From NCBI GenBank assembly GCA_035710515.1, contig DASTDE010000001.1, positions 186,001 to 250,000 of the forward strand: a stretch of DNA of 64,000 nt, given 5' to 3'. A program made the translations under genes and the position numbers. Position 1 is the first letter of the stretch, and each line of letters begins with the position of its first letter. This DNA is from Candidatus Rubrimentiphilum sp. Its GTDB lineage: Bacteria; Vulcanimicrobiota; Vulcanimicrobiia; Vulcanimicrobiales; Vulcanimicrobiaceae. The notes beneath the pieces were generated by a model. That model was not told the DNA's origin. It ran no database searches and saw only the letters and a program-made list of their open reading frames with translations. Of this stretch, positions 1-64,000 are shown piece after piece.

Positions 1-302
1 TCCATGACTGCGTTGGTGGGCAGAGTAAACGGAACTTCGATCACATACAGGGCGAGCAACTCGGAGTTCAGTCCGCGGGCCAAGCGGGCGGCCAGCACCA
101 TCATATGTTCCGAGCGAATCTCCGACGAGAATGCGACGAGAACGGTTCCGAAGCTCTCCTTGAGCAGCCGTTCGGCTTTGACCGCTGCGATATCGGCCCT
201 GCTCTTGGGCGGATGGAGCATCCAGTAGAGCGTCCCACTGATCGAAAGCACGGTTAGAATGGCCGCAGCCGCGCCGGCGGCCGTAACGTGCAGCTCGTTC
301 AT
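1..302 (-). CDS. Membrane-anchored universal stress protein domain (partial)
   Basis: The gene starts at the ATG at 302 and runs off the left edge, so only about 100 residues are visible. Residues 5-30 are one hydrophobic segment rich in Ala and Leu, ending in LYWMLHPPK. The stretch FGTVLVAFSSEIRSEHMMVLAARLARGLNSELLALYVIE follows in the window (quoted here only for its pattern: strand, helix, then LLALYVIEVP), which is the Rossmann-like opening of a UspA domain. A tethered stress-sensing or nucleotide-binding role is inference. Its ATG overlaps the stop of the upstream small membrane protein (ATGA), so it is the last visible gene of the permease operon. The C-terminal ATP-binding motif that would confirm the family lies outside the window. 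Confidence 0.55.
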   Translation of the reverse strand, partial: MNELHVTAAGAAAAILTVLSISGTLYWMLHPPKSRADIAAVKAERLLKESFGTVLVAFSSEIRSEHMMVLAARLARGLNSELLALYVIEVPFTLPTNAVM

Positions 303-502
303 CCGCGCGCCCGCAGCATTAGGGTTACCCGGTAGAGTCCGAGCCCGAGCATGGCCGCGCCCAGAATAATTCCCGGAATCGTTTCGAGGCGCACTCCCGC
401 AAAACGAACGACCTGCACGAGAATAGCGGCGCCCAGCGCGATAAAGAGCAAACCGTTGAACGCCTTGAACCCGACGTAGGTTTTCGATTGGCGAAAGCTC
501 AT
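299..502 (-). CDS. Small two-helix membrane protein
   Basis: This 67-residue protein has two predicted transmembrane helices, roughly residues 12-32 (GLLFIALGAAILVQVV) and 42-60 (IPGIILGAAMLGLGLYRV). It ends in a basic tail (MLRARG) that should lie in the cytoplasm. I do not recognise a named family. It sits between the amino-acid permease and the Usp-domain gene with four-base ATGA overlaps on both sides. It is therefore almost certainly co-translated with them and may be an accessory of the transporter, which is inference from context. Confidence 0.7.
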   Translation of the reverse strand: MSFRQSKTYVGFKAFNGLLFIALGAAILVQVVRFAGVRLETIPGIILGAAMLGLGLYRVTLMLRARG

Positions 503-2091
503 GGAGTTCTCATCGTGAAGTTCGGATCGCGAGCTTTCAGTTTGCCGACCAGCTCGTCCATTAGCTCGAGCTCGCCGGCGTTTTTCAGGATCTGCACCTG
601 ATCGCGGTTCCAGTTACGTGGAGCGGAACCGAAGAGCGGCAGCTTTTTGCGAAGCCGGTAGATCGCGTAGATGACGATGCCGAAGAGCAGCCAGGACGGA
701 CCGGCGATGCGCCCGATGTGATGCGTCAGCAGCACAAAGATCAGAATCGCGAAGATACCTAGAAATCCGATAACGGCGACGATTGGAAACAGCACCTCTT
801 CGCCTTTGAAACGCATCTTCAGATTGAGCGGAATCAAGAACTTGCGCGGCGTGAGCGGGTCTTTCAAACGCAGCGCGATCAGCGCGACGAAAACTAGCGT
901 ATAACTCGCCGCCGCACCAAAGGCGTACAAGTCGCCCAGAAACTCATAGCCGAAATTCCCCTGTAGAGCTGCGAAAACCAGTTCGATGGCGGCCAGCGTG
1001 CAGAAGACGGCGATCGAGATAACCGGCGTTTTGAACTTGCGGTGAACCCGCTTGAAGATGCTCGGCAGCAGTTGGAACTGGCTCATCGCGTAGGCGATGC
1101 GTGAGCTTCCGAAGACGCCGGAGTTGCTGGAGATCAGCAGCAGCGTCGCGCCGAAGACCGGCACGTAGAACGCCGCCAGCAGTCCGAAGTACGGGATGTT
1201 GGTTGCCATAACGGCGACGGCTTTGTCTTGATTTTGGACGGCGCCCAAATAGTGCCAGAACTGTTGCGCGTGCCCGGCAGCGTCGTGTGGAACCGGATGC
1301 CAGGGCTGCATGCCGAGCGCGAGGTTCGAATATGCCAGCGCGAAGATCAGAATCGTGAGGATCAGCGAGATCGACGTCCGCGGGATGATAGAAGCCGGAC
1401 GGTTCGTCTCTTCGGCGGCGTGCGAAATGGATTCGAGCCCGACGAACGAGATAATAGCCAGCGAGATGCCGTTCATCAACTGAAATGTGTTCGGCCAGCC
1501 CGACTGCATGCTGTGAATCAGCAACTCGGGATGAAATGTGAACAAGAATCCAAGAACGAGAATCAACGTTTCGCTGAACACGTCGATCGCACTGACGAAT
1601 CCGTTGAACGCGGTGCTTTCGCGCACGCCGATGACGTTGAGTACGGCCAGTCCCGCAATCAGCGCCAGGATTACCCAGAAGTGTGCCAGCGGATGCGCGC
1701 TCGCATCGAGCACGTTCAGCACCGGCAAGTGGCTCAGATAGCCGACGCAGCCCCATGCAAAAAGCGTTATGTCGATAGTGAAATCCAGCAGCACCGCCCA
1801 GCCCGCGATGAATCCGAGAAAATCTCCGAGGCCGCGCATGACGAAATACTGTCCGCCGCCGGCGACCGGATAGGCCGCCGCGAGTTCGGTGTACGCTAGG
1901 CCGACGGCAACGTACACCAACCCCGCGAAAAGAAAAGCGATGTTCGTCGCGCCGCCCGCGACGCCGATGACCAGTCCGAGCGCGACAAAGATGTCCGCGC
2001 CGACGTCCGCGTAGCCCCACGAGTACGAACCCCAGGGCGTGACGGAGCGGCGCAGCTCCTGACGCTCGCCGGTTACGATCTCAGAAGACAT
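499..2091 (-). CDS. APC-superfamily amino acid permease
   Basis: A 530-residue polytopic inner-membrane protein with about twelve hydrophobic segments. The N-terminal part carries the APC signature region: SYSWGYADVGADIFVALG, then an AELAAAYPVAGGGQYFV-like stretch (here YTELAAAYPVAGGGQYFV). This is typical of proton- or substrate-coupled amino acid permeases. The conserved helix-6 region FVGLESISHAAEE is also present. Length is normal for a 12-helix APC member with a hydrophilic tail. The substrate cannot be told from sequence. The start overlaps the end of yraN by 11 bases, and the stop overlaps the small membrane protein, so the gene is embedded in a tightly packed minus-strand operon. Confidence 0.88.
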   Translation of the reverse strand: MSSEIVTGERQELRRSVTPWGSYSWGYADVGADIFVALGLVIGVAGGATNIAFLFAGLVYVAVGLAYTELAAAYPVAGGGQYFVMRGLGDFLGFIAGWAVLLDFTIDITLFAWGCVGYLSHLPVLNVLDASAHPLAHFWVILALIAGLAVLNVIGVRESTAFNGFVSAIDVFSETLILVLGFLFTFHPELLIHSMQSGWPNTFQLMNGISLAIISFVGLESISHAAEETNRPASIIPRTSISLILTILIFALAYSNLALGMQPWHPVPHDAAGHAQQFWHYLGAVQNQDKAVAVMATNIPYFGLLAAFYVPVFGATLLLISSNSGVFGSSRIAYAMSQFQLLPSIFKRVHRKFKTPVISIAVFCTLAAIELVFAALQGNFGYEFLGDLYAFGAAASYTLVFVALIALRLKDPLTPRKFLIPLNLKMRFKGEEVLFPIVAVIGFLGIFAILIFVLLTHHIGRIAGPSWLLFGIVIYAIYRLRKKLPLFGSAPRNWNRDQVQILKNAGELELMDELVGKLKARDPNFTMRTP

Positions 2092-2422
2092 TGCGGTGCA
2101 GCGTCAAGCGGTCGCCGTCGAGCGCGACGACATCGAAGCGAAATGGCGCGTCCGGCGCAACGATTTGCATGTAATCGGCCGCGATGCGCCGCAGCGTCGC
2201 GCGTTTGCGCGGCCCGACTGCCGAAAGCGCGCTGCCGAAACTGCGCGTGTCACGGCGTTTGACTTCCACAAAAACGATCGTGGCGCCGTCGCGGCAGACG
2301 AGATCGATCTCACCGCCGGGTACGCGCACGTTGCGACGCACGATGCTGTAACCGGACGATTCCAAAAACGCGGCCGCGCGGCTCTCCCCCTCGCGGCCCT
2401 TGGCGTTTCGCTCAAGCGCCAA
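2081..2422 (-). CDS. yraN: YraN/UPF0102 family endonuclease-like protein
   Basis: A 113-residue protein with the PD-(D/E)XK-type core of the UPF0102 family: GREGESRAAAFLESSGY at the N terminus, then the catalytic-type GGEIDLVCRDG and FVEVKRR motifs (Asp and ExK). The family is widespread, usually next to rnhB, as here, and is assumed to act in DNA processing or repair, with no settled function. It overlaps rnhB by 11 bases and the permease by 11 bases, which supports co-translation. Length is normal (about 115-120 residues). Confidence 0.88.
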   Translation of the reverse strand: MALERNAKGREGESRAAAFLESSGYSIVRRNVRVPGGEIDLVCRDGATIVFVEVKRRDTRSFGSALSAVGPRKRATLRRIAADYMQIVAPDAPFRFDVVALDGDRLTLHRNVF

Positions 2423-3119
2423 ATGCGGCTTCCGCCTCGTGTACCGTAAAGCCGAATGCTAATTGCGCTTCGCGCACGCGCCACCAGCCCGAGCGGTGAT
2501 GCGTGCTCGGTCCGTGTTCTTTCAGCGCGCGCAGATGTTCCGGCGTCGCATAGCCTTTGTGATCGGCAAAACCGTAACGCGGCTCGATCTCGTGCAGCTC
2601 GCACAGCAGCCGGTCGCGATGAACCTTCGCAATGATGGATGCCGCGGCGACGGTCGCACTGCGCGCGTCGCCCTTAATCAACGGTTCCTGCGGACCCGTA
2701 AACGATTTGATCCGCACGGCGTCGGTGATCAGATACTCCGGCAGGACCGCGAGCGCCGCCAGCGCGCGCTCCATCGCGAGCACGCTGGCCCAATAGATGT
2801 TGAGACGATCGATCTCGGCCACGCTCGCGCTGCCGATCGCCCAACCGGCGCACGCGCATTTGATCTGCTCGGCCAGCTCCTCGCGCAACTCGGGGCGCAC
2901 TTGTTTGGAATCGTTGAGTCCGCGCAGCATAAGCGGTTCGCCGGCAACGACGCATGCCGCCACCACAGGGCCGGCCAACGGGCCACGGCCGACTTCGTCG
3001 ATGCCGCCGACAAACAGAAAGCCCTGCGCGCGTGCGGCCGTTTCAAATGAGTGGATCCGATGCAAGCGCCGGCGTTCGCGTTCGTACGCGTTCTTGGCCT
3101 TACGCTGCTTGGTCGTCAC
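2412..3119 (-). CDS. rnhB: Ribonuclease HII
   Basis: RNase HII removes ribonucleotides and RNA primers from DNA-RNA hybrids. The family hallmark GIDEVGRGPLAGP (about residues 39-51) carries the first acidic pair, followed by LNDSKQ and, later, ITDAVRIKSF (third Asp) and GDARSATVAAASIIAKVHRD, with KGYATPEH near the C terminus. At 235 residues it has an extra basic N-terminal tail (KQRKAKNAYERERRRLHRI) of about 30 residues, probably nucleic-acid-contacting. The start is GTG at 3119, inside the end of the RbgA gene (20-base overlap). A shorter start cannot be excluded. Confidence 0.95.
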   Translation of the reverse strand: MTTKQRKAKNAYERERRRLHRIHSFETAARAQGFLFVGGIDEVGRGPLAGPVVAACVVAGEPLMLRGLNDSKQVRPELREELAEQIKCACAGWAIGSASVAEIDRLNIYWASVLAMERALAALAVLPEYLITDAVRIKSFTGPQEPLIKGDARSATVAAASIIAKVHRDRLLCELHEIEPRYGFADHKGYATPEHLRALKEHGPSTHHRSGWWRVREAQLAFGFTVHEAEAAFGA

Positions 3120-3912
3120 GCGGGGCGCTCTCCAACGTTATTCTGCCGAACTTGCCGTCGTTGAAATCTTTGACGTACGACTGTGCGGCGTTATGGTAGT
3201 CGCTCTCTCCGCCGTGCCGCACGAATCCTCGCATCTGCGCGAACGCCGAGAGGTCGGGCACCTTCGTCCGGCCGCCGCTCTTTTCCGTCAGCCAGCGATG
3301 AAACCGCGTGACGACGTCCTCCGGGTCGTAATGATCGCGAGGAACCGCGGCCACCAGCGCGAGTTTCCACTGCGCGTCAGCCGTCGGAATTCGCGGAACC
3401 AGGATGCCGGGCGTATCCATTAATTCGAGCCCGCCGCCCACTTTGAACCACTGCAACTGCCGGGTGACGCCCGCCCGATCTTCCGTGCGCGCAACCGAGC
3501 GGCCCACCAGGCCGTTGATGACCGACGACTTGCCGGAGTTCGGAATTCCAACGACCATCGCGCGCTGCATGCGGTGCCCCTCGCCCACAAAGTCGCGCAG
3601 GCGCTGCCGCACCTTCACGAATGCGCCCTGCGTGCGCGCGTTGACCGCGAGCGCGTCGTTGCCCAACGCTCTCAGCCATTGCGCAGTCTCGGCCGGCTCG
3701 GCCAAGTCTTCGCGGCTGAGGATTTTAAGGCGCTGCCGGTTTCCCGCGATCTCGTCGAGCAAGGGATTGACTCCGCTGGCGGGCACACGCGCGTCAACGA
3801 CCTCGATGACGACGTCCACGAGTTTTACGTAGTCGCCCATCCGCCGCATGGCCGAGGCCATGTGGCCGGGATACCATTGGATGACGCGTTCGAAGTCGCC
3901 GCCGTCTTTCAC
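3100..3912 (-). CDS. rbgA: RbgA/YlqF-type circularly permuted ribosome-assembly GTPase
   Basis: A 270-residue circularly permuted GTPase of the YlqF/RbgA family, which in Gram-positives drives late 50S subunit assembly. The order seen is IQWYPGHMASAMRRM (family N terminus), DVVIEVVDARVPASG, the G4 position ILSREDLAEP, then the G1 P-loop GIPNSGKSSVINGL and G3 DTPGIL, and a C-terminal helical domain. The G4 motif, normally NKxD, reads SRED, so both the Asn and the Lys are replaced while the Asp is kept; guanine specificity may be altered. It lies between lepB and rnhB, a common neighbourhood for this family. Confidence 0.9.
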   Translation of the reverse strand: MKDGGDFERVIQWYPGHMASAMRRMGDYVKLVDVVIEVVDARVPASGVNPLLDEIAGNRQRLKILSREDLAEPAETAQWLRALGNDALAVNARTQGAFVKVRQRLRDFVGEGHRMQRAMVVGIPNSGKSSVINGLVGRSVARTEDRAGVTRQLQWFKVGGGLELMDTPGILVPRIPTADAQWKLALVAAVPRDHYDPEDVVTRFHRWLTEKSGGRTKVPDLSAFAQMRGFVRHGGESDYHNAAQSYVKDFNDGKFGRITLESAPRDDQAA

Positions 3913-3917
3913 GGCGG

Positions 3918-4427
3918 TTAGAACGTGCCGAGCGCGGCGGGCGGCCAGATTCCCGCAATCGCCTTGCCGAGCACGTCGCTTTCGCGGACGAACCCCCAGA
4001 AGCGCGAGTCGTTGCTGTCGATCCGGTTGTCGCCCAAAACGTAGAGGGAGTCCGGCGGCACCACGGCTTCCGGAAAGCTTCGCTCGTCGGCAAAACGGAC
4101 GTAGGTTTCGGGCAGCAGGCTGCCGTTGACGATCACGTGTCCGCGATCGATAGCGATGCGATCGCCAGGCAAGCCGATGATGCGCTTGATGAAGATTTCT
4201 TGCGTGGGGGAGTCGTGGCGGAAGGCGATGATGTCACCGCGCTGCGGCGGGTGCAAGCGGTACGAGATCGTGTTGATCAAAACGAACTCTCCACTCGCGA
4301 TACGCGGCGCCATGGAAAGTCCGGAGACTTCCGGGGTGCGCATAAAAAACGCCGTAGCGAGCGCAGCCAATGCAGCGAGTTGCAGCGTCGTTCGTGCGAC
4401 GGAGCGCCAGTGCAGTTGCCCTTGCAC
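3918..4427 (-). CDS. lepB: Signal peptidase I, short form
   Basis: Type I signal peptidases cleave signal peptides at the outer face of the inner membrane using a Ser-Lys dyad. In this 169-residue form a single N-terminal helix (about residues 13-30) precedes SGLSMAP with nucleophile Ser38. The general base is Lys81 in FIKRIIGLPGD. The box D/E motif VLGDNRIDSNDSRFWG follows. It is 75 residues shorter than its two tandem paralogs upstream, because it lacks the first hydrophobic segment and the insert around the second beta domain. It starts at GTG 4427 and is separated from the preceding lepB by 37 bases containing a perfect hairpin. Confidence 0.93.
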   Translation of the reverse strand: MQGQLHWRSVARTTLQLAALAALATAFFMRTPEVSGLSMAPRIASGEFVLINTISYRLHPPQRGDIIAFRHDSPTQEIFIKRIIGLPGDRIAIDRGHVIVNGSLLPETYVRFADERSFPEAVVPPDSLYVLGDNRIDSNDSRFWGFVRESDVLGKAIAGIWPPAALGTF

Positions 4428-4438
4428 GGATCGACTAC

Positions 4439-4458
4439 TTCGCCACTGACGTGGCGAA
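4439..4458 (-). other. Intercistronic hairpin between lepB copies
   Basis: A perfect 8-base stem (TTCGCCAC / GTGGCGAA) with a four-base loop lies in the 37-base gap between the second and the first signal peptidase genes, about 12 bases upstream of the GTG start of the latter. No U-run follows on the transcribed strand. It looks more like an mRNA processing or stabilising element, or a partial brake on readthrough, than an intrinsic terminator. Function is inference. Confidence 0.55.
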
Positions 4459-4464
4459 TCCTAA

Positions 4465-5208
4465 CTAGAGTATATGCGCGTGCGTGAACGGCCAGAAGAT
4501 CAAGAAAGCGCGTCCCGTGAATGACGCCGGCTTGCCGGCCTCGGGCCCGCTTTCGAATCGCCCGGTAAATTGCGCGAAACCCCAGACGTGCGAGTCTTCC
4601 GAGTCGTTGCGGTTGTCGCCCATCATGAAATAGCAGTCTTTGGGAATGCGATCCGGCGCGGTCCAATACCGGCGCGGCGGTACGTTGGCTTTGTGCGGAT
4701 CCAGCGGGTCGTAGCTGTTCGGATCGCCGAGCTCGGTCACGTAGATGCCGTAGTTGCGGATCTGCAAATTGTAGCCCGGAGGCTGCGCGATGTAGGGCTC
4801 GGAGAGCGCCTTGCCGTTCAGGTAAACGACGCCGTTCTTGATCGCCAGCCGGTCGCCCGGACGGCCGATCACGCGTTTGATGAAGTCGTCCGACGTCGGA
4901 ATCGGCGGAGGAAAGACGACGATGTCGCCTTCGTGCGGCTTGGTGAAGCGGTATTGGAATTTGTTGACCAGCAGGACGTCGCCGACTTGCAGCGTCGGCA
5001 CCATCGAGGCCGAGGGAATGTAGTACGTCCGCGCCACGAATGTAATCAGTAGGAACGCCGCGATGCCCGCGACGACGAACGGATCCACATACTCGCGCGC
5101 AATGACTACGGACCGGCCGTTCGTTCGCACGCGCACGGGCTGCAAGCTCAGCACGATCCTGGCCACGAAAAAAGCGCCGACGAGGGCAAGCAGCATGGTC
5201 GGAGTCAT
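4465..5208 (-). CDS. lepB: Signal peptidase I, long form
   Basis: 247 residues with two N-terminal hydrophobic segments (about 3-20 and 43-60), then the catalytic IPSASMVPTL with Ser68 and DDFIKRVIGRPGD with Lys111. The C-terminal family motif [15 protein letters not shown] is intact. Processing of exported preproteins is the expected role. It aligns closely, including Ser68 and Lys111 spacing, with the next gene upstream, so the pair are recent tandem duplicates. ATG 5208 is the only plausible start; 21 bases separate it from the previous stop. Confidence 0.95.
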   Translation of the reverse strand: MTPTMLLALVGAFFVARIVLSLQPVRVRTNGRSVVIAREYVDPFVVAGIAAFLLITFVARTYYIPSASMVPTLQVGDVLLVNKFQYRFTKPHEGDIVVFPPPIPTSDDFIKRVIGRPGDRLAIKNGVVYLNGKALSEPYIAQPPGYNLQIRNYGIYVTELGDPNSYDPLDPHKANVPPRRYWTAPDRIPKDCYFMMGDNRNDSEDSHVWGFAQFTGRFESGPEAGKPASFTGRAFLIFWPFTHAHIL

Positions 5209-5229
5209 CGATCGGCTCTTCTGGCTCTT

Positions 5230-5961
5230 CTAATGAAGGACGCGCAGCCGGGTCAGCGGCCACATCAGTAGGAACGCCCGGCCCGTGAATGCGGCCTGAG
5301 CTCGAGTGTTTGCCAGCTGGCCCGCTGCGAACGGACCGTGGAATTGCGCAAATCCCCAAATGTGCGAATCATCGGAGTCGTTGCGGTTGTCGCCCATCAC
5401 GAAATAAAATCCGGCCGGAATGCGATCCGCGGACTGCCAGAGCGCTCGCGGCGGAACGTCGGCCTGCGCCGGCGAGAGCCGCTCGTTGTCCACATAGATG
5501 CCGTAATTGCGAACCTGGAGATCGTACGCCGGCGGCTGCGCGACGTACGGTTCGCTCACGGGGTTTCCGTTGACGTATACGGTTCCGCCGCTGATGCGTA
5601 GCGTGTCGCCCGGAACGGCAACCACGCGTTTGATGAAATTGCTGTCGGATGGAATCGGCGGGGTGAAGACCACGATGTCGCCGCGCGCGGGCGCATGCAA
5701 GCGGTATTCGAATTCGTTTACGAGCAGCACATCGTGCTGCTGCAGCGTGGGAAGCATCGAGTCGGACGGAATGTAAAACGTGCGGATCACGAACGTGATC
5801 ATGAAGAGCGCCGCCAAGCCTGCGACGATAAACGCATCGAGATACTCGCGAACGGCGACTTTTGCGCTGTCGGCTTTAAAACTCAGCGCGACTCGGGCGA
5901 CGGCAAAAACGCAGATCAGCCCGAGCAGCTGCAGGGGCGAGAGCGCTAGGTTAGCGGGCAG
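5230..5961 (-). CDS. lepB: Signal peptidase I, third copy (probable CTG start)
   Basis: The core has [22 protein letters not shown] and [15 protein letters not shown]. The first ATG/GTG/TTG in frame is the TTG at 5817, which would remove the first membrane segment. The frame stays open upstream and encodes a segment homologous to the start of the neighbouring paralog ([17 protein letters not shown], then [16 protein letters not shown]). The best start is CTG at 5961-5959, six or so bases after a GAGAAG Shine-Dalgarno-like sequence inside the end of rplS. With that start the catalytic residues fall at Ser68 and Lys111, exactly as in the second copy. The CTG start is inference; the homology of the upstream segment is seen directly. 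Confidence 0.9.
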
Positions 5962-6301
5962 ATTTCTTCTCTTTAATGCGCGCGCCTTTGCCGATCTTCT
6001 CGGTGAGATAGTACAGCCGGCTGCGCCGCACGGCTCCGCGCTTGCTCACTTCGATGCGCTCGACGCGCGGGCTGTGCACCAAAAACGTTTTCTCAACGCC
6101 GACGCCGTGCGCGACGCGGCGAATCGTCATCGACTCCTGCGCTCCGCCGCCCTTGCGCACCGTGACGACGCCTTCGAACATCTGCGTGCGCTCTTTGCCG
6201 CCCTCGATGACCTTCGAATAGACTTTGACGGTGTCGCCCGGGGCGAAATCCGGGACGTTTTCCTTGCGCTGCTCTTGGTTGAGGACATCAATGACGTTCA
6301 T
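5951..6301 (-). CDS. rplS: 50S ribosomal protein L19
   Basis: 116 residues, matching the family length. Recognisable L19 sequence includes [22 protein letters not shown]-type opening (here from about residue 20), [21 protein letters not shown] and [21 protein letters not shown]19 sits at the interface of the 30S and 50S subunits. Gene order trmD-rplS is the classic one, and the ATG at 6301 overlaps the trmD stop. Its last codons contain the putative ribosome-binding site of the downstream signal peptidase. Confidence 0.97.
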
Positions 6302-7023
6302 GGCTTGGGGATTTTATCACGCGCCTCGTCGTTCCGCAATGATTGGCCCTCGAGGTCGGGCCGTTTGGCGCGGGTCCGTTCCCGGGAAGCCTCACGGCGC
6401 CAGTCGGCGATGGCCGCATGGTTGCCCGACAGCAGCACCTCGGGCACGTGAACGCCCCGGAAGACCGGCGGCCGGGTGTAGCTGGGGTAGTCCAGGCCGC
6501 CGTCCGTGAACGACTCGCTCTCGAGCGATTCGGCCGTAAGGGTCCCTTTGAGCAGGCGGACCGTCGCGTCGATCATGGCCAGCGCCGGCAGCTCGCCCCC
6601 GGTGATCACGAAGTCGCCGAGCGAGTACTCTTCAATCGGATAGAGGCTGCCGAGACGGTCGTCGATTCCCTCGTAGTGCCCGCAGACGAAGACGAGCCGG
6701 TCGAATTCCGCGAACCGTTGCGCCTCGCGCTGGGTGAACGGCTTGCCGCCGGGCGCGGGGACGATCAGTAGCCGGCGTTCCTTTTCCGGCGCCATTCCTT
6801 GGATCGAATCAAGGATACGCGTGAGCGGTTCGAGCCGCATCACCATGCCGGGCCCGCCGCCGTACGGCTCGTCGTCGGCGCGTTCGTTTCGTTGCAGCGC
6901 GTCAAGGACGTGATGGTAACGAATGTCGACGATCCCGGCCGCGACTGCCCGCCCAACGATCGAGAGCCCGACGAAGGGCGCAAACACTTCAGGAAAGAGC
7001 GTTAGCACGTCGATCGTGAACAT
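6298..7023 (-). CDS. trmD: tRNA (guanine-N1)-methyltransferase TrmD
   Basis: TrmD makes m1G37 in tRNAs to prevent frameshifting, using AdoMet bound in a trefoil knot. The ATG at 7023 gives [13 protein letters not shown], the usual N terminus, and a 241-residue protein; the reading frame is open further upstream but that part has no family similarity. Knot and binding motifs seen are [34 protein letters not shown] and LLSGNHAAI. The last 15-20 residues are a basic extension. It is translationally coupled to rplS. Confidence 0.96.
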
Positions 7024-7030
7024 AGGGCGA

Positions 7031-7489
7031 GTGTTCAACCTCGGGCGCTTCCTCGCTCCTTTCCGGCGCAAGTCACTCACGCCGTACGAGATCGCACTCG
7101 ACGCGCTCGCGCGCGGACGATTTGCCGAAGCACTCGAACGTTTGGATGAGCTACTGTCGGACGGCAGTCTGGCGCGTGAGCAGCGCGCGGCCATGACGAA
7201 CAAACGCGGCGTTGCGCTGGTGAGCCTGCAGCGCCCGGAGGATGCGCGCCGCGCCTTCGAAGCCGCGCTCGAGATAAAACCGCGCTTCGCGCCCGCGCTC
7301 GTCAACATCGGGAATCTTCTTTTGGAGTCGGGCGAATTGGAGGCGGCGGTCGCACAGTACGAAGCGGCGATCGCGGCCGACGATCGGTACGCGCCCGCGC
7401 ACCATAATTTGGCGGTCGCCTACAAGCGGCTTGGCCGGACCGCGGACTCCGTGCGCGCGCTGCGCCGAGCGCATAAGTTACTTCATTGA
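7031..7489 (+). CDS. Small tetratricopeptide-repeat protein
   Basis: About 152 residues from GTG 7031 (an in-frame GTG at 7016 is an alternative that would overlap trmD). Three to four TPR helix pairs are visible: ALARGRFAEALERLDELLS, NKRGVALVSLQRPEDARRAF, PALVNIGNLLLESGELEAAV and PAHHNLAVAYKRLGRTADS. There is no signal peptide, so it is probably a cytosolic protein-interaction module. It is divergent from trmD with only seven bases between the two starts, so the promoters must overlap the genes. Partner unknown. Confidence 0.75.
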   Translation: MFNLGRFLAPFRRKSLTPYEIALDALARGRFAEALERLDELLSDGSLAREQRAAMTNKRGVALVSLQRPEDARRAFEAALEIKPRFAPALVNIGNLLLESGELEAAVAQYEAAIAADDRYAPAHHNLAVAYKRLGRTADSVRALRRAHKLLH

Positions 7490-7528
7490 ACAGGCGCATC
7501 CGCGCTGCGCGGCTGCGCGCCCCCCGCC

Positions 7529-7550
7529 GTCCTGAGCCTGTCGAAGGGGG
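7529..7550 (+). repeat. Dispersed intergenic repeat, copy 1
   Basis: GTCCTGAGCCTGTCGAAGGG lies between the convergent ends of the TPR gene and the next minus-strand gene. It matches the core shared by seven other copies in the window (TGTCATCCTGAGCCTGTCGAAG). GC-rich imperfect palindromes (GGGGCCCCCGGCC region) flank it, so it may serve as a bidirectional transcription barrier. Confidence 0.75.
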
Positions 7551-7578
7551 TCGGGGCCCCCGGCCTTCGGCCCACCTG

Positions 7579-8046
7579 CTACTTCACAAGATCGGTGTTC
7601 GTTATTTCTTCTAAGTATTCGAAGAGTTGGGGCAGCGTGATCTTTTCGAGAGCCGTGCGTCCGATGTCGCCTTCGCCGTCCTCGCCTTCGTCGCGCAGGT
7701 AGCATCGCGATTCCACGCCCGTGTCACTTTCGCTGATGAACGACACCGCAAAGCCCTTGCCGGGGGTCTCGTCGTAGATGCGCATCGTAGCGGGATTGAG
7801 GATCTCGATTGAGTGCGTGGCGTTGTGGGCGTCGAAGATCGTGATGGTGAGGTAGTCGCGATTGACGATCTCGATCGAGAGGACCACGAAAATGTTTTTC
7901 GCCGAGAAAAACTCATGCCCGCGCTTGTTGCGGCTGGAGACTTCATAGAAGACCCGGTGCGCGACAAACCGATTGAGAATTTTACGCAACGTCGAAAGGG
8001 AGGCGAGCGTCTCCGTCCGGTTGCCCCGCGTATAGATGATTTTCAC
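7579..8046 (-). CDS. Uncharacterised cytosolic protein
   Basis: 155 residues from GTG 8046 (starting KIIYTRGNRTETL). I do not recognise a family. It has no signal peptide or membrane helix, is rich in Ile, Glu and Asp, and alternates likely strands and helices. Features include an N-terminal basic helix (STLRKILNRFVAHRVFYEV) and an acidic patch DEGEDGEGDIG near residue 125. A longer frame reaching 8328 is open, but the extra N-terminal part has the composition of a shadow frame. It is convergent with the TPR gene and divergent from the TatA-like gene. Confidence 0.6.
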   Translation of the reverse strand: MKIIYTRGNRTETLASLSTLRKILNRFVAHRVFYEVSSRNKRGHEFFSAKNIFVVLSIEIVNRDYLTITIFDAHNATHSIEILNPATMRIYDETPGKGFAVSFISESDTGVESRCYLRDEGEDGEGDIGRTALEKITLPQLFEYLEEITNTDLVK

Positions 8047-8151
8047 GGGACGCGCAACCTTGCACGGGTGAGCAAGTCTACCCTCCCTTAGACTTCGCTC
8101 AGGACTGCGGCGCCTGGAGGCCAAGCGCGCTACTGATGCAAAACTTGGGTC

Positions 8152-8436
8152 GTGCTCTCCATACCGGACATGGCGATTCTGGGCGTCCTGGCGCTGCTCG
8201 TTTTCGGCGAGAAGAAGCTTCCGGGCGTCATGCGCCAGGCCGGGCGCATCATGCGCGACGTGCAGAACACGTCGCAATCGTTCTTGCGCGAGATGGATCG
8301 CGCCGCCGATGTGAGCGAACCCATCCACTCGACCGTCGAGGTGCCGCCGGCCGATGTGCCGCTTGCCGATGTGCAGCCTACGGATGTGCCGCCCGCCGAC
8401 CCGCCGTCTGTCGCGCCACCTGAAAGGCCCGCATGA
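8152..8436 (+). CDS. Twin-arginine translocase TatA/TatB-family subunit
   Basis: 94 residues from GTG 8152. The N terminus (IPDMAILGVLALLVFGEKKLPGV) has the short membrane helix, hinge FGEKKLP and following amphipathic helix (RQAGRIMRDVQNTSQSFLREM) that define the Tat A/B/E family, which forms the protein-conducting assembly for folded proteins. The C-terminal third is a Pro/Ala-rich tail with imperfect repeats of the type PADVP. No tatC is in this window. It overlaps the downstream peptidase gene by four bases (ATGA). TatA and TatB cannot be told apart here. Confidence 0.85.
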   Translation: MLSIPDMAILGVLALLVFGEKKLPGVMRQAGRIMRDVQNTSQSFLREMDRAADVSEPIHSTVEVPPADVPLADVQPTDVPPADPPSVAPPERPA

Positions 8437-11240
8437 ATAGCTTCCACCGGACCGTACTCGCCGGCGCGATCTGCGCGATTTCGCTCACCGCATCAGCGGC
8501 CGCAGCGCAAAAGGCGCCGCTCGACTATAAAGTCTACGACGGTTGGAACCGCTTCGCCGGAGTCGCGATTTCACACGACGGCGCGTGGATGGCGTACGGC
8601 GTTGCGCCCGAGGACGGTGACGGCACGCTCGTCGTGCGCGACCTCGGCACCGGGCGCGAGATCCGCGAACCGCGCGGCAAGGCGCCGCTCTTTTCCGACA
8701 ATTCGCAAATCGTGTTTTATACGATCTCCTTAACCGCCGCCGAGCTCGATGCGGCACGCCGCGCGCACAAGCGGCCCGATCAACTTCCGAGGGAAGGCTT
8801 CGGCGTGCTCGTGCTTCCGTCGGGAACAGCGTTCACCGCCGATCGCGTGAAGAGATACGCGTTCGCCAAGCACGGATCGCAATTCGTTGCCTATCTGCAA
8901 GAGCCGGCGGCGCGTGCTTCAGCCTCACCCTCACCCGCGCCGAGCGCGAGCGCGTCGCCCGTTCCCGACAATAAGAAAAAGGCTGAGACGAGCACGTTGA
9001 TGCTGCGCGATATCGCCGCCGGCACGAGCGTGACGATTCCGTCGGTCAGCGAGTTCGCGATCTCCGATGACGAGCATTATCTTGCATACGCGACGGAGAC
9101 TACGGACGGCGCCGGCGACGGCGTGCACGTACGCGATCTGCGCAACGGCACAGTTGCAGACGTCGCAACGGGCAGCGGCCGGTACATCAAGCCGGCGTTC
9201 GCGCCTTCGACGGACAATTTAGCGTTTGTCACCGATCGCGCATCGTATTCAGAAGCGGCGCCGCACTTCGAAGTGTATCTGTGGAGTCCGGGAGCGGCAG
9301 CAGCGCACGCTATTGTGACCTCGACCTCTCGCGGATTGCCGTCAGGCTGGTCGCCGAGCGCCGATGGCGCGGTAACGTTTTCTAAAGACGGTCAGCGGCT
9401 GTTCGTCGGCGCGAACGTAGCGCCGACGCCGCTGCCTAAGAACACGCCGGATCCGATGCAGGTCGATCTCTGGAATTGGCACGACGGGCGCTTGCAGAGC
9501 GAGCAGAAGGTTGAAGCGGGCGACGATCGCACGCGCACGTACTTGGGCGTATATGATGTGGGCGCACAGCGTTACATACAGCTCGGTTCGCCGAACCTAG
9601 CAACGATAGAGACAAACGATAACGCGGCCTTCGCGCTTGGTCACAATGCGCTTCCCTATTTGGCGCAGCGTTCGTGGGATGATTTCTTCGATGACGAATA
9701 TGCGGTGTCGTTGCAGACCGGATCGAAACATCTTGTGTCGCGCCGTCAGCGTGAGGGCTGCGAACTTTCGCCGGCCGGCAAGTACGTGCTGTGTTACGAC
9801 CGTATCGCGCGTGCCTGGTACACGGTGCGCACGAGCGACTGGCACAAAACCTATCTTACGCGCAATTTAAAGGTGGCGTTTTACGACGAACTCGACGATC
9901 ACCCGGCTCCGCCGCCGCCCTACGGCTCCGCGGGCTGGCTCGACGGCGACCGGCGCGTGCTGCTCTTGGACCGGTATGACATTTGGTCCGTCGATCCGAA
10001 CGGCGCGAATGCGTACCGCCTGACGAACGGCTTCGGCCGCGCGAATGCGCTGCGGTTCGTTCCGGTGCAGCTCGATCCCGAAAAAACTTCGGTCGATCCC
10101 AACGCCGTGATGTACCTTTCAGCATTCAACGATCGCGCCAAGAGCAACGCGTTTTACCGCCTGGCAGATGCAAATAAAGCGGCGGCGCCGCAGGTGCTCT
10201 TCGCCGCACCCGAGGTTTTTGGAACTCTGCTAAAAGCGAAGAATGCCGGCCGCTACTTCTTTACGCGCCAGCGGTTCGCGCAATTTCCGGACTTCTGGTC
10301 GGCCGGCGCATCGCTCGCGCATCCCGCGCGCGTAACGAACATCAACCCGCAGGCGGCGAATTATCTCTGGGGCACCGAGCAGCTCGTGCATTACACGAGT
10401 CTCGAGGGCAAGCACCTCGACGGCATTCTGATTCTTCCCGAGAACTTCAATCCGAAGCGCAGGTATCCGATGCTGGTGTATTTCTACGAGCGCCTGGCCG
10501 ACACGCTGCATCGCTTTTACTCGCCGGCGCCTTCGACAGGCCCGGTTTTTGCGCGCTACGTCAGTAACGGGTACGTCGTATTACTTCCTGACATTGCATA
10601 CACGACCGGGCACCCCGGCCGCAATGCATACGATGCAGTCATGCCCGCCATCGATTCAGTCGTGCGGCGCGGCTTCATCGATACCAAACGCATCGGCGTG
10701 AGCGGCCACAGTTGGGGCGCCTATCAAATCGCGTACATTCTTACTCGCACTCACCGGTTTGCGGCTGCCGAAGCGGGCGCAGCCGTTGCCGATATGGTGA
10801 GCGCCTACGGCGGAATCCGCTGGGGATCCGGATTAGTCCGGGAGTTTCAATACGAGCAGAGCCAAAGCCGCATCGGTGCGACGCCGTGGGACAGGCCGGA
10901 TTTGTATCTGGAGAACTCCGCGCTATTCCATATTCGCAACGTGCGTACGCCGTATCTTACGATCGCTAACGACAACGACGACGCCGTGCCGTGGTATCAG
11001 GGCATCGAATTCTTCACTGCGCTGCGGCGGCTGAACCGCGAAGCGTATATGTTCAGCTTCAACGGCGAGTTTCATAATTTACGCGGACGCGAACAGCAGA
11101 AGTATTGGACCGTTCACTTCGACGAGTTCTTCGATCACTTCTTAAAAGGAAAGCCGGCGCCCCAGTGGATGACCAAAGGCGTCGACTACCTGCATCGCGG
11201 CGAGCGCAACGTGCGCCCGCTGTTCGGTGAAAAGCCCTAG
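8433..11240 (+). CDS. Secreted prolyl-oligopeptidase family (S9) peptidase
   Basis: 935 residues with a signal peptide (residues 1-25, ending SAAAA). A long beta-propeller region is followed by a C-terminal alpha/beta hydrolase domain from about residue 670. Catalytic triad as read: Ser in GVSGHSWGAYQ (about residue 760), Asp in NDNDDAVPW (about 848) and His in GEFHNLR (about 881). Members cleave short peptides or acyl-amino acids. A low-complexity Ala/Ser/Pro linker (about residues 155-180) is inserted in the propeller. Translation is coupled to the TatA-like gene, so a shared role in envelope peptide handling is possible, though inferential. Confidence 0.9.
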   Translation: MNSFHRTVLAGAICAISLTASAAAAQKAPLDYKVYDGWNRFAGVAISHDGAWMAYGVAPEDGDGTLVVRDLGTGREIREPRGKAPLFSDNSQIVFYTISLTAAELDAARRAHKRPDQLPREGFGVLVLPSGTAFTADRVKRYAFAKHGSQFVAYLQEPAARASASPSPAPSASASPVPDNKKKAETSTLMLRDIAAGTSVTIPSVSEFAISDDEHYLAYATETTDGAGDGVHVRDLRNGTVADVATGSGRYIKPAFAPSTDNLAFVTDRASYSEAAPHFEVYLWSPGAAAAHAIVTSTSRGLPSGWSPSADGAVTFSKDGQRLFVGANVAPTPLPKNTPDPMQVDLWNWHDGRLQSEQKVEAGDDRTRTYLGVYDVGAQRYIQLGSPNLATIETNDNAAFALGHNALPYLAQRSWDDFFDDEYAVSLQTGSKHLVSRRQREGCELSPAGKYVLCYDRIARAWYTVRTSDWHKTYLTRNLKVAFYDELDDHPAPPPPYGSAGWLDGDRRVLLLDRYDIWSVDPNGANAYRLTNGFGRANALRFVPVQLDPEKTSVDPNAVMYLSAFNDRAKSNAFYRLADANKAAAPQVLFAAPEVFGTLLKAKNAGRYFFTRQRFAQFPDFWSAGASLAHPARVTNINPQAANYLWGTEQLVHYTSLEGKHLDGILILPENFNPKRRYPMLVYFYERLADTLHRFYSPAPSTGPVFARYVSNGYVVLLPDIAYTTGHPGRNAYDAVMPAIDSVVRRGFIDTKRIGVSGHSWGAYQIAYILTRTHRFAAAEAGAAVADMVSAYGGIRWGSGLVREFQYEQSQSRIGATPWDRPDLYLENSALFHIRNVRTPYLTIANDNDDAVPWYQGIEFFTALRRLNREAYMFSFNGEFHNLRGREQQKYWTVHFDEFFDHFLKGKPAPQWMTKGVDYLHRGERNVRPLFGEKP

Positions 11241-11506
11241 ACGTTAAAGTTGCGGCGGATCTCCGTGATCCGTTCGTGCAGCATCTGCTTGGCTTGCGAT
11301 TGCAGCCGGCTCTTTTGATCCTCGGGCAGGCGTTGGAAGACCAAGTAGCCGGCGGCCGCGAGTACGCCGCCGAGCACGCCGACGAGCAGCGCTTTGCCGG
11401 CCTCGTTTGCGCCGAGGCTGTCAGGGTTCTGCGAATGCGCCCCGTTGTGGGCGTCGCCGGGGGACCACTGCTTCTCCGGCGGGATGGTACGGAAAGTTTC
11501 TGACAT
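11237..11506 (-). CDS. Small single-pass membrane protein
   Basis: 89 residues: a polar N-terminal half (Pro, Gln, His and Asn rich), one transmembrane helix at about residues 41-59 (LLVGVLGGVLAAAGYLVF), and a charged C-terminal helix (PEDQKSRLQSQAKQMLHERITEIRRNF, read here for pattern). No family recognised. A strong GGAG lies about eight bases before the ATG at 11506. It is convergent with and overlaps by four bases the end of the S9 peptidase gene. Confidence 0.65.
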   Translation of the reverse strand: MSETFRTIPPEKQWSPGDAHNGAHSQNPDSLGANEAGKALLVGVLGGVLAAAGYLVFQRLPEDQKSRLQSQAKQMLHERITEIRRNFNV

Positions 11507-11552
11507 GCCAGCTCCTTTTGTGGGTGCTTCTTACCCGCTTATACCTATCGGC

Positions 11553-11891
11553 CTAAGGTTCCGTTTCTTCGATGCAGCGGACGTGCTGCGGGTACTGCGA
11601 GGCGATCTGCTCGACCGCCAACCGCGCCGTATCCACGATGGCCTGGACCCGGTCGTCGTCGCGCAGCCGGTTCGGCCAGCGCAGGGAGAGCCTGCCGGAG
11701 CTCTGCGTCGCGTCCAGCGGCACCTTGACGTGCGCCTCAAGACCCAAGCGGGCCGCCTGTAGAATGCCCGAGACCGCCGCGCACACGAGCGAGAACTCGT
11801 CGGAACTGGTCTGCGGCAGCTCGACGTGACCCTCGGCAAAAACAGAGGACAGCCGTTGCCGGCTGTCCCTGCGAAATATTACTTCCATCAT
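11553..11891 (-). CDS. prp: Ribosomal-processing cysteine protease Prp
   Basis: 112 residues of the Prp/YsxB family, whose Staphylococcus member removes the N-terminal extension of ribosomal protein L27. The catalytic His is in AEGHVELP and the catalytic Cys in FSLVCAAVSGILQAA, with the conserved spacing of about 20 residues. The position directly after rplU is the classic rplU-prp-rpmA order, but no rpmA follows here. The two ATGs at the start and the AGGA ahead of them lie in a copy of the dispersed repeat, so the start region seems to be repeat-derived. Confidence 0.85.
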   Translation of the reverse strand: MMEVIFRRDSRQRLSSVFAEGHVELPQTSSDEFSLVCAAVSGILQAARLGLEAHVKVPLDATQSSGRLSLRWPNRLRDDDRVQAIVDTARLAVEQIASQYPQHVRCIEETEP

Positions 11892-11927
11892 CCTGAGAGT
11901 GTCATCCTGAGCCTGTCGAGGGCCGAG
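11886..11927 (-). repeat. Dispersed repeat, copy 2, carrying the prp ribosome-binding site
   Basis: The 37 bases between the rplU stop and the prp ATG consist of the repeat core. On the minus strand they read CTCGGCCCTCGACAGGCTCA, then GGATGACACTCTCAGGATG, with the TCAGGATGA motif occurring twice in tandem. The AGGA of the second motif is positioned as the Shine-Dalgarno sequence of prp, and the ATG of the motif is next to or part of the start. Confidence 0.8.
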
Positions 11928-12245
11928 CTAGGGAAGTTCGATCTTCGTAATCTGCACTTCGGCGAAGCGTTGGCGGTGGCCGGTCAACTTGCGGACGCGC
12001 TTCTTGGGCTTGTACTTGAAGACCAGAATCTTGCGGTCCTTATCCTGACGCAGCACCTTGCCTGTGACCGAGGCGCCCTTGACGAGCGGGGACCCGAGCG
12101 TCACCTTCTCGCCGCCCTTGCTGGCCAGCACGACGCGGTCGAAGGTCACGTTCTTCCCTACCTCGCCGTCGAGCAGGTCGCAGCGGATGACGTCACCCTC
12201 GGCGACCTTATACTGCTTGCCGCCGGTTTCGATAATCGCGTACAT
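11928..12245 (-). CDS. rplU: 50S ribosomal protein L21
   Basis: 105 residues, the standard size. MYAIIETGGKQYKVAEGD is the unmistakable L21 N terminus, and KVLRQDKDRKILVFKYKPKKR followed by TGHRQRFAEVQI is its RNA-binding C-terminal part (read in sections). L21 binds 23S rRNA early in assembly. A good promoter lies 10-40 bases upstream of the ATG. It heads an operon with prp, without rpmA. Confidence 0.97.
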   Translation of the reverse strand: MYAIIETGGKQYKVAEGDVIRCDLLDGEVGKNVTFDRVVLASKGGEKVTLGSPLVKGASVTGKVLRQDKDRKILVFKYKPKKRVRKLTGHRQRFAEVQITKIELP

Positions 12246-12254
12246 AACTTTGGA

Positions 12255-12283
12255 ACATTATCATCCGCCTCAGGCCCTGTCAA
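12255..12283 (-). promoter_or_regulatory. Sigma-70-type promoter of rplU
   Basis: On the minus strand a perfect -35 (TTGACA, 12283-12278) is followed 17 bases later by TAATGT (12260-12255), or 15 bases later by GATAAT. The likely transcript start is within 10 bases of the rplU ATG, so the leader is very short. Confidence 0.65.
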
Positions 12284-12295
12284 CGCAGCTCCAGC

Positions 12296-12324
12296 TTGAC
12301 CTCAGGCTGCCGATGGACTATATT
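12296..12324 (+). promoter_or_regulatory. Sigma-70-type promoter of the 12371-13954 operon
   Basis: TTGACC (12296-12301), a 17-base spacer and TATATT (12319-12324) form a near-consensus promoter. It is divergent from the rplU promoter, and the two -35 boxes lie only 12 bases apart, so the polymerases may compete. Confidence 0.75.
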
Positions 12325-12326
12325 TG

Positions 12327-12346
12327 ACAGAGAAGTCTGTAAAACA
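12327..12346 (+). promoter_or_regulatory. Possible operator immediately downstream of the promoter
   Basis: ACAGA-GAAG-TCTGT (12327-12340) is a perfect inverted repeat, overlapping a second small one (TGTAAAACA, 12338-12346). It sits at the expected transcript start. Its position suggests repression by the winged-helix protein encoded two genes downstream, which would be autoregulation. This is inference from position and symmetry. Confidence 0.4.
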
Positions 12347-12370
12347 GAGTAATCTAGACTGGAGTTTGGA

Positions 12371-12946
12371 ATGGAAAGCCTTACCGCCTCGCAGGCTCGC
12401 GAGCACATTGAAATGGTCGACCATATTTTGGCGCGCACGGAGCGCTCGCTGCAGGTGGGGGGAGAGTTCTTTGTCGTCTGGGGCCTGTTTTCGGCCGGTG
12501 TTACCCTGATGGCTCAGCTCGTCGCGGACAGGCGGCTGCCGCAGAGCTCGCTGTGGGTGCTGCCGGTGTTGCTGGCAGTCGCGATCGCGATCAGTGTAAT
12601 CCGCGGCGGGCAGCTGGGCCGGCGAAAGGACGGGCTCTCGCTCATTCAGCGCGAGTATTTTGCCGTACTTTGGATTTCATTGGGAGCCGCGATGTTCACG
12701 GACATTGCCGGCTACAGAATCTTCACGACGTGGGCGAGTTCCGCGATCTGGACTGTGGCAGCTGCGATCGTGCTGCTTTTCATTGCCACGCACGGAAACC
12801 GCCGGGCGCTCGCGGGCGGAATCATTTTGCTCCTCTCGCTGGCGGCGGCGAATTTTATGCCGGCATACACAGGATACGCGCTTTCAGCAGGGATGCTGTT
12901 CGGATACGCGGGTTTCGGTCTGGTTAGTCTAACGGCGCGCGACTAG
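12371..12946 (+). CDS. Multi-spanning membrane protein of unknown function
   Basis: 191 residues. A charged, helical N-terminal part (residues 1-28) is followed by about six hydrophobic segments. These pair as FFVVWGLFSAGVTLMAQLV, WVLPVLLAVAIAISVI, FAVLWISLGAAMFTDI, IWTVAAAIVLLFIAT, ALAGGIILLLSLAAA and LSAGMLFGYAGFGLVSL. No family recognised. The stop is one base from the start of the winged-helix regulator, a common arrangement for a membrane protein encoded with a small PadR/MarR-like regulator. Confidence 0.75.
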   Translation: MESLTASQAREHIEMVDHILARTERSLQVGGEFFVVWGLFSAGVTLMAQLVADRRLPQSSLWVLPVLLAVAIAISVIRGGQLGRRKDGLSLIQREYFAVLWISLGAAMFTDIAGYRIFTTWASSAIWTVAAAIVLLFIATHGNRRALAGGIILLLSLAAANFMPAYTGYALSAGMLFGYAGFGLVSLTARD

Positions 12947-12947
12947 C

Positions 12948-13232
12948 TTGGACGAACTGTTGCTCTCCAAAATTCGCCTCGGCGCGATTGCCGAGCTGTT
13001 GAACGCGGAATGGGTCACATTCAGCGAACTGCAGCAAGCGACGCAGACGACGCACGGCAACCTTGGTGCGCATCTCGCAAAGCTCGTCGAAGCGGGTTAT
13101 GTAGCCGAAGAAAAAGTCTTCGTGAAGCGGCGTCCGCAAACGCGGTACCGCTTGACGAAAGCCGGGCGTGCCGCCTTCGTGGAGCACGCTCGCGAAATGC
13201 AACGGTTGCTTGCGAAAGAGGCGGCTTCGTGA
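12948..13232 (+). CDS. Winged-helix transcriptional regulator
   Basis: 94 residues from TTG 12948. The pattern is that of the small winged-helix DNA-binding family (ArsR/MarR-like, PF13601 type): helix RLGAIAELLNA, recognition-type stretch TFSELQQATQTTHGNLGAHLAKLVEAGYV, then the wing KRRPQTRYRLTKAGRAAF (read in parts). It has no ligand-binding extension, so dimerisation is probably through the C-terminal helix. It most likely represses its own operon through the inverted repeat at 12327. Confidence 0.85.
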   Translation: MDELLLSKIRLGAIAELLNAEWVTFSELQQATQTTHGNLGAHLAKLVEAGYVAEEKVFVKRRPQTRYRLTKAGRAAFVEHAREMQRLLAKEAAS

Positions 13233-13954
13233 CCTCACCCTGGTGGTACCGCGGGCGAACCTATGTCTTTGCCGCGATCTATTTTGGCGGTTTCTTTTTC
13301 GGCGCGCTGGTATCCGTCGCGCTTCACGGACGGTATATACCGGCGGTTGTGGAGCTCGGCAACCGGCTCGGTCCAAATGGACGCATCGCATTGTTCGCTT
13401 TGGCAGCGCTCTGCGCCGCGATCTGTTACGTGCTGCGCGTGTGGGGTTCGAGCTACTTGCGCGCCGGCATCGTATGGAACGCGGATGCGCGCAGCGACAC
13501 GCTGCTGATCGCCGGTCCGTTCCGCTACGTGCGGAATCCGTTGTACCTTGGAAATACATTTCTGGCAGTCGCGGCCGGGCTCATGGCGCCGGTTGCCGGC
13601 TGCGTGTTCATTATCATAGCGAACGTCGTGTTCGTCATTGCGCTGGGCCGGCATGAAGAAGTGATCCTGGAACGTACGTACGGCGAGCGCTTCCGCGCCT
13701 ATGCCGCGCAGGTGCCCTCGCTCGTGCCGCGTTTGACTCCCGTCGCGGCTCAAGGCGATGTGAAACCCTCGCTCGTGCAGGGCCTACTTTCGGAAGTCTT
13801 CACCGGCGCGATACTGCTCGGCATCATTCTCGCCGTCGTCGACCAAAGGCGCGGCGGTCTCGATTTCTTCGTCTTGTACGTGGGCGGGATCATCGCGCAA
13901 CGCATGATCGCTCGCGCGCAACGCCCTCCGGTGCAGGCGGGCACTTCGCCCTAA
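13229..13954 (+). CDS. Isoprenylcysteine carboxyl methyltransferase-like membrane methyltransferase
   Basis: 241 residues from GTG 13229, which overlaps the regulator stop (GTGA). Several hydrophobic helices precede the ICMT/PEMT signature GPFRYVRNPLYLGN (about residues 95-108), followed by ALGRHEEVILERTYGERFRAY, the second half of the AdoMet-binding C terminus (read in parts). The His usual in RHP is Asn (RNP). Bacterial members methylate small lipids or isoprenoid thiols; the substrate is unknown. There are extra C-terminal helices (EVFTGAILLGIILAVV and LDFFVLYVGGIIAQRM). Confidence 0.8.
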   Translation: MTSPWWYRGRTYVFAAIYFGGFFFGALVSVALHGRYIPAVVELGNRLGPNGRIALFALAALCAAICYVLRVWGSSYLRAGIVWNADARSDTLLIAGPFRYVRNPLYLGNTFLAVAAGLMAPVAGCVFIIIANVVFVIALGRHEEVILERTYGERFRAYAAQVPSLVPRLTPVAAQGDVKPSLVQGLLSEVFTGAILLGIILAVVDQRRGGLDFFVLYVGGIIAQRMIARAQRPPVQAGTSP

Positions 13955-13969
13955 GGCAAATAGCGCGCA

Positions 13970-15451
13970 ATGCGCGCGTCTCGAATCGGCTTTGTTGTAT
14001 GGGGCGCCGTCGTACTTGTGACGGTGCTTCGCGCGATCTTTGACGCGACGCTGCCGCTGACCGGCGACGAAGCATATTATTGGGAGTGGAGCCGGAGGCT
14101 TGCCGGCGGCTATGTCGATCATCCACCGGCTGTGGCATTCGCGATCGCGGCGTTTGCGTGGCTCGGCCGCACGCCGTTCGCGGTTCGGTTGCCGTTTGTT
14201 CTCTGCGGCCTCGGCACGGCGATCGCGGCCGCGGGCGCCGCGAACGTTCTCAGCGGCGATCGGCGCGCCGGATGGATCGCGGCGCTGGCGGTCTCGCTGG
14301 CACCATGGCTGATCGTGGCGTTCGGGATGGTAAGTCCCGACGGGCCGTTCGCATTGGCATGGGCGCTCACACTGTACTGTGCGGCGCGCGCATTTCGCGG
14401 CCGTTCGTGGCAATGGTTCGTCCTGCTTGGAGTTGCGCTGGGTTTCGCGTTGCTGTCGCGATTCTTCGCGGTGGCTTTGGCCGCCGGTTTGGTTGCGGCG
14501 GTCTGCGCGAAACCGTATCGCGCATTGTGGCCGCGTTTGGCAGTGTCGTTGGCAGTCGCGTGCCTGGTCTGGTCGCCGTTCCTAATTTGGAACGCCTCGC
14601 ATGATTGGATTTCGTTCACGTTCGCAATCGTGCAGCGCCACGAACCGCAATTTCAGTTGGTACGCCCGCTAATCGTTTATCTCGAGGCCGCATTCGCATT
14701 CTCGCCGGGCCTTTGGATTGCCGCGACAATCGTAGCCGCGCGCTCGAAGGAACCGCTGGTTACCTGGACGGCGGTGCCGCTCTGCGTCGCGCTGCTGCTG
14801 CTTGCGTTGCGCGAACGCGTCGAGATCTACTGGTTCATCGGCCCATTTATCTCGCTGGCCGTCGGGCTTGGGGTCGCGTTTGTGCAGTGGTCGCCGCAGG
14901 CGCAAAGACGTCGCGGAGCGTGGATATTTGCGCCGGCGGTTCTGTTGAGCGCACTGGTCTTTTTCGCGGGGATCTGGCCAGGAGTTGTCTACGCGGGCGT
15001 GCGTCATGCGGGAGTGAAACTCAGCGACGGCGGGCCGTTTGAAATGTTCACGTATCGCCCGCTGGCCAAAGATGTACGGGCAATCACGCAAGCACGCGGC
15101 GCTTATGCCATGACCGACGGATACGGTTTTTCGTCGCTGCTGGATTTTTACGGCGAGCTGCGGCCCGTCCTAATCGGCTATGACGCGCAGGGACAAGAGG
15201 CGTTACGCTGGTTCGGCGATCGCGACCGGCCTCAGCGCATGCTCTTCGTCGACAAAATTCCGTTGGCGCAGCGAACCGATTTTCAAAAACAACTTGCGCT
15301 GGCCTGCGCGCGCGTGGTCCCGGGTCCGGTGCTGCGATATCCGCTGGCGGGCAGCGATCGCAGCGTTCCTCCGCGGCCGTATTATACGACGTGGTGCGAG
15401 GGCATGAAACCGGACGCGATGGCGATCTTGCGCTGGCAAGCTAAGACTTAG
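13970..15451 (+). CDS. GT39-family (ArnT/PMT-like) glycosyltransferase
   Basis: 493 residues with about ten to twelve membrane helices. The first periplasmic loop carries the family signature: TGDEAYYWEWSRRL, with the catalytic Asp-Glu pair, then YVDHPP. Such enzymes transfer a sugar from a polyprenyl-phosphate donor to lipid or protein on the periplasmic side. The C-terminal soluble part begins around residue 345. The donor and acceptor cannot be inferred. It begins 15 bases after the methyltransferase, so it belongs to the same operon, which makes lipid modification a reasonable common theme. Confidence 0.87.
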   Translation: MRASRIGFVVWGAVVLVTVLRAIFDATLPLTGDEAYYWEWSRRLAGGYVDHPPAVAFAIAAFAWLGRTPFAVRLPFVLCGLGTAIAAAGAANVLSGDRRAGWIAALAVSLAPWLIVAFGMVSPDGPFALAWALTLYCAARAFRGRSWQWFVLLGVALGFALLSRFFAVALAAGLVAAVCAKPYRALWPRLAVSLAVACLVWSPFLIWNASHDWISFTFAIVQRHEPQFQLVRPLIVYLEAAFAFSPGLWIAATIVAARSKEPLVTWTAVPLCVALLLLALRERVEIYWFIGPFISLAVGLGVAFVQWSPQAQRRRGAWIFAPAVLLSALVFFAGIWPGVVYAGVRHAGVKLSDGGPFEMFTYRPLAKDVRAITQARGAYAMTDGYGFSSLLDFYGELRPVLIGYDAQGQEALRWFGDRDRPQRMLFVDKIPLAQRTDFQKQLALACARVVPGPVLRYPLAGSDRSVPPRPYYTTWCEGMKPDAMAILRWQAKT

Positions 15452-17676
15452 GGCTGCAGCGTTAGCGTCGTTTGAGCCGCTTTGCGTACGGCTGCATCGC
15501 TAAAAGGCAGCGGCATCAGCCGTTGCGCGATCCAGGCCGGGCTTTGATCCGTGTAATGTCCGGATCCGGGTTGCCCCGACTCGCCGCTTGGAATCGCGAT
15601 TCCGCCCGCGTCCCAATTCCCAATGTCCCACACCGCGCGAAAACTCTGCGACGACGCTGCCCTTTGTACATGGATCCCGTAACTGTCGCCGTCTCCCGGC
15701 AGCTTGGCGCCGTTCAAGAACGTGAAACCGAGCGACGCCAACGAGTGGCGTATCGTCGTCCCTCCGTATTCGCTCCAAGGTTCCAGCAACTTTACGCCGT
15801 TGGCTTGGACGGCGGCGCGCAGCGACTGCACGAGTAAATCGTCCTGAGGGTGCGCTCGCAGCAGCCGCATCAACAACATGTAGTCCGCACCGTTTGCGCT
15901 GGTTTGGTAATCTTGGTAGCGTTTGGGCACGAGCGATCGCGCGAGTTGCGCGACCGCACCCCGCCGCACTTCCCACGCGATCGCCGCGCCGCGCGAGTCC
16001 GGATCGAACCGGCCGTTCCAGCGTGCCAGCACAGCAACATACAGCGACAGGACGCGATCGTTGGTTAGACCTTTGCGGCGAATTGCGGCGACCGTCGCGC
16101 GCGCCAGGTCGCGTTCAGGCAGCGAGAGTGTATCCGCTTGGAATGCACTCATGTCCGCGATGCTAAAACGCTTCTTTGAAGCGAGTAGCGTTTTTATGCG
16201 CGCCGCGCGATACGGCGGTCCGAAACTCGGGCTCAAACGATACGGGTAACCGCTGCCGTAGGTACGATTGTTGGCCGTGAAGAGCAATGCGTCGCGGGAA
16301 GCGGCGACTTGCGGCAGTTGTTGGAATGGAATGTAGCCGTAATGCGGATCGCTCGCCGCGTGCACGCGTAAGCCCCAGGATGGATCGTGCGGAATGAGGC
16401 CCGCCAGGTGGTACGCAACCGCCCCGCTGCGATCCGCAATCACGAAGTTTTGCGGCGGCCCCGGGTAAGGCGCGAGCGCGGCTAGCCCTTCGCGGATGGA
16501 GCGCGCGTGATTCAGTCCCGAAAAAGCGATGACAGGAGTGACGGGCATCGTCGCGGCGTTCCAATCCACGGCGTACGCATCGGATCCGTTCGTTTGCGCG
16601 ACAAAACCGTGCGCCGTTTGTTTGTATTGCACTCTGACGTCGCGGCCGAAACGCACGTGAAACGTCTCCCAGCGCGTGCGTGCGGCTTCTGTGCTCGTGC
16701 GGTAGACGACTTCCGTCACAACCGTACCGTCGGTGGCGCCCCACGCGATGTCGTTGTTGTGGCCGAGGATCACGCCGGGTACGCCGGGCAACGTCGCGCC
16801 CGCAACGTGCAACGTGGGCGAGCGCAGTTCGACCAGATACCAAACTCCGGGAATGCCGAGGCCCAGATGAGGATCGTTCGCGAGCAGCGCGCGCCCCGTC
16901 GTCGAACGATTTGCGCCGACCGTCCATTCATTGCTGCCGACCGGCGCGCGTTCGATCGAAGCTGTTTGCGACAGCACTCTGTCGATGAGAAGCGGCTTTA
17001 GCGAAGGCATCGGCAGCGGTTGCGGCGGCGCAATCGGCACATCGTAAGCGGGATCCGTGATCGAGTAAAGGTCCGTCATCGGGATTGGCGCCGCCAAATG
17101 CGTTGCGACGTCGTCGCGCCGGATCACGTCGTCCCACGAATCAATCAGATCAAGAACGGTCGCCATGCCGGCGGCCAGCGTGTCTTGCGGTTTCCACGGT
17201 TCGGGTCGATACAAAAGAAGGCGAAATTCGACGGGCAACGGCTGTTGGCGCATAGCGGCGTTGACGCCGTTCGAAAAGGACTGCAGCATAGTGCGCTCTC
17301 TCGGGCCAAGCGCCAGCCACTGGCGCGCCACTATTCCACGGATATCAACAATGCGCGCCTTTTGGTCGGTGCTCAGCGTCGGCGTTCCGACAACTTCCGA
17401 GAGCCGCCCGTAAACGAACCTCCGGATGAAATCCATCTGAAAGAGCCGATCTGAACCTTCGGCAAACCCTTGCGCGAAGAAAAGATCGGAATCGTTGCGC
17501 GCACGGATGTGCGGAATGTCGCGATCGTCGCGTACGATCTCGACGGGTGCGCTCAAGCCCGCGACGCGAATCGTGCCGGAAGTTTGGGCCGCGACGCGCA
17601 TGCCGGCGAACGCATTTATTGCGTACATCACGACCGCGGCAACCAGAATGAAGAATACCAGCATCACGACGCGCAT
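15448..17676 (-). CDS. Penicillin acylase family Ntn-hydrolase
   Basis: 742 residues with an N-terminal membrane segment (residues 3-22, signal or anchor). The nucleophile is Ser248 in PVGSNEWTVG, which becomes the N-terminal residue of the beta chain after autocatalytic cleavage. ALLANDPHLGL follows, as in all family members. Residues 1-247 would form the alpha chain. Substrates include beta-lactam side chains and acyl-homoserine lactones; which one applies here is unknown. It overlaps the convergent GT39 gene by four bases. Confidence 0.93.
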   Translation of the reverse strand: MRVVMLVFFILVAAVVMYAINAFAGMRVAAQTSGTIRVAGLSAPVEIVRDDRDIPHIRARNDSDLFFAQGFAEGSDRLFQMDFIRRFVYGRLSEVVGTPTLSTDQKARIVDIRGIVARQWLALGPRERTMLQSFSNGVNAAMRQQPLPVEFRLLLYRPEPWKPQDTLAAGMATVLDLIDSWDDVIRRDDVATHLAAPIPMTDLYSITDPAYDVPIAPPQPLPMPSLKPLLIDRVLSQTASIERAPVGSNEWTVGANRSTTGRALLANDPHLGLGIPGVWYLVELRSPTLHVAGATLPGVPGVILGHNNDIAWGATDGTVVTEVVYRTSTEAARTRWETFHVRFGRDVRVQYKQTAHGFVAQTNGSDAYAVDWNAATMPVTPVIAFSGLNHARSIREGLAALAPYPGPPQNFVIADRSGAVAYHLAGLIPHDPSWGLRVHAASDPHYGYIPFQQLPQVAASRDALLFTANNRTYGSGYPYRLSPSFGPPYRAARIKTLLASKKRFSIADMSAFQADTLSLPERDLARATVAAIRRKGLTNDRVLSLYVAVLARWNGRFDPDSRGAAIAWEVRRGAVAQLARSLVPKRYQDYQTSANGADYMLLMRLLRAHPQDDLLVQSLRAAVQANGVKLLEPWSEYGGTTIRHSLASLGFTFLNGAKLPGDGDSYGIHVQRAASSQSFRAVWDIGNWDAGGIAIPSGESGQPGSGHYTDQSPAWIAQRLMPLPFSDAAVRKAAQTTLTLQP

Positions 17677-17698
17677 AACCAGCGTTATGCGGCGGCGC

Positions 17699-18004
17699 CT
17701 AGACTGTAACGTAGATGTCCTCGCCGTCGATGCGCACCGTGTACGTCGGCAGCGGCATCACGGCGGGCAGCGTTAGCGCCTCGCCGGTCCTTACGTCAAA
17801 GGTTGCGCCGTGCCGCGGACAGACGATCCGCACGCCTTCGAGCTGGCCCTGGTCGAGCGCGCCGCCGTCGTGCGTGCAGATGTCTTCCACTGCATAGATC
17901 TCGCCGCCGGCGTTGCACAACAGCACCTCGGTCCCGTCGACGACGAAGCGATGCGCTTCGCCGTCGCCGATCTCGCTCTTTTTAGCGATGAGTCTTTCGG
18001 GCAT
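17699..18004 (-). CDS. Rieske-type [2Fe-2S] ferredoxin
   Basis: 101 residues with the complete Rieske ligand set: CTHDGGALDQG (Cys-X-His) and CPRHGATFDVRTG (Cys-X2-His), about 18 residues apart. It has no signal peptide or membrane helix, so it is a soluble ferredoxin component of the small-oxygenase kind rather than a bc1 subunit. It lies on the same strand as sufB, with a VOC gene between, an association frequently seen in suf loci. It may deliver electrons in Fe-S assembly, by inference. Confidence 0.92.
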   Translation of the reverse strand: MPERLIAKKSEIGDGEAHRFVVDGTEVLLCNAGGEIYAVEDICTHDGGALDQGQLEGVRIVCPRHGATFDVRTGEALTLPAVMPLPTYTVRIDGEDIYVTV

Positions 18005-18015
18005 CGCTTGCGCCG

Positions 18016-18378
18016 CTAGTCGCGGCCGTTTTTGCGGAAGTGAATGATGAACGTGTTGCCCTCTGAATCTTCGCCGAATGCCATCTTACAAACGGGCGTG
18101 TCTTCGGTCTCCGGAGCGATCTTCGCGCCGGCTTTCCGGTACTGATCGACCGCTGCCTCAAAGTTATCAACAGAAAACATCACGCCGTTTCCCTGCGTCC
18201 ACGATCCGTCGTCCATCTTCCATAGACTGAACGCCGTGTTGTCGGGCATCACGAACTCGGCGCCTTGAGTGCCAAACTCGCTGGTTAGTGGTAAACCCAT
18301 CACGTCGCGATAGAACTTCTTGGCGCGTTCGACGTCCTTCACGAGGTACGCCGTTGTATCTACTCCCAGGATTGCCAT
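18016..18378 (-). CDS. Glyoxalase/bleomycin-resistance (VOC) superfamily protein
   Basis: About 120 residues from ATG 18378, chosen because GAGGAG lies nine bases upstream and the homology (LGVDTTAYLVKDVERAKKFYRD) begins there. The VOC pattern continues with the paired beta-alpha-beta-beta-beta modules and FGEDSEGNTFIIH at the end, with a metal-type Glu or His. Substrate unknown. It is 11 bases from the Rieske gene and 97 bases downstream of sufB on the same strand. Confidence 0.85.
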   Translation of the reverse strand: MAILGVDTTAYLVKDVERAKKFYRDVMGLPLTSEFGTQGAEFVMPDNTAFSLWKMDDGSWTQGNGVMFSVDNFEAAVDQYRKAGAKIAPETEDTPVCKMAFGEDSEGNTFIIHFRKNGRD

Positions 18379-18475
18379 ACTTGAATGCTCCTCTTTAAGC
18401 GCGGACTCTGCCGTTCGTTCCAATGAAAAGGCCGCCCTTGCGGGCGGCCAAAGGATGCGGAGCGCCGGAACGGCC

Positions 18476-19894
18476 TTAGCCGACGGAGCCTTCCATCTCC
18501 ATTTTGACCAGACGATTCAACTCGACGGCATATTCCATCGGCAGTTCCTTGACGAAGAAGTCAAAGAACCCGTTGACGATCATCGCGGTGGCATCGGCCT
18601 CGTTCAAACCACGGCTCATCGCGTAGAAGAGCTGCTCCTCGCCGATCTTGCTGACGCTGGCCTCGTGTTCGACCGTCGAGCGCTGCTCGTGAATCTTCAT
18701 GGTGGGCTTGGTGTCGCTCGAGGACTGCTCGTCCATGATGAGCGCGTCGCACTTGACGCGCGTCTTCGAACCGACCGCGCCCGGAAAGATCTCGACCAAG
18801 CCGCGATAAGTGGTCTTGCCGCCATGCGTGCTGACGGACTTATTCGTGACCATCGAGGTCGTGTTCGGCGCCGCATGAATCACTTTGGCGCCCGCGTCCT
18901 GGTGCTGGCCTTCGCCGGCGAACGCCATCGAAAGCACTTCACCGCGCGCGCCCTCGCCCATCAGATAGATCGACGGGTACTTCATGGTCAGGCGCGAGCC
19001 GATGTTGCCATCGACCCACTCGACCGTCGCGTTCTTGTGCGCCATGGCGCGCTTGGTGACGAGGTTGAAAATATTGCGATACCAGTTTTGGATCGTCGTG
19101 TAGCGGATAGATGCATCTTCGTGCGCGACCAACTCGACGACTGCGCTATGCAGCGACGTGGTCGAAAACTTCGGCGCGGTGCATCCCTCGATGTAATGAA
19201 CTTTCGAGCCTTTGTCCGCAATGATCAGCGTGCGCTCGAACTGGCCCATGTTTTCCGCGTTGATGCGGAAATAGGCTTGGAGCGGTTGCTTCACTTCGAC
19301 GCCCGGCGGAACATAGATGAACGACCCGCCCGACCACACGGCCGAGTTGAGCGCGGCGAACTTGTTGTCGGCGACTGGAATGATCGTGGCCAAATACTTT
19401 TGCACGATCTCCGGGTACTTCTTGACCGCGGTGTCCATGTCGCAGAAGAGAACGCCGAGCTTCTCGAGCTCCTCGTTCACGTTGTGATAGACGACCTCGG
19501 ATTCGTACTGCGCGGAGACGCCGGCCAAAAACTTGCGCTCGGCTTCCGGAATGCCCAAACGGTCGAACGTCTTCTTGATGTCGTCGGGCACGTCGTCCCA
19601 CGAGCGTTCGGCCTGGTCGGTCGACTTCACGAAGTAATGGATGTCGCCGAAATCGATCTCGTTGAGGCGCTCGGTGTCGCCCCACGTCGGCATCGGTTTG
19701 CTTAAGAAGACGTCCAGCGCTTTCAGCCGGAACTCGCGCATCCAATCCGGCTCGCCCTTCATCTCGCTGATGCGCTCGACGATCTCGCGCGTCAGGCCCT
19801 TCTCGGACTTAAAGACGTACTTGTCCTCGGAATCGTGGAAACCGTGGCGGTATTCCTCGATGAGGGGCTGGGCGGGCTTTAGTTGGGTGGCCAT
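18476..19894 (-). CDS. sufB: Fe-S cluster assembly scaffold SufB
   Basis: 472 residues, the full family length. SufB is the scaffold of the SufBCD complex. Recognisable parts are the N-terminal [39 protein letters not shown], the long right-handed beta-helix, and the C-terminal [19 protein letters not shown]. Neither sufC nor sufD accompanies it in the window, an unusual arrangement. The promoter upstream leaves almost no leader, and no Shine-Dalgarno sequence is visible before the ATG at 19894. Confidence 0.96.
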
Positions 19895-19902
19895 GTCTTA
19901 TA

Positions 19903-19931
19903 AAGGTATGTCAGCGGTTAGCGATAGTCAA
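19903..19931 (-). promoter_or_regulatory. sufB promoter, probably giving a leaderless mRNA
   Basis: TTGACT (19931-19926) and TACCTT (19908-19903) are separated by 17 bases on the minus strand. The predicted transcript start falls two to five bases from the sufB ATG, and no ribosome-binding site is present there. Confidence 0.5.
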
Positions 19932-19932
19932 G

Positions 19933-19957
19933 ATAATGAAGGGGTATCTTCACTTAT
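19933..19957 (-). promoter_or_regulatory. Inverted repeat upstream of the sufB -35 box
   Basis: ATAATGAAG (19933-19941) and CTTCACTTAT (19948-19957) form an imperfect inverted repeat with a six-base spacer, directly upstream of the -35 box. It is in the position of an activator site or a regulator operator, for example an Rrf2/IscR-type Fe-S sensor. The regulator is not identified. Confidence 0.35.
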
Positions 19958-19984
19958 TAAGACAGGCTGCTGAACCCGCCGGTT

Positions 19985-20212
19985 GCGCCCAGGCAGCTGC
20001 TTAGCGGGCGCTTGCTGCTGGGCCTGGAGCTCGAAGTCTATTTTGCCGTTACGCGACAGCTTGCGTTTCGGCGTTTGCACCGGACAGCCTAAAGCGCGCC
20101 GTCTTTTGCCCGGTAGCTTTACACAGGGGACGATAGGGGCTATTCTTTTTGCGAGCTCTTTTTCTAAAGGAAAGAGCTCGCGGTTATGGGAGGCGCGCCC
20201 TTACGCGCCATA
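19985..20212 (-). ncRNA. Candidate structured RNA with tmRNA-tag-like frame, sufB-speD gap
   Basis: The 452-base gap between sufB and speD has no gene but dense structure. Read 5' to 3' on the minus strand: hairpin 20212-20185; an 11-base perfect stem 20181-20151; a hairpin 20114-20079; then GCAAACGCCGAAACGCAAGC and GTCGCGTAA, an in-frame ANAETQAVA-stop resembling a trans-translation tag. Its stop lies in a hairpin (20072-20045). This is followed by an H-type pseudoknot-capable element (20027-19985: CCAGGC pairs GCCTGG, and loop GCGCCC pairs GGGCGC). I see no tRNA-like acceptor or T-arm, so a tmRNA call is weak; a plus-strand speD leader is the alternative. Confidence 0.28.
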
Positions 20213-20346
20213 GCGGCGAGTCGCCCGCGCAGCCGAAAAAGCGCCGGCCAAGAGCTCGCCGATGGGTCGGGGACGTGACTGCACTGCAGGCGCCAGCCGA
20301 CAAGTCCGGAGGTGGGATTCCCCCAAGGCGAGGAGATCGCAATAAA

Positions 20347-20760
20347 TTGAAAGCACTCGGTACGCACATTGTGTGCGAACTCTCGGGGTGTGACCCGGTG
20401 GCCCTTTCCGACCTGGACGGCGTCCAGAACATGATGATCGCAGCCGCGAGAATCGCGCATGCGACCATTTTGGAAAGCTCTTTTCACCGGTTCGAACCTC
20501 AAGGCGTCTCAGGCACAGTCATCCTGGCGGAGTCGCATCTTTCGATTCATACCTGGCCTGAGAAAGAATACGCCGCCATGGATTTCTACACGTGCGGCGA
20601 CCACACGGATCCCTGGCTTGCTTGTTTGCATGCTGCCAAGGTTCTTTCGGCGACGCGAATGTTGACGACTGAATTCAAACGAGGCATCGAGGCAAAGAAC
20701 GGAACCTTCACCCACGTCGTAACCGCCACCGAAGCAAAAGATCGCCAACGCACCGCGTAA
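20347..20760 (+). CDS. speD: S-adenosylmethionine decarboxylase (prokaryotic class 1B)
   Basis: 137 residues from TTG 20347, preceded by GAGGAGA at a good distance; the longer open frame upstream lies in structured non-coding sequence. The protein self-cleaves before Ser in AESHLSIHTWPE to form the pyruvoyl cofactor. LGTHIVCELSGCDP and FYTCGDHTDPW are further family motifs, the latter with the conserved Cys. It makes the aminopropyl donor for SpeE, encoded 23 bases downstream. Confidence 0.95.
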   Translation: MKALGTHIVCELSGCDPVALSDLDGVQNMMIAAARIAHATILESSFHRFEPQGVSGTVILAESHLSIHTWPEKEYAAMDFYTCGDHTDPWLACLHAAKVLSATRMLTTEFKRGIEAKNGTFTHVVTATEAKDRQRTA

Positions 20761-20783
20761 CCCGCGGTTTCTATTTGTAAGCC

Positions 20784-21671
20784 ATGCCGAAAACTGAAAA
20801 TTGGCAATGGTATGTCGAGGAATTCGCTCCGACTGAAGCCCACCATCACGCCGTGGCCCGTGTCTATTACGCGGGCCGTTCGCAATTTCAGGACATCGGC
20901 ATTATAGGGACGGCTGTCTTCGGCAAAATGCTGATACTCGACGGCGACACGCAGAGCTCCCAAGCCGACGAACGAATCTATCACGAAGCGCTCGTCCATC
21001 CCGCGATGGCCGGCGCGACCGACCGTTCCGACGTTTTGATTTTGGGCGGTGGCGAGGGCGCGACACTGCGCGAGGTGTTACGGCACCCGGATGTGCGGCG
21101 CGCCACGATGGTCGACATCGATGGCGAAGTGGTGGAACTCTCGAAAATGTATCTGGCCGAATGGTCCGACGGCGCCTTCACCGAGCCGCGCGCTCGCGTG
21201 ATCATCGGCGACGCGCTCAAGTTTCTGGCTGAAGACAAAGATCGCTATGGCGTGATCATCTCGGATCTGACGGAGCCGCTGGAAGATTCTCCGAGCAATC
21301 CGTTATTTTGCGACGAGGTTTTTCGCAATATCAAGAACCGGCTGGCGCCGGACGGCATCTACGTGCTGCAAGCCAGCACCGCCGGCTTTCATAACCTCTC
21401 GCTGCACTCGAAGATGGCGCGCACGCTGCGTAAGTACTACAAGTTCGTCGTTTCGTATTACACGCACGTCCCGGCCTTCGATAACGATTGGGCCTTCATC
21501 GCTTGCAGCGACCGGCTCGACCTGGCGCGGCTGGACGAAGGCGAGATCGAACCGTACTGCGCCAAGCTGCAAGGCGAGAACTTTTTCTATGACGCGCAGA
21601 CGCACCGGCGCATCTTTGCCCTGCCGCTCTACATGCGCCGCGCGCTTGCCGCCGGCGGCGACACGTTTTGA
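20784..21671 (+). CDS. speE: Spermidine synthase (aminopropyltransferase)
   Basis: 295 residues. It transfers the aminopropyl group from decarboxylated AdoMet to putrescine or a related diamine. Motifs: ILDGDTQSSQADERIYHE (substrate loop), LILGGGEGATLREVLRH (nucleotide-binding), MVDIDGEVVELSK, and IISDLTEPLEDSPSNPL with the catalytic Asp. The other product, methylthioadenosine, would be handled by MtnP at 56 kb. The gene follows speD directly; the next gene starts in its last codons. Confidence 0.95.
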   Translation: MPKTENWQWYVEEFAPTEAHHHAVARVYYAGRSQFQDIGIIGTAVFGKMLILDGDTQSSQADERIYHEALVHPAMAGATDRSDVLILGGGEGATLREVLRHPDVRRATMVDIDGEVVELSKMYLAEWSDGAFTEPRARVIIGDALKFLAEDKDRYGVIISDLTEPLEDSPSNPLFCDEVFRNIKNRLAPDGIYVLQASTAGFHNLSLHSKMARTLRKYYKFVVSYYTHVPAFDNDWAFIACSDRLDLARLDEGEIEPYCAKLQGENFFYDAQTHRRIFALPLYMRRALAAGGDTF

Positions 21672-22105
21672 GTTCGATCGACCCGGAGTCGGTGCGCCGC
21701 CGCTGGGACAAAGAGCGTTCGCATTTTGTCGAACTGTTGGATCTGAAGCTCGAGAGCGTCGACAAGGGGCGCGCCGTCATGCGCATGCCCTACCGGCCGC
21801 AGATTTCGAACGGGACCGGCGCCGTACACGGCGGAGCGATCGTCAGCCTGTGCGACACGGTTTTTTACGTCGCGCTCGCCTCGATCTACGGCCGCGATCA
21901 GGACACGACTACGGTCTCGCTCCAATGCAACTTCCTGGCGCCCGCGGTGGGTCCGCACGATCTGGTCGCGGAGGCAACGGTGCTGCGGGCCGGGCGCCGG
22001 ATCTGCTACGGCGAAGTGACCGTGCGCAGCGGCGAGAAAGTGGTCGCCCACTCGACGCTGAACTACCTCAACACCTACCCGGACGAAAAACCAAAGAAAA
22101 AATGA
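21668..22105 (+). CDS. PaaI-like hotdog-fold acyl-CoA thioesterase
   Basis: 145 residues from TTG 21668 (TTGA overlap with speE). The hotdog-fold signature is NGTGAVHGGAIVSLCDTVFYVAL (read in parts): the HGG turn followed by the helix with Asp, typical of PaaI/YbgC-like thioesterases that hydrolyse acyl- or aryl-CoA. Substrate unknown. It is translationally coupled to speE before it and gcvT after it (ATGA), joining the polyamine and glycine-cleavage genes into one transcript. Confidence 0.85.
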   Translation: MSSIDPESVRRRWDKERSHFVELLDLKLESVDKGRAVMRMPYRPQISNGTGAVHGGAIVSLCDTVFYVALASIYGRDQDTTTVSLQCNFLAPAVGPHDLVAEATVLRAGRRICYGEVTVRSGEKVVAHSTLNYLNTYPDEKPKKK

Positions 22106-23208
22106 AGCAAACGGCCCTGTACGACGAGCACGTCAAGTTGCGCGCTCGGCTGATTCCATTCGGCGGCTTCGACATGCCCGTGCAGTACGAGAGCATCTTG
22201 AAGGAGCACGAAGCAGTTCGCAAACGCGCCGGGCTTTTCGATCTTTCGCACATGGCACAGTTTGTTGTTGAGGGCGAAGCCGCGGCTGAGTGGGCCGATC
22301 GGCTAACCGTGAACGCGGTACCGACCATGAAACTCGGGCAAGCGCGTTACAACATCTTCACCAACGAGCAGGGCGGCGCGCACGACGACGTGATCTTTTA
22401 CCGCCTCGACGACCAACGTTGGATGGTGGTCGTCAACGCCGGCAACGCCGACAAGATGTGGAAGTATCTCAACGACAACATCGGCGACTCCGGAGTAAAG
22501 CTTCATTCGCGGCACGGCAAGAACGCGTTGATCGCGATTCAGGGACCGCGTTCGGTGGCGATGCTGGGAACGCACGTCGATTTCGACCTCAACGCTTTGA
22601 AATACTATTTTTGCACGCAAGGAAACGTTTACGGCAAAGACGCGATTGTCGCGCGCACCGGTTACACCGGAGAAGATGGCTTCGAGATTTTCGTTGACGG
22701 GCGAGACGCGTCCGAAATTTGGACGAGGCTGCTGGCGGACAATGCGGGTGCCGGGTTGATTCCGGCGGGGTTGGGCGCGCGCGACGTGCTGCGCTTGGAA
22801 GCCGGCATGCCGCTGTACGGACACGAGCTCACCGAAGAGATCACGCCGCTGCAAGCCGGTTTGGATTGGGTCGTAAAACTCGACAAGCCCCAGTTCGTCG
22901 GCGAGACGGCGCTGGCGACGCAAAAAGCGGCCGACGACTTTCCGCGCATCGTGGGAATCGTGATGGACGGCCGCGCCCCGGCACGCGAGGGATACCACGT
23001 CTTCTTGGGCGAGAAGCGCGTGGGCGAGATTCGCAGCGGATCGATCGGGCCGTCGGTCGGAAACAAGAGCATCGGCACGGCGTTGGTGGAAAAGGAAGCC
23101 GCAACTCCCGGCACGGACGTAGTGGTTCACATTCGAGGAACCGCGTACGGCGCGAAAGTCATGCAACTGCCATTTTACAAGAGGAGCTACAAAATTGGCG
23201 CAGCCTGA
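22102..23208 (+). CDS. gcvT: Glycine cleavage T protein (aminomethyltransferase)
   Basis: 368 residues from ATG 22102. GcvT moves the methylene group of the lipoyl-bound aminomethyl intermediate to tetrahydrofolate, releasing ammonia. Typical sequence: TALYDEHVKLRARLIPFGGF, GLFDLSHMAQF, the folate-site NVYGKDAIVARTGYTGEDGFEIF (read in parts) and RLEAGMPLYGHEL. It is the first of four consecutive gcv genes. The stop lies 13 bases inside gcvH. Confidence 0.96.
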   Translation: MKQTALYDEHVKLRARLIPFGGFDMPVQYESILKEHEAVRKRAGLFDLSHMAQFVVEGEAAAEWADRLTVNAVPTMKLGQARYNIFTNEQGGAHDDVIFYRLDDQRWMVVVNAGNADKMWKYLNDNIGDSGVKLHSRHGKNALIAIQGPRSVAMLGTHVDFDLNALKYYFCTQGNVYGKDAIVARTGYTGEDGFEIFVDGRDASEIWTRLLADNAGAGLIPAGLGARDVLRLEAGMPLYGHELTEEITPLQAGLDWVVKLDKPQFVGETALATQKAADDFPRIVGIVMDGRAPAREGYHVFLGEKRVGEIRSGSIGPSVGNKSIGTALVEKEAATPGTDVVVHIRGTAYGAKVMQLPFYKRSYKIGAA

Positions 23209-23578
23209 AGGCCTGCTCTACAGCAAAGAACACGAGTGGGTGAAGATCGACGGAGACAAGGCGACCGTCGGCATCACCGACTACGCGCAAGACTCGCTGG
23301 GCGACATCGTCTACGTTGAGCTGCCCAAAGTCGGAAAGCAAGTGGCCCAGTCTGCAGCAGTCGGCGTGGTCGAATCGGTGAAAGCCGTCTCCGATCTCTT
23401 TACGCCGGTCGGCGGAGAGATTCTGGAGGTGAACTCCGCGCTCGACAACGACCCCGCGCTCGTCAACCGCGAACCATTCGAGGGCGGCTGGATGTTCAAA
23501 GTGAAGCTGGCCGGCGATTCGCCGACGGCCGGCCTACTCTCCGCCGCCGACTACGAGAAGTTCACTAAAGAAGGCTAG
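23195..23578 (+). CDS. gcvH: Glycine cleavage H protein (lipoyl carrier)
   Basis: 127 residues from TTG 23195. It carries the aminomethyl group between P, T and L proteins on a lipoylated lysine in VVESVKAVSDLFTP. LLYSKEHEWVKIDGDKATVGITDYAQDSLGDIVYVELP (family opening, read in parts) and the C-terminal LLSAADYEKFTKEG are normal. It overlaps gcvT by 14 bases. No lipoyl-attachment enzyme is in the window. Confidence 0.96.
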   Translation: MAQPEGLLYSKEHEWVKIDGDKATVGITDYAQDSLGDIVYVELPKVGKQVAQSAAVGVVESVKAVSDLFTPVGGEILEVNSALDNDPALVNREPFEGGWMFKVKLAGDSPTAGLLSAADYEKFTKEG

Positions 23579-23581
23579 CCC

Positions 23582-24943
23582 TTGTACACGCCCCACACCA
23601 AAACCGATATCGCGCAGATGCTGCAGGCGATCGGCGTTGATTCGCTCGACGCGCTCCTGCCCGTTCCTGACGCGGTCAAGCTCCGCGAAAAGCTCGAGGT
23701 GGTGCCGGCGCTGCCGGAGTCGGAGATTGTGCGGCGCTTCGAAGAGCTGGCGCGCGAAAATGCGGGCGCGTCCTTCGTTTCATTTCTAGGCGCCGGAAGC
23801 TACCGGCACTACGCGCCGCCGGCCATAACGGCGCTTGCCATGCGCGGCGAGTTTCTGACGGCATACACGCCGTATCAAGCCGAAGTTTCGCAAGGCTACT
23901 TGCAAGCGATTTACGAGTGGCAGACTTACATCTGTTTGCTAACCGGCATGGACATCGCCAACGCCTCGGTTTACGACGGCGCGACCGCATTGGCCGAAGC
24001 CGCGATCATGGCGATCAATGCGAACGGGCGCCAGAAACTTCTGGTCTCGCGCGCGATTCATCCGAATTACCGTGCGGTTCTAAAAACCTATTGCAACGGG
24101 CTGGACGTGCAGATCGACGAGCTGCCGGTCGCGCCGGATGGCACGACCGACTTGAGCGAGCTAAGCCGTCGCGTCGCAAGCAAAGAGTACGCGTGCGTGG
24201 CAATCCAATCGCCGAACTTCTTCGGCGTAATCGATACGCCCGACTCGGCCGCGAAGGCCGCACTCAAGGAATCCGGGACGGTTCTTGTCGGCGTCGTCGC
24301 CGAAGCGCTCTCGCTGGGCGCATTGCAGACGCCGGCGCAATGGGGTGCGGAGATCGTCGTGGGCGAAGCGCAAAGCTTCGGCGTTCCGGTGGCATACGGC
24401 GGCCCGTACGTCGGCTTTATCGCTTCGACTACCGAACATCTGCGCCGTATCCCGGGCCGGCTCGCCGGGAAAACGGTTGATGCGAACGGCAGGGAGGGGT
24501 ATGTCCTTACCTTGCAGGCGCGCGAACAGCACATCCGGCGCGAACGCGCGACCTCGAACATCTGCACGAATCAAGCGCACTGCGCGCTGATCGCCACCAT
24601 TTACTTGGCGCTAGTTGGAAAAACCGGGCTGCGCGACATCGCGGCTGCGAATTTGCGGCGTGCACGCGAACTGGCTGCAGCCGTAAGTGCGATCGATGGG
24701 TGCTCGCTGCAATTCACCGCGCCGTATTTCAATGAGATCGTCGTGGACGTTCACCAGCCTGCGAAGCACGTACTTGAGAAACTCGAGCAGCGCGGAATTC
24801 TGGGTGGAGTCGACCTCGGACGCTACTATCCCGAATATGCGGATTGCATCCTGATGGCGGCGACCGAAATGACGACGACGGCCGACATCGATAAGCTCGC
24901 CAAAGCCCTACGAGAGAGCGTACATGCCCCAGCTCGCGTCTGA
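23582..24943 (+). CDS. gcvPA: Glycine dehydrogenase (decarboxylating) subunit 1
   Basis: 453 residues from TTG 23582, the N-terminal half of the P protein that is a separate gene in many bacteria. Motifs: SFLGAGSYRHYAPPAI, TAYTPYQAEVSQGYLQAIYEWQT and NASVYDGATALAEAA. It forms an alpha2-beta2 complex with GcvPB, which binds PLP. It ends 20 bases inside gcvPB. Length is normal (about 450). Confidence 0.95.
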   Translation: MYTPHTKTDIAQMLQAIGVDSLDALLPVPDAVKLREKLEVVPALPESEIVRRFEELARENAGASFVSFLGAGSYRHYAPPAITALAMRGEFLTAYTPYQAEVSQGYLQAIYEWQTYICLLTGMDIANASVYDGATALAEAAIMAINANGRQKLLVSRAIHPNYRAVLKTYCNGLDVQIDELPVAPDGTTDLSELSRRVASKEYACVAIQSPNFFGVIDTPDSAAKAALKESGTVLVGVVAEALSLGALQTPAQWGAEIVVGEAQSFGVPVAYGGPYVGFIASTTEHLRRIPGRLAGKTVDANGREGYVLTLQAREQHIRRERATSNICTNQAHCALIATIYLALVGKTGLRDIAAANLRRARELAAAVSAIDGCSLQFTAPYFNEIVVDVHQPAKHVLEKLEQRGILGGVDLGRYYPEYADCILMAATEMTTTADIDKLAKALRESVHAPARV

Positions 24944-26396
24944 TCATACGGCCTCGCCGCTAATCTTCGAATCGGGCCAGGACGGCCGCGCGAATCGCTA
25001 CTTCGGAGCGGAAGAACCACTGAAGAAGTACTTGCCCGCGACGGCGTTGCGCGACGATCTGCCGATTCCCGACAACAGCGAGATGGACGTCGTGCGCCAT
25101 TACACGCGGCTCTCGCAGCGAACGTTCGGCATCGACGTCGGGTTCTATCCGCTCGGCTCGTGCACGATGAAGTACAATCCGCGCGTTAACGACGCGATGG
25201 CGAGTCTGCCGGCGCTTCGCGATCTCCATCCGTATACGCCGGATGCTTTGGCGCAAGGCGCGCTGCGCATCATGTACGAGCTCGAGCGCAGCCTCTGCTC
25301 GCTCTTCGGCATGGCGGCATTTTCGCTGAATCCGGCGGCCGGCGCGCACGCCGAACTGGCCGCACTGCTGATTGCGAAGGCCTACTTTAAAGATCGCGGC
25401 GAGACGCATCGCGATAAAGTGATCGTCCCCGACACCGCGCACGGCACGAACCCGGCGTCCGCGGCGATGGTCGGCTTCAAAGTCATCTCGCTCAAGAGCG
25501 ACAAGCGCGGGCGCGTGAGCGTCGACGAAATCAAGAAGCATCTCGGACCTGACACCGCGGTCTGCATGATGACCAACCCGAACACGCTCGGCCTGTTCGA
25601 AGATCACGTCCACGAGATCACCAAAGCCGTGCACGAAGCGGGCGGCCTGTGCTACTACGACGGCGCCAATGCCAACGCGCTTATGGGCAACGCGCGGCCG
25701 GGCGACATGGGCTTCGATCTGATGCACCTCAATCTGCACAAGACGTTCACGATTCCGCACGGCGGCGGCGGTGCCGGCGCGGGGCCGCTCGGTGTAGCGA
25801 AGCATCTGATGGATTTCTTGCCCACGCCGTACGTGCGGAAGAAGGACGACTCGTTCTCGCTCGACTTCGATGTGCCCAAGAGCATCGGCCCGATGCGTTC
25901 GTTCTGGTCGAATTTCGCGCACGTCGTGCGCGCGCTAGCGTATATTTACGCCAACGGCGCGGACGGCCTTACAAAAGTTTCGCAACTGGCGGTGCTCAAC
26001 GCGAATTACCTGCGCGTGAAGATCCGGGAGTTCTTGGAGACGCCATACGACGAGATCTGCCGCCACGAGTTCGTCGCTTCAGCGCAAGAACTGAAGAAGA
26101 CGACCGGCGTGCGGGCCCTGGACATCGCCAAAGCGTTGCTCGACCGCGGCTACATGGCGCCGACGATCTATTTTCCGCTGATCGTGCCGGAGTGCTTGAT
26201 GATCGAGCCGACCGAAACTGAGTCGAAAGAAACGCTCGACGGATTCGTCGACGCGCTGCGCGACATCGTCGAAACGGCGAAGCGCGAACCGGAGAAAATC
26301 CTAGCCGCGCCAGAAACAACAGTTGTCGGCCGCCTGGACGAAACGCGCGCTGCCCGCCAACCCGACCTCAGGTGGCGCGCTAACTCAGCTTCTTGA
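24924..26396 (+). CDS. gcvPB: Glycine dehydrogenase (decarboxylating) subunit 2
   Basis: 490 residues from ATG 24924. The PLP lysine is in HLNLHKTFTIPHGGGGAG. GFYPLGSCTMKYNPR, SLNPAAGAHAELAALL and GTNPASAAMVGFKV are the other hallmarks. Decarboxylates glycine and loads the aminomethyl group on GcvH. With GcvT, GcvH and GcvPA the operon supplies every glycine cleavage subunit except lipoamide dehydrogenase. The C terminus has about 20 extra basic residues. Confidence 0.96.
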   Translation: MPQLASDHTASPLIFESGQDGRANRYFGAEEPLKKYLPATALRDDLPIPDNSEMDVVRHYTRLSQRTFGIDVGFYPLGSCTMKYNPRVNDAMASLPALRDLHPYTPDALAQGALRIMYELERSLCSLFGMAAFSLNPAAGAHAELAALLIAKAYFKDRGETHRDKVIVPDTAHGTNPASAAMVGFKVISLKSDKRGRVSVDEIKKHLGPDTAVCMMTNPNTLGLFEDHVHEITKAVHEAGGLCYYDGANANALMGNARPGDMGFDLMHLNLHKTFTIPHGGGGAGAGPLGVAKHLMDFLPTPYVRKKDDSFSLDFDVPKSIGPMRSFWSNFAHVVRALAYIYANGADGLTKVSQLAVLNANYLRVKIREFLETPYDEICRHEFVASAQELKKTTGVRALDIAKALLDRGYMAPTIYFPLIVPECLMIEPTETESKETLDGFVDALRDIVETAKREPEKILAAPETTVVGRLDETRAARQPDLRWRANSAS

Positions 26397-26932
26397 CGGC
26401 GTTCGTCCTGGCAGCGGCGATGGCCGTCGCACAACCAGCGCCTGCGCAAAATGCGGCCGAATCCGCGGCGCTCGCCCAAATCGTTCGGCGCGGCATAGTG
26501 GAAGCGCCGAACCATTTCTTGCGAATTCGCGGACGCCGTCTGGCCGATGGAGCGTATGCCGTCGCGATGCCGCTCGGACACGGGTTCTTCACTTGCAACA
26601 TCGTGGATATGTCCGACAACGTAGATTCTCATTGGGAACTTGTGTGCCGCTCGAAACCGCACCGCGAGTCCGCATACTATCTAGCGCCCGTTCTAAAGCG
26701 CGTAGTCTCAGCTAATATCCCGAAGATACTCGATGATTTTGAAAAAGACGACGATTCGGTCGGCGACCTGACATTAGGTTGGCAGCACACGATTGCGTAT
26801 CCGCTTGCAGTGTACGCAAAGGTTGAAACGATCTGGAAACCAGGACATGACGCGCACGGCGCGTTCAGTGCCGCGAACGGTTCATACTACGTCGTGCATA
26901 TCTCCGAAATTAGGGCACTCGTCGCCATGTGA
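26393..26932 (+). CDS. Secreted protein of unknown function
   Basis: 179 residues from TTG 26393 (TTGA overlap with gcvPB). There is a Sec-type signal peptide of about 18 residues (FVLAAAMAVAQPAPAQ). The mature part has two cysteines in a pattern that could form a disulfide (FFTCNIVDM and ELVCRSKP). It has a His/Arg-containing first half and an acidic middle (DDFEKDDDSVGD). No family recognised. Coupled to the pseudopilin gene (GTGA). Confidence 0.65.
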   Translation: MTAFVLAAAMAVAQPAPAQNAAESAALAQIVRRGIVEAPNHFLRIRGRRLADGAYAVAMPLGHGFFTCNIVDMSDNVDSHWELVCRSKPHRESAYYLAPVLKRVVSANIPKILDDFEKDDDSVGDLTLGWQHTIAYPLAVYAKVETIWKPGHDAHGAFSAANGSYYVVHISEIRALVAM

Positions 26933-27414
26933 ATGCGCAACGCGGCAACGCGCTGATCGAAGTCTTGGTCGTCGTCGCCATCATTCTAACCGTCTCGGCG
27001 ATCGCGTGGGGTTTTAGCACCGGCGATCGCATGTTTGCCGCGCAATCGGCAGCCACAATCTTTGACGTCCAGCTGGCGCACGCGCGCGCGATTGCAGCGA
27101 CGGGTGGAAGCGCCGCGACGCTCGTCTTCACCCCGGCCTCGCCAGGCCGGGGCACCCTCATTTCGCTGGCCCCCGACACCGACGGCGTGCCGCCGGAAAC
27201 ACTACGGGTGGACGTCTCCGAGACCTCGCTGGGCGCGCCGCCCTTCTCGCTGGCGATCGACCCGTCGGGGCACGCGACCGCCTCGCAACCCTGCCCGGCC
27301 GCAGGCGGCTACACGCTCACTTTCTCCGCCGGCCCGGCCTCCGCGAGCCGCTTCTTGCCGTGTCCGCTCGTGGTCGCCGGACCCCCCGAACCGCCTGGAA
27401 CCGTGCCGCCTTAG
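26929..27414 (+). CDS. Type II/IV-system pseudopilin-like protein (GspH/FimT type)
   Basis: 161 residues from GTG 26929. The prepilin signal RG-NALIEVLVVVAII has the Gly before the cleavage site and Glu at mature position 5, followed by an uninterrupted hydrophobic helix. The N is unusual at +1, where Phe or Met is normal. The C-terminal domain is Pro/Ala-rich with two cysteines (about residues 123 and 145) and matches the size of minor pseudopilins. No other secretion or pilus gene is nearby, so it must assemble with a system encoded elsewhere. Confidence 0.75.
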   Translation: MNAQRGNALIEVLVVVAIILTVSAIAWGFSTGDRMFAAQSAATIFDVQLAHARAIAATGGSAATLVFTPASPGRGTLISLAPDTDGVPPETLRVDVSETSLGAPPFSLAIDPSGHATASQPCPAAGGYTLTFSAGPASASRFLPCPLVVAGPPEPPGTVPP

Positions 27415-27438
27415 CAGGCTCTTCTTGGGCCCGTCCGC

Positions 27439-27444
27439 TATAAT
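27439..27444 (+). promoter_or_regulatory. TATAAT -10-like box before the Nudix gene
   Basis: A perfect TATAAT occurs 70 bases upstream of the Nudix ATG. No convincing -35 hexamer is found at 16-18 bases spacing, so it is only a candidate promoter for the Nudix-scpAB-nfo-dinB genes. Confidence 0.3.
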
Positions 27445-27456
27445 CGAAGTAATAGG

Positions 27457-27482
27457 AGGCGACCCCCAGGGGGACGCCTTTC
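27457..27482 (+). terminator. Perfect palindromic hairpin before the Nudix gene
   Basis: AGGCG-A-CCCCC-A-GGGGG-A-CGCCT followed by TTT is an almost fully paired stem with a tiny loop. It lies 43 bases after the pseudopilin stop, so it could terminate that transcript. Since it lies downstream of the TATAAT box, it could also be an attenuator in the next leader. The short U-run makes strong termination doubtful. Confidence 0.4.
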
Positions 27483-27513
27483 CGGTCCTCTAGGGGTTCT
27501 TTAGGGGCTTACG

Positions 27514-27993
27514 ATGCGAATCAAATACGAGGTTTCGGCAGGCGGACTCGTGCTTCGGCGGCGCGAGTCGGCTTACGATGCTTTGCTCATTGGGCGAGGC
27601 ACGCCGCGCATCTGGACGCTGCCCAAGGGGCACGTCGAAGCCAAGGAATCGCACGAGCAAGCCGCTCTGCGCGAGGTCCGTGAGGAGACCGGCTGCTGGG
27701 GTGAGATTGTCACCAAACTCAACGACATCGCCTACTGGTTTTACTTCAATCACCTCAAGCACAAAAAATCCGTCACGTTCTATTTGATGCGCTACCTCTC
27801 GGGCGATACGGCGAACCACGATCACGAAGTGGACGAAGCCCGCTGGTTCGACGTCGCCGCCGCGAAGCGGTCGCTCAAGTACGTCAACGAGAAGCGCCTG
27901 ATCGACATGGCGCAGGAATATCTCTTGGCCAATCCCACCGCATTTGGCGACGTGCCCGTCGTCGCGAGGGTTGCCGAGCAGCGTTCATCGTAA
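27514..27993 (+). CDS. Nudix hydrolase
   Basis: 159 residues from ATG 27514. The Nudix box is GHVEAKESHEQAALREVREE followed by TG, matching G-X5-E-X7-REUXEEXGU. The N-terminal strand region (YEVSAGGLVLRRRE) and TLPKG before the box are typical of the MutT/AP4A-hydrolase branch. It is likely to remove damaged nucleotides or dinucleoside polyphosphates; the substrate is not determinable. It is the first gene of a run through scpA, scpB, nfo and dinB. Confidence 0.92.
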   Translation: MRIKYEVSAGGLVLRRRESAYDALLIGRGTPRIWTLPKGHVEAKESHEQAALREVREETGCWGEIVTKLNDIAYWFYFNHLKHKKSVTFYLMRYLSGDTANHDHEVDEARWFDVAAAKRSLKYVNEKRLIDMAQEYLLANPTAFGDVPVVARVAEQRSS

Positions 27994-28002
27994 AGTAAGC
28001 TC

Positions 28003-28770
28003 GTGAACGACTCGGCGGCCCCGGCGGTTCTACCGCCCGAGGGCCTTGACGACAATGCGCTGCGCGTCAGCGTCGAAAATTTCGACGGCCCCCTCGACCT
28101 GCTGCTGCATCTGGTAAAAGAACGCCAGCTCGACATCGCCACGGTGCCGCTGGCGCTGGTGGCCGAACAATACTTGGCCTACATCTCGATGATGGAGAAT
28201 CTGGACGTCGAGGTCGCCGCGGAGTACTTGGTGATTGCCGCCACGCTGGTCTTCCTGAAATCGCGCGCGCTGCTGCCGCCGATCCCGGCCGAATTCTTGG
28301 AAGAGGGCGAGTCGCCGGAAGAAGTCGAGGAGCGGCTACGCCAGCGGCTCATCGCCTACTCGAAGTATCGCGAGGTGGGCGAGGATCTGCGCCAGCGGCA
28401 GTTCGAAGCGTCGTCATACTTTTTTCGCGATCTCGGCGACCCGCACAGCGAACTCCGCCAGCGTTATCGCGTCGACCCCAATCGTTTGACGCACGCGTTT
28501 CTGACAATGCTGCAAAGCGCGCGTCCGGAGAAGCGCACGATCGCGCGCGAGCGTCTGACCCTGGTGGCTTCGATGGATTACATCGTGCGTCGCGTGCGCG
28601 AATCGCGCGAGGTGCTCTTCTCGACGATCTGCAAAGAACTTGGCATGACGCGGGAATCGATCGTGGTTGCGTTTCTGGCGATCCTGGAGCTGGTGCGGCG
28701 CAAGCGGCTGGCCTTCGATCAGCAGGCGCCCTTCGATGACATCCGGCTCTTCATGGTGGCCAAACCGTGA
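28003..28770 (+). CDS. scpA: Segregation and condensation protein A
   Basis: 255 residues from GTG 28003. ScpA is the kleisin that bridges SMC heads. The family opening (VSVENFDGPLDLLLHLVKERQLD) and MMENLDVEVAAEYLVIAATLVFLKSRALLP are clear (both read in parts). The C-terminal winged helix that touches the SMC cap includes EVLFSTICKELGMTRESIVVAFLAILELVRRKRL. It overlaps scpB by four bases (GTGA). Confidence 0.95.
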   Translation: MNDSAAPAVLPPEGLDDNALRVSVENFDGPLDLLLHLVKERQLDIATVPLALVAEQYLAYISMMENLDVEVAAEYLVIAATLVFLKSRALLPPIPAEFLEEGESPEEVEERLRQRLIAYSKYREVGEDLRQRQFEASSYFFRDLGDPHSELRQRYRVDPNRLTHAFLTMLQSARPEKRTIARERLTLVASMDYIVRRVRESREVLFSTICKELGMTRESIVVAFLAILELVRRKRLAFDQQAPFDDIRLFMVAKP

Positions 28771-29339
28771 ACGGGGAGATCGATCGCTTGCAGCGTCCCA
28801 TCGAAGCGTTGCTCTTCGTCGCGAGCGAGGCGCTTCCGATTAAGGAGATTGCCAAACTCACGCGCGCTGAAGAGACGGACGTCGCGACGGTGTTGCAACG
28901 CATCGAGGCGGAGTATGCCGATCGGGGAATCGTCTTGCGCCAGGTTGCCGGCGGGTATCGTTTTGCAACTGCGCCATCTGCGCGCGACGTCGTCGAGGCG
29001 TACCTGCTTCCGCCGCGCAGCAATCTCTCGACGCCAGCCCTCGAGACGCTCGCGATCGTCGCGTATCTTCAGCCGGTTACCAAGAGCGAGATCGAAGCGA
29101 TTCGCGGCGTAGACTCCGACAGCGTCGTTTCGACACTGCTCGATCGCGTGTTTATCGCCGAAGCCGGACGCAAAGACGTCGTCGGCAGGCCACTGCTGTA
29201 CAAGACGACACCGGAGTTTTTAGAGTCGTTCGGCTTGCGTTCGCTCGACGATCTTCCGCCGATGGAATTGGAGCAAGGCCAGCCGCTCGAGCTCGGCCTG
29301 CTCACCGCCAACCTGACGGCAGCCGCGCCGGCGGAATAA
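28767..29339 (+). CDS. scpB: Segregation and condensation protein B
   Basis: 190 residues from GTG 28767. ScpB dimers bind ScpA with two winged-helix domains. Recognisable are the opening PIEALLFVASEALPIKEIAKL, YRFATAPSARDVVEAYL and the family motif LSTPALETLAIVAYLQPVTKSEIEAIRGVDSDSVV (read in parts). It is stoichiometrically coupled to scpA. The stop is three bases before nfo. Confidence 0.95.
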   Translation: MNGEIDRLQRPIEALLFVASEALPIKEIAKLTRAEETDVATVLQRIEAEYADRGIVLRQVAGGYRFATAPSARDVVEAYLLPPRSNLSTPALETLAIVAYLQPVTKSEIEAIRGVDSDSVVSTLLDRVFIAEAGRKDVVGRPLLYKTTPEFLESFGLRSLDDLPPMELEQGQPLELGLLTANLTAAAPAE

Positions 29340-29342
29340 GAC

Positions 29343-30194
29343 GTGCGAATCGGCGTGCACGTGCGCGTTGGCGCCGGCTACGCGGCGGCGATCGAGTACG
29401 CAAAACGCGTCAAGTGCAGCGCGATTCAAATCTTCTCGAGCAATCCGCGCAGCTATCGCACGAGCCCGGTCAACCGGCCGGCACTCGAAGCCTTCCGCAA
29501 GATGCGGATCGACGCCGGCATCGAGCCGTGCGTGATTCACACGCCGTACCTTATCAATCTCGCCAGCGTTAACGAAAAAATTGCGGCCGGATCGCTGGCG
29601 CTGCTGCGTTTCGATCTGGAGGCCGCCGAAGCGGGCGGCATCGCGTACGTCAACACGCATTTGGGTTCGTACGGCAAGCGCGATCGAAATGAAGGATTCG
29701 TTCAAGCCTGCCGTTTGTTAGAACAAGCGCTCGGGGGAATTGCGCCGGGCGTAATGCTCGTTATGGAAAACTCAGCCGGCGCCGGATCGCTCGCCGGCGG
29801 TACGCTGGAAGAACTCGGGCGTTTCATCAAAACGATCGGCCATCCGCAACTCGGCGTGTGTCTGGACACGGCGCATGCGTGGGCGGCGGGCTATGAAATC
29901 AACTCGCAGCGCGGCGTCGACGACTTCATCTATGACGCGGCGGAACAAATCGGCCTTGATCGCATTCCGTTGTTTCATTTCAACGACACGGAAGTGCCGC
30001 TGGGCGGAAACCGCGACCGCCATCATCACATCGGCGAAGGTCTCATCGGATTCGACGGATTTCGCGCGTTGGCAGCGCGGCCGGAACTGCGCGACAAGAC
30101 CGCCATTCTCGAAACGCCGGGAGAAGAAGCCGACGATATCCGCAACGTCGAGACGATCCGCGCGATATTCAAGGGCGCCGGCCACGAAATATGA
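29343..30194 (+). CDS. nfo: Endonuclease IV (deoxyribonuclease IV)
   Basis: 283 residues from GTG 29343. This TIM-barrel AP endonuclease with three zincs nicks abasic sites. Ligand-bearing stretches: GVHVRVGAGY, IQIFSSNPRSY, CVIHTPYLINLAS, NTHLGSYGKRD, LVMENSAGAGS, CLDTAHAWAAGY, FHFNDTEVPLGGNRDRHHHIGEG and ILETPGEEADD (the longer ones read in parts). Its stop TGA overlaps an ATG that begins the ancestral, now truncated dinB start. Confidence 0.95.
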   Translation: MRIGVHVRVGAGYAAAIEYAKRVKCSAIQIFSSNPRSYRTSPVNRPALEAFRKMRIDAGIEPCVIHTPYLINLASVNEKIAAGSLALLRFDLEAAEAGGIAYVNTHLGSYGKRDRNEGFVQACRLLEQALGGIAPGVMLVMENSAGAGSLAGGTLEELGRFIKTIGHPQLGVCLDTAHAWAAGYEINSQRGVDDFIYDAAEQIGLDRIPLFHFNDTEVPLGGNRDRHHHIGEGLIGFDGFRALAARPELRDKTAILETPGEEADDIRNVETIRAIFKGAGHEI

Positions 30195-30250
30195 TAGCGC
30201 ACTTCGATATCGACGCGTTCTACGCGAGCGTCAATAGTGTGTCATGGTGA
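30191..30250 (+). pseudogene. dinB: Truncated dinB start (first copy), cut off by a repeat element
   Basis: ATG 30191 overlaps the nfo stop as ATGA and reads MIAHFDIDAFYASV, the exact dinB N terminus. It then runs into repeat sequence (NSVSW) and stops at 30250. The functional dinB start is repeated 198 bases downstream. The overlap with nfo marks this as the original start, left behind when the element and a second start arrived. Confidence 0.85.
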
Positions 30251-30388
30251 GCCTGTCGAACCACGGCCGAGCGAGCGTAGCGAGACGAGGCCCGCGGGAG
30301 GGGTGGTTTGCAGGCCTCGTCAAGCTCGGCCGCCCTTCGACTTCGCATTTCGCCAAGAGCGAAATGCTACGCTCAGGATGACAAGCTT
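30233..30388 (+). repeat. Dispersed repeat, copy 3: palindromic element splitting dinB
   Basis: 156 bases bounded by TGTCATGGTGAGCCTGTCGA on the left and GCTCAGGATGACA on the right, which are inverted versions of the family core. The interior folds back: GGCCGAG (30265-30271) pairs CTCGGCC (30325-30331), and GACGAGGC (30284-30291) pairs GCCTCGTC (30314-30321). Two copies of the dinB start flank it, sharing an identical 24-base stretch (30209-30232 and 30407-30430). The AGGA of its right end lies 12 bases before the dinB GTG. Confidence 0.85.
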
Positions 30389-31453
30389 GTGATTGCGCAT
30401 TTTGACATCGACGCGTTCTACGCGAGCGTCGAGATTCGCGACAATCCCGATTTGCGCGGCAAGCCGGTGGCTGTGGCAGGATCGAGCCGTCGCGCAGTCG
30501 TGCTTACTGCTTCATACGAAGCGCGGCCCTACGGAGTGAAATCCGCGGTGCCGTTGTACCGTGCGCTGGAGGCATGTCCCGATTTGATCGTCGTGCCGCC
30601 GAACATGCAGAAGTACCGTGAAATCTCCCGCCAGATTTTTTCGATTCTGGAGCGGCGCGGCGGCCCAGTGCAAGGTTTGTCGATGGATGAAGCGTTTGTT
30701 GATCTCGGCGATTGTACGACCGAAGCCGCCGGCGAAATAGCGCAAGGGATCCGGCGCGAGATTCTGGATGAAGTTGGATTGACGGTGAGTGCCGGTGTGG
30801 CGAGCGGCAAGATGGTCGCGAAGATTTTATCGGACTCGTGCAAACCCAACGGTTTGCAAACGCTCGCGCCGGGACGTGAAGCGGAATTCTTGGCGCCACT
30901 GCCGGTTGGGCGGCTGTGGGGAGTGGGGCCAAAGACGCAAGCTCGACTGATGGAACGCGGCATCGCGACTATCGGCGACGTCGCCGCGCTCTCCGACGAG
31001 CGCGTGCGCGCGATCTTCGGCTCCTGGGGAATGGAGCTGCGCGATCTTGCGCGCGGCATCGATCGCCGCCCCGTCGATCCCGAACGCGAAACGAAATCGA
31101 TCTCAACCGAGGAGACGTTCGAATACGACGTTCGGGATGAAAACCAATTGCGGGAAGTCTTGCGCGAACAAGCGCTCGAGCTTGCTCAGTCGCTCGAGCG
31201 CGAAGGTTTGTCGGCGTGCACGATCGGCATTAAGATAAAACGCGCCGACTTTCGCATCATCGTCCGGCAAACGAATCTAGCGGAACCCACGATGGACGCC
31301 CGGCAAATCTATGTTTCGGCCGTGCACTGCCTACGCCGTGCTGACATAGAACGCACGCCGGTGCGCCTGCTGGGAACGCGCGTCGCTTCACTTGTCCACG
31401 GCGAGCCGAAACAACAGAATCTCTTCATAAGTAGTACGACTCCGGGAGGATAA
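30389..31453 (+). CDS. dinB: Y-family DNA polymerase IV
   Basis: 354 residues from GTG 30389, the in-frame start that restores the family N terminus VIAHFDIDAFYASVEIRDNP. Catalytic carboxylates are in FDIDAFYASVE and SMDEAFVDLG. SYEARPYGVKSAVPL and LWGVGPKTQARLMERGI (helix-hairpin-helix region) follow, then the little-finger domain. It performs error-prone translesion synthesis. The frame is open back to 30308, but that part is repeat DNA. The usual C-terminal beta-clamp peptide may be PKQQNLF (about residue 344). Confidence 0.94.
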   Translation: MIAHFDIDAFYASVEIRDNPDLRGKPVAVAGSSRRAVVLTASYEARPYGVKSAVPLYRALEACPDLIVVPPNMQKYREISRQIFSILERRGGPVQGLSMDEAFVDLGDCTTEAAGEIAQGIRREILDEVGLTVSAGVASGKMVAKILSDSCKPNGLQTLAPGREAEFLAPLPVGRLWGVGPKTQARLMERGIATIGDVAALSDERVRAIFGSWGMELRDLARGIDRRPVDPERETKSISTEETFEYDVRDENQLREVLREQALELAQSLEREGLSACTIGIKIKRADFRIIVRQTNLAEPTMDARQIYVSAVHCLRRADIERTPVRLLGTRVASLVHGEPKQQNLFISSTTPGG

Positions 31454-31455
31454 CC

Positions 31456-31779
31456 ATGATTGTCGCTACGACCGAAAACATTGCCGGCTACTGCGTCAAG
31501 GAGACAAAGGGCCAAGTCTTTGGGGTAGTCGTTCGCAGCCGCGGACTGGGCGGAAACATTGTCGCTATGCTGCGCTCGATTATGGGCGGCGAGATTTTCG
31601 AGTACACGCAGCTGCTTGAAGAAACGCGCCGTCACGCGATCGACCGCATGGTGGCGAGCGCGCAAGCGATGGGCGCCGACGGCGTCGCCATGATGCGCTT
31701 CGATTCTTCGGAGATGGGTTCGACGATGACCGAAGTCGTGGCGTACGGTACAGCCGTTACGCTGACGCCGGTTCAGTAA
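31456..31779 (+). CDS. YbjQ/UPF0145 family protein
   Basis: 107 residues of the YbjQ family: ENIAGYCVKETKGQVFGVVV, then RSIMGGEIFEYTQLLEETRRHAIDRMVASAQAMGADGVAMMRFDSS (read in parts), the central block that defines it. Members form pentamers and are annotated as heavy-metal-binding on structural grounds; no function is established. It begins two bases after dinB and shares its last base with the next start. Confidence 0.9.
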   Translation: MIVATTENIAGYCVKETKGQVFGVVVRSRGLGGNIVAMLRSIMGGEIFEYTQLLEETRRHAIDRMVASAQAMGADGVAMMRFDSSEMGSTMTEVVAYGTAVTLTPVQ

Positions 31780-32069
31780 TGCTGCGCGCGATACTCATCT
31801 TGATTGGGCTCGTGCTGCTGGGATGCGGGCTTTTCGTATTGCGGTTTTCGGCCGTGGCTGCGTTCCCGCCGCTGGCGGGCGGCGTGCTGCTGTTGCTTGG
31901 AACGCTATTCGAAGGGCGCTACCGCCCGCGCGTTCGTTCGGGCGCCGATGGTTGGGAACCGACCGGTGAACGCTTCATCGATCCCGGCACGGGCAAACTT
32001 GTCGACGTCGTTTACAATCCGAAAACCGGCGAGCGCGAGTACAAGGATGTTCCGCCAAGCGGTCAGTAG
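31779..32069 (+). CDS. Two-helix membrane protein with soluble tail
   Basis: 96 residues. Two helices, LRAILILIGLVLLGCGLFVL and VAAFPPLAGGVLLLLGTLF, are followed by a polar tail of about 50 residues with ERFIDPGTGKLVDVVYNP, a pattern seen in small membrane proteins of unknown function. Coupled to the YbjQ gene (A of the ATG shared with the stop), which suggests a joint role. Confidence 0.7.
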   Translation: MLRAILILIGLVLLGCGLFVLRFSAVAAFPPLAGGVLLLLGTLFEGRYRPRVRSGADGWEPTGERFIDPGTGKLVDVVYNPKTGEREYKDVPPSGQ

Positions 32070-32076
32070 CGCGCAC

Positions 32077-32117
32077 CCTTCGTTACCTCAGGGTCCTTCG
32101 ATACCTCAGGATGACAT
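32077..32117 (+). repeat. Dispersed repeat, copy 4
   Basis: CCTTCGTTACCTCAGGGTCC, then TTCGATACCTCAGGATGACAT, belongs to the same family in the variant with GATACCTCA instead of GACAGGCTCA. It fills the space between the membrane protein stop and the end of the convergent acetyltransferase gene at 32118. Confidence 0.75.
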
Positions 32118-33083
32118 TTAAATATGGTCGGTGGACCACACTCCATCGGCGGTTCCGGTATCTTTTGCGCGTTCCAAAAACTTTTTACCGCGCGCACTTA
32201 AGGGCGCGATCATCAGAATCGCGTCCTTGCGCTTGCGAACCGAGCCCCGCGGTAAAAGTTCACGCACGCTGTCGGGTGGCAGCCAACCCGTAATGCGCCG
32301 GAAATCTCCGGCAGCGGCTCGCAGCAACGGTCCGACCAGCGCGCGATCTTTTTCGCTCGCGAATCCGAACTCGTCCAGCACGTACGCATCGTGCTTTGGT
32401 TCGCGTTGACCGAGAACGTACGCGGCAATCGCGCGCCCGCGGCGCGCTACCAAATGAATGGCTTGTCCGCGAGCGTGCTCGGATCCGTGCTGGATGCGCG
32501 TTTGCAGCCAACCCCAAAATGCGGGCCCACGTTCGAATCCCCAATCGCGCCGCGCCTCGGTCGATTGGAAGCAGCGGCGGATCCCCGGCCAATCCTTTTG
32601 CGAGAGCGTCGCGACGTCTAAGCGTTTGCCTGAAAGCGAATCCGCGCGAAAGGTTATCAACCGCGAAGCGAGCTCGACAAAACCCAGCGCCTTATAAAAC
32701 TGCGGATGGATATCCGAGAACAAGTATGCAAAATCGAAGCGCTGAGAGCGCGCGTTGTCGAGGGCCATTGCGAGCATCGCGCTCGCATAGCCGCGTCCGC
32801 GCTGATCGGTGGGCGTGAACACCGCGCCGATACCGATTGAAAGCAGGCGCTGGTCACCCAGCCGCGCCATGCGCTGGTATCGTTTGAAAGACGACACGAT
32901 CGCTCGATTGACGCGAAACCCGAACGTCGAATAGTTGCGCTTACCGTATGGCGTCCGCGCCAGCGCCAGCGTTTGTTTCACGTACGCGTCAAATGTTCGT
33001 CCGTTCGCCCAGAGCGGTTCGGTCAACGGAAGAATCTGTTTAGCGTATGCCTCGGGCGAGATCTCCGCTAGAGTCTCGCTCAT
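32118..33083 (-). CDS. GNAT-family N-acetyltransferase (Eis-like)
   Basis: 321 residues from ATG 33083 (MSETLAEISPEAY), which overlaps the helicase stop as ATGA. The acetyl-CoA pyrophosphate loop is VFTPTDQRGRGYASAML (about residues 95-110), followed by FDFAYLFSDIHPQFYKALGF as in GNAT enzymes. A second, less conserved domain fills residues 160-320, resembling the tandem-GNAT Eis layout. Substrate unknown. It is the third gene of a nuclease-helicase-acetyltransferase operon. Confidence 0.8.
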   Translation of the reverse strand: MSETLAEISPEAYAKQILPLTEPLWANGRTFDAYVKQTLALARTPYGKRNYSTFGFRVNRAIVSSFKRYQRMARLGDQRLLSIGIGAVFTPTDQRGRGYASAMLAMALDNARSQRFDFAYLFSDIHPQFYKALGFVELASRLITFRADSLSGKRLDVATLSQKDWPGIRRCFQSTEARRDWGFERGPAFWGWLQTRIQHGSEHARGQAIHLVARRGRAIAAYVLGQREPKHDAYVLDEFGFASEKDRALVGPLLRAAAGDFRRITGWLPPDSVRELLPRGSVRKRKDAILMIAPLSARGKKFLERAKDTGTADGVWSTDHI

Positions 33084-35278
33084 TTCGCGCGTCGCAGGTT
33101 CGAGGGGTGCCACTTATCCGAAAGATCGACTGTGCCCGGAAGGCGCGCGGCCTGCAACTCGGCCAAGAATTCCGGCGCGGCGATCCCTCGCGTCGCCTTT
33201 TCGTGCGCCGTTACAAGCGCGGAGCGTTTCGCGCGCCGCAAGGCGTAGACAAAGGCGCGGCGCTCTTCGCGATTGTAGCGCTCGCGAGTCTTGCTTCGGA
33301 ACATATAATACGTGAATTTGGCCGTCCGGGCCGCGCGAGCTTCGCCGACGTTTTCTTTGGCAATCATGCCTAGGCTCGGGCTGTAGAGAAACGCGTCGGG
33401 CACATAGTATCGCGGAAATGCACCGGCGCGGATATTTGGGACGGCGATGTGATCGAATTCCCGGCCTCTGGCCGCGTCGATACTCAAGATGTTTACCGAC
33501 TTGCCGTTTTCGATGGTCTCGCACGATTCGAATTCGCTGTTCATGCGCGCTTCGGCGTACTCGAGAAACTCCGCGAGAGACGCATCGGGATGATCGGCCG
33601 CAAATGATTCGACGCGATCGTACAGACGGCGCAAGGTAAGCTGTTGATACGTTCCGCGCGCCGATTCGGGTTCTCCGGACCGCGCTAGTCCTTGGCTCCA
33701 AACCAGCCGCACGAGATCCGGTAACGAGAGTCCGCGCATCGCCGTTAGCCATCCGTTGCGCAACTCGCGCAGCCGCATGAGCCGATCGCGCGCGAGTTCC
33801 GGCAAATCACGATCGCGATCGCCGCGTAAGACGTTCCAGCCCAGGCGGACGTCACGCATCGGATCCCAGCGCGGTGCGTGCGGACCGGTTTCCGGCAGCG
33901 GCTCTTCGGTAAAGAGCAGCGTTTGCGAATCCGCAGGTTCGGCGCAGAGCGCAGCGAGTGTCGAATCTGCAAACGCTACGGCTTCGCCTGAGAGCACGCG
34001 CAACAAGTATTCGTGCCGGAACGGATTGTGCAGAAGCCAAAGCACGGCGAGTGCGTCGAGCGCTTCGGGTTCACTGAAAAGATTCAAGTCGCCGGCGATC
34101 TGCGCCGGAATGTTCCGGTCGAGCAGAGCGTCGCAGTACGCGCGAACGTTCGCGACGGATCGAAATAGCAGCGCGATCTCGCGCGGCTGCGCGCCGCCGG
34201 CGAGTAGGCCCGCCACGTGCTCGGCGATGAACTGTGCCTCCGCTTTGCGCGTCGATGCGCGGAAGAGCGTAAGGCCCACTTGCGGATCCGTGCTGAGCGG
34301 CGGGGACCCGGCAGTTCCCAGGAGGTGACGGCAGGCAACGTCAACCGCGAACGGACTGCGGCGCTGCTCCGCGAGTTCAACCCGTTCGCCGGGCACCGCA
34401 AAGACGCGATCGGGCCGCGCACCGCGGAACGTTGACGCGGCGGAGTTCTCATCGCCTGCCAGTGTTACGGCTTCAAGATTCTCGCCGTAAATCGCTTGCA
34501 AGAAGTGCAGCTGCGCGAGCGTCAGTTCTTGCGCGTCGTCCACAAATGCGGCGCCATGGAGCGCGCGGAATTCACCGGCCAGCGCCGGAGATTCGCGCAG
34601 AATTCTTACTGCCTCGGCCACCGCATCGCGCGCTGTCAGGCAACCTTGCTTCACCGGATGGTCGAGATAGGAGCGGTACAGCTTCGCCAGGATCTTCGCA
34701 AGGTCAACTTCATGACGGTATTGCCGTTGAAGTTCCGCGCCGTCCACGTTCAGCGAATTTTGATGCGTCTCTTTGGTGTAGTACAGCAGATCCGGGTGCG
34801 CGAAGTTCGGCGGATTTGCGTAGAAGGACGTCGCGCCGCGTAAGGCGCTTTCCAAAAACTGCTCGGGCGAAACCAGCGCGTCGCGAAACTTGCGAAAAAG
34901 CTGAAACGCCGCGTCCAAGAACCGTTGCGGCGCGCGCAGGCCGGGCACTTCGGGATCGACTTGCGCCTCCAAGAACTCCGTCCACTCCATCGAGAGCAAC
35001 GGCTGTGCTGCGTCTTCGAACAGCAAAGCCGCTTGCACGTCGTCGATCAGCGACGGGCGCTCGGCCCGCGGCGCGCTTCGAAACAGCACTTCGAGCGCGA
35101 GATCGTCGAGCGAACGCGCGGAAACGCCCTCGTTGCCGCACCTCACGCGCAAGACGTCCAACGATGCGGGCGCGCCCGCCGTGAGGAGCACAGTGCCGCT
35201 TTCCGCCGCCTCGCTCGCGCGTCGTAACAACTCCGTCGTTTTTCCGGTTCCGGAAGCGCCGGTAATGAAGTTGCTCAT
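33080..35278 (-). CDS. UvrD/AddA-AddB-like DNA helicase subunit
   Basis: 733 residues from ATG 35278, overlapping the nuclease stop (ATGA). The Walker A motif is ITGASGTGKTTELLRR at the very N terminus. Motif II reads FVDDAQELTLAQLHFLQAI, where UvrD enzymes have DEXQD. Motif III-IV regions (TLAGDENSAASTFRGA) and motif VI-like YALRRAKRSALVTAHEKA are present. It lacks its own nuclease domain, supplied by the neighbour. Together they resemble a two-gene AddAB/AdnAB-type double-strand-break resection machine, although the Asp replacing the catalytic Glu may weaken its ATPase. Confidence 0.82.
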   Translation of the reverse strand: MSNFITGASGTGKTTELLRRASEAAESGTVLLTAGAPASLDVLRVRCGNEGVSARSLDDLALEVLFRSAPRAERPSLIDDVQAALLFEDAAQPLLSMEWTEFLEAQVDPEVPGLRAPQRFLDAAFQLFRKFRDALVSPEQFLESALRGATSFYANPPNFAHPDLLYYTKETHQNSLNVDGAELQRQYRHEVDLAKILAKLYRSYLDHPVKQGCLTARDAVAEAVRILRESPALAGEFRALHGAAFVDDAQELTLAQLHFLQAIYGENLEAVTLAGDENSAASTFRGARPDRVFAVPGERVELAEQRRSPFAVDVACRHLLGTAGSPPLSTDPQVGLTLFRASTRKAEAQFIAEHVAGLLAGGAQPREIALLFRSVANVRAYCDALLDRNIPAQIAGDLNLFSEPEALDALAVLWLLHNPFRHEYLLRVLSGEAVAFADSTLAALCAEPADSQTLLFTEEPLPETGPHAPRWDPMRDVRLGWNVLRGDRDRDLPELARDRLMRLRELRNGWLTAMRGLSLPDLVRLVWSQGLARSGEPESARGTYQQLTLRRLYDRVESFAADHPDASLAEFLEYAEARMNSEFESCETIENGKSVNILSIDAARGREFDHIAVPNIRAGAFPRYYVPDAFLYSPSLGMIAKENVGEARAARTAKFTYYMFRSKTRERYNREERRAFVYALRRAKRSALVTAHEKATRGIAAPEFLAELQAARLPGTVDLSDKWHPSNLRRAK

Positions 35279-36600
35279 CGTCCGAACCGCAGGTCGGCCG
35301 GGTACGGTTTGTGCGCGCAGGCGATCGCATACGCGCAGTACGTGCAGGCCGACGGATCCGCGGTCACTCCGAAAGTCGTTGCCTCGCCCGACGTCAGCTC
35401 GGCGCAAAGCTCGATCATTCGTTGCCGCGCGCGTTCGAGTTCGGCCAGCGGAATGACGCCGGTGGCGCTATGCGATTTTCCAACCTCCGCAGGAACGGGA
35501 ACCACTTCGAGTACGATCGGCTGAACGTCGAGCAGCGCATCTTTCAGCGGAAGCAACGCCAGCTTCCAAACGCGGTCGCCGAGCGCGGTCCGCGCCCAGT
35601 AATAAAACGGCAATTGGAAATCTTTGAACTGGCGTATCTTTTCGCGGTACTCCGCCGCCGTGGTCGCAATGGTGCCCGTCTTGTAGTCGATCACGGCCAC
35701 CGCGCCGGTCTTGTCGTCTTGGTCGAGACGGTCGATATAGCCGATGAATTCGTAGCCTTCCATCTCGAGCTCGGCCGACAGCTCGCAGCCGACGACGGTG
35801 AACGAGGCCCGCTTGGCTTCGGCCAGCAGCCACTCGACGTACTTTCGCGCCGTACGCTGGGCACGGCGCCGCTGCAGTTCGAATTCGACGGGCGTCCCGA
35901 AGTCGTTGCGGTGCCGGTCAAAAGCCGAGTTTACCAGGCCCTCGAGCTTAAGCGAGAGTTGAGCCGCGGTCGCATCGCCGGGACGCGGAAATTCGCTGTG
36001 GAGATTTTCCAGCGCCGCGTGAAAGGCCGTGCCGTAAAACGAGGCCGACGATCCTTTGTCTTCGACGGCGCCGCACAAGTAGCGGTAGAACCACTTGCGG
36101 TTGCATTCCACGTACGCGTTGAGTTGTGAAGCCGAGAAGCGATTGCGTGGCGCGCGCATCCCTTCGCGCCGTTCCGGCGAGGTGGGCGCGCACAACTCGA
36201 AGCGTTCGCCGGCGGGCGGTGCGCCGGTGTCACGAACAGGCATGTCGAGCTGAAAACGGCGGACGATGTCGGCGCGCGCCGTGTCTTCATCGTTGAATTT
36301 CGACAACTCGCGCAAAGCCGAGCCGAAAGGAGCGAGAAGCCGCTCTTGTGCCAGCAGATCCAGCAAGCGGCCTTCGCGGGCCGCAAGCGCCGCGTACGCC
36401 GCTCCCAATTCTTGCGGCGCTCCCGAAAAAGGCGAATGCAGCATGCGCGCAGCGTGCCGTTCGTCCGGCTTCCGGCTCCACGCCACCGCGGCCGCGAGAA
36501 AAGCGCGTTGCTCTGCCGACTGCACGTCGCATCTTTGGAAAACGTACGAAGGCGACCCTGCTCGAAGCGTATAACGGCGGAGCATGCGGCGAATCGTCAT
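35275..36600 (-). CDS. RecB-type PD-(D/E)XK nuclease with Fe-S cysteines
   Basis: 441 residues from ATG 36600, or 436 from ATG 36585. The PDDEXK_1/Cas4-AddB pattern is complete: GTAFHAALE (His), IGYIDRLDQDD (Asp), VAVIDYKTGTI (DxK) and KIRQFKDFQLPFYYWA (Q-YY). There are four cysteines for a 4Fe-4S cluster (CNRKWFY earlier, then CTYCAYAIAC). The first 100 residues resemble the tail of a helicase fold (WSRKPDERHAARMLHSPFSG), so the gene may be truncated relative to full AddB-like proteins. The start sits head-to-head with ubiX. Confidence 0.85.
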   Translation of the reverse strand: MTIRRMLRRYTLRAGSPSYVFQRCDVQSAEQRAFLAAAVAWSRKPDERHAARMLHSPFSGAPQELGAAYAALAAREGRLLDLLAQERLLAPFGSALRELSKFNDEDTARADIVRRFQLDMPVRDTGAPPAGERFELCAPTSPERREGMRAPRNRFSASQLNAYVECNRKWFYRYLCGAVEDKGSSASFYGTAFHAALENLHSEFPRPGDATAAQLSLKLEGLVNSAFDRHRNDFGTPVEFELQRRRAQRTARKYVEWLLAEAKRASFTVVGCELSAELEMEGYEFIGYIDRLDQDDKTGAVAVIDYKTGTIATTAAEYREKIRQFKDFQLPFYYWARTALGDRVWKLALLPLKDALLDVQPIVLEVVPVPAEVGKSHSATGVIPLAELERARQRMIELCAELTSGEATTFGVTADPSACTYCAYAIACAHKPYPADLRFGR

Positions 36601-37150
36601 CGGGGTAACCGGAGCCAGCGGAAGTGCGTATGCCTATCGCACGCTCGAAGTTTTACGCGCCTGCGAAGGCGTGGAGACGCACGTCGTGGTCAGCCGCCAA
36701 GCCGCGCGCACGATCGAGTTGGAGACCGGTAAGAGCGTGCGGGATTTTGAAGCGCTGGCCGACGTCGTCCACAACCACGACGACTTGGCCGCCTCGATCT
36801 CCAGCGGGTCGTTTATCACCGAGGGGATGCTCGTCATTCCGTGCTCGATCGGCAGCGCGAGCGCGATCGCGTATTCGCTCAATGCGAACTTACTCGTGCG
36901 GGCGGCCGACGTCTGTTTAAAGGAAAGGCGAAAACTCGTATTGGTCGTGCGCGAGACGCCGTTGCACGCCGGCCACCTGCGGACCCTTGAGCGCCTCGCG
37001 GAGATCGGCGCCGTCATCATGCCGCCGATGCCGGCCTTTTATGCCAAGCCGAAGACCATTGACGACATCGTCGCGCACACGGTGGGCAAAGCGCTCGATC
37101 AATTCGGCATCGAGCACAACCTCTTTACGCGGTGGGAGTCACCGGACTAG
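36584..37150 (+). CDS. ubiX: Flavin prenyltransferase UbiX
   Basis: 188 residues from ATG 36584. UbiX makes prenylated FMN for UbiD decarboxylases. RRIVIGVTGASGSAYAYRTLEVL is the FMN-binding opening, and the GSFITEGMLVIPCSIGSASAIAY and LVVRETPLHAGHLRTLERLAEIGA stretches are diagnostic (read in parts). No ubiD is in the window. Its start lies in the divergent nuclease gene, and its last 12 bases overlap the convergent nucleotidyltransferase gene. Confidence 0.95.
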   Translation: MRRIVIGVTGASGSAYAYRTLEVLRACEGVETHVVVSRQAARTIELETGKSVRDFEALADVVHNHDDLAASISSGSFITEGMLVIPCSIGSASAIAYSLNANLLVRAADVCLKERRKLVLVVRETPLHAGHLRTLERLAEIGAVIMPPMPAFYAKPKTIDDIVAHTVGKALDQFGIEHNLFTRWESPD

Positions 37151-37909
37151 TTTTTCGGCCAGCGCGATGTCGCTGACCCTGTCGACGTTGATGCCGATCT
37201 CGGCGTAGGGCGAAACCACCGCGCGCACTTGCGCGCCGATGACGTACGACGCGCGCGCCTCGGCCTGCGCTATTGTAAGTTGCCGAACGGCAAAACGCCA
37301 CAGGATACGCCAACCAAACAGTGATGCCAGTTTAAGCGGATTTTTGCGCGCCTCGCCGACCCGCTCGATAACCTGCTCGAGCGCCGGCCACACGCGCGGG
37401 CGCAGTGTAATGAATCCCGTTCCGCAATAGGTCCCGTCGCGCAGGCGAGCCCAAGTGTGCGGCGCTTCAGGAAATTTTGCCATGTGCGTTCGCTTTTCGA
37501 TGCAGCCGTAGGTAAGGTCGGCGCCCGTTGCCTGCGCGCGCGCGATATAGTCGTCAATCGCTTCGGGCGTGAGACTGGGCAAATCGGACGCGCTTACTAG
37601 GATCGCCTCGTTCGGATCGAGGCCCGCCAGCCCGCTCCGCAGGCTTTCGCGAATATGCACGCCGTCCGGACGCAGTTCGTCGGCCAGCGCAAGCGCCGGA
37701 TGCGCGTGCGCCGACGGCGGAGCGACTACGATAATGCGCCCGATGCTTTTGGCGCTGCGCAGCGCCCGTAACGTGCGCTCGACGAGCGTAACGCCGGCAA
37801 TCTCTACAAAGGCTTTATTCGGCGCATGCGGTGTGTGTGCGGCCAAGTCATCGAATGGTCCACCGGCGAGAACTAGCGCGTCCAAGCGTCGCCGCTCCAG
37901 AACGCGCAC
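37139..37909 (-). CDS. MobA/NTP-transferase-like nucleotidyltransferase
   Basis: 256 residues from GTG 37909, or about 248 from TTG 37885. The N terminus LDALVLAGGPFDDLA replaces the GxGxR signature loop of MobA/IspD with a different sequence. HAPNKAFVEIAGVTLVERTLRAL and ILVSASDLPSLTPEAI (metal-binding region) are typical of the NTP_transf_3 group. It follows ispE on the same strand with a 10-37 base overlap, so an isoprenoid or cofactor link is possible. It is not a convincing IspD. Confidence 0.75.
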   Translation of the reverse strand: MRVLERRRLDALVLAGGPFDDLAAHTPHAPNKAFVEIAGVTLVERTLRALRSAKSIGRIIVVAPPSAHAHPALALADELRPDGVHIRESLRSGLAGLDPNEAILVSASDLPSLTPEAIDDYIARAQATGADLTYGCIEKRTHMAKFPEAPHTWARLRDGTYCGTGFITLRPRVWPALEQVIERVGEARKNPLKLASLFGWRILWRFAVRQLTIAQAEARASYVIGAQVRAVVSPYAEIGINVDRVSDIALAEKLVR

Positions 37910-38742
37910 GGGAAAACCTGAAACTCCGGAACCGGATCGATCCGTTCGGCGATCGCGTCGCGTGCGTCTAGGTCTTGCGCCAGCGCGAAGACCGCTGACC
38001 CCGATCCGCTGAGCATCGGTTTGGCGGCGCCGGCTTTTCGAAGCATGTCGAGCGCTTGCGCGATCTCCGGCGTCGAGGCATAAACATCCAGGAAATCGTT
38101 CTGAAGGAGTTCGACAACGCGATCGAACTGCGCGCGCTGCAACGCTTCGCCGAGCGCGAGACTTGCCGAACTGTTGCGCGGCCGCACCGCTCGCTCGTGC
38201 CGGTCGAGTTCCTGATACGCGTGTGCGGTTGAAACGGCGATGGGCGGCTTCACGATCACCGCATGCCAGTCGGGAACGCGTCCCAAGGCCGTAACTCGTT
38301 CGCCGGTGCCTTCAACCAATGCGGCGGTTTCCGCCAAGAAGAACGGCACGTCCGAGCCAAGCGACAGCGCCGTCGTCAGGTAGTCGATCTGAGGAGTCGC
38401 TCCGAACGCGCCGCGCTGCGCCGCGAGCAATATCGCCGCGGCGTCGCTCGATCCGCCGCCAAGTCCCGCCGCCGTCGGTATGTTCTTGCGCAGCTCGATG
38501 GTCGCGCCGCCGGCCAATCCGAGCGCGTTATAGGCGCGCTCGACCAGATTATCGTTTTGCAATGCCCGGTCGTTGCATGTGAAATGCAAGCCGTCTTTGC
38601 CCGGAGCGATTAGGATCTCGTCGCAGAGATCGACAGGCACCATCACGCTGCGCAAAGCATGCAAACCGCCGGCGCCGCGGTTGAGCACTTCCAGCGACAG
38701 ATTCAGCTTCGCCGGCGCCCGCAACGTAACGCTTGATTCCAT
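37873..38742 (-). CDS. ispE: 4-diphosphocytidyl-2-C-methyl-D-erythritol kinase
   Basis: 289 residues, GHMP-kinase fold. IspE phosphorylates CDP-ME in the MEP isoprenoid pathway. RAPAKLNLSLEVLNRGAGGLH and the ATP loop PTAAGLGGGSSDAAAILLA (both classical) are present, and MLSGSGSAVFAL is motif III. No other MEP gene is in the window. It is divergent from the secreted protein gene at 38796. Confidence 0.95.
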   Translation of the reverse strand: MESSVTLRAPAKLNLSLEVLNRGAGGLHALRSVMVPVDLCDEILIAPGKDGLHFTCNDRALQNDNLVERAYNALGLAGGATIELRKNIPTAAGLGGGSSDAAAILLAAQRGAFGATPQIDYLTTALSLGSDVPFFLAETAALVEGTGERVTALGRVPDWHAVIVKPPIAVSTAHAYQELDRHERAVRPRNSSASLALGEALQRAQFDRVVELLQNDFLDVYASTPEIAQALDMLRKAGAAKPMLSGSGSAVFALAQDLDARDAIAERIDPVPEFQVFPCAFWSGDAWTR

Positions 38743-38795
38743 TCTCGCGAGCTGTTGAGCTTGCGCCGGCGCTTCCCCTGTTCTAAGATTTCCAC

Positions 38796-39986
38796 GTGCG
38801 GCGCTTGGGTTTTGCCTTTTTCCTGGTCGCGTGGCCCGCAGTCTCGCTTGCGGCGGGCTTACCGTTCACGCCTCCTGCAGATTTCACACGAACCGTAGAC
38901 GGAGGCTTCGAATACACCGTTAGCCCGTATGTCCTGAACACCGCGACGCATGAGTACATCGTCGCCGAAGCATTTCCGACCGTTACAACTCAGGCCCAGT
39001 TGGTTCGAACGCTTAACGCGCTGAAGCAACAGTTACCGCGTCTGCCGCACGGGGGATCATTCGATCAACAGGTCACGATATGCGGGGCGATCGGCGTCCA
39101 CGGCACCTACGTCCAGGAGGACCGCCATTTGCGCTGGGCAGTCGATGAGTGGACGTTCATCTCGAATGGAGCAGCGTACGTAATCGACTACATGCGGCCG
39201 ACAACCGTTCCGCGTAACGACGCCGTCGTGAAAAAGCTTCAGAAATTCTGTCCCGGCGATGAGAGCCAGATGGAAGTGCTGGGCCTCACCGGTTTCGATA
39301 TCGGAGGACCTTCCCGACGGTACAAGGTTGAAGGCGTGTGGGAGCAGCGCACGCTGGGCGGCCTTGAACACAATCTTGTCTATTTATCGGGGACGAATTT
39401 GGATTACGATCCGTCCATGCGTGCGTCGTACATGGTGTACCACGGGTTCAAGAAGAAATTATCGGCCACAATCGCACACTGCGGCACGAGCCTGCAAAAA
39501 GATATTCTCACTTACGGCGATGCGAAAGACGGCATCACTCTCGAGCGCGAATTCGCGACCGTCCTTGATCACACGTCCGCCCTCATCTATACACGCGATT
39601 CGCTCTTGCCTGCGTCGCCTGCGGTCGAGAATGCGTTCAAGAGTTTTTGTATACCGCAGCCTCCGCGCGTCGATTTTTCCGGGACCTGGGGCGGCGCCGG
39701 TGCGGCTCTGGCGATTCAAGCCCGCGCGGCGACATTCTCCGCTAATTGTATGCGAGGCGCGATGGTCTCCGAAGGCCCGTCCCTGAATTCGCTCGACGGG
39801 CACACCTTCGACCGGCCGGGAACGCTGATTTCCGGATCGACCGAGCGCGAGGTGCGCTATTTGGGAAGTGCGGCGAACAGGCGCATGCGTCTTCAGATCG
39901 TCAGCCTTACGGGAAAGCTGCTCGCTCGATTCGATCTCAAATTTGGCTCGCACGGCGATCTCCATGGGTGCGGCGCGCGCAGTTAG
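38796..39986 (+). CDS. Secreted protein of unknown function, six cysteines
   Basis: 396 residues from GTG 38796. A signal peptide ending SLAAG (about residue 21) is followed by a region starting LPFTPPADFTRTVDGGFEYTV. Six cysteines are spread over the mature part (VTICGAI, KFCPGDE, IAHCGTS, SFCIPQP, ANCMRGA, HGCGARS), consistent with disulfides. The last 100 residues, beginning VDFSGTWGG, could be a lipocalin-like or small beta-domain. No family recognised. Confidence 0.65.
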   Translation: MRRLGFAFFLVAWPAVSLAAGLPFTPPADFTRTVDGGFEYTVSPYVLNTATHEYIVAEAFPTVTTQAQLVRTLNALKQQLPRLPHGGSFDQQVTICGAIGVHGTYVQEDRHLRWAVDEWTFISNGAAYVIDYMRPTTVPRNDAVVKKLQKFCPGDESQMEVLGLTGFDIGGPSRRYKVEGVWEQRTLGGLEHNLVYLSGTNLDYDPSMRASYMVYHGFKKKLSATIAHCGTSLQKDILTYGDAKDGITLEREFATVLDHTSALIYTRDSLLPASPAVENAFKSFCIPQPPRVDFSGTWGGAGAALAIQARAATFSANCMRGAMVSEGPSLNSLDGHTFDRPGTLISGSTEREVRYLGSAANRRMRLQIVSLTGKLLARFDLKFGSHGDLHGCGARS

Positions 39987-40035
39987 CCGCTAGCTTCGGC
40001 GGGACATCGTGTAGCGAAGTCGTAGAGAAACGCCA

Positions 40036-42480
40036 ATGCGGGCGAGCTACGACGCACAACACAACGAGTATTGCGCCTACGTCTTGCCGGAAGCCCAGAC
40101 GCCCTACGGCCTATTGCTCGGCAACTTCAAAACGTTCGCGCAATCGACGGCCAAAGGCGGCGTCCGCGGACTTTGGGATGCCGACACCGACCAGATTATT
40201 TTCGGCACGCATCAGGTCGCCTATCGTCTGCGCGAACTCAAGCAAACGATCTTTCCCCATCAGATAACGCGCGAATTCACATTTCTGCCGTATGCGCAGA
40301 TCTCCGAGTTTACTCTGGCCGATCGCCTGCACATCACCGAAGCATTTTACGTTCCGCACGGTCCGCAGCACGAAAATACGGTAAGTTTCGTCGTGGACGT
40401 GACATTGTACAACCCGGGCGGCGCACCGATCGAAGTGACCGCGTTTCCGTGGGCGTTGCTGGTCGGTCAGCGCTTTTACGGCGAGCCCGAACACGAAGTT
40501 CGCGCTTTTGTTGACGGCGACTACATCTGCTCGAAGAATCAGCAGACCGGGGCCGAGCGCTGGTGGGGCGCATCGCGAACTCCGCACGCGGCCGTCGTCG
40601 GCGTGCGCGAACAAGTCATGCTGCACAGCATGCGCATGGGTTCGCTGCGGCCGGAAGAGCATTTAGAGGAAGTCACGCCGCAGCTTGCCGAGTGCGTCAG
40701 CCGGCGGATCTTCGGCGCGCTTGAGTACCGCCTCACCGTGCAGCCCGGCGCGCGTGAATCGTTGCGGCTGGCGGTCGTCTTTCATAAGGATGGCCGCGAA
40801 CACTCGCGTCCGGCGCTCGAGCAGCTGTTGCACGATCCGAAGGCGCTGCACGATACGCAACGATACTTCGCCAGCCGATTGCGGGACGCGCGCTTCATCT
40901 GCCCGTCGCCCACAATCTCCCGCGCCGTCGTCTGGGCGCGCGCGAATATGCTGCGCGTAATCAAGAAGTACCCGAACGGCTGGGGCTCCACGAACTCGCC
41001 GCCGTCCGATATTCTGGTGTCGCGCGATACGTCGTGGTTCGTCCATGGATTCGACTACTTCTTGCCCGACTTCAGCCGCGACGCAATCGAAGTCTTCAAC
41101 AAGTTTGCCGACGAGAGCGGCGAGATGATCGAGTACGTGCGCGGCGTGAGCGGGTTTAAGACCTCGTACGACCTGAACATTAACGACGATACGCCGCTGC
41201 ATCTCATCGCGATGCTGCATCATTATAACGCCACGCTCGACGACCAGTGGGTGCGGCAATGGTTCGGCTTGATCTGCAAGATTGCGGACTACATGCTGAC
41301 GCAGCGCGACAAGAACGGACTGGTTTTTTGCCGCGCGGGCGGCGTGGATATGTTCGGCATCAGTTCGTGGCGCAACATCATCCCTTACTACACGCTCGAC
41401 GGCGCCGTCACGGAGATCAACGCCGAGGCGGTCTTCGCCTTGGAGGCCGCCGCGATGCTCTCGGCGGTGGTCGGCGACAACGAGCGCTGGAACAAGTATT
41501 CGCGCGAGTCGCAAGCGCTGCGCGAGGCGATGATGCAGTTTCTTTTCAACGACGACACCGGCGCGTTCGTCTTGAATTACGATCAGCAGCAGAACTATCA
41601 AGACAACTTTACCGCCGATGAAATCTTTCCGGTGCTTTTCAACGTCGCCGAAGCCGGACGCCGCCGCGACATTCTGACGCGTTTGAGTGAAGCCGACTTT
41701 GAAACGCCGGTTGGCATCCGCACCATCTCGACGGCGGACGCCTGGTATTTTCCGTCGCATGGTTTTGGTCTGCTCGGCGGCGTGTGGCCGGATCTCACGC
41801 TCTGGTTCACGGTTGCGCTTGCGCATAACGATTCGCCCGACGAGGCGGTGCGCTGGCTCGACGCGATTTACGCGACGATGGAAGCCGGAGCGGTGCGCAA
41901 CACCGTGCCGGGCGAGTTCTGCGAATGGTTCGACGGCGGCTCGCTGACGAATAGAGGCATGTATCTGTCGCCGTGGACGAGCGCGAAATACCTCTGGGCC
42001 GTGGCCGAAACGATCGGCGGCCTGAACGGTTACCGCACCAGCGGCCGGCCGCATTTGGTGCCGCTGCGCGTCAAAGACTGGCAGTGGTCCGCCGCCGCAC
42101 GCGTGCGCTGGGGCGGAAGAAGTTGCACGTACGTCATCGATTTTGTCAACAACCACATCTACGGAGATATGCGCGAACTTTCCGCCGAAGAGCCGTTCGT
42201 CTGTTTCTATGCCGGCAAAGACGTAAGCGACGAAGTGACGACTTCGCCGGTGGAAGTGGCTGCCGTTGCATTTGAAGACGACGAGGGCGCAGTGCGCGTC
42301 TTTATCTGCAATCTCGACGATCAGTCGCGGCACGTCTCGGTCGAATTCCGGGGCCTCACCGAACGCATCTCGATGGAGGCCGGCGAACTGCACGAACTCC
42401 ACTTGGTAGGCAAGCCCGCCGAGCGGCGCGCCCAAGCTGCGGCACGCGACGTCGCGCCGCAAACGCTGCAGCATGTATAA
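40036..42480 (+). CDS. Large (alpha/alpha)6-barrel glycoside hydrolase or debranching-type enzyme
   Basis: 814 residues with no signal peptide. An N-terminal beta-sandwich (to about residue 270) precedes a six-hairpin barrel, as in amylo-alpha-1,6-glucosidases, GH15/GH116-like enzymes and cellobiose phosphorylases. Barrel stretches include RDTSWFVHGFDYFLPDF, INDDTPLHLIAMLHHYN, DGAVTEINAEAVFALEAAAML and FGLLGGVWPDLTLWF. Carboxylates in the barrel (for example RDTSW and ECIN-like positions) are candidate catalytic residues, but I cannot assign them. Carbohydrate depolymerisation in the cytoplasm is probable. It is encoded alone. Confidence 0.75.
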   Translation: MRASYDAQHNEYCAYVLPEAQTPYGLLLGNFKTFAQSTAKGGVRGLWDADTDQIIFGTHQVAYRLRELKQTIFPHQITREFTFLPYAQISEFTLADRLHITEAFYVPHGPQHENTVSFVVDVTLYNPGGAPIEVTAFPWALLVGQRFYGEPEHEVRAFVDGDYICSKNQQTGAERWWGASRTPHAAVVGVREQVMLHSMRMGSLRPEEHLEEVTPQLAECVSRRIFGALEYRLTVQPGARESLRLAVVFHKDGREHSRPALEQLLHDPKALHDTQRYFASRLRDARFICPSPTISRAVVWARANMLRVIKKYPNGWGSTNSPPSDILVSRDTSWFVHGFDYFLPDFSRDAIEVFNKFADESGEMIEYVRGVSGFKTSYDLNINDDTPLHLIAMLHHYNATLDDQWVRQWFGLICKIADYMLTQRDKNGLVFCRAGGVDMFGISSWRNIIPYYTLDGAVTEINAEAVFALEAAAMLSAVVGDNERWNKYSRESQALREAMMQFLFNDDTGAFVLNYDQQQNYQDNFTADEIFPVLFNVAEAGRRRDILTRLSEADFETPVGIRTISTADAWYFPSHGFGLLGGVWPDLTLWFTVALAHNDSPDEAVRWLDAIYATMEAGAVRNTVPGEFCEWFDGGSLTNRGMYLSPWTSAKYLWAVAETIGGLNGYRTSGRPHLVPLRVKDWQWSAAARVRWGGRSCTYVIDFVNNHIYGDMRELSAEEPFVCFYAGKDVSDEVTTSPVEVAAVAFEDDEGAVRVFICNLDDQSRHVSVEFRGLTERISMEAGELHELHLVGKPAERRAQAAARDVAPQTLQHV

Positions 42481-42961
42481 TCGTCCGGTGCCGGATCCAT
42501 CTAAACGATTCGCGACCATCGTTATGGCGCTCGGGATCGTCGTGCTCGTCGTCGCTATTGTGATTGGCGAGCGCGCCGGCGATCGCGTCATCGGCCAAGT
42601 CACCGAAAAGCGCCTCGAAAGCATCGCTCCCATTACTGTGGCGCCGGCTGCCCCCGAGGCGACGGTCGTTCCATACGGGCCCGATTGGAAGCGCAGCGAC
42701 GTGATGGCGGCCGCGCCCGACCCCGGTTTCCCCGATCCGCGGGTTCCGCCCGCGCCGCCGCCCACGCCCTCGCCGATCCCGAGTTACACGCCGGCCACCT
42801 TTGCGGCTCCGAAGACAGGCCCCAGAGTGAAGGCTACGCCCAATCTGAACCTGCCCGTGTGGCGCCGCGCTGCTCCCCTGCCTACGCTGGCGCCGTCCGA
42901 GACCACCCCTGGCCCTCCCGCCAGCGCCTCGCCGGAGCCACAGCAAACGTCCCGGCCTTAA
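42473..42961 (+). CDS. Single-pass protein with long Pro-rich extracytoplasmic tail
   Basis: 162 residues. A transmembrane helix (FATIVMALGIVVLVVAIVIG, about residues 13-32) is followed by a low-complexity tail rich in Pro, Ala, Thr and Ser. The tail includes PPAPPPTPSPIPSYTPATF and ends SPEPQQTSRP. It overlaps the end of the glycosidase gene by eight bases. It looks like a wall- or envelope-spanning tether. No family recognised, and translation of the repetitive tail is supported only by the open frame and codon pattern. Confidence 0.55.
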   Translation: MYNRPVPDPSKRFATIVMALGIVVLVVAIVIGERAGDRVIGQVTEKRLESIAPITVAPAAPEATVVPYGPDWKRSDVMAAAPDPGFPDPRVPPAPPPTPSPIPSYTPATFAAPKTGPRVKATPNLNLPVWRRAAPLPTLAPSETTPGPPASASPEPQQTSRP

Positions 42962-43033
42962 GGGGTGTTATGGGTGTCATCATTGGCCCCGGCTGATATG
43001 ATGAGATCGCACCCGATACACTAGGAGTTTGTT

Positions 43034-43927
43034 ATGGCCGAGACCGGCACTACTACCGTCAAACGCGGCTTAGCCCAGATGCTCAAAGGCGGCGTCATCA
43101 TGGACGTCGTCACGCCCGAACACGCGCTGATCGCCCAGGAAGCCGGCGCCGTCGCGGTGATGGCGCTCGAACGCATTCCGGCCGACATTCGCGCCGCCGG
43201 CGGCGTTGCGCGCATGAGCAATTTGGAACTCGTGCGCTCGATCATGGACGCCGTGACGATTCCGGTGATGGCCAAATGCCGCATCGGCCATTTCGCGGAA
43301 GCGCAAGCGCTGCAAGCACTCGGCGTCGATTTTGTCGACGAATCCGAAGTGCTCACGCCTGCCGACGACAAGTACCACGTTGACAAGCAGAAGTTCACAA
43401 CGCCGTTCGTTTGCGGCGCGCGCGACCTCGGCGAAGCGCTGCGCCGGATCGCCGAAGGCGCGGCGATGATTCGCAGCAAGGGCGAAGCTGGCAGCGGAAA
43501 CATCGTCGAGGCTGTCCGGCACATGCGCGCGATTAACGATGGAATCAAAGAACTGACGATTGTTCCGGAAGAAGAGCTCGTTGCGCGCGCGCGGGACCTC
43601 GGCGCGCCGCTGGAGCTCGTTCAAGACGTTGCGAAGAACGGCAAACTGCCGGTCGTGTTATTCTGCGCGGGCGGCGTCTCGACGCCGGCCGACGCGGCGC
43701 TGATGATGCAGCTCGGCGCGGAAGGCATCTTCGTCGGCAGCGGAATTTTCAAATCGAATAACCCGCGCGCGTTCGCGAAAGCGATCGTTGACGCCACCAC
43801 ACACTTCAACGATCCGAAGGTCGTGATCGAAGCCAGCCTCTCGCTAGGCAAAGACAGCCGTGCGATGGAGGGCCTCGATCTGCGCAAACTTCCCGAGTCG
43901 GAGCTGCTGGCTCCCCGTGGCAACTAG
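43034..43927 (+). CDS. pdxS: Pyridoxal 5'-phosphate synthase subunit PdxS
   Basis: 297 residues from ATG 43034, with AGGAG eight bases upstream. This TIM-barrel subunit builds PLP from ribose 5-phosphate, glyceraldehyde 3-phosphate and ammonia from Pdx[45 protein letters not shown] (opening, read in parts) and [15 protein letters not shown] are diagnostic. Its end overlaps pdxT by 11 bases, which should keep the two subunits in step. Confidence 0.97.
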
Positions 43928-44531
43928 CGAAATAACCATCGGCGTTCTCGCCCTGCAAGGCGACGTCGTCGAGCATTTGCACGCGATGCACGGCAACGGC
44001 ATTGCGGCGGTATCGGTAAAGACGATCGCTGAACTCGAACGCGTGGATGCCTTGGTTATTCCGGGCGGCGAGTCCACCACCGTCATGAAATTGCTCGATC
44101 GTTTCGAGCTGGCGGAACCGATCGTGGAACGCGCGCAAAGCGGCATGCCGCTTTGGGGAACGTGCATGGGGATGATCGTGATCGCTCGCGATGTCGCCGG
44201 GACCAAACAACCCACGCTCGATTTAATCGACATCTCGGTGCGCCGCAACGCGTTCGGGCGGCAAAATGAATCGGCCGAAGTTCCGCTCGCGATTCCGGCC
44301 CTCGGCGAGCAGCCTTTTCCAGGGATTTTTATTCGCGCGCCCTGGGTCGACCGCGCCGGCCGCGGCGTCGAAATACTCGCCGAACGTGACGGTCACGCAG
44401 TGATGGTCCGTCAAGAAAACGTGCTGGCAACGTCGTTCCACCCCGAACTGTCGGCGGATCCCCGCGTGCACGAGTACTTCACGCAGATGGTCCGCAACGC
44501 GCTTGTAGGGAAGAGCCGCAAAATCGCTTAA
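43917..44531 (+). CDS. pdxT: Pyridoxal 5'-phosphate synthase glutaminase subunit PdxT
   Basis: 204 residues from GTG 43917, inside the end of pdxS. The glutaminase triad is visible: Cys in [11 protein letters not shown], and His and Glu in [11 protein letters not shown]. The opening [15 protein letters not shown] and the loop [14 protein letters not shown] are typical. It releases ammonia and channels it into PdxS. The longer frame reaching 43860 is the pdxS overlap and is not coding. Confidence 0.96.
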
Positions 44532-44541
44532 GTAGGGCGCG

Positions 44542-45072
44542 ATGACCGACGTCCTCGTGCTGAACTTTACGTACGAAGCGCTGAATATCACCAACTTTCA
44601 GCGCGCGGTCAAGCTCATCTTCGCAGGCAAGGCCGAGCTGGTTCATGGCCGCGAACGCATCATTGCGTCCACGTCGTTCGAAATGCGCATGCCGTCCATC
44701 ATCCGCATGCTGTATTACATCCGCCGGCCGATGCAAAAGGTCGCGCTGACGAAGAAGAACATCCTGATCCGCGACGACCACTCGTGCCAGTACTGCGGTC
44801 TGCGCGGCGATCGTCTTATGACGGTCGACCACGTCATCCCGCGAAGTAAGGGCGGACCATCCACGTGGGAAAACCTCGTGTGCGCGTGCATGCGGTGCAA
44901 CAATCGCAAGAACAACCGCTCGCCGCACGACGCCAACATGACGCTGAAGCGCAAGCCGCGTCAGCCCAAGTACATTCCGTGGATTCAGATCAAGCGCAAT
45001 ACGCTGCCGGACGAATGGGGCAAGTTTCTGTTCCTTTACAACGTTTCGATCGACGAACGAATCGAAGTTTAG
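44542..45072 (+). CDS. HNH endonuclease domain protein
   Basis: 176 residues. The HNH core is DDHSCQYCGLRGD, then VDHVIPRSKGGPSTWENLVCACMRCNNRK, with zinc cysteines CxxC/CxxC around the HNH residues. The N-terminal 70 residues (VLVLNFTYEALNITNFQRAVKLI) match the usual extension in free-standing HNH proteins of bacterial chromosomes. It has no intein or group-I intron context. Probably a small DNA-processing nuclease. It lies ten bases after pdxT. Confidence 0.9.
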   Translation: MTDVLVLNFTYEALNITNFQRAVKLIFAGKAELVHGRERIIASTSFEMRMPSIIRMLYYIRRPMQKVALTKKNILIRDDHSCQYCGLRGDRLMTVDHVIPRSKGGPSTWENLVCACMRCNNRKNNRSPHDANMTLKRKPRQPKYIPWIQIKRNTLPDEWGKFLFLYNVSIDERIEV

Positions 45073-45076
45073 TCCG

Positions 45077-45694
45077 ATGCGCGGAGCGCGAGCGGCGGCG
45101 CTCTTTTTAATCGTACTTATCGGAGCAGCCGGCTGCGGACATTCACGCTGGCCGGCAAAAACATTGGGTGACGGCGCTACAATCAATCTCAAGCCGATAG
45201 TTACGACGGTCGACAGATTGCGCAAGATGCCGCGGCCTGCGGGCGTCGATGATCGAGATGCGGCGCGGGTTGCGGAAGAGCGTCAGGTGTATCGGGTGGA
45301 CGCCGATCTGCTACGTTTCACGCTGGCGAGTGACGGCGACATCCACCTCGCCATCGCGCAGCCGGGCCATCCCCAGGACACGATGATCGCGGAGATTCCT
45401 GATCCAAGCCGCATGACCGGCGCCCCGAACATATATCGCTTAGCGGTAGCACGAACGCGCCGCGAGTTCATCGCCGAGTTCGGTACGCCCGTTATGAGTA
45501 CGTGGAAGCCCGCGAATCGAGAGGTTACACTATACGGACCGCTTTTTTTCGATTTGCTGCATGGACAAACCGCTGGACTCTTCGGCGGCACACCGACCGG
45601 CATCGAGATTCACCCGGTACTCGGGATCACGATCTCGGCGGCGAGCGGCTTGCGGGGTCACAACGCCATCAAGCCTCGCGTTGGTGTAAAGTGA
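45077..45694 (+). CDS. Lipoprotein of unknown function
   Basis: 205 residues with a lipoprotein signal peptide: positively charged start, hydrophobic AALFLIVLIGA, lipobox AAGC at about residue 20. The mature part has no motif I recognise; it includes VYRVDADLLRFTLASDGDIHL and ends with GLFGGTPTGIEIHPVLGITI. It is three bases after the HNH gene and coupled to the next gene by GTGA. Confidence 0.65.
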   Translation: MRGARAAALFLIVLIGAAGCGHSRWPAKTLGDGATINLKPIVTTVDRLRKMPRPAGVDDRDAARVAEERQVYRVDADLLRFTLASDGDIHLAIAQPGHPQDTMIAEIPDPSRMTGAPNIYRLAVARTRREFIAEFGTPVMSTWKPANREVTLYGPLFFDLLHGQTAGLFGGTPTGIEIHPVLGITISAASGLRGHNAIKPRVGVK

Positions 45695-46215
45695 CGTTTC
45701 GAACCGCCACCCTTTTCCTCGCTGTCTTGGTTACCGGCGTAACTACTTCGCCGCCGGCCGTAAAGAAAATCGTGCTTCCCGCACAACGTTGCCAGGCGCA
45801 GTGTGCGGCGACGCAAGCGCATCTGAAGCGGCTCGACCTGCTCGAGAGTTTTACTTTTGTCAGTAAGGGCTGCTTCGGCACGTGCCCGGCGTATGAGGTA
45901 GTGTTTAACAGGAATGGAACGGCTACTATAAGCAACATTCGCTTCGTTCCCGAGTTGAAGCGGCTGAATGGAGATGGCACGGCAACCGTGCCGTTCGAGA
46001 AAATACGTGCGCTACTGGCGTCGTCGAAGTTTGAAACGCTCGCCCCGGAGTATCCCTTGCACGCTACGGACATGTGGGGCGTCTCGTTCGGCTGGTGGTA
46101 CAGCGATGGCTTCAAGTACGAAGTTGATGCTCCGGACAAGAACACGTGGCCGAATTCCTTGGGGAGCCTGGTAACCGCGGTAATGCAGCTCGTTCACGAT
46201 ACCGACTGGCACTAG
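45691..46215 (+). CDS. Secreted DUF6438-like domain protein
   Basis: 174 residues from GTG 45691. A short signal peptide (LFLAVLVTGVTTS) is followed by VSKGCFGTCPAYEVVFNRNGTATISNIRF, the Cys-Gly-Thr-Cys-Pro-X-Tyr pattern of DUF6438 (read in parts). Two further cysteines (QRCQAQCAA) could form a second disulfide. No biochemical function is known for the domain. It forms a pair with the lipoprotein gene before it. Confidence 0.7.
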   Translation: MTFRTATLFLAVLVTGVTTSPPAVKKIVLPAQRCQAQCAATQAHLKRLDLLESFTFVSKGCFGTCPAYEVVFNRNGTATISNIRFVPELKRLNGDGTATVPFEKIRALLASSKFETLAPEYPLHATDMWGVSFGWWYSDGFKYEVDAPDKNTWPNSLGSLVTAVMQLVHDTDWH

Positions 46216-46257
46216 GCCGGCAGGCACGAGGCGAACGGGCTCCAACAGTAAAGGCCC

Positions 46258-47490
46258 GTGATTCGCACAGCCCTCGGCCATCTTTGGCTCCCGTTCACGC
46301 AAATGGACGGTTCCGACTCAGCGCCGCGCAATTTCGTGCGCGGGGACGGCAATTATCTTTTTGACTCGCGCGGCAGTCGCGTCTTCGACGCCGTCAGCTC
46401 GATTTGGACGACGATTCACGGGCACTGCCGGCCGGAGATCGTCGCCGCAATTGCGTGGCAGGCCACGCAACTCGATCATTCGACACTGCTCGGCGCAACG
46501 AATCCGGTTGCGGAAGAACTCGCCGCGCGGCTCGCGGAGCGGTTACGGCTCGACCGCGTTTTCTATGCGAGCGACGGAGCAAGCGCCGTGGAAGCCGCGA
46601 TAAAGATGGCCCTGCAGGTTTGGCAGAGTGCGGGTCAGCCGGACCGCACGCGCTTCGTGCGGCTTGTCGATGCGTATCACGGGGACACGGCCGGTGCGAT
46701 GAGCGTATCGGGAGTTGAGATTTTTAAGTCGCGTTTCGGGGCGATCACGTTTGAGGCGCGCGCGTACGACGGCGACGCTGCTGTGTTGGCGGAGCCGGAT
46801 ATTGCGGCGGTCATCGTCGAGCCGATCGTGCAAGCTGCGGCCGGGATGCGCATCGTGCGGCCGGAGTTGTACGAGCCGCTCAAGAGTATCGAACCGCTGG
46901 TTATCGTTGACGAGATCGCGACGGGGTTCGGACGTACTGGCACGATGTTCGCACACGAGCAGCTCGGACTGCAGCCGGACATCGTCTGCATCGGCAAAGG
47001 ATTGAGCGGCGGCGCGCTGCCCCTTTCGGCGACGGTTGTGAAGGAACGAGTCTTTGATGCGTTTCGCGGAGAGAAGTTCTATCACGGACATTCGTATGCC
47101 GGCAATCCGATAGCATGTGCCGCGGCGATCGCAAGCCTCAACATATTCGAGAGCGACCGCACGATGGAGCACGTGGGCGAGTTGTGCGGCGTGCTCGACG
47201 AACTGCTGGAACCGCTACGCACGCATCCGCTGGTCCGCGATGTGCGGCGCGTTGGGCTCATGGTTGGGATCGAGCTCGAGGGCGGCTTGGGCTGGCCCGT
47301 TGCAAACGATCTTTACGAACGTGGGCAATTCACGCGGCCGATTGGCGACGTCATTCAACTCGTTCCGCCATTAACGAGCACACGGGAAGAGTTGGCGCGG
47401 TTCGTTGGTGACCTCGTTGCATCATTAAACCCTTCGCTGCCGCTCAGGGCCGCTCGCTCCGCTTCGCGGTCGTTCGATACCTCACGATGA
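46258..47490 (+). CDS. bioA: Adenosylmethionine-8-amino-7-oxononanoate aminotransferase
   Basis: 410 residues from GTG 46258. BioA converts KAPA to DAPA with AdoMet as amino donor. HLWLPFTQM, IWTTIHGHCRPEIVAAI and DSTLL-like HSTLLGATNPVAEELA are typical, and the PLP lysine is in CIGKGLSGGALPLSATVV. The last dozen residues (RAARSASRSFDTSR) are not part of the fold: they are encoded by a dispersed repeat, which also supplies the stop. bioF starts in the same repeat (ATGA). Confidence 0.95.
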   Translation: MIRTALGHLWLPFTQMDGSDSAPRNFVRGDGNYLFDSRGSRVFDAVSSIWTTIHGHCRPEIVAAIAWQATQLDHSTLLGATNPVAEELAARLAERLRLDRVFYASDGASAVEAAIKMALQVWQSAGQPDRTRFVRLVDAYHGDTAGAMSVSGVEIFKSRFGAITFEARAYDGDAAVLAEPDIAAVIVEPIVQAAAGMRIVRPELYEPLKSIEPLVIVDEIATGFGRTGTMFAHEQLGLQPDIVCIGKGLSGGALPLSATVVKERVFDAFRGEKFYHGHSYAGNPIACAAAIASLNIFESDRTMEHVGELCGVLDELLEPLRTHPLVRDVRRVGLMVGIELEGGLGWPVANDLYERGQFTRPIGDVIQLVPPLTSTREELARFVGDLVASLNPSLPLRAARSASRSFDTSR

Positions 47491-47492
47491 CA
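47430..47492 (+). repeat. Dispersed repeat, copy 5, encoding the BioA tail and bioF start
   Basis: CCCTTCGCTGCCGCTCAGGG, a divergent middle, then CGCGGTCGTTCGATACCTCA and CGATGACA form the family variant with GATACCTCACGATGACA. It encodes the last residues of BioA (ending SRSFDTSR), its TGA stop, and the overlapping ATG of bioF. The copy at 61807 has the same sequence in opposite orientation. Confidence 0.85.
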
Positions 47493-48584
47493 TACTTAAG
47501 GCGTGTCGATGCTGAGTTGGAGCGTATTCGTGGCGAGCATCGCTACCGCGAGATCGGGAGTGACGACCAAACCCCCGTCGCTGATTTTTCAACCAACGAT
47601 TATCTCGGGCTCGCGACCGATTCGCGAATGGTCGAGGCGTTACGGCAAGCCAAGCGTGTCGGCTCCGGCGGATCGCGACTGCTGGGCGGCCGGCATCGCG
47701 AACTTCGGTTACTAGAAGAAGATCTCGCCCGCTGGGTCGGCCGCGAACGCGCGCTGCTGTTTTCCTCGGGTTACCTCGCGGCACTTGGCGCCGTGCAAGT
47801 GTTGTCTTCGCTGACGGACGTTATCTATTCAGACAGCTTGAACCACGCTTCGCTCATCGACGGCATTCGGGCAAGCGGACTTCCGCGTGAGATTTATCCG
47901 CACGGTGATTTACCACGTGAAGATGCGCGGCGCGGCCCCGCGCTGATCGTAACCGAATCGTATTTCGGGATGGACGGCGACGAAATCGACGTCGCCGCAG
48001 CGCTGCGAAGCCTGCGTGACGATGATGTGCTGCTTATAGATGAAGCCCACGCCCTCGGCGTCTTCGGAACCGGAGGCGCGGGTCTGGCTCGCAATCTCGA
48101 CGACGGTCGCGTTCTCGTTCTCGGCACGCTGAGCAAAGCGCTCGGCGCCGCCGGCGGTTTCGTAGCGGGGCCTGCTAAAGTGATTGACTTGCTCGTGAAC
48201 ACGGCGCGTACGTTCATATTCGATACGGCACTTCCGCCGCCGATCGCCTTTACGGCGCGCGTTGGCGTCATGCTGGCGCGAAATGCGGACGATGCGCGCG
48301 CACGGCTCTTTGTGAAAGCCGATCGGCTCCGCAACGGCTTGCGAGCGATCGGGTTGAACGTCCCTGCGTCGCGCGGGCCGATTGTGCCCGTCATCTTCGG
48401 CAGCGAGGAGCTTGCACTTGAAGCGATGGCGCGCTGCGCGGAACGTGGGATTCGCGCGCCCGCGATTCGGCCGCCGACGGTCCCGGCGGGTACGTCGCGC
48501 TTGCGCCTCTCGGTTCGCGCGGATCACACCGACGCCCAAATCGATCTCCTGATCGACAGCTTAGCTTGCGCCGTTACCTCGTAA
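47487..48584 (+). CDS. bioF: 8-amino-7-oxononanoate synthase
   Basis: 365 residues from ATG 47487. BioF condenses pimeloyl-ACP or -CoA with alanine. FSTNDYLGLATDSRM, GSGGSRLLGGRHREL and the PLP lysine in GTLSKALGAAGGFVAG are diagnostic. There is no clear Shine-Dalgarno sequence before the start, so it probably depends on coupling with bioA. It overlaps bioD by 19 bases. Confidence 0.95.
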   Translation: MTYLRRVDAELERIRGEHRYREIGSDDQTPVADFSTNDYLGLATDSRMVEALRQAKRVGSGGSRLLGGRHRELRLLEEDLARWVGRERALLFSSGYLAALGAVQVLSSLTDVIYSDSLNHASLIDGIRASGLPREIYPHGDLPREDARRGPALIVTESYFGMDGDEIDVAAALRSLRDDDVLLIDEAHALGVFGTGGAGLARNLDDGRVLVLGTLSKALGAAGGFVAGPAKVIDLLVNTARTFIFDTALPPPIAFTARVGVMLARNADDARARLFVKADRLRNGLRAIGLNVPASRGPIVPVIFGSEELALEAMARCAERGIRAPAIRPPTVPAGTSRLRLSVRADHTDAQIDLLIDSLACAVTS

Positions 48585-49210
48585 CCGGAACCGACACGGA
48601 TGTCGGAAAGACTCGCATCGCGGCCGCGCTCACGCTCGCGTTGCAAAATGCCGGCCAAGCGCCGACGTTCGTGAAACTCGTACAAACCGGAGTTAGCCCC
48701 GGCGAGCTCGGCGATGCGGATCGCGTAAGCGAGCTGGCAGGTTGCCCGTGGCTCGAACTCGCGCGCTTCACCAAAGCTGCCGACCCCTGGTCGGCCGCGC
48801 TCGCCGACGGAATGCCGGTCATACGCGCCGAGGATCTCGCGCGCGTCTTGGATGCGCTCGAAGGCGCGGTGGTGGCCGAAGGAGCCGGCGGACTCGCCGT
48901 ACCGCTGAACCGGTTCGACAATTTCGCCGCCGTCGCAAAGCTCGCGCAGCTCTCGATCGTTTTGGCAATCGGCTTGCGGCTTGGCTGCATGAATCACGCG
49001 TTGCTCACCTTGAGCCTCTGCGAACAGCTCGAGCTCCAGGTTGCCGGCGCGGTGCTGGTCGACCGGTGGGAGACCTCGGAAGCGTCGTACGTGGCCGATG
49101 TGCGGCGCGCGTTGCAGGGAAAAGTCGAGATACTTGGCATTTTGCCATTTGAGCGCGACGAACTCGCATCCGTGCGGAACGGCACGCAGCTGTTCGCTGC
49201 GCTCGTATAA
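48566..49210 (+). CDS. bioD: Dethiobiotin synthetase
   Basis: 214 residues from TTG 48566. BioD closes the ureido ring of dethiobiotin using ATP and CO2. RYLVTGTDTDVGKTRIAAAL is the P-loop signature (TGTDTxVGKT), and VVAEGAGGLAVPLNRFDNFA is the other family motif. It sits between bioF and bioB with a two-base gap to bioB. Confidence 0.95.
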   Translation: MRRYLVTGTDTDVGKTRIAAALTLALQNAGQAPTFVKLVQTGVSPGELGDADRVSELAGCPWLELARFTKAADPWSAALADGMPVIRAEDLARVLDALEGAVVAEGAGGLAVPLNRFDNFAAVAKLAQLSIVLAIGLRLGCMNHALLTLSLCEQLELQVAGAVLVDRWETSEASYVADVRRALQGKVEILGILPFERDELASVRNGTQLFAALV

Positions 49211-49212
49211 CG

Positions 49213-50163
49213 ATGCAGATAACCAACAGACTCCCGGCCGATCGCGAACTCTTGAACGAGCTCATTCGCTTGCCTGTTAGCGAGGTGCCACAGCTGCTGG
49301 CGGCCGCCGACGAAGTGCGCGAACGCCACTGCGGCAACGGTATTGCGGTCGAGGTTCTGTACAACGCCAAAAAAGGCGGCTGCTCCGAAGATTGCAACTT
49401 CTGTTCGCAGAGCGCGCGCTACGCCACGGACGTTGAACCCGAGACGCTCGGTTCGGTCGAGAGTTTCGTACAAGCCGCGGGCGACGCGCACGCGCGCGGC
49501 GCCGGTGAGTTTTGCATTGTGGTTGCCGTGCGCGGTCCGTCGCAAAGACTGCTGGAGCGCGTCTGTGAAGCGGTGCCGGCCATCAAGGCGCGCTATCCGC
49601 TGACCGTCGCCGTTTCGCTCGGAATCATGACGGAAGAGCAATTGCAGAAGTTGCTTGAGGCCGGTGTCGACAAAGTCAACCACAATTTGGAAAGCTCGCG
49701 GCGATACTTCCCGAAGGTTTGCACGACGCACAGCTACGACGAACGCTGGCAAACGTGTCTGCTCGTCAAACAGCTCGGCCTCGAACTTTGCTGCGGCGGG
49801 ATTATCGGCATGGGTGAGACGCTCGACGATCGCGTTGATTTCCTGCTCGAGCTGCAAACACTGCAGCCCCAGGAAGTTCCGATTAACTTTCTCAACCCGC
49901 GTCCGGGAACGCCGTTCGGAAACCGTCCGCTGCTGGAACCCGCCGAAGCATTGCGTTTTGTCGCGCTCGCACGACTTGCCATGCCAACTGCGCTCATTCG
50001 TTTTGCGGGCGGGCGCGAAGTGACGCTGCAAGGCTTGCAGGATCTCGGAATGCGCAGCGGCGCGAGCGGTTTGGTGCTCGGCGATTATCTGACGACGCAG
50101 GGACGCAAGGACGAAGAAGACTTCACGATGCTCGATCGCCTCGGTTTCGAGGTATTGGCGTGA
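49213..50163 (+). CDS. bioB: Biotin synthase
   Basis: 316 residues. A radical SAM enzyme that inserts sulfur into dethiobiotin. The AdoMet cluster motif is GGCSEDCNFCSQSARY (CxxxCxxC). GVDKVNHNLESSRRYFP and INFLNPRPGTPF are also typical, and RFAGGREVTLQGLQ near the C terminus matches the family's last motif. It is the last gene of the bioA-F-D-B operon. Neither bioC/bioH nor bioW/bioI is here. Confidence 0.96.
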   Translation: MQITNRLPADRELLNELIRLPVSEVPQLLAAADEVRERHCGNGIAVEVLYNAKKGGCSEDCNFCSQSARYATDVEPETLGSVESFVQAAGDAHARGAGEFCIVVAVRGPSQRLLERVCEAVPAIKARYPLTVAVSLGIMTEEQLQKLLEAGVDKVNHNLESSRRYFPKVCTTHSYDERWQTCLLVKQLGLELCCGGIIGMGETLDDRVDFLLELQTLQPQEVPINFLNPRPGTPFGNRPLLEPAEALRFVALARLAMPTALIRFAGGREVTLQGLQDLGMRSGASGLVLGDYLTTQGRKDEEDFTMLDRLGFEVLA

Positions 50164-50303
50164 CGCTCTCGAGCATCAGCATTGCGCTGCGTATGGCGGC
50201 GTGGCTCATCTCTCACCACAGCGCTACGGCAAAGGGACGTTCGCAGATTTAATTCTGCCGTTTCGTCGCTCTTTGCCGCCCTCTCAGGGAGGGAGAAGTA
50301 CCT

Positions 50304-51785
50304 GTGGACCAATCTAAGACTCCGTACTTTCAAGCGCTGCTCGATTATGTCGACGCCGGCGTGATTCCGTTTCACACGCCGGGCCACAAGCAAGGCATCG
50401 GCATGGATCTCGCGTTCCGCGAATTCGTCGGCGACAATCTGTGCGCGATCGACTTGACGCCGATGCCTGGCATCGACGATCTGTTGCAGCCCACCGAGTC
50501 GCTGCTCGAAGCGCAGCAACTGGCCGCCGAAGCTTACGGCGCCGATCGCACGTACTTCTTGATCAACGGCTCGACCAGCGGCAACCAAGCCATGATGATG
50601 GCCGCAGTCAACCCCGGCGACAAGATCGCCGTGCCGCGCAACTCGCACAAATCCATGCTGGGCGGGCTGGTGATGAGCGGCGCCGACCCGGTCTACATGC
50701 AGCCGGTCGTCGATGAAGCGCTGCACATGGACCACTGCGTTACGCCCGAGACGGTCGCGGAAACGTTGCGCGAACATCCGGACGTCAAAGCCGTCTACAT
50801 CGTCACGCCGACCTACTACGGCGTAGCCGCCGACATTAAAGCGATCGTGAAGGTCGCGCGCGGCGCCGGCAAACTAGTGCTGGTGGATGAAGCCTGGGGC
50901 CCGCATTTTCACTTTCATCCCGGGCTGCCGCTTTCGGCCACGGCCGCCAAAGCCGACTTGGTGGTCAACTCGACGCACAAGATGCTCTCCGCGTTCTCGC
51001 AGTGCGCGATGCTGCACCAAATCGGCCCGCGGGTACATGTGGACCGGCTAGAAGGCGTGCTGAAGATGTTTCTGTCCACATCGCCCAACCTGCCGATGAT
51101 CGCCTCGCTGGACGTTGCCCGCAAGCAGATGGCGATGGACGGCGTCGAGTTGCTCACCCGGACGATCGAGCTGGCGCAAGAGACGCGCAAGCGGCTAAAC
51201 GCGATCCCGGGCGTCTACTGTTTCGGCGATGAGCTGAAGGGCCGGCCCGGCATCTTCGATCTCGATCCCACCAAAGTCGCGATCACGGTCAAGGATCTCG
51301 GCTACACGGGTTACGAGGCCTCGGCGATTCTGCGCCGCCGGTACAACGTGCAAGTGGAGCTCGCCGATCTCTTCAATGTTGTCGCACTCTTTACGATCGG
51401 GACGTCCCAAGAGGCCGCCGACCGGCTCGTGCAAGGCGTGGCCGAAATGGCACGCGAGGATCGGCCTGTCGACATCTTCTCGCCCTCAGGCATCCTGGAG
51501 CGCCGCCTAAAGACCGGCAGTTACAAACTGCCGAAGATTCCGCCGATGCGCATGCTGCCTCGCGACGCGTTCTTGGCGCCAACTGAAGCCGTGCGCTTCA
51601 AAGCGAGCAAAGGACGCATCTGCGCCGAGACGATCTCGCCCTATCCGCCGGGCATTCCCGTGATTTCGCCGGGCGAAGAAGTCACCGACGAAATTATCGA
51701 CTACCTCTCGTTGGAGATCAAAGCCGGCGTCCGGATGCAAGGCCCGTATGACCGCGAGCTCAAGCGCATCCGCGTCGTTAAATGA
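50304..51785 (+). CDS. Orn/Lys/Arg decarboxylase (PLP-dependent)
   Basis: 493 residues from GTG 50304, with GGGAGGGAGAAG upstream as ribosome-binding region. The fold type I decarboxylase motifs are IPFHTPGHKQGIG at the start, LVLVDEAWGPHFHFHP and VNSTHKMLSAFSQCAML with the PLP lysine. Length fits the small biodegradative/biosynthetic arginine-lysine decarboxylase group without the wing domain. The product (agmatine, cadaverine or putrescine) cannot be decided. With SpeD, SpeE and MtnP elsewhere in the window it suggests polyamine synthesis. A 140-base gap precedes it. Confidence 0.93.
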   Translation: MDQSKTPYFQALLDYVDAGVIPFHTPGHKQGIGMDLAFREFVGDNLCAIDLTPMPGIDDLLQPTESLLEAQQLAAEAYGADRTYFLINGSTSGNQAMMMAAVNPGDKIAVPRNSHKSMLGGLVMSGADPVYMQPVVDEALHMDHCVTPETVAETLREHPDVKAVYIVTPTYYGVAADIKAIVKVARGAGKLVLVDEAWGPHFHFHPGLPLSATAAKADLVVNSTHKMLSAFSQCAMLHQIGPRVHVDRLEGVLKMFLSTSPNLPMIASLDVARKQMAMDGVELLTRTIELAQETRKRLNAIPGVYCFGDELKGRPGIFDLDPTKVAITVKDLGYTGYEASAILRRRYNVQVELADLFNVVALFTIGTSQEAADRLVQGVAEMAREDRPVDIFSPSGILERRLKTGSYKLPKIPPMRMLPRDAFLAPTEAVRFKASKGRICAETISPYPPGIPVISPGEEVTDEIIDYLSLEIKAGVRMQGPYDRELKRIRVVK

Positions 51786-51790
51786 GTAGA

Positions 51791-51953
51791 AAGCGATTGG
51801 CGATGGGCCTATTCCCCAAAACCGCTGGCAAAATTACCTCCTGAAATTTTGCCGCTTGACTGCTTTCTCGAGATAACAAAGTTTTGAAGTCGACATCCTG
51901 TCGAGCTCGAGAAAGTCAGACATTTCGGGGAACAGGCCCACCGCCAATCGCTT
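51791..51953 (-). ncRNA. Long nested palindrome, candidate structured RNA or MITE-like element
   Basis: Outer arms 51791-51817 and 51927-51953 are complementary at 25 of 27 positions. The two exceptions are A opposite C on the plus strand but G-U pairs in a minus-strand RNA. Inside are hairpin GGCAAAATT/AATTTTGCC (51827-51853, loop on minus strand UCAGGAGGU) and a 13-base stem (51857-51872 with 51906-51918). That stem encloses TCGACA-GGA-TGTCGA (51890-51904 on the minus strand). The two loops display GGA, like CsrA/RsmA targets. It lies between the decarboxylase stop and the R3H ATPase. Its transcription is unproven. Confidence 0.55.
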
Positions 51954-52015
51954 GCAGGGTGCTAGCCTGGACATGTAAAACGTAGCTCAAACGGAATCTT
52001 TAGCGAGGACAGGTA

Positions 52016-53545
52016 TTGGCCGTTAAAGCCGACTCTATGGCTTCCAACTGGGAGCTGACGCAACTCCTCGACATCTTCCCTCTCCCGATAAGACAATCGT
52101 TAGTTCGTCTTCCCAATCTCGAGAGCATGATCGAGGTTGTGCTCGATCTTGGGCGTCCGCCCGAGGCGCGTTTCGAAGACGACTTCGTCTATTTGTCGGA
52201 GACGCCGGTTTCGACCGAAGACATCGCGCACGTTTGCTCGCGTCTCTCGGCTTTCGGTGCCGACAATCGCGCCGGAATCGAGCAGACGCTGCATCGCATC
52301 AGCGCCATCCGCAATCGCACCGGGAAGATCGTCGGTTTGACGTGCCGCGTAGGGCGCGCAGTCTACGGAACGATCGATATTCTGCTGGACATCCTGCGCA
52401 GCGGCAAGTCCATCTGTTTGCTGGGCCGTCCCGGCGTGGGCAAAACCACGATGTTACGCGAATGCGCGCGCGTGCTTTCGGAAGATCGCAAGCGCGTCGT
52501 GATCGTTGACACTTCGAATGAAATTGCCGGCGACAGCGACATCCCTCATCCCGGAATCGGCACCGCGCGGCGCATGCAAGTCACCGATCCGGCGCTGCAG
52601 CACGCGGTGATGATCGAAGCGGTCGAAAATCACATGCCGCAGGTGGTCGTCATTGACGAAATCGGCACGTCGGCTGAAGCTGAAGCCGCGCGGACGATTG
52701 CCGAACGCGGCGTGGAGCTGATCGGCACCGCGCACGGCCAGACGCTGGAAAACCTCTTGATGAACCCGACGCTGACCGACTTGATGGGCGGCATCGGGGC
52801 GGTGACGCTCTCGGACGAAGAAGCCCGCCGCCGCGGCACGCGCAAAACGGTCCTCGAGCGGAAGGCGCCTCCGACGTTCGACGTCATTGTCGAGATTCAC
52901 GACCGCGACCGCCTGGCGATCCACAAGAATGTGGCCGACGTCGTGGACGCACTGCTGCGCGGCTATCAGCCGCAGCCCGAGATCCGTCAACGGACCGCCG
53001 CGGGCGTGGCGATCGTGCAGGAAGCGGATACGGAGTCCATGCCGCACATCGACATGACTTCCGGCTATGACGTCCCCGACGGGGATCGCGAAAAACCGCT
53101 GATGATCTTCCCCTACGGCGTATCGCGCAACAAGATCGAGCGCGCCGTGCACAACCTGCGCGTGAACGCCTCGATCGCGCGCAAGTGGGACGATGCCGAC
53201 GTCGTTCTCACGCTGAAGGCGCTCGAACGCAAAGAACAGCCGAGGCTTAAGCAGATCGCTTCGGAAAATATTCCGATCTACGCAATCAAGACGAACACGA
53301 CGACGCAGATTCAGAGCTGTCTGAAAGACGTCTTTAACTTGCCTTCGATCGACACCGAAGAGATCGCCTTGCGTGAGGCGGAGGAAGCGATCTACCAGGT
53401 GTTACTCGACAGCCAAGCGGCCGAGCTTTCACCGCAAACGTCGTACGTTCGCCGGATGCAGCATCAGCTAGCTGAAAAATACCGGTTGCAATCGCGCAGC
53501 ACGGGATTGGAGCCGAATCGAAGGGTCCGGATATATAAGGCGTAA
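52016..53545 (+). CDS. R3H-domain AAA ATPase (ycf45/SpoIIIAA-like)
   Basis: 509 residues from TTG 52016. The ATPase part has Walker A GRPGVGKTTMLRECARVL (about residue 140) and Walker B MPQVVVIDEIGTSAEAEAA. EIAGDSDIPHPGIGTARRM between them is typical of the cyanobacterial/plastid ycf45 and SpoIIIAA families. A C-terminal R3H domain (YVRRMQHQLAEKYRLQSRSTG, read in parts) binds single-stranded nucleic acid. The function is not established. A GGACAGG run precedes the start. Confidence 0.88.
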   Translation: MAVKADSMASNWELTQLLDIFPLPIRQSLVRLPNLESMIEVVLDLGRPPEARFEDDFVYLSETPVSTEDIAHVCSRLSAFGADNRAGIEQTLHRISAIRNRTGKIVGLTCRVGRAVYGTIDILLDILRSGKSICLLGRPGVGKTTMLRECARVLSEDRKRVVIVDTSNEIAGDSDIPHPGIGTARRMQVTDPALQHAVMIEAVENHMPQVVVIDEIGTSAEAEAARTIAERGVELIGTAHGQTLENLLMNPTLTDLMGGIGAVTLSDEEARRRGTRKTVLERKAPPTFDVIVEIHDRDRLAIHKNVADVVDALLRGYQPQPEIRQRTAAGVAIVQEADTESMPHIDMTSGYDVPDGDREKPLMIFPYGVSRNKIERAVHNLRVNASIARKWDDADVVLTLKALERKEQPRLKQIASENIPIYAIKTNTTTQIQSCLKDVFNLPSIDTEEIALREAEEAIYQVLLDSQAAELSPQTSYVRRMQHQLAEKYRLQSRSTGLEPNRRVRIYKA

Positions 53546-53562
53546 ACAACCCTCAGCCTTAA

Positions 53563-54171
53563 GTGTTCATCTCATTCGAAGGAATTGAGGGGAGCGGCAA
53601 ATCCACGCTCCTCGCGGCGGTAGAAGGTCCGCTGCGCGCGCAAGGCCGCGATCTCGTGGTCACGCGCGAACCGGGCGGGACGCCGGCCGGCGACGCCATT
53701 CGCCGTGTCTTCATCGAGCCGCATTTTGAACTGAGCCCGATGGCGGAAACGCTGCTCGTGAACGCGTCGCGAGCTCAATTGGTGGCCGACGTTATCGGCC
53801 CGGCGCTAAAAGATGGAAAGCTCGTGTTGTGCGATCGGTACGTGCATTCATCGCTCGCGTATCAAGGGTATGGCCGCGAGCAGTCGCTCGATGCCGTGCG
53901 CGCAATCTGCAACGCCGCAACCGGCGGGTTGATGCCGGATTTGACGCTGCTGATTGACGTTTCATATGAAACGTCACGCGAGCGTTTGCACCGGCGCGGC
54001 AACGCTGACGATCGGCTCGAAAAAATGGAAGAGGCATTCCACCGGCGCGCTCGCGCAGGATTCCTCGAACTGGCTGAAGCGGATCCGCGCATCATCGTGA
54101 TCGACGGCGAGCATAGTGAAGAGCAGGTTTACAAAGATGCGATGGAGGCGCTCGCGCGCGTGCTAACGTGA
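53563..54171 (+). CDS. tmk: Thymidylate kinase
   Basis: 202 residues from GTG 53563. It phosphorylates dTMP. The P-loop is FEGIEGSGKSTLL, the DR motif is CDRYVHSSLAYQGYGRE, and TREPGGTPAGDAIR supplies the substrate-side residues. Its GTG is 17 bases after the R3H gene stop, and its stop overlaps holB (GTGA), a common pairing in bacteria. Confidence 0.96.
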   Translation: MFISFEGIEGSGKSTLLAAVEGPLRAQGRDLVVTREPGGTPAGDAIRRVFIEPHFELSPMAETLLVNASRAQLVADVIGPALKDGKLVLCDRYVHSSLAYQGYGREQSLDAVRAICNAATGGLMPDLTLLIDVSYETSRERLHRRGNADDRLEKMEEAFHRRARAGFLELAEADPRIIVIDGEHSEEQVYKDAMEALARVLT

Positions 54172-55181
54172 GCGATCTGCAGTTCGATGTTGTCGGCGCC
54201 GAAGGCCCGAAGCAGTTCTTCGGCCGCTTGAACAAAGCAACGATCGCGCACGCCTATCTCTTTACCGGCCCTCCCGGCGTCGGGAAGAAGACTTTCGCGC
54301 GCCGCTTGGCTCAATCGTTATTGTGCGAGGCGCCCAAAGAACATGTGCTTGGTTATGACGGGACGTGCGCGTCGTGCAAGCTGATCGGCAAGGACGAAAC
54401 CCGCCACCCCGATCTGCTGGAAAGCATCGGCGCATTGAAGATCGGCGAGGCCGACGAACCGATGGCGTTTCATGAAGCCGACGCGACGACGTCGCGCGAC
54501 TTGGTCCGCCAGCTCTCGCTGCGATCGTATTCCGGCGGTTTCCGTATCTTCGTGTTGGGTGACATCGATTTCGCCTCGCCCGCGGCGGCAAACGCCCTCC
54601 TCAAATTTTTCGAAGAGCCTCCGCCGCGAGTCGTCTTGTTACTGACGACGGCTACGCCATCGCGACTGTTAGCTACGATCCGCTCGCGCTTGGTAGAGGT
54701 GCGCTTTCCGTCGCTGCGGCAAACCGAGGTCGCGCAGATTTTGCACGACAAAGGCTACGATAAGAAACGTGCGCAGCTCGGAGCCGCGCTTTCACAAGGG
54801 TCCGTAACGCGGGCCCTCGCCGCGCTTTCGGAAGATGAGGAGCAACTGCGGGATCAAGTAGCCCGCTGGTTCTTCGACGTGGTTAGCGGGGAAACGCCGG
54901 AAGAGGCTTGGGCTTCACGCGAATCGCTCGACGAAGGTCTTGAGATCGTCAAGACATTGGTGCGCGACTGGATTTCGCTGCGGCCCGAAAGCGGCGAGGC
55001 GGGCACGGCGTTGGCCGTCGACTATGCGCCGAAGCTGAAGAAGCTTCCAAAAATCAATCCCGCCAAGGCATTGAATGCGCTAACGAAGATTGGCGAAGCC
55101 CAAAAGCTCGCTCGCACAAACGTTTCACCGGCACTCGTGAGCGAGCTCGTGCGAATGTCGCTCAGTGGTACGGCGGCCTAA
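54168..55181 (+). CDS. holB: DNA polymerase III subunit delta-prime
   Basis: 337 residues from GTG 54168. AAA+ clamp-loader subunit: P-loop GPPGVGKKTFARRLA, zinc-type cysteines CEAPKEHVLGYDGTCASCK, SRDLVRQLSLRSYSGGFRIF, and sensor region NALLKFFEEPPPRVVLLL. The C-terminal half is the alpha-helical oligomerisation domain. Coupled to tmk by a four-base overlap. Confidence 0.92.
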   Translation: MSDLQFDVVGAEGPKQFFGRLNKATIAHAYLFTGPPGVGKKTFARRLAQSLLCEAPKEHVLGYDGTCASCKLIGKDETRHPDLLESIGALKIGEADEPMAFHEADATTSRDLVRQLSLRSYSGGFRIFVLGDIDFASPAAANALLKFFEEPPPRVVLLLTTATPSRLLATIRSRLVEVRFPSLRQTEVAQILHDKGYDKKRAQLGAALSQGSVTRALAALSEDEEQLRDQVARWFFDVVSGETPEEAWASRESLDEGLEIVKTLVRDWISLRPESGEAGTALAVDYAPKLKKLPKINPAKALNALTKIGEAQKLARTNVSPALVSELVRMSLSGTAA

Positions 55182-55190
55182 GCGCCGTAC

Positions 55191-55270
55191 AATAGTGTCA
55201 TGGTGAGCTCTGTCGGGATGTCATCCTGAGCTTGTCGAAGGGCACGCCCGAGCCTGTCGAGGGCCGAGCA
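55191..55270 (+). repeat. Dispersed repeat, copy 6
   Basis: AATAGTGTCATGGTGAGC, then TCATCCTGAGCTTGTCGAAG and CCTGTCGAGGGCCGAG, are three consecutive family fragments filling the gap between the convergent holB and the membrane protein gene at 55272. The left 18 bases are nearly identical to the left end of the dinB element (30233-30252). Confidence 0.8.
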
Positions 55271-55271
55271 G

Positions 55272-55967
55272 CTACCAGTAAGGACGAAACGCTAAGGCGC
55301 TGTATTGCTTGGCGACGACAAGCGCGATGTAGCCGAGTCCGATCGCCTTTAGCAACGCCGCCGCAATATCGTAGCCGATTCCATAAAACGGCAGAGCATC
55401 TGCGCCATAAATGGTGAGCCCAGCCCAGACAACCAGACTGACGATGACAAGAATCGCGGTCGCCGCCGGCTCCCGCTTTGCCCCTTGCAGCGACGCCGAC
55501 AACGCGGCGCTGCCCGGCGTCCCGCCAATCGCGGCTGCCGGAATCGTGTAGATAAACGCCCAGACGGCAAGCGCCCCGAGCGCCAAGCTTGCGACGTTGC
55601 CGAGAATCATACCGCCGATCAAGCGCGCAATCCAAACCAAAAATAAGAAACCGATGACAGCAATGAGGATGTTGGCGGCTTTCCTGCCGGCATTGTCCCA
55701 AGCCGCACCGAGGTGAGCGCGTTCGTGGCGCCAAGCGTCATCCGCAAAAATCACAGAGATCCCGAACGCAAAACCGTACAGCACCATTATCAGAAACCCG
55801 ATAAGCGGCACGCCGGCTCCGCCCATTGCTGCAAAAAACCAGCCGCCGAAATAGTTCAGCCCGATAGCGAGCAGCGCCACCACCAGCGGCGGGAGAAGCA
55901 CGCCGAGGTTACGCGCAAAGAGCGGCAGAGCTCGAACGTACATCGAGAGGTCGAGACCTCGCGTCAC
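55272..55967 (-). CDS. Polytopic membrane protein of unknown function
   Basis: 231 residues from GTG 55967, which overlaps the mtnP stop (GTGA). Five to six hydrophobic helices: LLPPLVVALLAIGLNYFGG, VPLIGFLIMVLYGFAFGISV, AANILIAVIGFLFLVWIARL, MILGNVASLALGALAVWAFI, AATAILVIVSLVVWAGLTI and DIAAALLKAIGLGYIALVV. No family recognised, but the layout resembles Yip1/DUF4013-like bacterial proteins. It may not share the MtnP function despite the coupling. Confidence 0.7.
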   Translation of the reverse strand: MTRGLDLSMYVRALPLFARNLGVLLPPLVVALLAIGLNYFGGWFFAAMGGAGVPLIGFLIMVLYGFAFGISVIFADDAWRHERAHLGAAWDNAGRKAANILIAVIGFLFLVWIARLIGGMILGNVASLALGALAVWAFIYTIPAAAIGGTPGSAALSASLQGAKREPAATAILVIVSLVVWAGLTIYGADALPFYGIGYDIAAALLKAIGLGYIALVVAKQYSALAFRPYW

Positions 55968-56770
55968 GCACGCGCTCCCTGCAGCGCCGACTGACACGAG
56001 CACGATGCCTTGATATCGATCTTGTCGACGATCCGGAAGATGGCGTCCTTCACGCGCGCATTATTTTTGTTGAAGACCTCGATCACTTCATGATGCGAAA
56101 CCGGGGTGCCGCCCTCGACGCCTTCCAATCCAACGTCGTAATCGGTGATCAGCGAGATATTCACGTAGCACATCTCGAGTTCGCGCGCCAAGTAGCATTC
56201 CGGGTATTGGGTCATGTTGATTACTTCCCAACCAGCGGCCGCGTACCACTTCGATTCGGAGCGGGTTGAAAAACGCGGTCCGCCGACGACGACGATCGTG
56301 CCGCGTTCGTGCGTGTCGATCTTGAGCGACTTGAGTGCTTCGATGGCGATCGGCCGCATCGTCGGACAGTACGGGTCGGAGAAGCTGACGTGCGTGGTAA
56401 TTGGGCCGTCGTAAAATGTGTCGATGCGCCCGCTGGTGCGATCGACCACTTGGTCGGCCACGACCATCGAGCCGGGCTTGACCGGCGCACTCAGCGAGCC
56501 GCAAGCGGTCGGGCCGATGATCCACTTCACGCCGAGCGCTTTCATCGCCCACATGTTGGCGCGGTAATTAATCATGTGCGGCGGGATGCGATGAGCCTTG
56601 CCGTGGCGCGGCAAGAACGCAACGCGCTTGCCGGCGATCTCGCCGAGCGCGAACGCGTCGCTGGGCGAGCCGTACGGCGTTTCCACCTCGACCTCGCGAG
56701 CATTCTCGATGAGCGAATAAAAACCGGAGCCGCCAAAGACGCCGATGTCGGCGCGTTCTTTCGTCTGCAT
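55964..56770 (-). CDS. mtnP: S-methyl-5'-thioadenosine phosphorylase
   Basis: 268 residues. MtnP cleaves the methylthioadenosine left by spermidine synthase to adenine and methylthioribose 1-phosphate. ADIGVFGGSGFYSLI, VAFLPRHGKAHRIPPHMINYRANMWAMK (read in parts) and GGPRFSTRSESKWYAAAGWEVINMT mark the family. PLITDYDVG-type SLITDYDVGLEG is the substrate loop. It is on the strand opposite to its upstream neighbour, which starts 49 bases away. Confidence 0.95.
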   Translation of the reverse strand: MQTKERADIGVFGGSGFYSLIENAREVEVETPYGSPSDAFALGEIAGKRVAFLPRHGKAHRIPPHMINYRANMWAMKALGVKWIIGPTACGSLSAPVKPGSMVVADQVVDRTSGRIDTFYDGPITTHVSFSDPYCPTMRPIAIEALKSLKIDTHERGTIVVVGGPRFSTRSESKWYAAAGWEVINMTQYPECYLARELEMCYVNISLITDYDVGLEGVEGGTPVSHHEVIEVFNKNNARVKDAIFRIVDKIDIKASCSCQSALQGARA

Positions 56771-56818
56771 GGCGGGCGCAGTTCTGGGAAAACGGTCGAG
56801 CCCCTCGAAGGAGTTGGG

Positions 56819-58432
56819 GTGAACCCCAGCGCGCTACGCGCCTCGGCCGCCCTGCTTTGCGCGCTATCGCTTGCGAGTTGCAGCCGCGCGGGCTCGGGCG
56901 CCGTCAGCGTTCCCCACGTCTTACGGTTTGCGGATGTCTCGGATCCCGATCGCCTCAATCCTTACATGTCGACCATGGACCTCGTTTACGATCTCTCCTC
57001 CATGATCTATTCCTACTTGGTCATCTCTGATGACCAGGGACATCTGGTCGGCGATCTTGCGACGCAAGTCCCGGCGCTGAATAACGGAGGTATCTCGCGC
57101 GACGGCAAGACGTACGTCTATCACCTTCGCCGCGGCGTGCGCTGGCACGACGGCGCCCCCTTTACGTCAGCTGACGTCAAGTTCTCGTGGCAAGCCGTGG
57201 TGAGTCCCGCCAACAACACGCTGCATCGCGAGGGCTACGACGAAGTCAGGTCGATCGACACGCCCGACCGCTACACCGTCGTGGTTCATTTAAAGCGCCG
57301 CTATCCGCCGTTCGTCTCGCGTTTCTTTGCTCCGCTGCAAGAAGGCGGTAAGGGAATCTTACCCGCCCATTTGCTGGCGCGCTATCATTCCATTAACACA
57401 GTTCCGTTCAACGCCGCACCGATCGGCACCGGGCCCTTTAAGTTCCTGCGCTGGGAGCGCGGCCGCGAAATCGTGCTTGTCCGCAATGACACCTATTTTA
57501 AGGGCAAGCCGAAGCTCAGTCGCATCGAGTTTTACGTTATTCCGAACGATCAAACGATGCTCAACGAGCTGCGACTGCACAAGATCGATCTGATCGCTTC
57601 GCCCACGACGTCATTTCATTACGATTACCTGAAGGTGCCGGACGTCGTCACCGAGCTGTCGCCTTGGAATGCGCAATCGTATTTCATCATCAACAACAGC
57701 AGTCCGGGTTTGAACGACGTTCGTGTCCGCCGCGCGATCACGATGGCAATCGATTACGACGCGATCATCAAGAAGGTGACGCATGGCGTCGGTGAGCGGG
57801 CATACGACGTGATCCCGCCGACCGCAATCGGCTATACGAAGAACGCGCCCTATCGCTTCGATCCGGCCGGCGCGCAAGCGCTGCTCGACCAAGCCGGATA
57901 CCGGCGCGGTGCGGGCGGCGTCCGCACGCGTAACGGCGTGCGGCTCGACTACGTGCTAGTCATTATTTCGGGTTCGACCAGTCAGCAGCTGGCCTCGGTG
58001 CAATTGCAGCAATATCTGCGCGCCGTTGGCATCGGTCTGTCGATCAAGCCGTATCCATACAACGCGGTCTTCACTCCGACGGGCCCGATCTACGGAAACC
58101 GGTACGACTTCGCGATCTACTCCGTCACACTGCCATGGGATCCGGACAATCTGTTTTATCTGGGCTGCGATTTCTTCTATCCGCGCGGCGAGAACGTCTA
58201 CCGCTACTGCGACCGCACCGTCGACCGGCTGGAGAAACAAGGGCTGCTCACGGATGACACGGCTAAGCGCGCGGCAATCTACGGCCAAGCCGAGCCGCGC
58301 ATCTGGAACACCGTTCCGTACATTCCGCTTTATGAGTTGCGCCGGCAAAGCGTGCACTCGTCGGCGCTACAGAATTTTAAAGTGAACCCGGGCAGTACGC
58401 CCTGGTACAACATATGGGAGTGGGACATCTAA
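56819..58432 (+). CDS. Peptide/nickel-type ABC transporter substrate-binding lipoprotein
   Basis: 537 residues from GTG 56819, with AAGGAG seven bases upstream; a longer open frame is antisense to mtnP. It has a lipoprotein signal with lipobox LASC at about residue 22. SBP_bac_5 family features: FADVSDPDRLNPYMSTMD, GKTYVYHLRRGVRWHDGAPFTSADVKFSW (read in parts), FRVRRAITMAIDYDAI-like DVRVRRAITMAIDYDAIIKK, and ending NIWEWDI. It captures oligopeptides or similar solutes outside the membrane. No permease or ATPase genes are adjacent. Confidence 0.9.
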   Translation: MNPSALRASAALLCALSLASCSRAGSGAVSVPHVLRFADVSDPDRLNPYMSTMDLVYDLSSMIYSYLVISDDQGHLVGDLATQVPALNNGGISRDGKTYVYHLRRGVRWHDGAPFTSADVKFSWQAVVSPANNTLHREGYDEVRSIDTPDRYTVVVHLKRRYPPFVSRFFAPLQEGGKGILPAHLLARYHSINTVPFNAAPIGTGPFKFLRWERGREIVLVRNDTYFKGKPKLSRIEFYVIPNDQTMLNELRLHKIDLIASPTTSFHYDYLKVPDVVTELSPWNAQSYFIINNSSPGLNDVRVRRAITMAIDYDAIIKKVTHGVGERAYDVIPPTAIGYTKNAPYRFDPAGAQALLDQAGYRRGAGGVRTRNGVRLDYVLVIISGSTSQQLASVQLQQYLRAVGIGLSIKPYPYNAVFTPTGPIYGNRYDFAIYSVTLPWDPDNLFYLGCDFFYPRGENVYRYCDRTVDRLEKQGLLTDDTAKRAAIYGQAEPRIWNTVPYIPLYELRRQSVHSSALQNFKVNPGSTPWYNIWEWDI

Positions 58433-58437
58433 TTCAA

Positions 58438-58466
58438 TTGTCATCCTGAGCTTGTCGAAGGGGCGG
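58438..58466 (+). repeat. Dispersed repeat, copy 7
   Basis: TTGTCATCCTGAGCTTGTCG followed by AAGGGGCGG lies between the substrate-binding protein stop and the convergent VOC gene. It is the shortest complete copy and fits the consensus best. Confidence 0.8.
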
Positions 58467-58468
58467 TA

Positions 58469-58828
58469 TTAACCGACTAGCTCAATTCGATTTCCAAAAG
58501 GGTCGTGAAGGAAAACCCGGTGTACGTCGGTCGCATTATCTTCGATCCATTCCACGCTATGTTCACGAAGCCGTACGAGCAAAGTCTCCAAGTCCGTGCA
58601 TTTGAGTCCGGGGTGTGCCTTCCGCGCGGCATGAAAATCCGATTCAATGCCCATATGAATCTGCACGGCATCACTTTGAAACCAGCAGCCGCCATTTTTC
58701 GCCAGCTCGGTCGGCTTGGGAATCTCGACCATGCCCAGGATATCTCGAAAAAAGGCGCGTGCGCGCTCCTCGCCACCGGCAGGCATGGCCAGCTGCACGT
58801 GCTCGATCGCGCTGAAAGGCGCCGGCAC
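58469..58828 (-). CDS. Glyoxalase/VOC superfamily protein
   Basis: 119 residues from GTG 58828. Typical opening IEHVQLAMPAGGEERARAFF and closing FLHDPFGNRIELVG, with a middle QIHMGIESDF. The VOC fold with possible metal-binding His and Glu (HVQL, IELVG) is supported; the substrate is unknown. It overlaps the bifunctional nuclease stop by one base. Confidence 0.88.
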   Translation of the reverse strand: MPAPFSAIEHVQLAMPAGGEERARAFFRDILGMVEIPKPTELAKNGGCWFQSDAVQIHMGIESDFHAARKAHPGLKCTDLETLLVRLREHSVEWIEDNATDVHRVFLHDPFGNRIELVG

Positions 58829-59304
58829 TAGCGGTTAAAATCGCTGGGTTTTAGATCGTCGATGAATTTCTTGAAGTGCTCGATGTCGGCGCCGTTGTCG
58901 GTCTTCTTGTCGCCCGCCGACTCCTCTAACACGATTTTGTCCGAGACGTAGATCGGCGCGTTCATGCGTAGGGCCAGCGCGATGCCGTCGGAGGGGCGCG
59001 TGTCGATCTCTTGCAGCTCGCCGTTCTTGCGCACGACGAGCTTGGCGAAGAACGTCGATTCGCGAATGTCGTGAATGACGACTTGCTCGAGCCGCGCGTC
59101 CAGTGTTTCGAAAATCGTGCGAATTAAGTCGTGCGTAAGCGGGCGCGGAACGGGCGCGCCTTCGAGCGCCAGCGCGATCGCGGTGGCTTCAAATGGGCCG
59201 ATGAGAATTGGAAGATACCGTTGTCCGTCGACGTCTTTCAGAATGACGACCGGATCGTGCGTGAGGAGATCGATCCCGAGTTTATCGACCTTCATCTGGC
59301 GCAT
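58828..59304 (-). CDS. Bifunctional nuclease family protein (DUF151)
   Basis: 158 residues. The family pattern is DPVVILKDVDGQRYLPILIGPFEATAIALALEG followed by RPLTHDLIRTIFETL and DTRPSDGIALALRMNAPIYVSD (read in parts). Related plant and bacterial proteins have DNase and RNase activity. The C-terminal 40 residues (Asp, Lys rich) are less conserved. The ATG at 59304 follows the gap to ychF. Confidence 0.92.
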   Translation of the reverse strand: MRQMKVDKLGIDLLTHDPVVILKDVDGQRYLPILIGPFEATAIALALEGAPVPRPLTHDLIRTIFETLDARLEQVVIHDIRESTFFAKLVVRKNGELQEIDTRPSDGIALALRMNAPIYVSDKIVLEESAGDKKTDNGADIEHFKKFIDDLKPSDFNR

Positions 59305-59402
59305 GCCTAACTAATCCTACGCGCTCGGCTTGCAATCATTCTTGCGCAAGCGGCCCGCCTGCCAGGTCGCCGGTCCAGGCCAGCCGAACGGAGCGCGGTT
59401 CC

Positions 59403-60497
59403 ATGGCGCTCTCTTGCGGCATCGTCGGTTTGCCCAACGTCGGCAAATCCACCATCTTTAACGCGCTCACGCGTTCGGCGCAGGCGTTGGCTGCCAACTA
59501 CCCGTTCGCGACCATCGAACCCAACGTCGGCGAGGTTCCGGTCCCCGACGAGCGATTAGACGTGCTGGCGGAGCTGGAGCATTCCGAACGGATCGTGCCG
59601 GCCACCGTGCGTTTCGTTGACATCGCGGGTCTGGTTCGCGGCGCGAGCTCGGGCCAGGGCCTGGGCAACGCCTTTCTGAGCCACATTCGCGAGACGGACG
59701 CGATCGCGATGGTCGTACGCTGCTTCCGAGACGAAAACGTGACGCACGTCGAGGGCACCGCCGATCCGGGCCGCGACATCGAAATCGTGGGCATCGAGCT
59801 CGCGCTGGCGGATTTGACGACCTTGCAGAAGCGGGTGGACAAGCTCGCGCGCGAGGCGCGCGCCAATCCCAAAATGCGGCCCAAGGTTGCGGCGACGGAA
59901 AACCTGATCGTGGCGCTCGAGCAGGGCCGTCCGGCGCGCTCCTTTGCCCCGGAATCGGTCGAACGGGAAGTGGCCGCCGAATCGTTTCTGCTGACCGCCA
60001 AGCCGTTGCTGTACGTCGCCAATGTGGACGAGGAGCAACTCGTGCAGCCCGGGCCTCTGGTCGAGGCTGTGGAGGCCATTGCCAAGGCCGAGGGCAGCCG
60101 CGTCGTGGTGCTGTGCGGCAAGGTCGAGGCGGAATTGGCCGGGCTTTCGGCGGCCGAGGCCAAGGAGTTCCGGACCGAGATGGGCATCGAGCGCAGCGGC
60201 CTGGACCGGCTGGCGGCCAGCGCCTATGACGCGCTTGGGCTCATGACGTTTCTGACGGCGGGCCCGAAGGAGAGCCGCGCCTGGACCATCGAGCGCGGAA
60301 CCAAGGCCCCGCAGGCCGCCGGCAAGATTCACAGCGACATCGAGCGCGGCTTCATTCGTGCAGAAATCGTAGACTACGCGGATTATGTGCGCTATAAAAC
60401 GATGGATGCGCTGCGCGCGGCGGGTAAGGTTCGCAGTGAGGGTAAGGATTATGTGATGCAGGAAGGCGATGTCGTGAACTTCCGGTTCAACGTATAG
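59403..60497 (+). CDS. ychF: YchF family Obg-like ATPase/GTPase
   Basis: 364 residues, standard length. It binds ATP despite its GTPase fold; it is linked to translation and stress. G1 GLPNVGKSTIFNALT, ANYPFATIEPNVG, G3 DIAGLVRGASSGQGLGN and the C-terminal TGS-like YADYVRYKTMDALRAAGKVR, ending EGDVVNFRFNV, are all present. The ATG at 59403 is the natural start. gdh starts 14 bases after its stop. Confidence 0.97.
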   Translation: MALSCGIVGLPNVGKSTIFNALTRSAQALAANYPFATIEPNVGEVPVPDERLDVLAELEHSERIVPATVRFVDIAGLVRGASSGQGLGNAFLSHIRETDAIAMVVRCFRDENVTHVEGTADPGRDIEIVGIELALADLTTLQKRVDKLAREARANPKMRPKVAATENLIVALEQGRPARSFAPESVEREVAAESFLLTAKPLLYVANVDEEQLVQPGPLVEAVEAIAKAEGSRVVVLCGKVEAELAGLSAAEAKEFRTEMGIERSGLDRLAASAYDALGLMTFLTAGPKESRAWTIERGTKAPQAAGKIHSDIERGFIRAEIVDYADYVRYKTMDALRAAGKVRSEGKDYVMQEGDVVNFRFNV

Positions 60498-60511
60498 AGT
60501 ATAAACAGGGC

Positions 60512-61801
60512 ATGCTGAAAACGGACCCTAACCCCCAGGCGGTGAGCACCTCAGCCCGCGACGTTTCAGTCTTCGGCGACGGCATCACCTATTTCAACGA
60601 AGCGGCCGAACTGTTGCAGTTGGAGCGCTCGATGCGCGCCATTCTCACCCACCCCTCGCGTCAGATCATCTTTTCGATTCCGTTTCAGCGAGATTCGGGC
60701 GAGTTCGAGGTCTACACCGGCTATCGCGTGCAGTACAACTTCGCGCGCGGCCCGGTTAAAGGCGGCATTCGCTACCACCCCGGCGTGACGCTCGACGAAG
60801 TAACGGCGCTGGCTTTTTGGATGACGTGGAAATGCGCGGTCGTCGATCTGCCGTTCGGCGGAGCGAAGGGCGGCGTCACCTGCGATCCGTCAAAACTTTC
60901 GCAAAACGAACTCGAACGCATCACGCGCCGCTACGCGGCGGAACTGGTGGAGGTCGTCGGCCCGGACAAAGATGTGCCCGCGCCCGATGTCGGCACGAAC
61001 TCGCAGACGATGGCGTGGTTCATGGACACCTACTCGATGCACATGCGGCAAACGGCGCCGGGCGTGGTCACCGGTAAGCCGCTTGCGATCGGCGGCTCGA
61101 AGGGACGCGTCGAAGCGACCGGCCGCGGCGTGACGATTGTTGCGATGGACGAGATGGAAAACATGAAGATGAAGCCGTCGCAGGCGAGGGTCGTGATTCA
61201 GGGATTCGGCAACGTAGGCATGTGGGCCGCGCGCCTTTTTGCGCAGCGCGGGTGCAAGATCGTCGGCATCTCCGACGTTACCGGTGCATACTATAACGAA
61301 AAGGGCATCGATCTCGACACGGCCATCGAGCTGGCCGAGAAAGATCACAACCTTGGCGCATTTCGCGGCGGCGATAAAATCAGCAACGCCGAGCTTTTGA
61401 TGAGCGAGTGCGACGTACTAGTGCCGGCTGCGCTCGAGCGCGTCTTAACATCAGAAAACGCGCCGCACGTAAAGGCGAAGCTCGTGGTGGAGGGCGCGAA
61501 CGGTCCGACCACGCCGGATGCCGATCACATTTTGTACCAGCGCGGGATTACGGTCATTCCCGATATCATGGCCAATGCCGGCGGCGTTACCGTTTCATAC
61601 TTCGAGTGGGTTCAGGACAAGATGGGTTACTTTTGGAAGCTCAATGAGGTGAATGACCGCCTCGAAGACACGCTCATCACGAATTTCCACGAATTGCGCG
61701 GAATCGCGAAGCGGCACAACATCCCGTACCGCACCGCGGCATACATGGTCGCAATCGACCGCGTCGTGCAGTCGCTAAAGCTCCGCGGGGTTTACGCCTA
61801 G
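60512..61801 (+). CDS. gdhA: Glutamate dehydrogenase (Glu/Leu/Phe/Val family)
   Basis: 429 residues. Catalytic Lys in LPFGGAKGGVTCDP and preceding GPVKGGIRYHPGVTLDEVTALAFWMTWKCAVVD (read in parts). PAPDVGTNSQTMAWFMD and GRGVTIVAMDEMENMKMK follow, and the nucleotide-binding GFGNVGMWAARLFAQRG is intact. NAD or NADP preference is not clear. It interconverts glutamate and 2-oxoglutarate. It probably shares the ychF transcript. Confidence 0.95.
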   Translation: MLKTDPNPQAVSTSARDVSVFGDGITYFNEAAELLQLERSMRAILTHPSRQIIFSIPFQRDSGEFEVYTGYRVQYNFARGPVKGGIRYHPGVTLDEVTALAFWMTWKCAVVDLPFGGAKGGVTCDPSKLSQNELERITRRYAAELVEVVGPDKDVPAPDVGTNSQTMAWFMDTYSMHMRQTAPGVVTGKPLAIGGSKGRVEATGRGVTIVAMDEMENMKMKPSQARVVIQGFGNVGMWAARLFAQRGCKIVGISDVTGAYYNEKGIDLDTAIELAEKDHNLGAFRGGDKISNAELLMSECDVLVPAALERVLTSENAPHVKAKLVVEGANGPTTPDADHILYQRGITVIPDIMANAGGVTVSYFEWVQDKMGYFWKLNEVNDRLEDTLITNFHELRGIAKRHNIPYRTAAYMVAIDRVVQSLKLRGVYA

Positions 61802-61806
61802 CCAAC

Positions 61807-61876
61807 TGTCATCGTGAGGTATCGAACGACCGCGAGCCGGTAGGCGAGCGGCCCTGAGCGGTAGCGAAGGGTGATG
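61807..61876 (-). repeat. Dispersed repeat, copy 8, encoding the tail of the CPCC-like protein
   Basis: In minus-strand orientation it reads CACCCTTCGCTACCGCTCAG, a variable middle, then CGCGGTCGTTCGATACCTCA and CGATGACA, nearly identical to copy 5. It encodes the last 22 or so residues and the stop of the gene at 61809. Confidence 0.85.
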
Positions 61877-62141
61877 CCGTGCGCCTAATCGCCGCTGCTA
61901 TCGAGGGATCGAAGCTGCTCTTGACGATCCCATTCGGCGGGCGGATTTCTGAAAAACCACTGGCAGCCCTCGGAATCCATTTCTCTCTATACTCTTCGTA
62001 TGACACGCCTTGCGATTTGTCGTCGAAGCCGAACTCAAAACCGCAACAATGACAGATCTCATAAGAGGGATACCCCTCAAAATATGGTGGTTCCTCAAGA
62101 CCTCGGTATCCGCACACCGGGCATTGAATTTTGTCGGGCAT
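61809..62141 (-). CDS. Small zinc-type (CPCC-like) protein with repeat-derived tail
   Basis: 110 residues. Two CxxC pairs, IQCPVCGYRGL and CHCCGFEFGFDD, about 20 residues apart, suggest one zinc site as in cysteine-rich CPCC proteins; the next 40 residues (VSYEEYREKWI) are typical of that family. The final part (FATAQGRSPTGSRSFDTSR) is encoded by the repeat and ends exactly as BioA does. Function unknown. Confidence 0.72.
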   Translation of the reverse strand: MPDKIQCPVCGYRGLEEPPYFEGYPSYEICHCCGFEFGFDDKSQGVSYEEYREKWIPRAASGFSEIRPPNGIVKSSFDPSIAAAIRRTASPFATAQGRSPTGSRSFDTSR

Positions 62142-62177
62142 CTAGAAAGACGTAATGTGCAAAACCGTGGTGTCCTC

Positions 62178-62444
62178 TCAAGTGAGGAGTAAGAAGGCCA
62201 GGCCGAGCGAAATGCACGCTATCGAGAACAGGATACCCCGGCGGCGCAGATCTTGATCGACAGCCTCAGGATCGTCAAGCGCAAAAAAGCTGCGCACGAA
62301 TTCTGGGACCCAACTTGGGAAGTTCTGTTGAGGAAAACTCTCTGCGTAAGGCTGAGAACTTGCGCGCCACGGAATGAAATGACAGCTCAGTATCGCCGCT
62401 CCCGCTGCAATCAAAAATATCCCGACGCCTTGGGAGAACCTCAC
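62178..62444 (-). CDS. Small two-helix membrane protein
   Basis: 88 residues: helix GVGIFLIAAGAAILSCHFI, an acidic aromatic loop (about residues 28-65), and helix FSIACISLGLAFLLLT at the C terminus. A weak GGCGGCAC precedes the start. No family recognised. It is 15 bases before (downstream of) the rhodanese gene on the same strand. Confidence 0.6.
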   Translation of the reverse strand: MRFSQGVGIFLIAAGAAILSCHFIPWRASSQPYAESFPQQNFPSWVPEFVRSFFALDDPEAVDQDLRRRGILFSIACISLGLAFLLLT

Positions 62445-62459
62445 AGTGCCGCCATGACA

Positions 62460-62762
62460 TCAGGGGCGGGGTTCGGTCGGGAGGCCGGCGTCCTTCCATG
62501 CGGAGTAGCCGCCTTCGAGCGCTTCCGCGTTTGTGTAACCTTTGCTTCGCAATGTTTGCGCCACGCGCGAACACGAGTTGCCGCTTCCGCAATACAGCAC
62601 GACGTGCTCGTCCTTTGAAAACGGTAGATCGACCATCGCTTCAAGCTCCGCACCGTCGGCTCGTATCGAGCCGGGAATCTGCTGCTCGTCGGGACTCTTG
62701 CGGATGTCGATGAGCTTGAGTTTGCCCGGCTGCGCATTTTTAATGTCCTGAATTGTTGCCAT
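62460..62762 (-). CDS. Rhodanese-like sulfurtransferase
   Basis: 100 residues from ATG 62762 (MATIQDIKNA); the upstream in-frame extension is the end of the RND gene. A single rhodanese domain: LKLIDIRKSPDEQQIPGSI, the active-site loop YCGSGNSCSRVAQ with the catalytic Cys, and GYTNAEALEGGYSAWKDAG. Handles persulfide sulfur. It overlaps nothing but lies 14 bases from the RND stop. Confidence 0.92.
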   Translation of the reverse strand: MATIQDIKNAQPGKLKLIDIRKSPDEQQIPGSIRADGAELEAMVDLPFSKDEHVVLYCGSGNSCSRVAQTLRSKGYTNAEALEGGYSAWKDAGLPTEPRP

Positions 62763-62776
62763 GAATGAAACCTTTG

Positions 62777-64000
62777 CTAGCCGACGGGCACGGCCGGAGC
62801 GTCCGGTGCATCGAGGTGCAGCTCTACGGGGCGCCTCCGTCGCAATGCCCACGACTTCACGATCACGTAGAGTACGGGTGTGATTGCCAGATTGAGGAAC
62901 GTTGAAACGATCATGCCGCCAAAAACCACGGTCCCGAGTGAATGGCGCGCCGCGCTGCCCGCGCCGCTTGCGAACACGAGCGGCGTTACGGCGACGATAA
63001 AGGCAATTGACGTCATGAGAATCGGGCGGAGTCGCGTTTGAGCCGCTCGCGAAGCGGCCGTGATAACATCCGCGCCTTGCGCGAGCTGCTGATTCGCAAA
63101 CTCGACGATAAGAATCGCACTCTTGCTCGCGAGGCCGATTAACATGACGAAGCCGACCTGCGCGTAGGCGTCGCTGGCAATATGACGGATATCCAGAAAG
63201 ACGAGCGCGCCGAGAATCGCGACCGGCACCGCCAGCAGCACGATAAACGGATCGACGAAACTTTCGTACTGCGCGGCCAAAACCAGAAACACGAAGACGA
63301 TGCCGACGCCGAAGATCAGCGCCGACAGCACGCCGCCCTCAATCTCGTCCAACGAGATGCCGGACCATTCGTAGAAGACGCCGGGCGGGTCGATCTTTGC
63401 GGCCAAGGCCTGCATCGCCGAGATCGCCTGGCCCGAGCCCTTTCCATCAGCCGGCTGCCCGTTGATTTCGATCGACCGATAGAGGTTGTAATGGTTGATG
63501 ATCGGCGCGGATAGCCCCAATTTCGTTGTCGCGAGTCCGCTGAGCGGTATCATTCCGCCGCTCTTGGAGCGCACGTACAAATATTGTAGCGACTGCAGCG
63601 ACGTGCGGTATGGTTCCTCCGCCTGCACCATGACGCGGTAGGACCGGTTCAGATAATCGAAATCGTTGACGTAGAACGAGCCGAGATCCGTCTGCATCGT
63701 ATTGAAAATGTCCGTCAGTGAGACTCCGACCGATTTGGCTTTCTCACGATCGATATGGATCTGCATCTGCGGCGAATTAATTCTAAAGGTGGTGAAGACG
63801 TTTTTCAGGCTTGGGTCCCGGTTCCCCAGACCCATATAGCCGAAGGCCGTCTGCATCAACACCGGTAGACCGACGTTGCCGCGATCTTCCAATTCGAACG
63901 AAAAGCCGCCGAAGTTTCCGACGCCCTGGATGGCGGGCAGATTGAACGCAAAGACCTGCGCATCGGTGATTCCGAAGAATTGCATCTGAATGCGTTGGAG
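62777..64000 (-). CDS. RND (HAE1) efflux transporter, C-terminal part
   Basis: At least 407 residues; the gene enters from the right edge. The sequence corresponds to the second half of AcrB-type pumps: porter-domain sequence INSPQMQIHIDREKAKSVGVS and DIFNTMQTDLGSFYVNDF, then GVGIVFVFLVLAAQYESFVDPF (TM8-9 region), PVAILGALVFL, and GLASKSAILIVEFANQQ with GRRLRPILMTSIAF-like TRLRPILMTSIAFIVAVTPL. It exports hydrophobic drugs or solutes by proton antiport. The membrane fusion protein gene would lie outside. Confidence 0.92.
   Translation of the reverse strand, partial: LQRIQMQFFGITDAQVFAFNLPAIQGVGNFGGFSFELEDRGNVGLPVLMQTAFGYMGLGNRDPSLKNVFTTFRINSPQMQIHIDREKAKSVGVSLTDIFNTMQTDLGSFYVNDFDYLNRSYRVMVQAEEPYRTSLQSLQYLYVRSKSGGMIPLSGLATTKLGLSAPIINHYNLYRSIEINGQPADGKGSGQAISAMQALAAKIDPPGVFYEWSGISLDEIEGGVLSALIFGVGIVFVFLVLAAQYESFVDPFIVLLAVPVAILGALVFLDIRHIASDAYAQVGFVMLIGLASKSAILIVEFANQQLAQGADVITAASRAAQTRLRPILMTSIAFIVAVTPLVFASGAGSAARHSLGTVVFGGMIVSTFLNLAITPVLYVIVKSWALRRRRPVELHLDAPDAPAVPVG

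Follow-up and report, generated by a model that had tools for sequence, protein, structure and literature searches.

The question raised by this locus is what kind of element is represented by a 163-base nested palindrome lying between two genes, at positions 51791 to 51953 of the 64-kb stretch of DNA analyzed here (the window). The original prediction read RNA-level selection and CsrA-like GGA loops on its minus strand, with a protein-sequestering sRNA, a translation-regulating RNA and a MITE as the candidates. The palindrome and its strand-specific fold are borne out by the present analysis, while the CsrA interpretation is unlikely. The locus is one copy of a repeat family that had not been catalogued before, whose short, folded, non-coding members lie scattered behind genes of the soil bacterial phylum Eremiobacterota, and the most likely interpretation is that these are mobile elements departing from both MITEs and REPs.

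The palindrome in the window

The palindrome is the best inverted repeat of the 64-kb window, and the only one with arms of at least 18 nt at 90% complementarity. Its features and those of its surroundings are as follows.

50304 to 51785, plus strand: upstream neighbor, a gene of the Orn/Lys/Arg decarboxylase family, stop codon 5 nt from the arm
51791 to 51821, no strand assigned: P1 outer arm with copy-specific sequence (3' arm of the minus-strand structure)
51822 to 51922, minus strand: shared core of about 100 nt; identity with the copy at G000:C1:836081 about 94-97%
51827 to 51853, minus strand: P4 hairpin, apex CAGGAGG, with GGA at 51839-51841
51860 to 51919, minus strand: P2 stem, CTGCTTTCTCGAG / CTCGAGAAAGtCAG with one bulged base, enclosing P3 and a CUUCAAAACUUUGUUAU segment
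51890 to 51904, minus strand: P3 hairpin, UCGACA-GGA-UGUCGA, with GGA at 51896-51898
51923 to 51953, no strand assigned: P1 outer arm (5' arm of the minus-strand structure), complement of 51791 to 51821
52016 to 53545, plus strand: downstream neighbor, an AAA ATPase with an R3H domain (SpoIIIAA-like)

Each P1 arm comprises 31 nt, forming 28 Watson-Crick and three G-U pairs on the minus strand, and the same three positions are A-C on the plus strand. The two differences originally described within 27-nt arms are exactly of this kind, G-U on the minus strand and mismatches on the plus. The minus strand folds at -95.4 kcal/mol (z = -9.7), a value equaled by none of 200 shuffles, and the plus strand at -82.0 kcal/mol (z = -8.5). 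The loops first described, UCGACA-GGA-UGUCGA and UCAGGAGGU, with ACCUCCU on the plus strand, are all present. Neither a promoter-like or terminator-like site on the minus strand nor a T-run terminator was found at this copy.

Distribution and consensus structure of the family

By covariance model the host genome (G000) contains exactly four copies. The three beyond the window copy bring a repetitive element into play, as the original prediction had contemplated, though not one present in many near-identical copies. Relatives within the host genus carry one to nine copies each, and about 215 copies are distributed over one family of Candidatus Eremiobacterota, in 52 of its 99 genomes and 20 of its 38 genera. 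The element is about 165 bp long, non-coding and multi-copy, reaching 28 copies in G012 and 24 in its sister species G063, and its distribution is patchy, with about half of the 99 genomes lacking any copy. Genomes outside the family were searched by BLAST, and the named relatives bearing the element are Candidatus Eremiobacterota MAGs; matches of a pattern scan outside Eremiobacterota were discarded as chance, none of them having a covariance-model match. Rfam covariance models gave no match up to E = 1, and no copies were found by exact pattern in viral contigs.

A model built from 37 copies and applied to 100 loci returned 106 matches, of which 101 were kept once duplicates and false matches had been removed. 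These copies share a three-way junction composed of the outer stem P1, a branched P2/P3 arm and the hairpin P4. Although fitting the alignment to the structure somewhat inflates the pairing and covariation figures, standard pairs make up 95.4% of pair cells, falling to 35-48% when the partner is slid by one to three columns, and changes on both sides occur at 59 of the 60 pairs. The covariation, for which the original prediction had suggested a search in relatives, is strong. One-sided changes are almost absent from P2 and P3. The exposed GGA loops are likewise kept family-wide, with GGA capping P3 in 98 copies, P4 in 88 and both in 85 of the 101. In most copies the P3 loop is either a triloop, GGA, or a tetraloop, NGGA. 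The Shine-Dalgarno/anti-Shine-Dalgarno loop, by contrast, is no feature of the family: other P4 loops read AUGGAC, CGA (12 copies) and others.

The constraint on the minus strand proposed for the window copy extends to the whole set. On the GGA strand the P1 stems contain 164 G-U against 42 A-C pairs (p = 3e-18, under a pairing score neutral between G-T and A-C, with copies that are not all independent), and copy by copy 62 favor G-U and 10 favor A-C. Where both neighboring genes are transcribed in the opposite sense the ratio is still 62:15, and the asymmetry is therefore intrinsic to the element and not a property of host mRNA. Folding of RNA or of single-stranded DNA could each be the cause, as G-T is the milder mismatch in DNA too.

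Shared cores and unshared arms

The conservation of the core does not extend to the arms, which have a median length of 36 bp. Copies at different sites can have cores that are 96-100% identical, yet their arms match at 0.50-0.64, the random level being 0.56 +/- 0.08. The arms of the window copy and of the copy at G000:C1:836081 are unrelated, as are those of L120 and L132, which lie at different sites with cores 100% identical. Copies at the same site in sister species, as judged from shared flanks, mostly keep their arms, with identities of 0.75-1.00 (core/arm identity 1.00/1.00 for L116/L129, 0.99/0.89 for L112/L126, 0.99/0.86 for L013/L101, 0.94/0.82 for L036/L043 and 0.99/0.75 for L032/L108). 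Arm evolution is thus too slow to explain the unrelated arms found between sites. The exceptions, L011/L017 and L002/L007, are same-site copies with differing arms, and indicate that re-insertion or arm replacement occurs.

The arms of the window copy have no match elsewhere in their own genome, those of 20 copies in G012 none elsewhere in G012, and comparison of arms with their own flanks within 400 bp gave no match beyond control. Free hairpins that might act as arm donors are almost absent, a single one being found in 192 kb of flanks and belonging to another repeat family. At same-site copies, P1 has accumulated 41 two-sided and 31 one-sided changes. Between L117 and L231, copies from sister species, about five clustered positions differ on both arms simultaneously, as though one arm had been copied onto the other.

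Placement and possible turnover of copies

A simple ORF heuristic was used to call genes. By these calls, 109 of the 142 stop codons that face an element are no more than 40 nt from the arm edge, most of them within 25, and neighboring genes are convergent, tandem or divergent in 46, 44 and 2 cases at the element against 8, 48 and 9 among the gene pairs of the window (p = 1e-6). REPs display the same preference, lying between convergent or tandem genes and often directly behind stop codons (PMC3733652, PMC12306157). Several sites are occupied in more than one species, including the ends of nuoD, moaA and other genes. Members of two genera carry an element at the 3' end of nuoD (L011, L017, L014), the arms being unrelated between the two congeners, and this position is possibly an insertion hotspot. 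TAG is commoner as the stop codon of genes abutting the element, where it accounts for 63 of 110, than of other genes, where it accounts for 52 of 169 (p = 1e-5).

Orthologous sites that lack the element are also found. The window site contains neither core nor arms in G001, G003, G004 and G006, and in G063 both are absent from the L121 site. G063 has no element at the L106 site but retains one copy of the outermost arm sequence. In G005, the window-copy site behind the decarboxylase gene (L053) carries a different, shorter GC-rich hairpin, GGCGGGCGCG CTA CGCGCCCGCC. Flank identity makes G000 the outgroup of its genus, so the empty sites in other members could be deletions. The core of the window copy is nearest to a second copy within the same genome, which argues for late arrival, or for gene conversion.

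The core may also change direction in place. At one site in two sister species (L111/L234) it is inverted between homologous arms, the outcome that recombination across inverted repeats would give, and its orientation differs between species at two further sites (L010, L015/L042 and L036, L043/L025).

A mobile element or a fixed structure

The interpretation that we favor, with moderate confidence, is that the palindrome belongs to a new family of non-autonomous mobile elements, with a REP- or MITE-like lifestyle, that act through their strand-specific fold. The multiple copies, patchy distribution, covarying pairs, strand bias and empty sites described earlier all support it. The copied unit would be the core of about 100 nt, folding on one strand (the minus strand in the window) into P2, P3 and P4, with two GGA-tipped hairpins and with P1 closing the structure; a trans-acting factor would presumably recognize this fold, as single-stranded DNA or as RNA. 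New copies would survive directly behind stop codons, mostly where the flanking genes are convergent or tandem, and the palindromic arms would arise at or after insertion, site by site, rather than being carried along with the core. The fold, its covariation and strand asymmetry, the shared cores with unshared arms, the placement and the presence or absence at orthologous sites are observed directly, whereas the mobilizing factor, the kind of molecule that folds, the order of events and the source of the arms are inferred. A more specific form of the proposal, that the folded core alone is copied and that each insertion becomes flanked by a long inverted repeat, new and near-perfect, is tentative and rather doubtful, and we know of no palindrome-making insertion mechanism of such a kind.

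No target-site duplication was detected, the direct-repeat score outside the arms being 4.34 against 4.32 for shuffled pairing, and no mobilizing enzyme was found among the Y1/RAYT transposases and reverse transcriptases of the 99 genomes. Y1/RAYT transposases occur in only four of these, and in none of G000 to G006, G012 and G063; reverse transcriptases occur in 12, and in none of the host genus, G012 and G063. Both enzymes were rejected as mobilizers on account of this absence from the host genus and the copy-richest genomes. Several observations could also be read against mobility: ectopic gene conversion between old, fixed copies could mimic movement of cores, the outermost arm sequence left at the L106 site in G063 could be the remnant of a deletion, and the multi-species sites, together with the two-sided changes in P1, could mean a host function. 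The main uncertainty lies between two histories, one in which cores move and are given fresh arms, and one in which long-standing, fixed hairpins trade cores through gene conversion.

In an alternative that we regard as unlikely, the palindrome is a cis-acting 3'-end element, serving as a terminator (possibly bidirectional), a roadblock or an mRNA stabilizer downstream of stop codons, and owes its spread by recombination to its usefulness, with cores homogenized by gene conversion between arms that are old and site-specific. The proximity to stop codons, the skew in neighbor orientation, the retention of sites across species and the pairing preserved by two-sided changes would all be expected of such an element. 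However, similar placement would also result from the purging of insertions in promoters, and the core flips at the three sets of orthologous sites listed above, the G-U asymmetry tracks the core and not the gene, the window copy lacks a T-run terminator, and about half of the genomes manage without the element. A different relationship between core and arms, which we hold to be distinctly improbable, is that cores insert into the loops of long hairpins already present behind genes. Group IIC introns and some insertion sequences target hairpins and offer a precedent, the unique, palindromic arms would be accounted for, and a small hairpin does occupy the window-copy site in G005; yet free long hairpins are very rare in the flanks, none exists in the 64-kb window, and the empty sites of G001, G003, G004, G006 and G063 show no such hairpin.

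The first possibility listed in the original prediction, here a family of sRNAs sequestering CsrA/RsmA whose copies would each present two GGA hairpins to a single CsrA dimer, fares worst and appears very improbable. GGA does occupy both apices in most copies, and the search for csrA in the host genome was successful, but the gene is present in 42 of 52 element-bearing and 39 of 47 element-free genomes (Fisher p = 0.80). The gene went undetected in G063 (93% complete, 24 copies), G076 (90%, six copies) and G015 (97%, one copy), and in both genomes of genus g10. The SELEX consensus for CsrA, RUACARGGAUGU, is found mainly in short hairpins with a six-nt loop (PMC7652899); ACARGGAUGU occurs in none of the 101 copies, with ACAGGATGT, one nt shorter, in 43, and the P3 triloop or tetraloop differs from the usual six-nt loop (PMC7652899), as do the 12 P4 loops that read CGA from a GGA apex. 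It is possible that the GGA loops bind, as RNA, a partner other than CsrA.

Relation to known systems

Under the favored interpretation of a mobile element, the closest comparisons are with MITEs and REPs. MITEs are similarly non-coding, palindromic and dispersed, at 50-500 bp (PMC10969869), but the terminal inverted repeats of the present element are not common to its copies and no target duplication is seen, so that the MITE originally listed as a candidate stands as a mobile element and not as a classical MITE. RAYT-mobilized REP/BIME sequences are also short extragenic palindromes present in many copies behind stop codons in convergent and tandem gaps (PMC3733652, PMC12306157). They differ in being 14-40 nt long and sharing a consensus, many of them tagged GTAG or CGTC, whereas the element is about 165 nt, nested, with a conserved center and unique arms, in a genus that, like the copy-richest genomes, has no Y1 transposase. 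Neither a conserved GTAG/CGTC tag nor a shared short stem was found, and arm ends differ between copies.

Sponge RNAs such as CsrB, CsrC and RsmX/Y/Z also expose GGA in hairpins and occur in several copies per genome, but the element lacks their SELEX consensus, an association with csrA and a conserved flanking promoter, the last because arms differ between sites. Integron attC sites are strand-specific folds with covarying stems behind stop codons, as is the element, but attC conserves its ends and varies its middle, while the element does the reverse. Retron msr-msd and other RT-associated RNAs are structured and closed by a long inverted repeat, which the element shares; the difference is that no reverse transcriptase exists in any genome of the host genus or in the copy-rich G012 and G063.

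The family thus adds a large set of structured repeats, without an Rfam entry, to a mostly uncultured phylum, and its combination of a conserved center, copy-unique palindromic ends, a strand-specific fold and no known mobilizing enzyme falls outside the definitions of REP and MITE. If the arms are truly made at insertion, they would represent a new way of inserting DNA; if instead cores move between fixed hairpins, the family would be a clear example of concerted evolution among intergenic structures.

Compound and altered copies

A few loci depart from a single intact copy. L156 holds two elements in opposite orientation (1301-1454 and 1480-1628), 25 nt apart. L034 (about 1001-1116), L041 (about 893-1075) and L042 (about 629-811) carry an unrelated interspersed repeat (CCTGAGC..TCGAAGG) where the element otherwise has its small AAAAC-UUU-GUUUU hairpin; this repeat is also found free in L091 as a hairpin with 32-bp arms.
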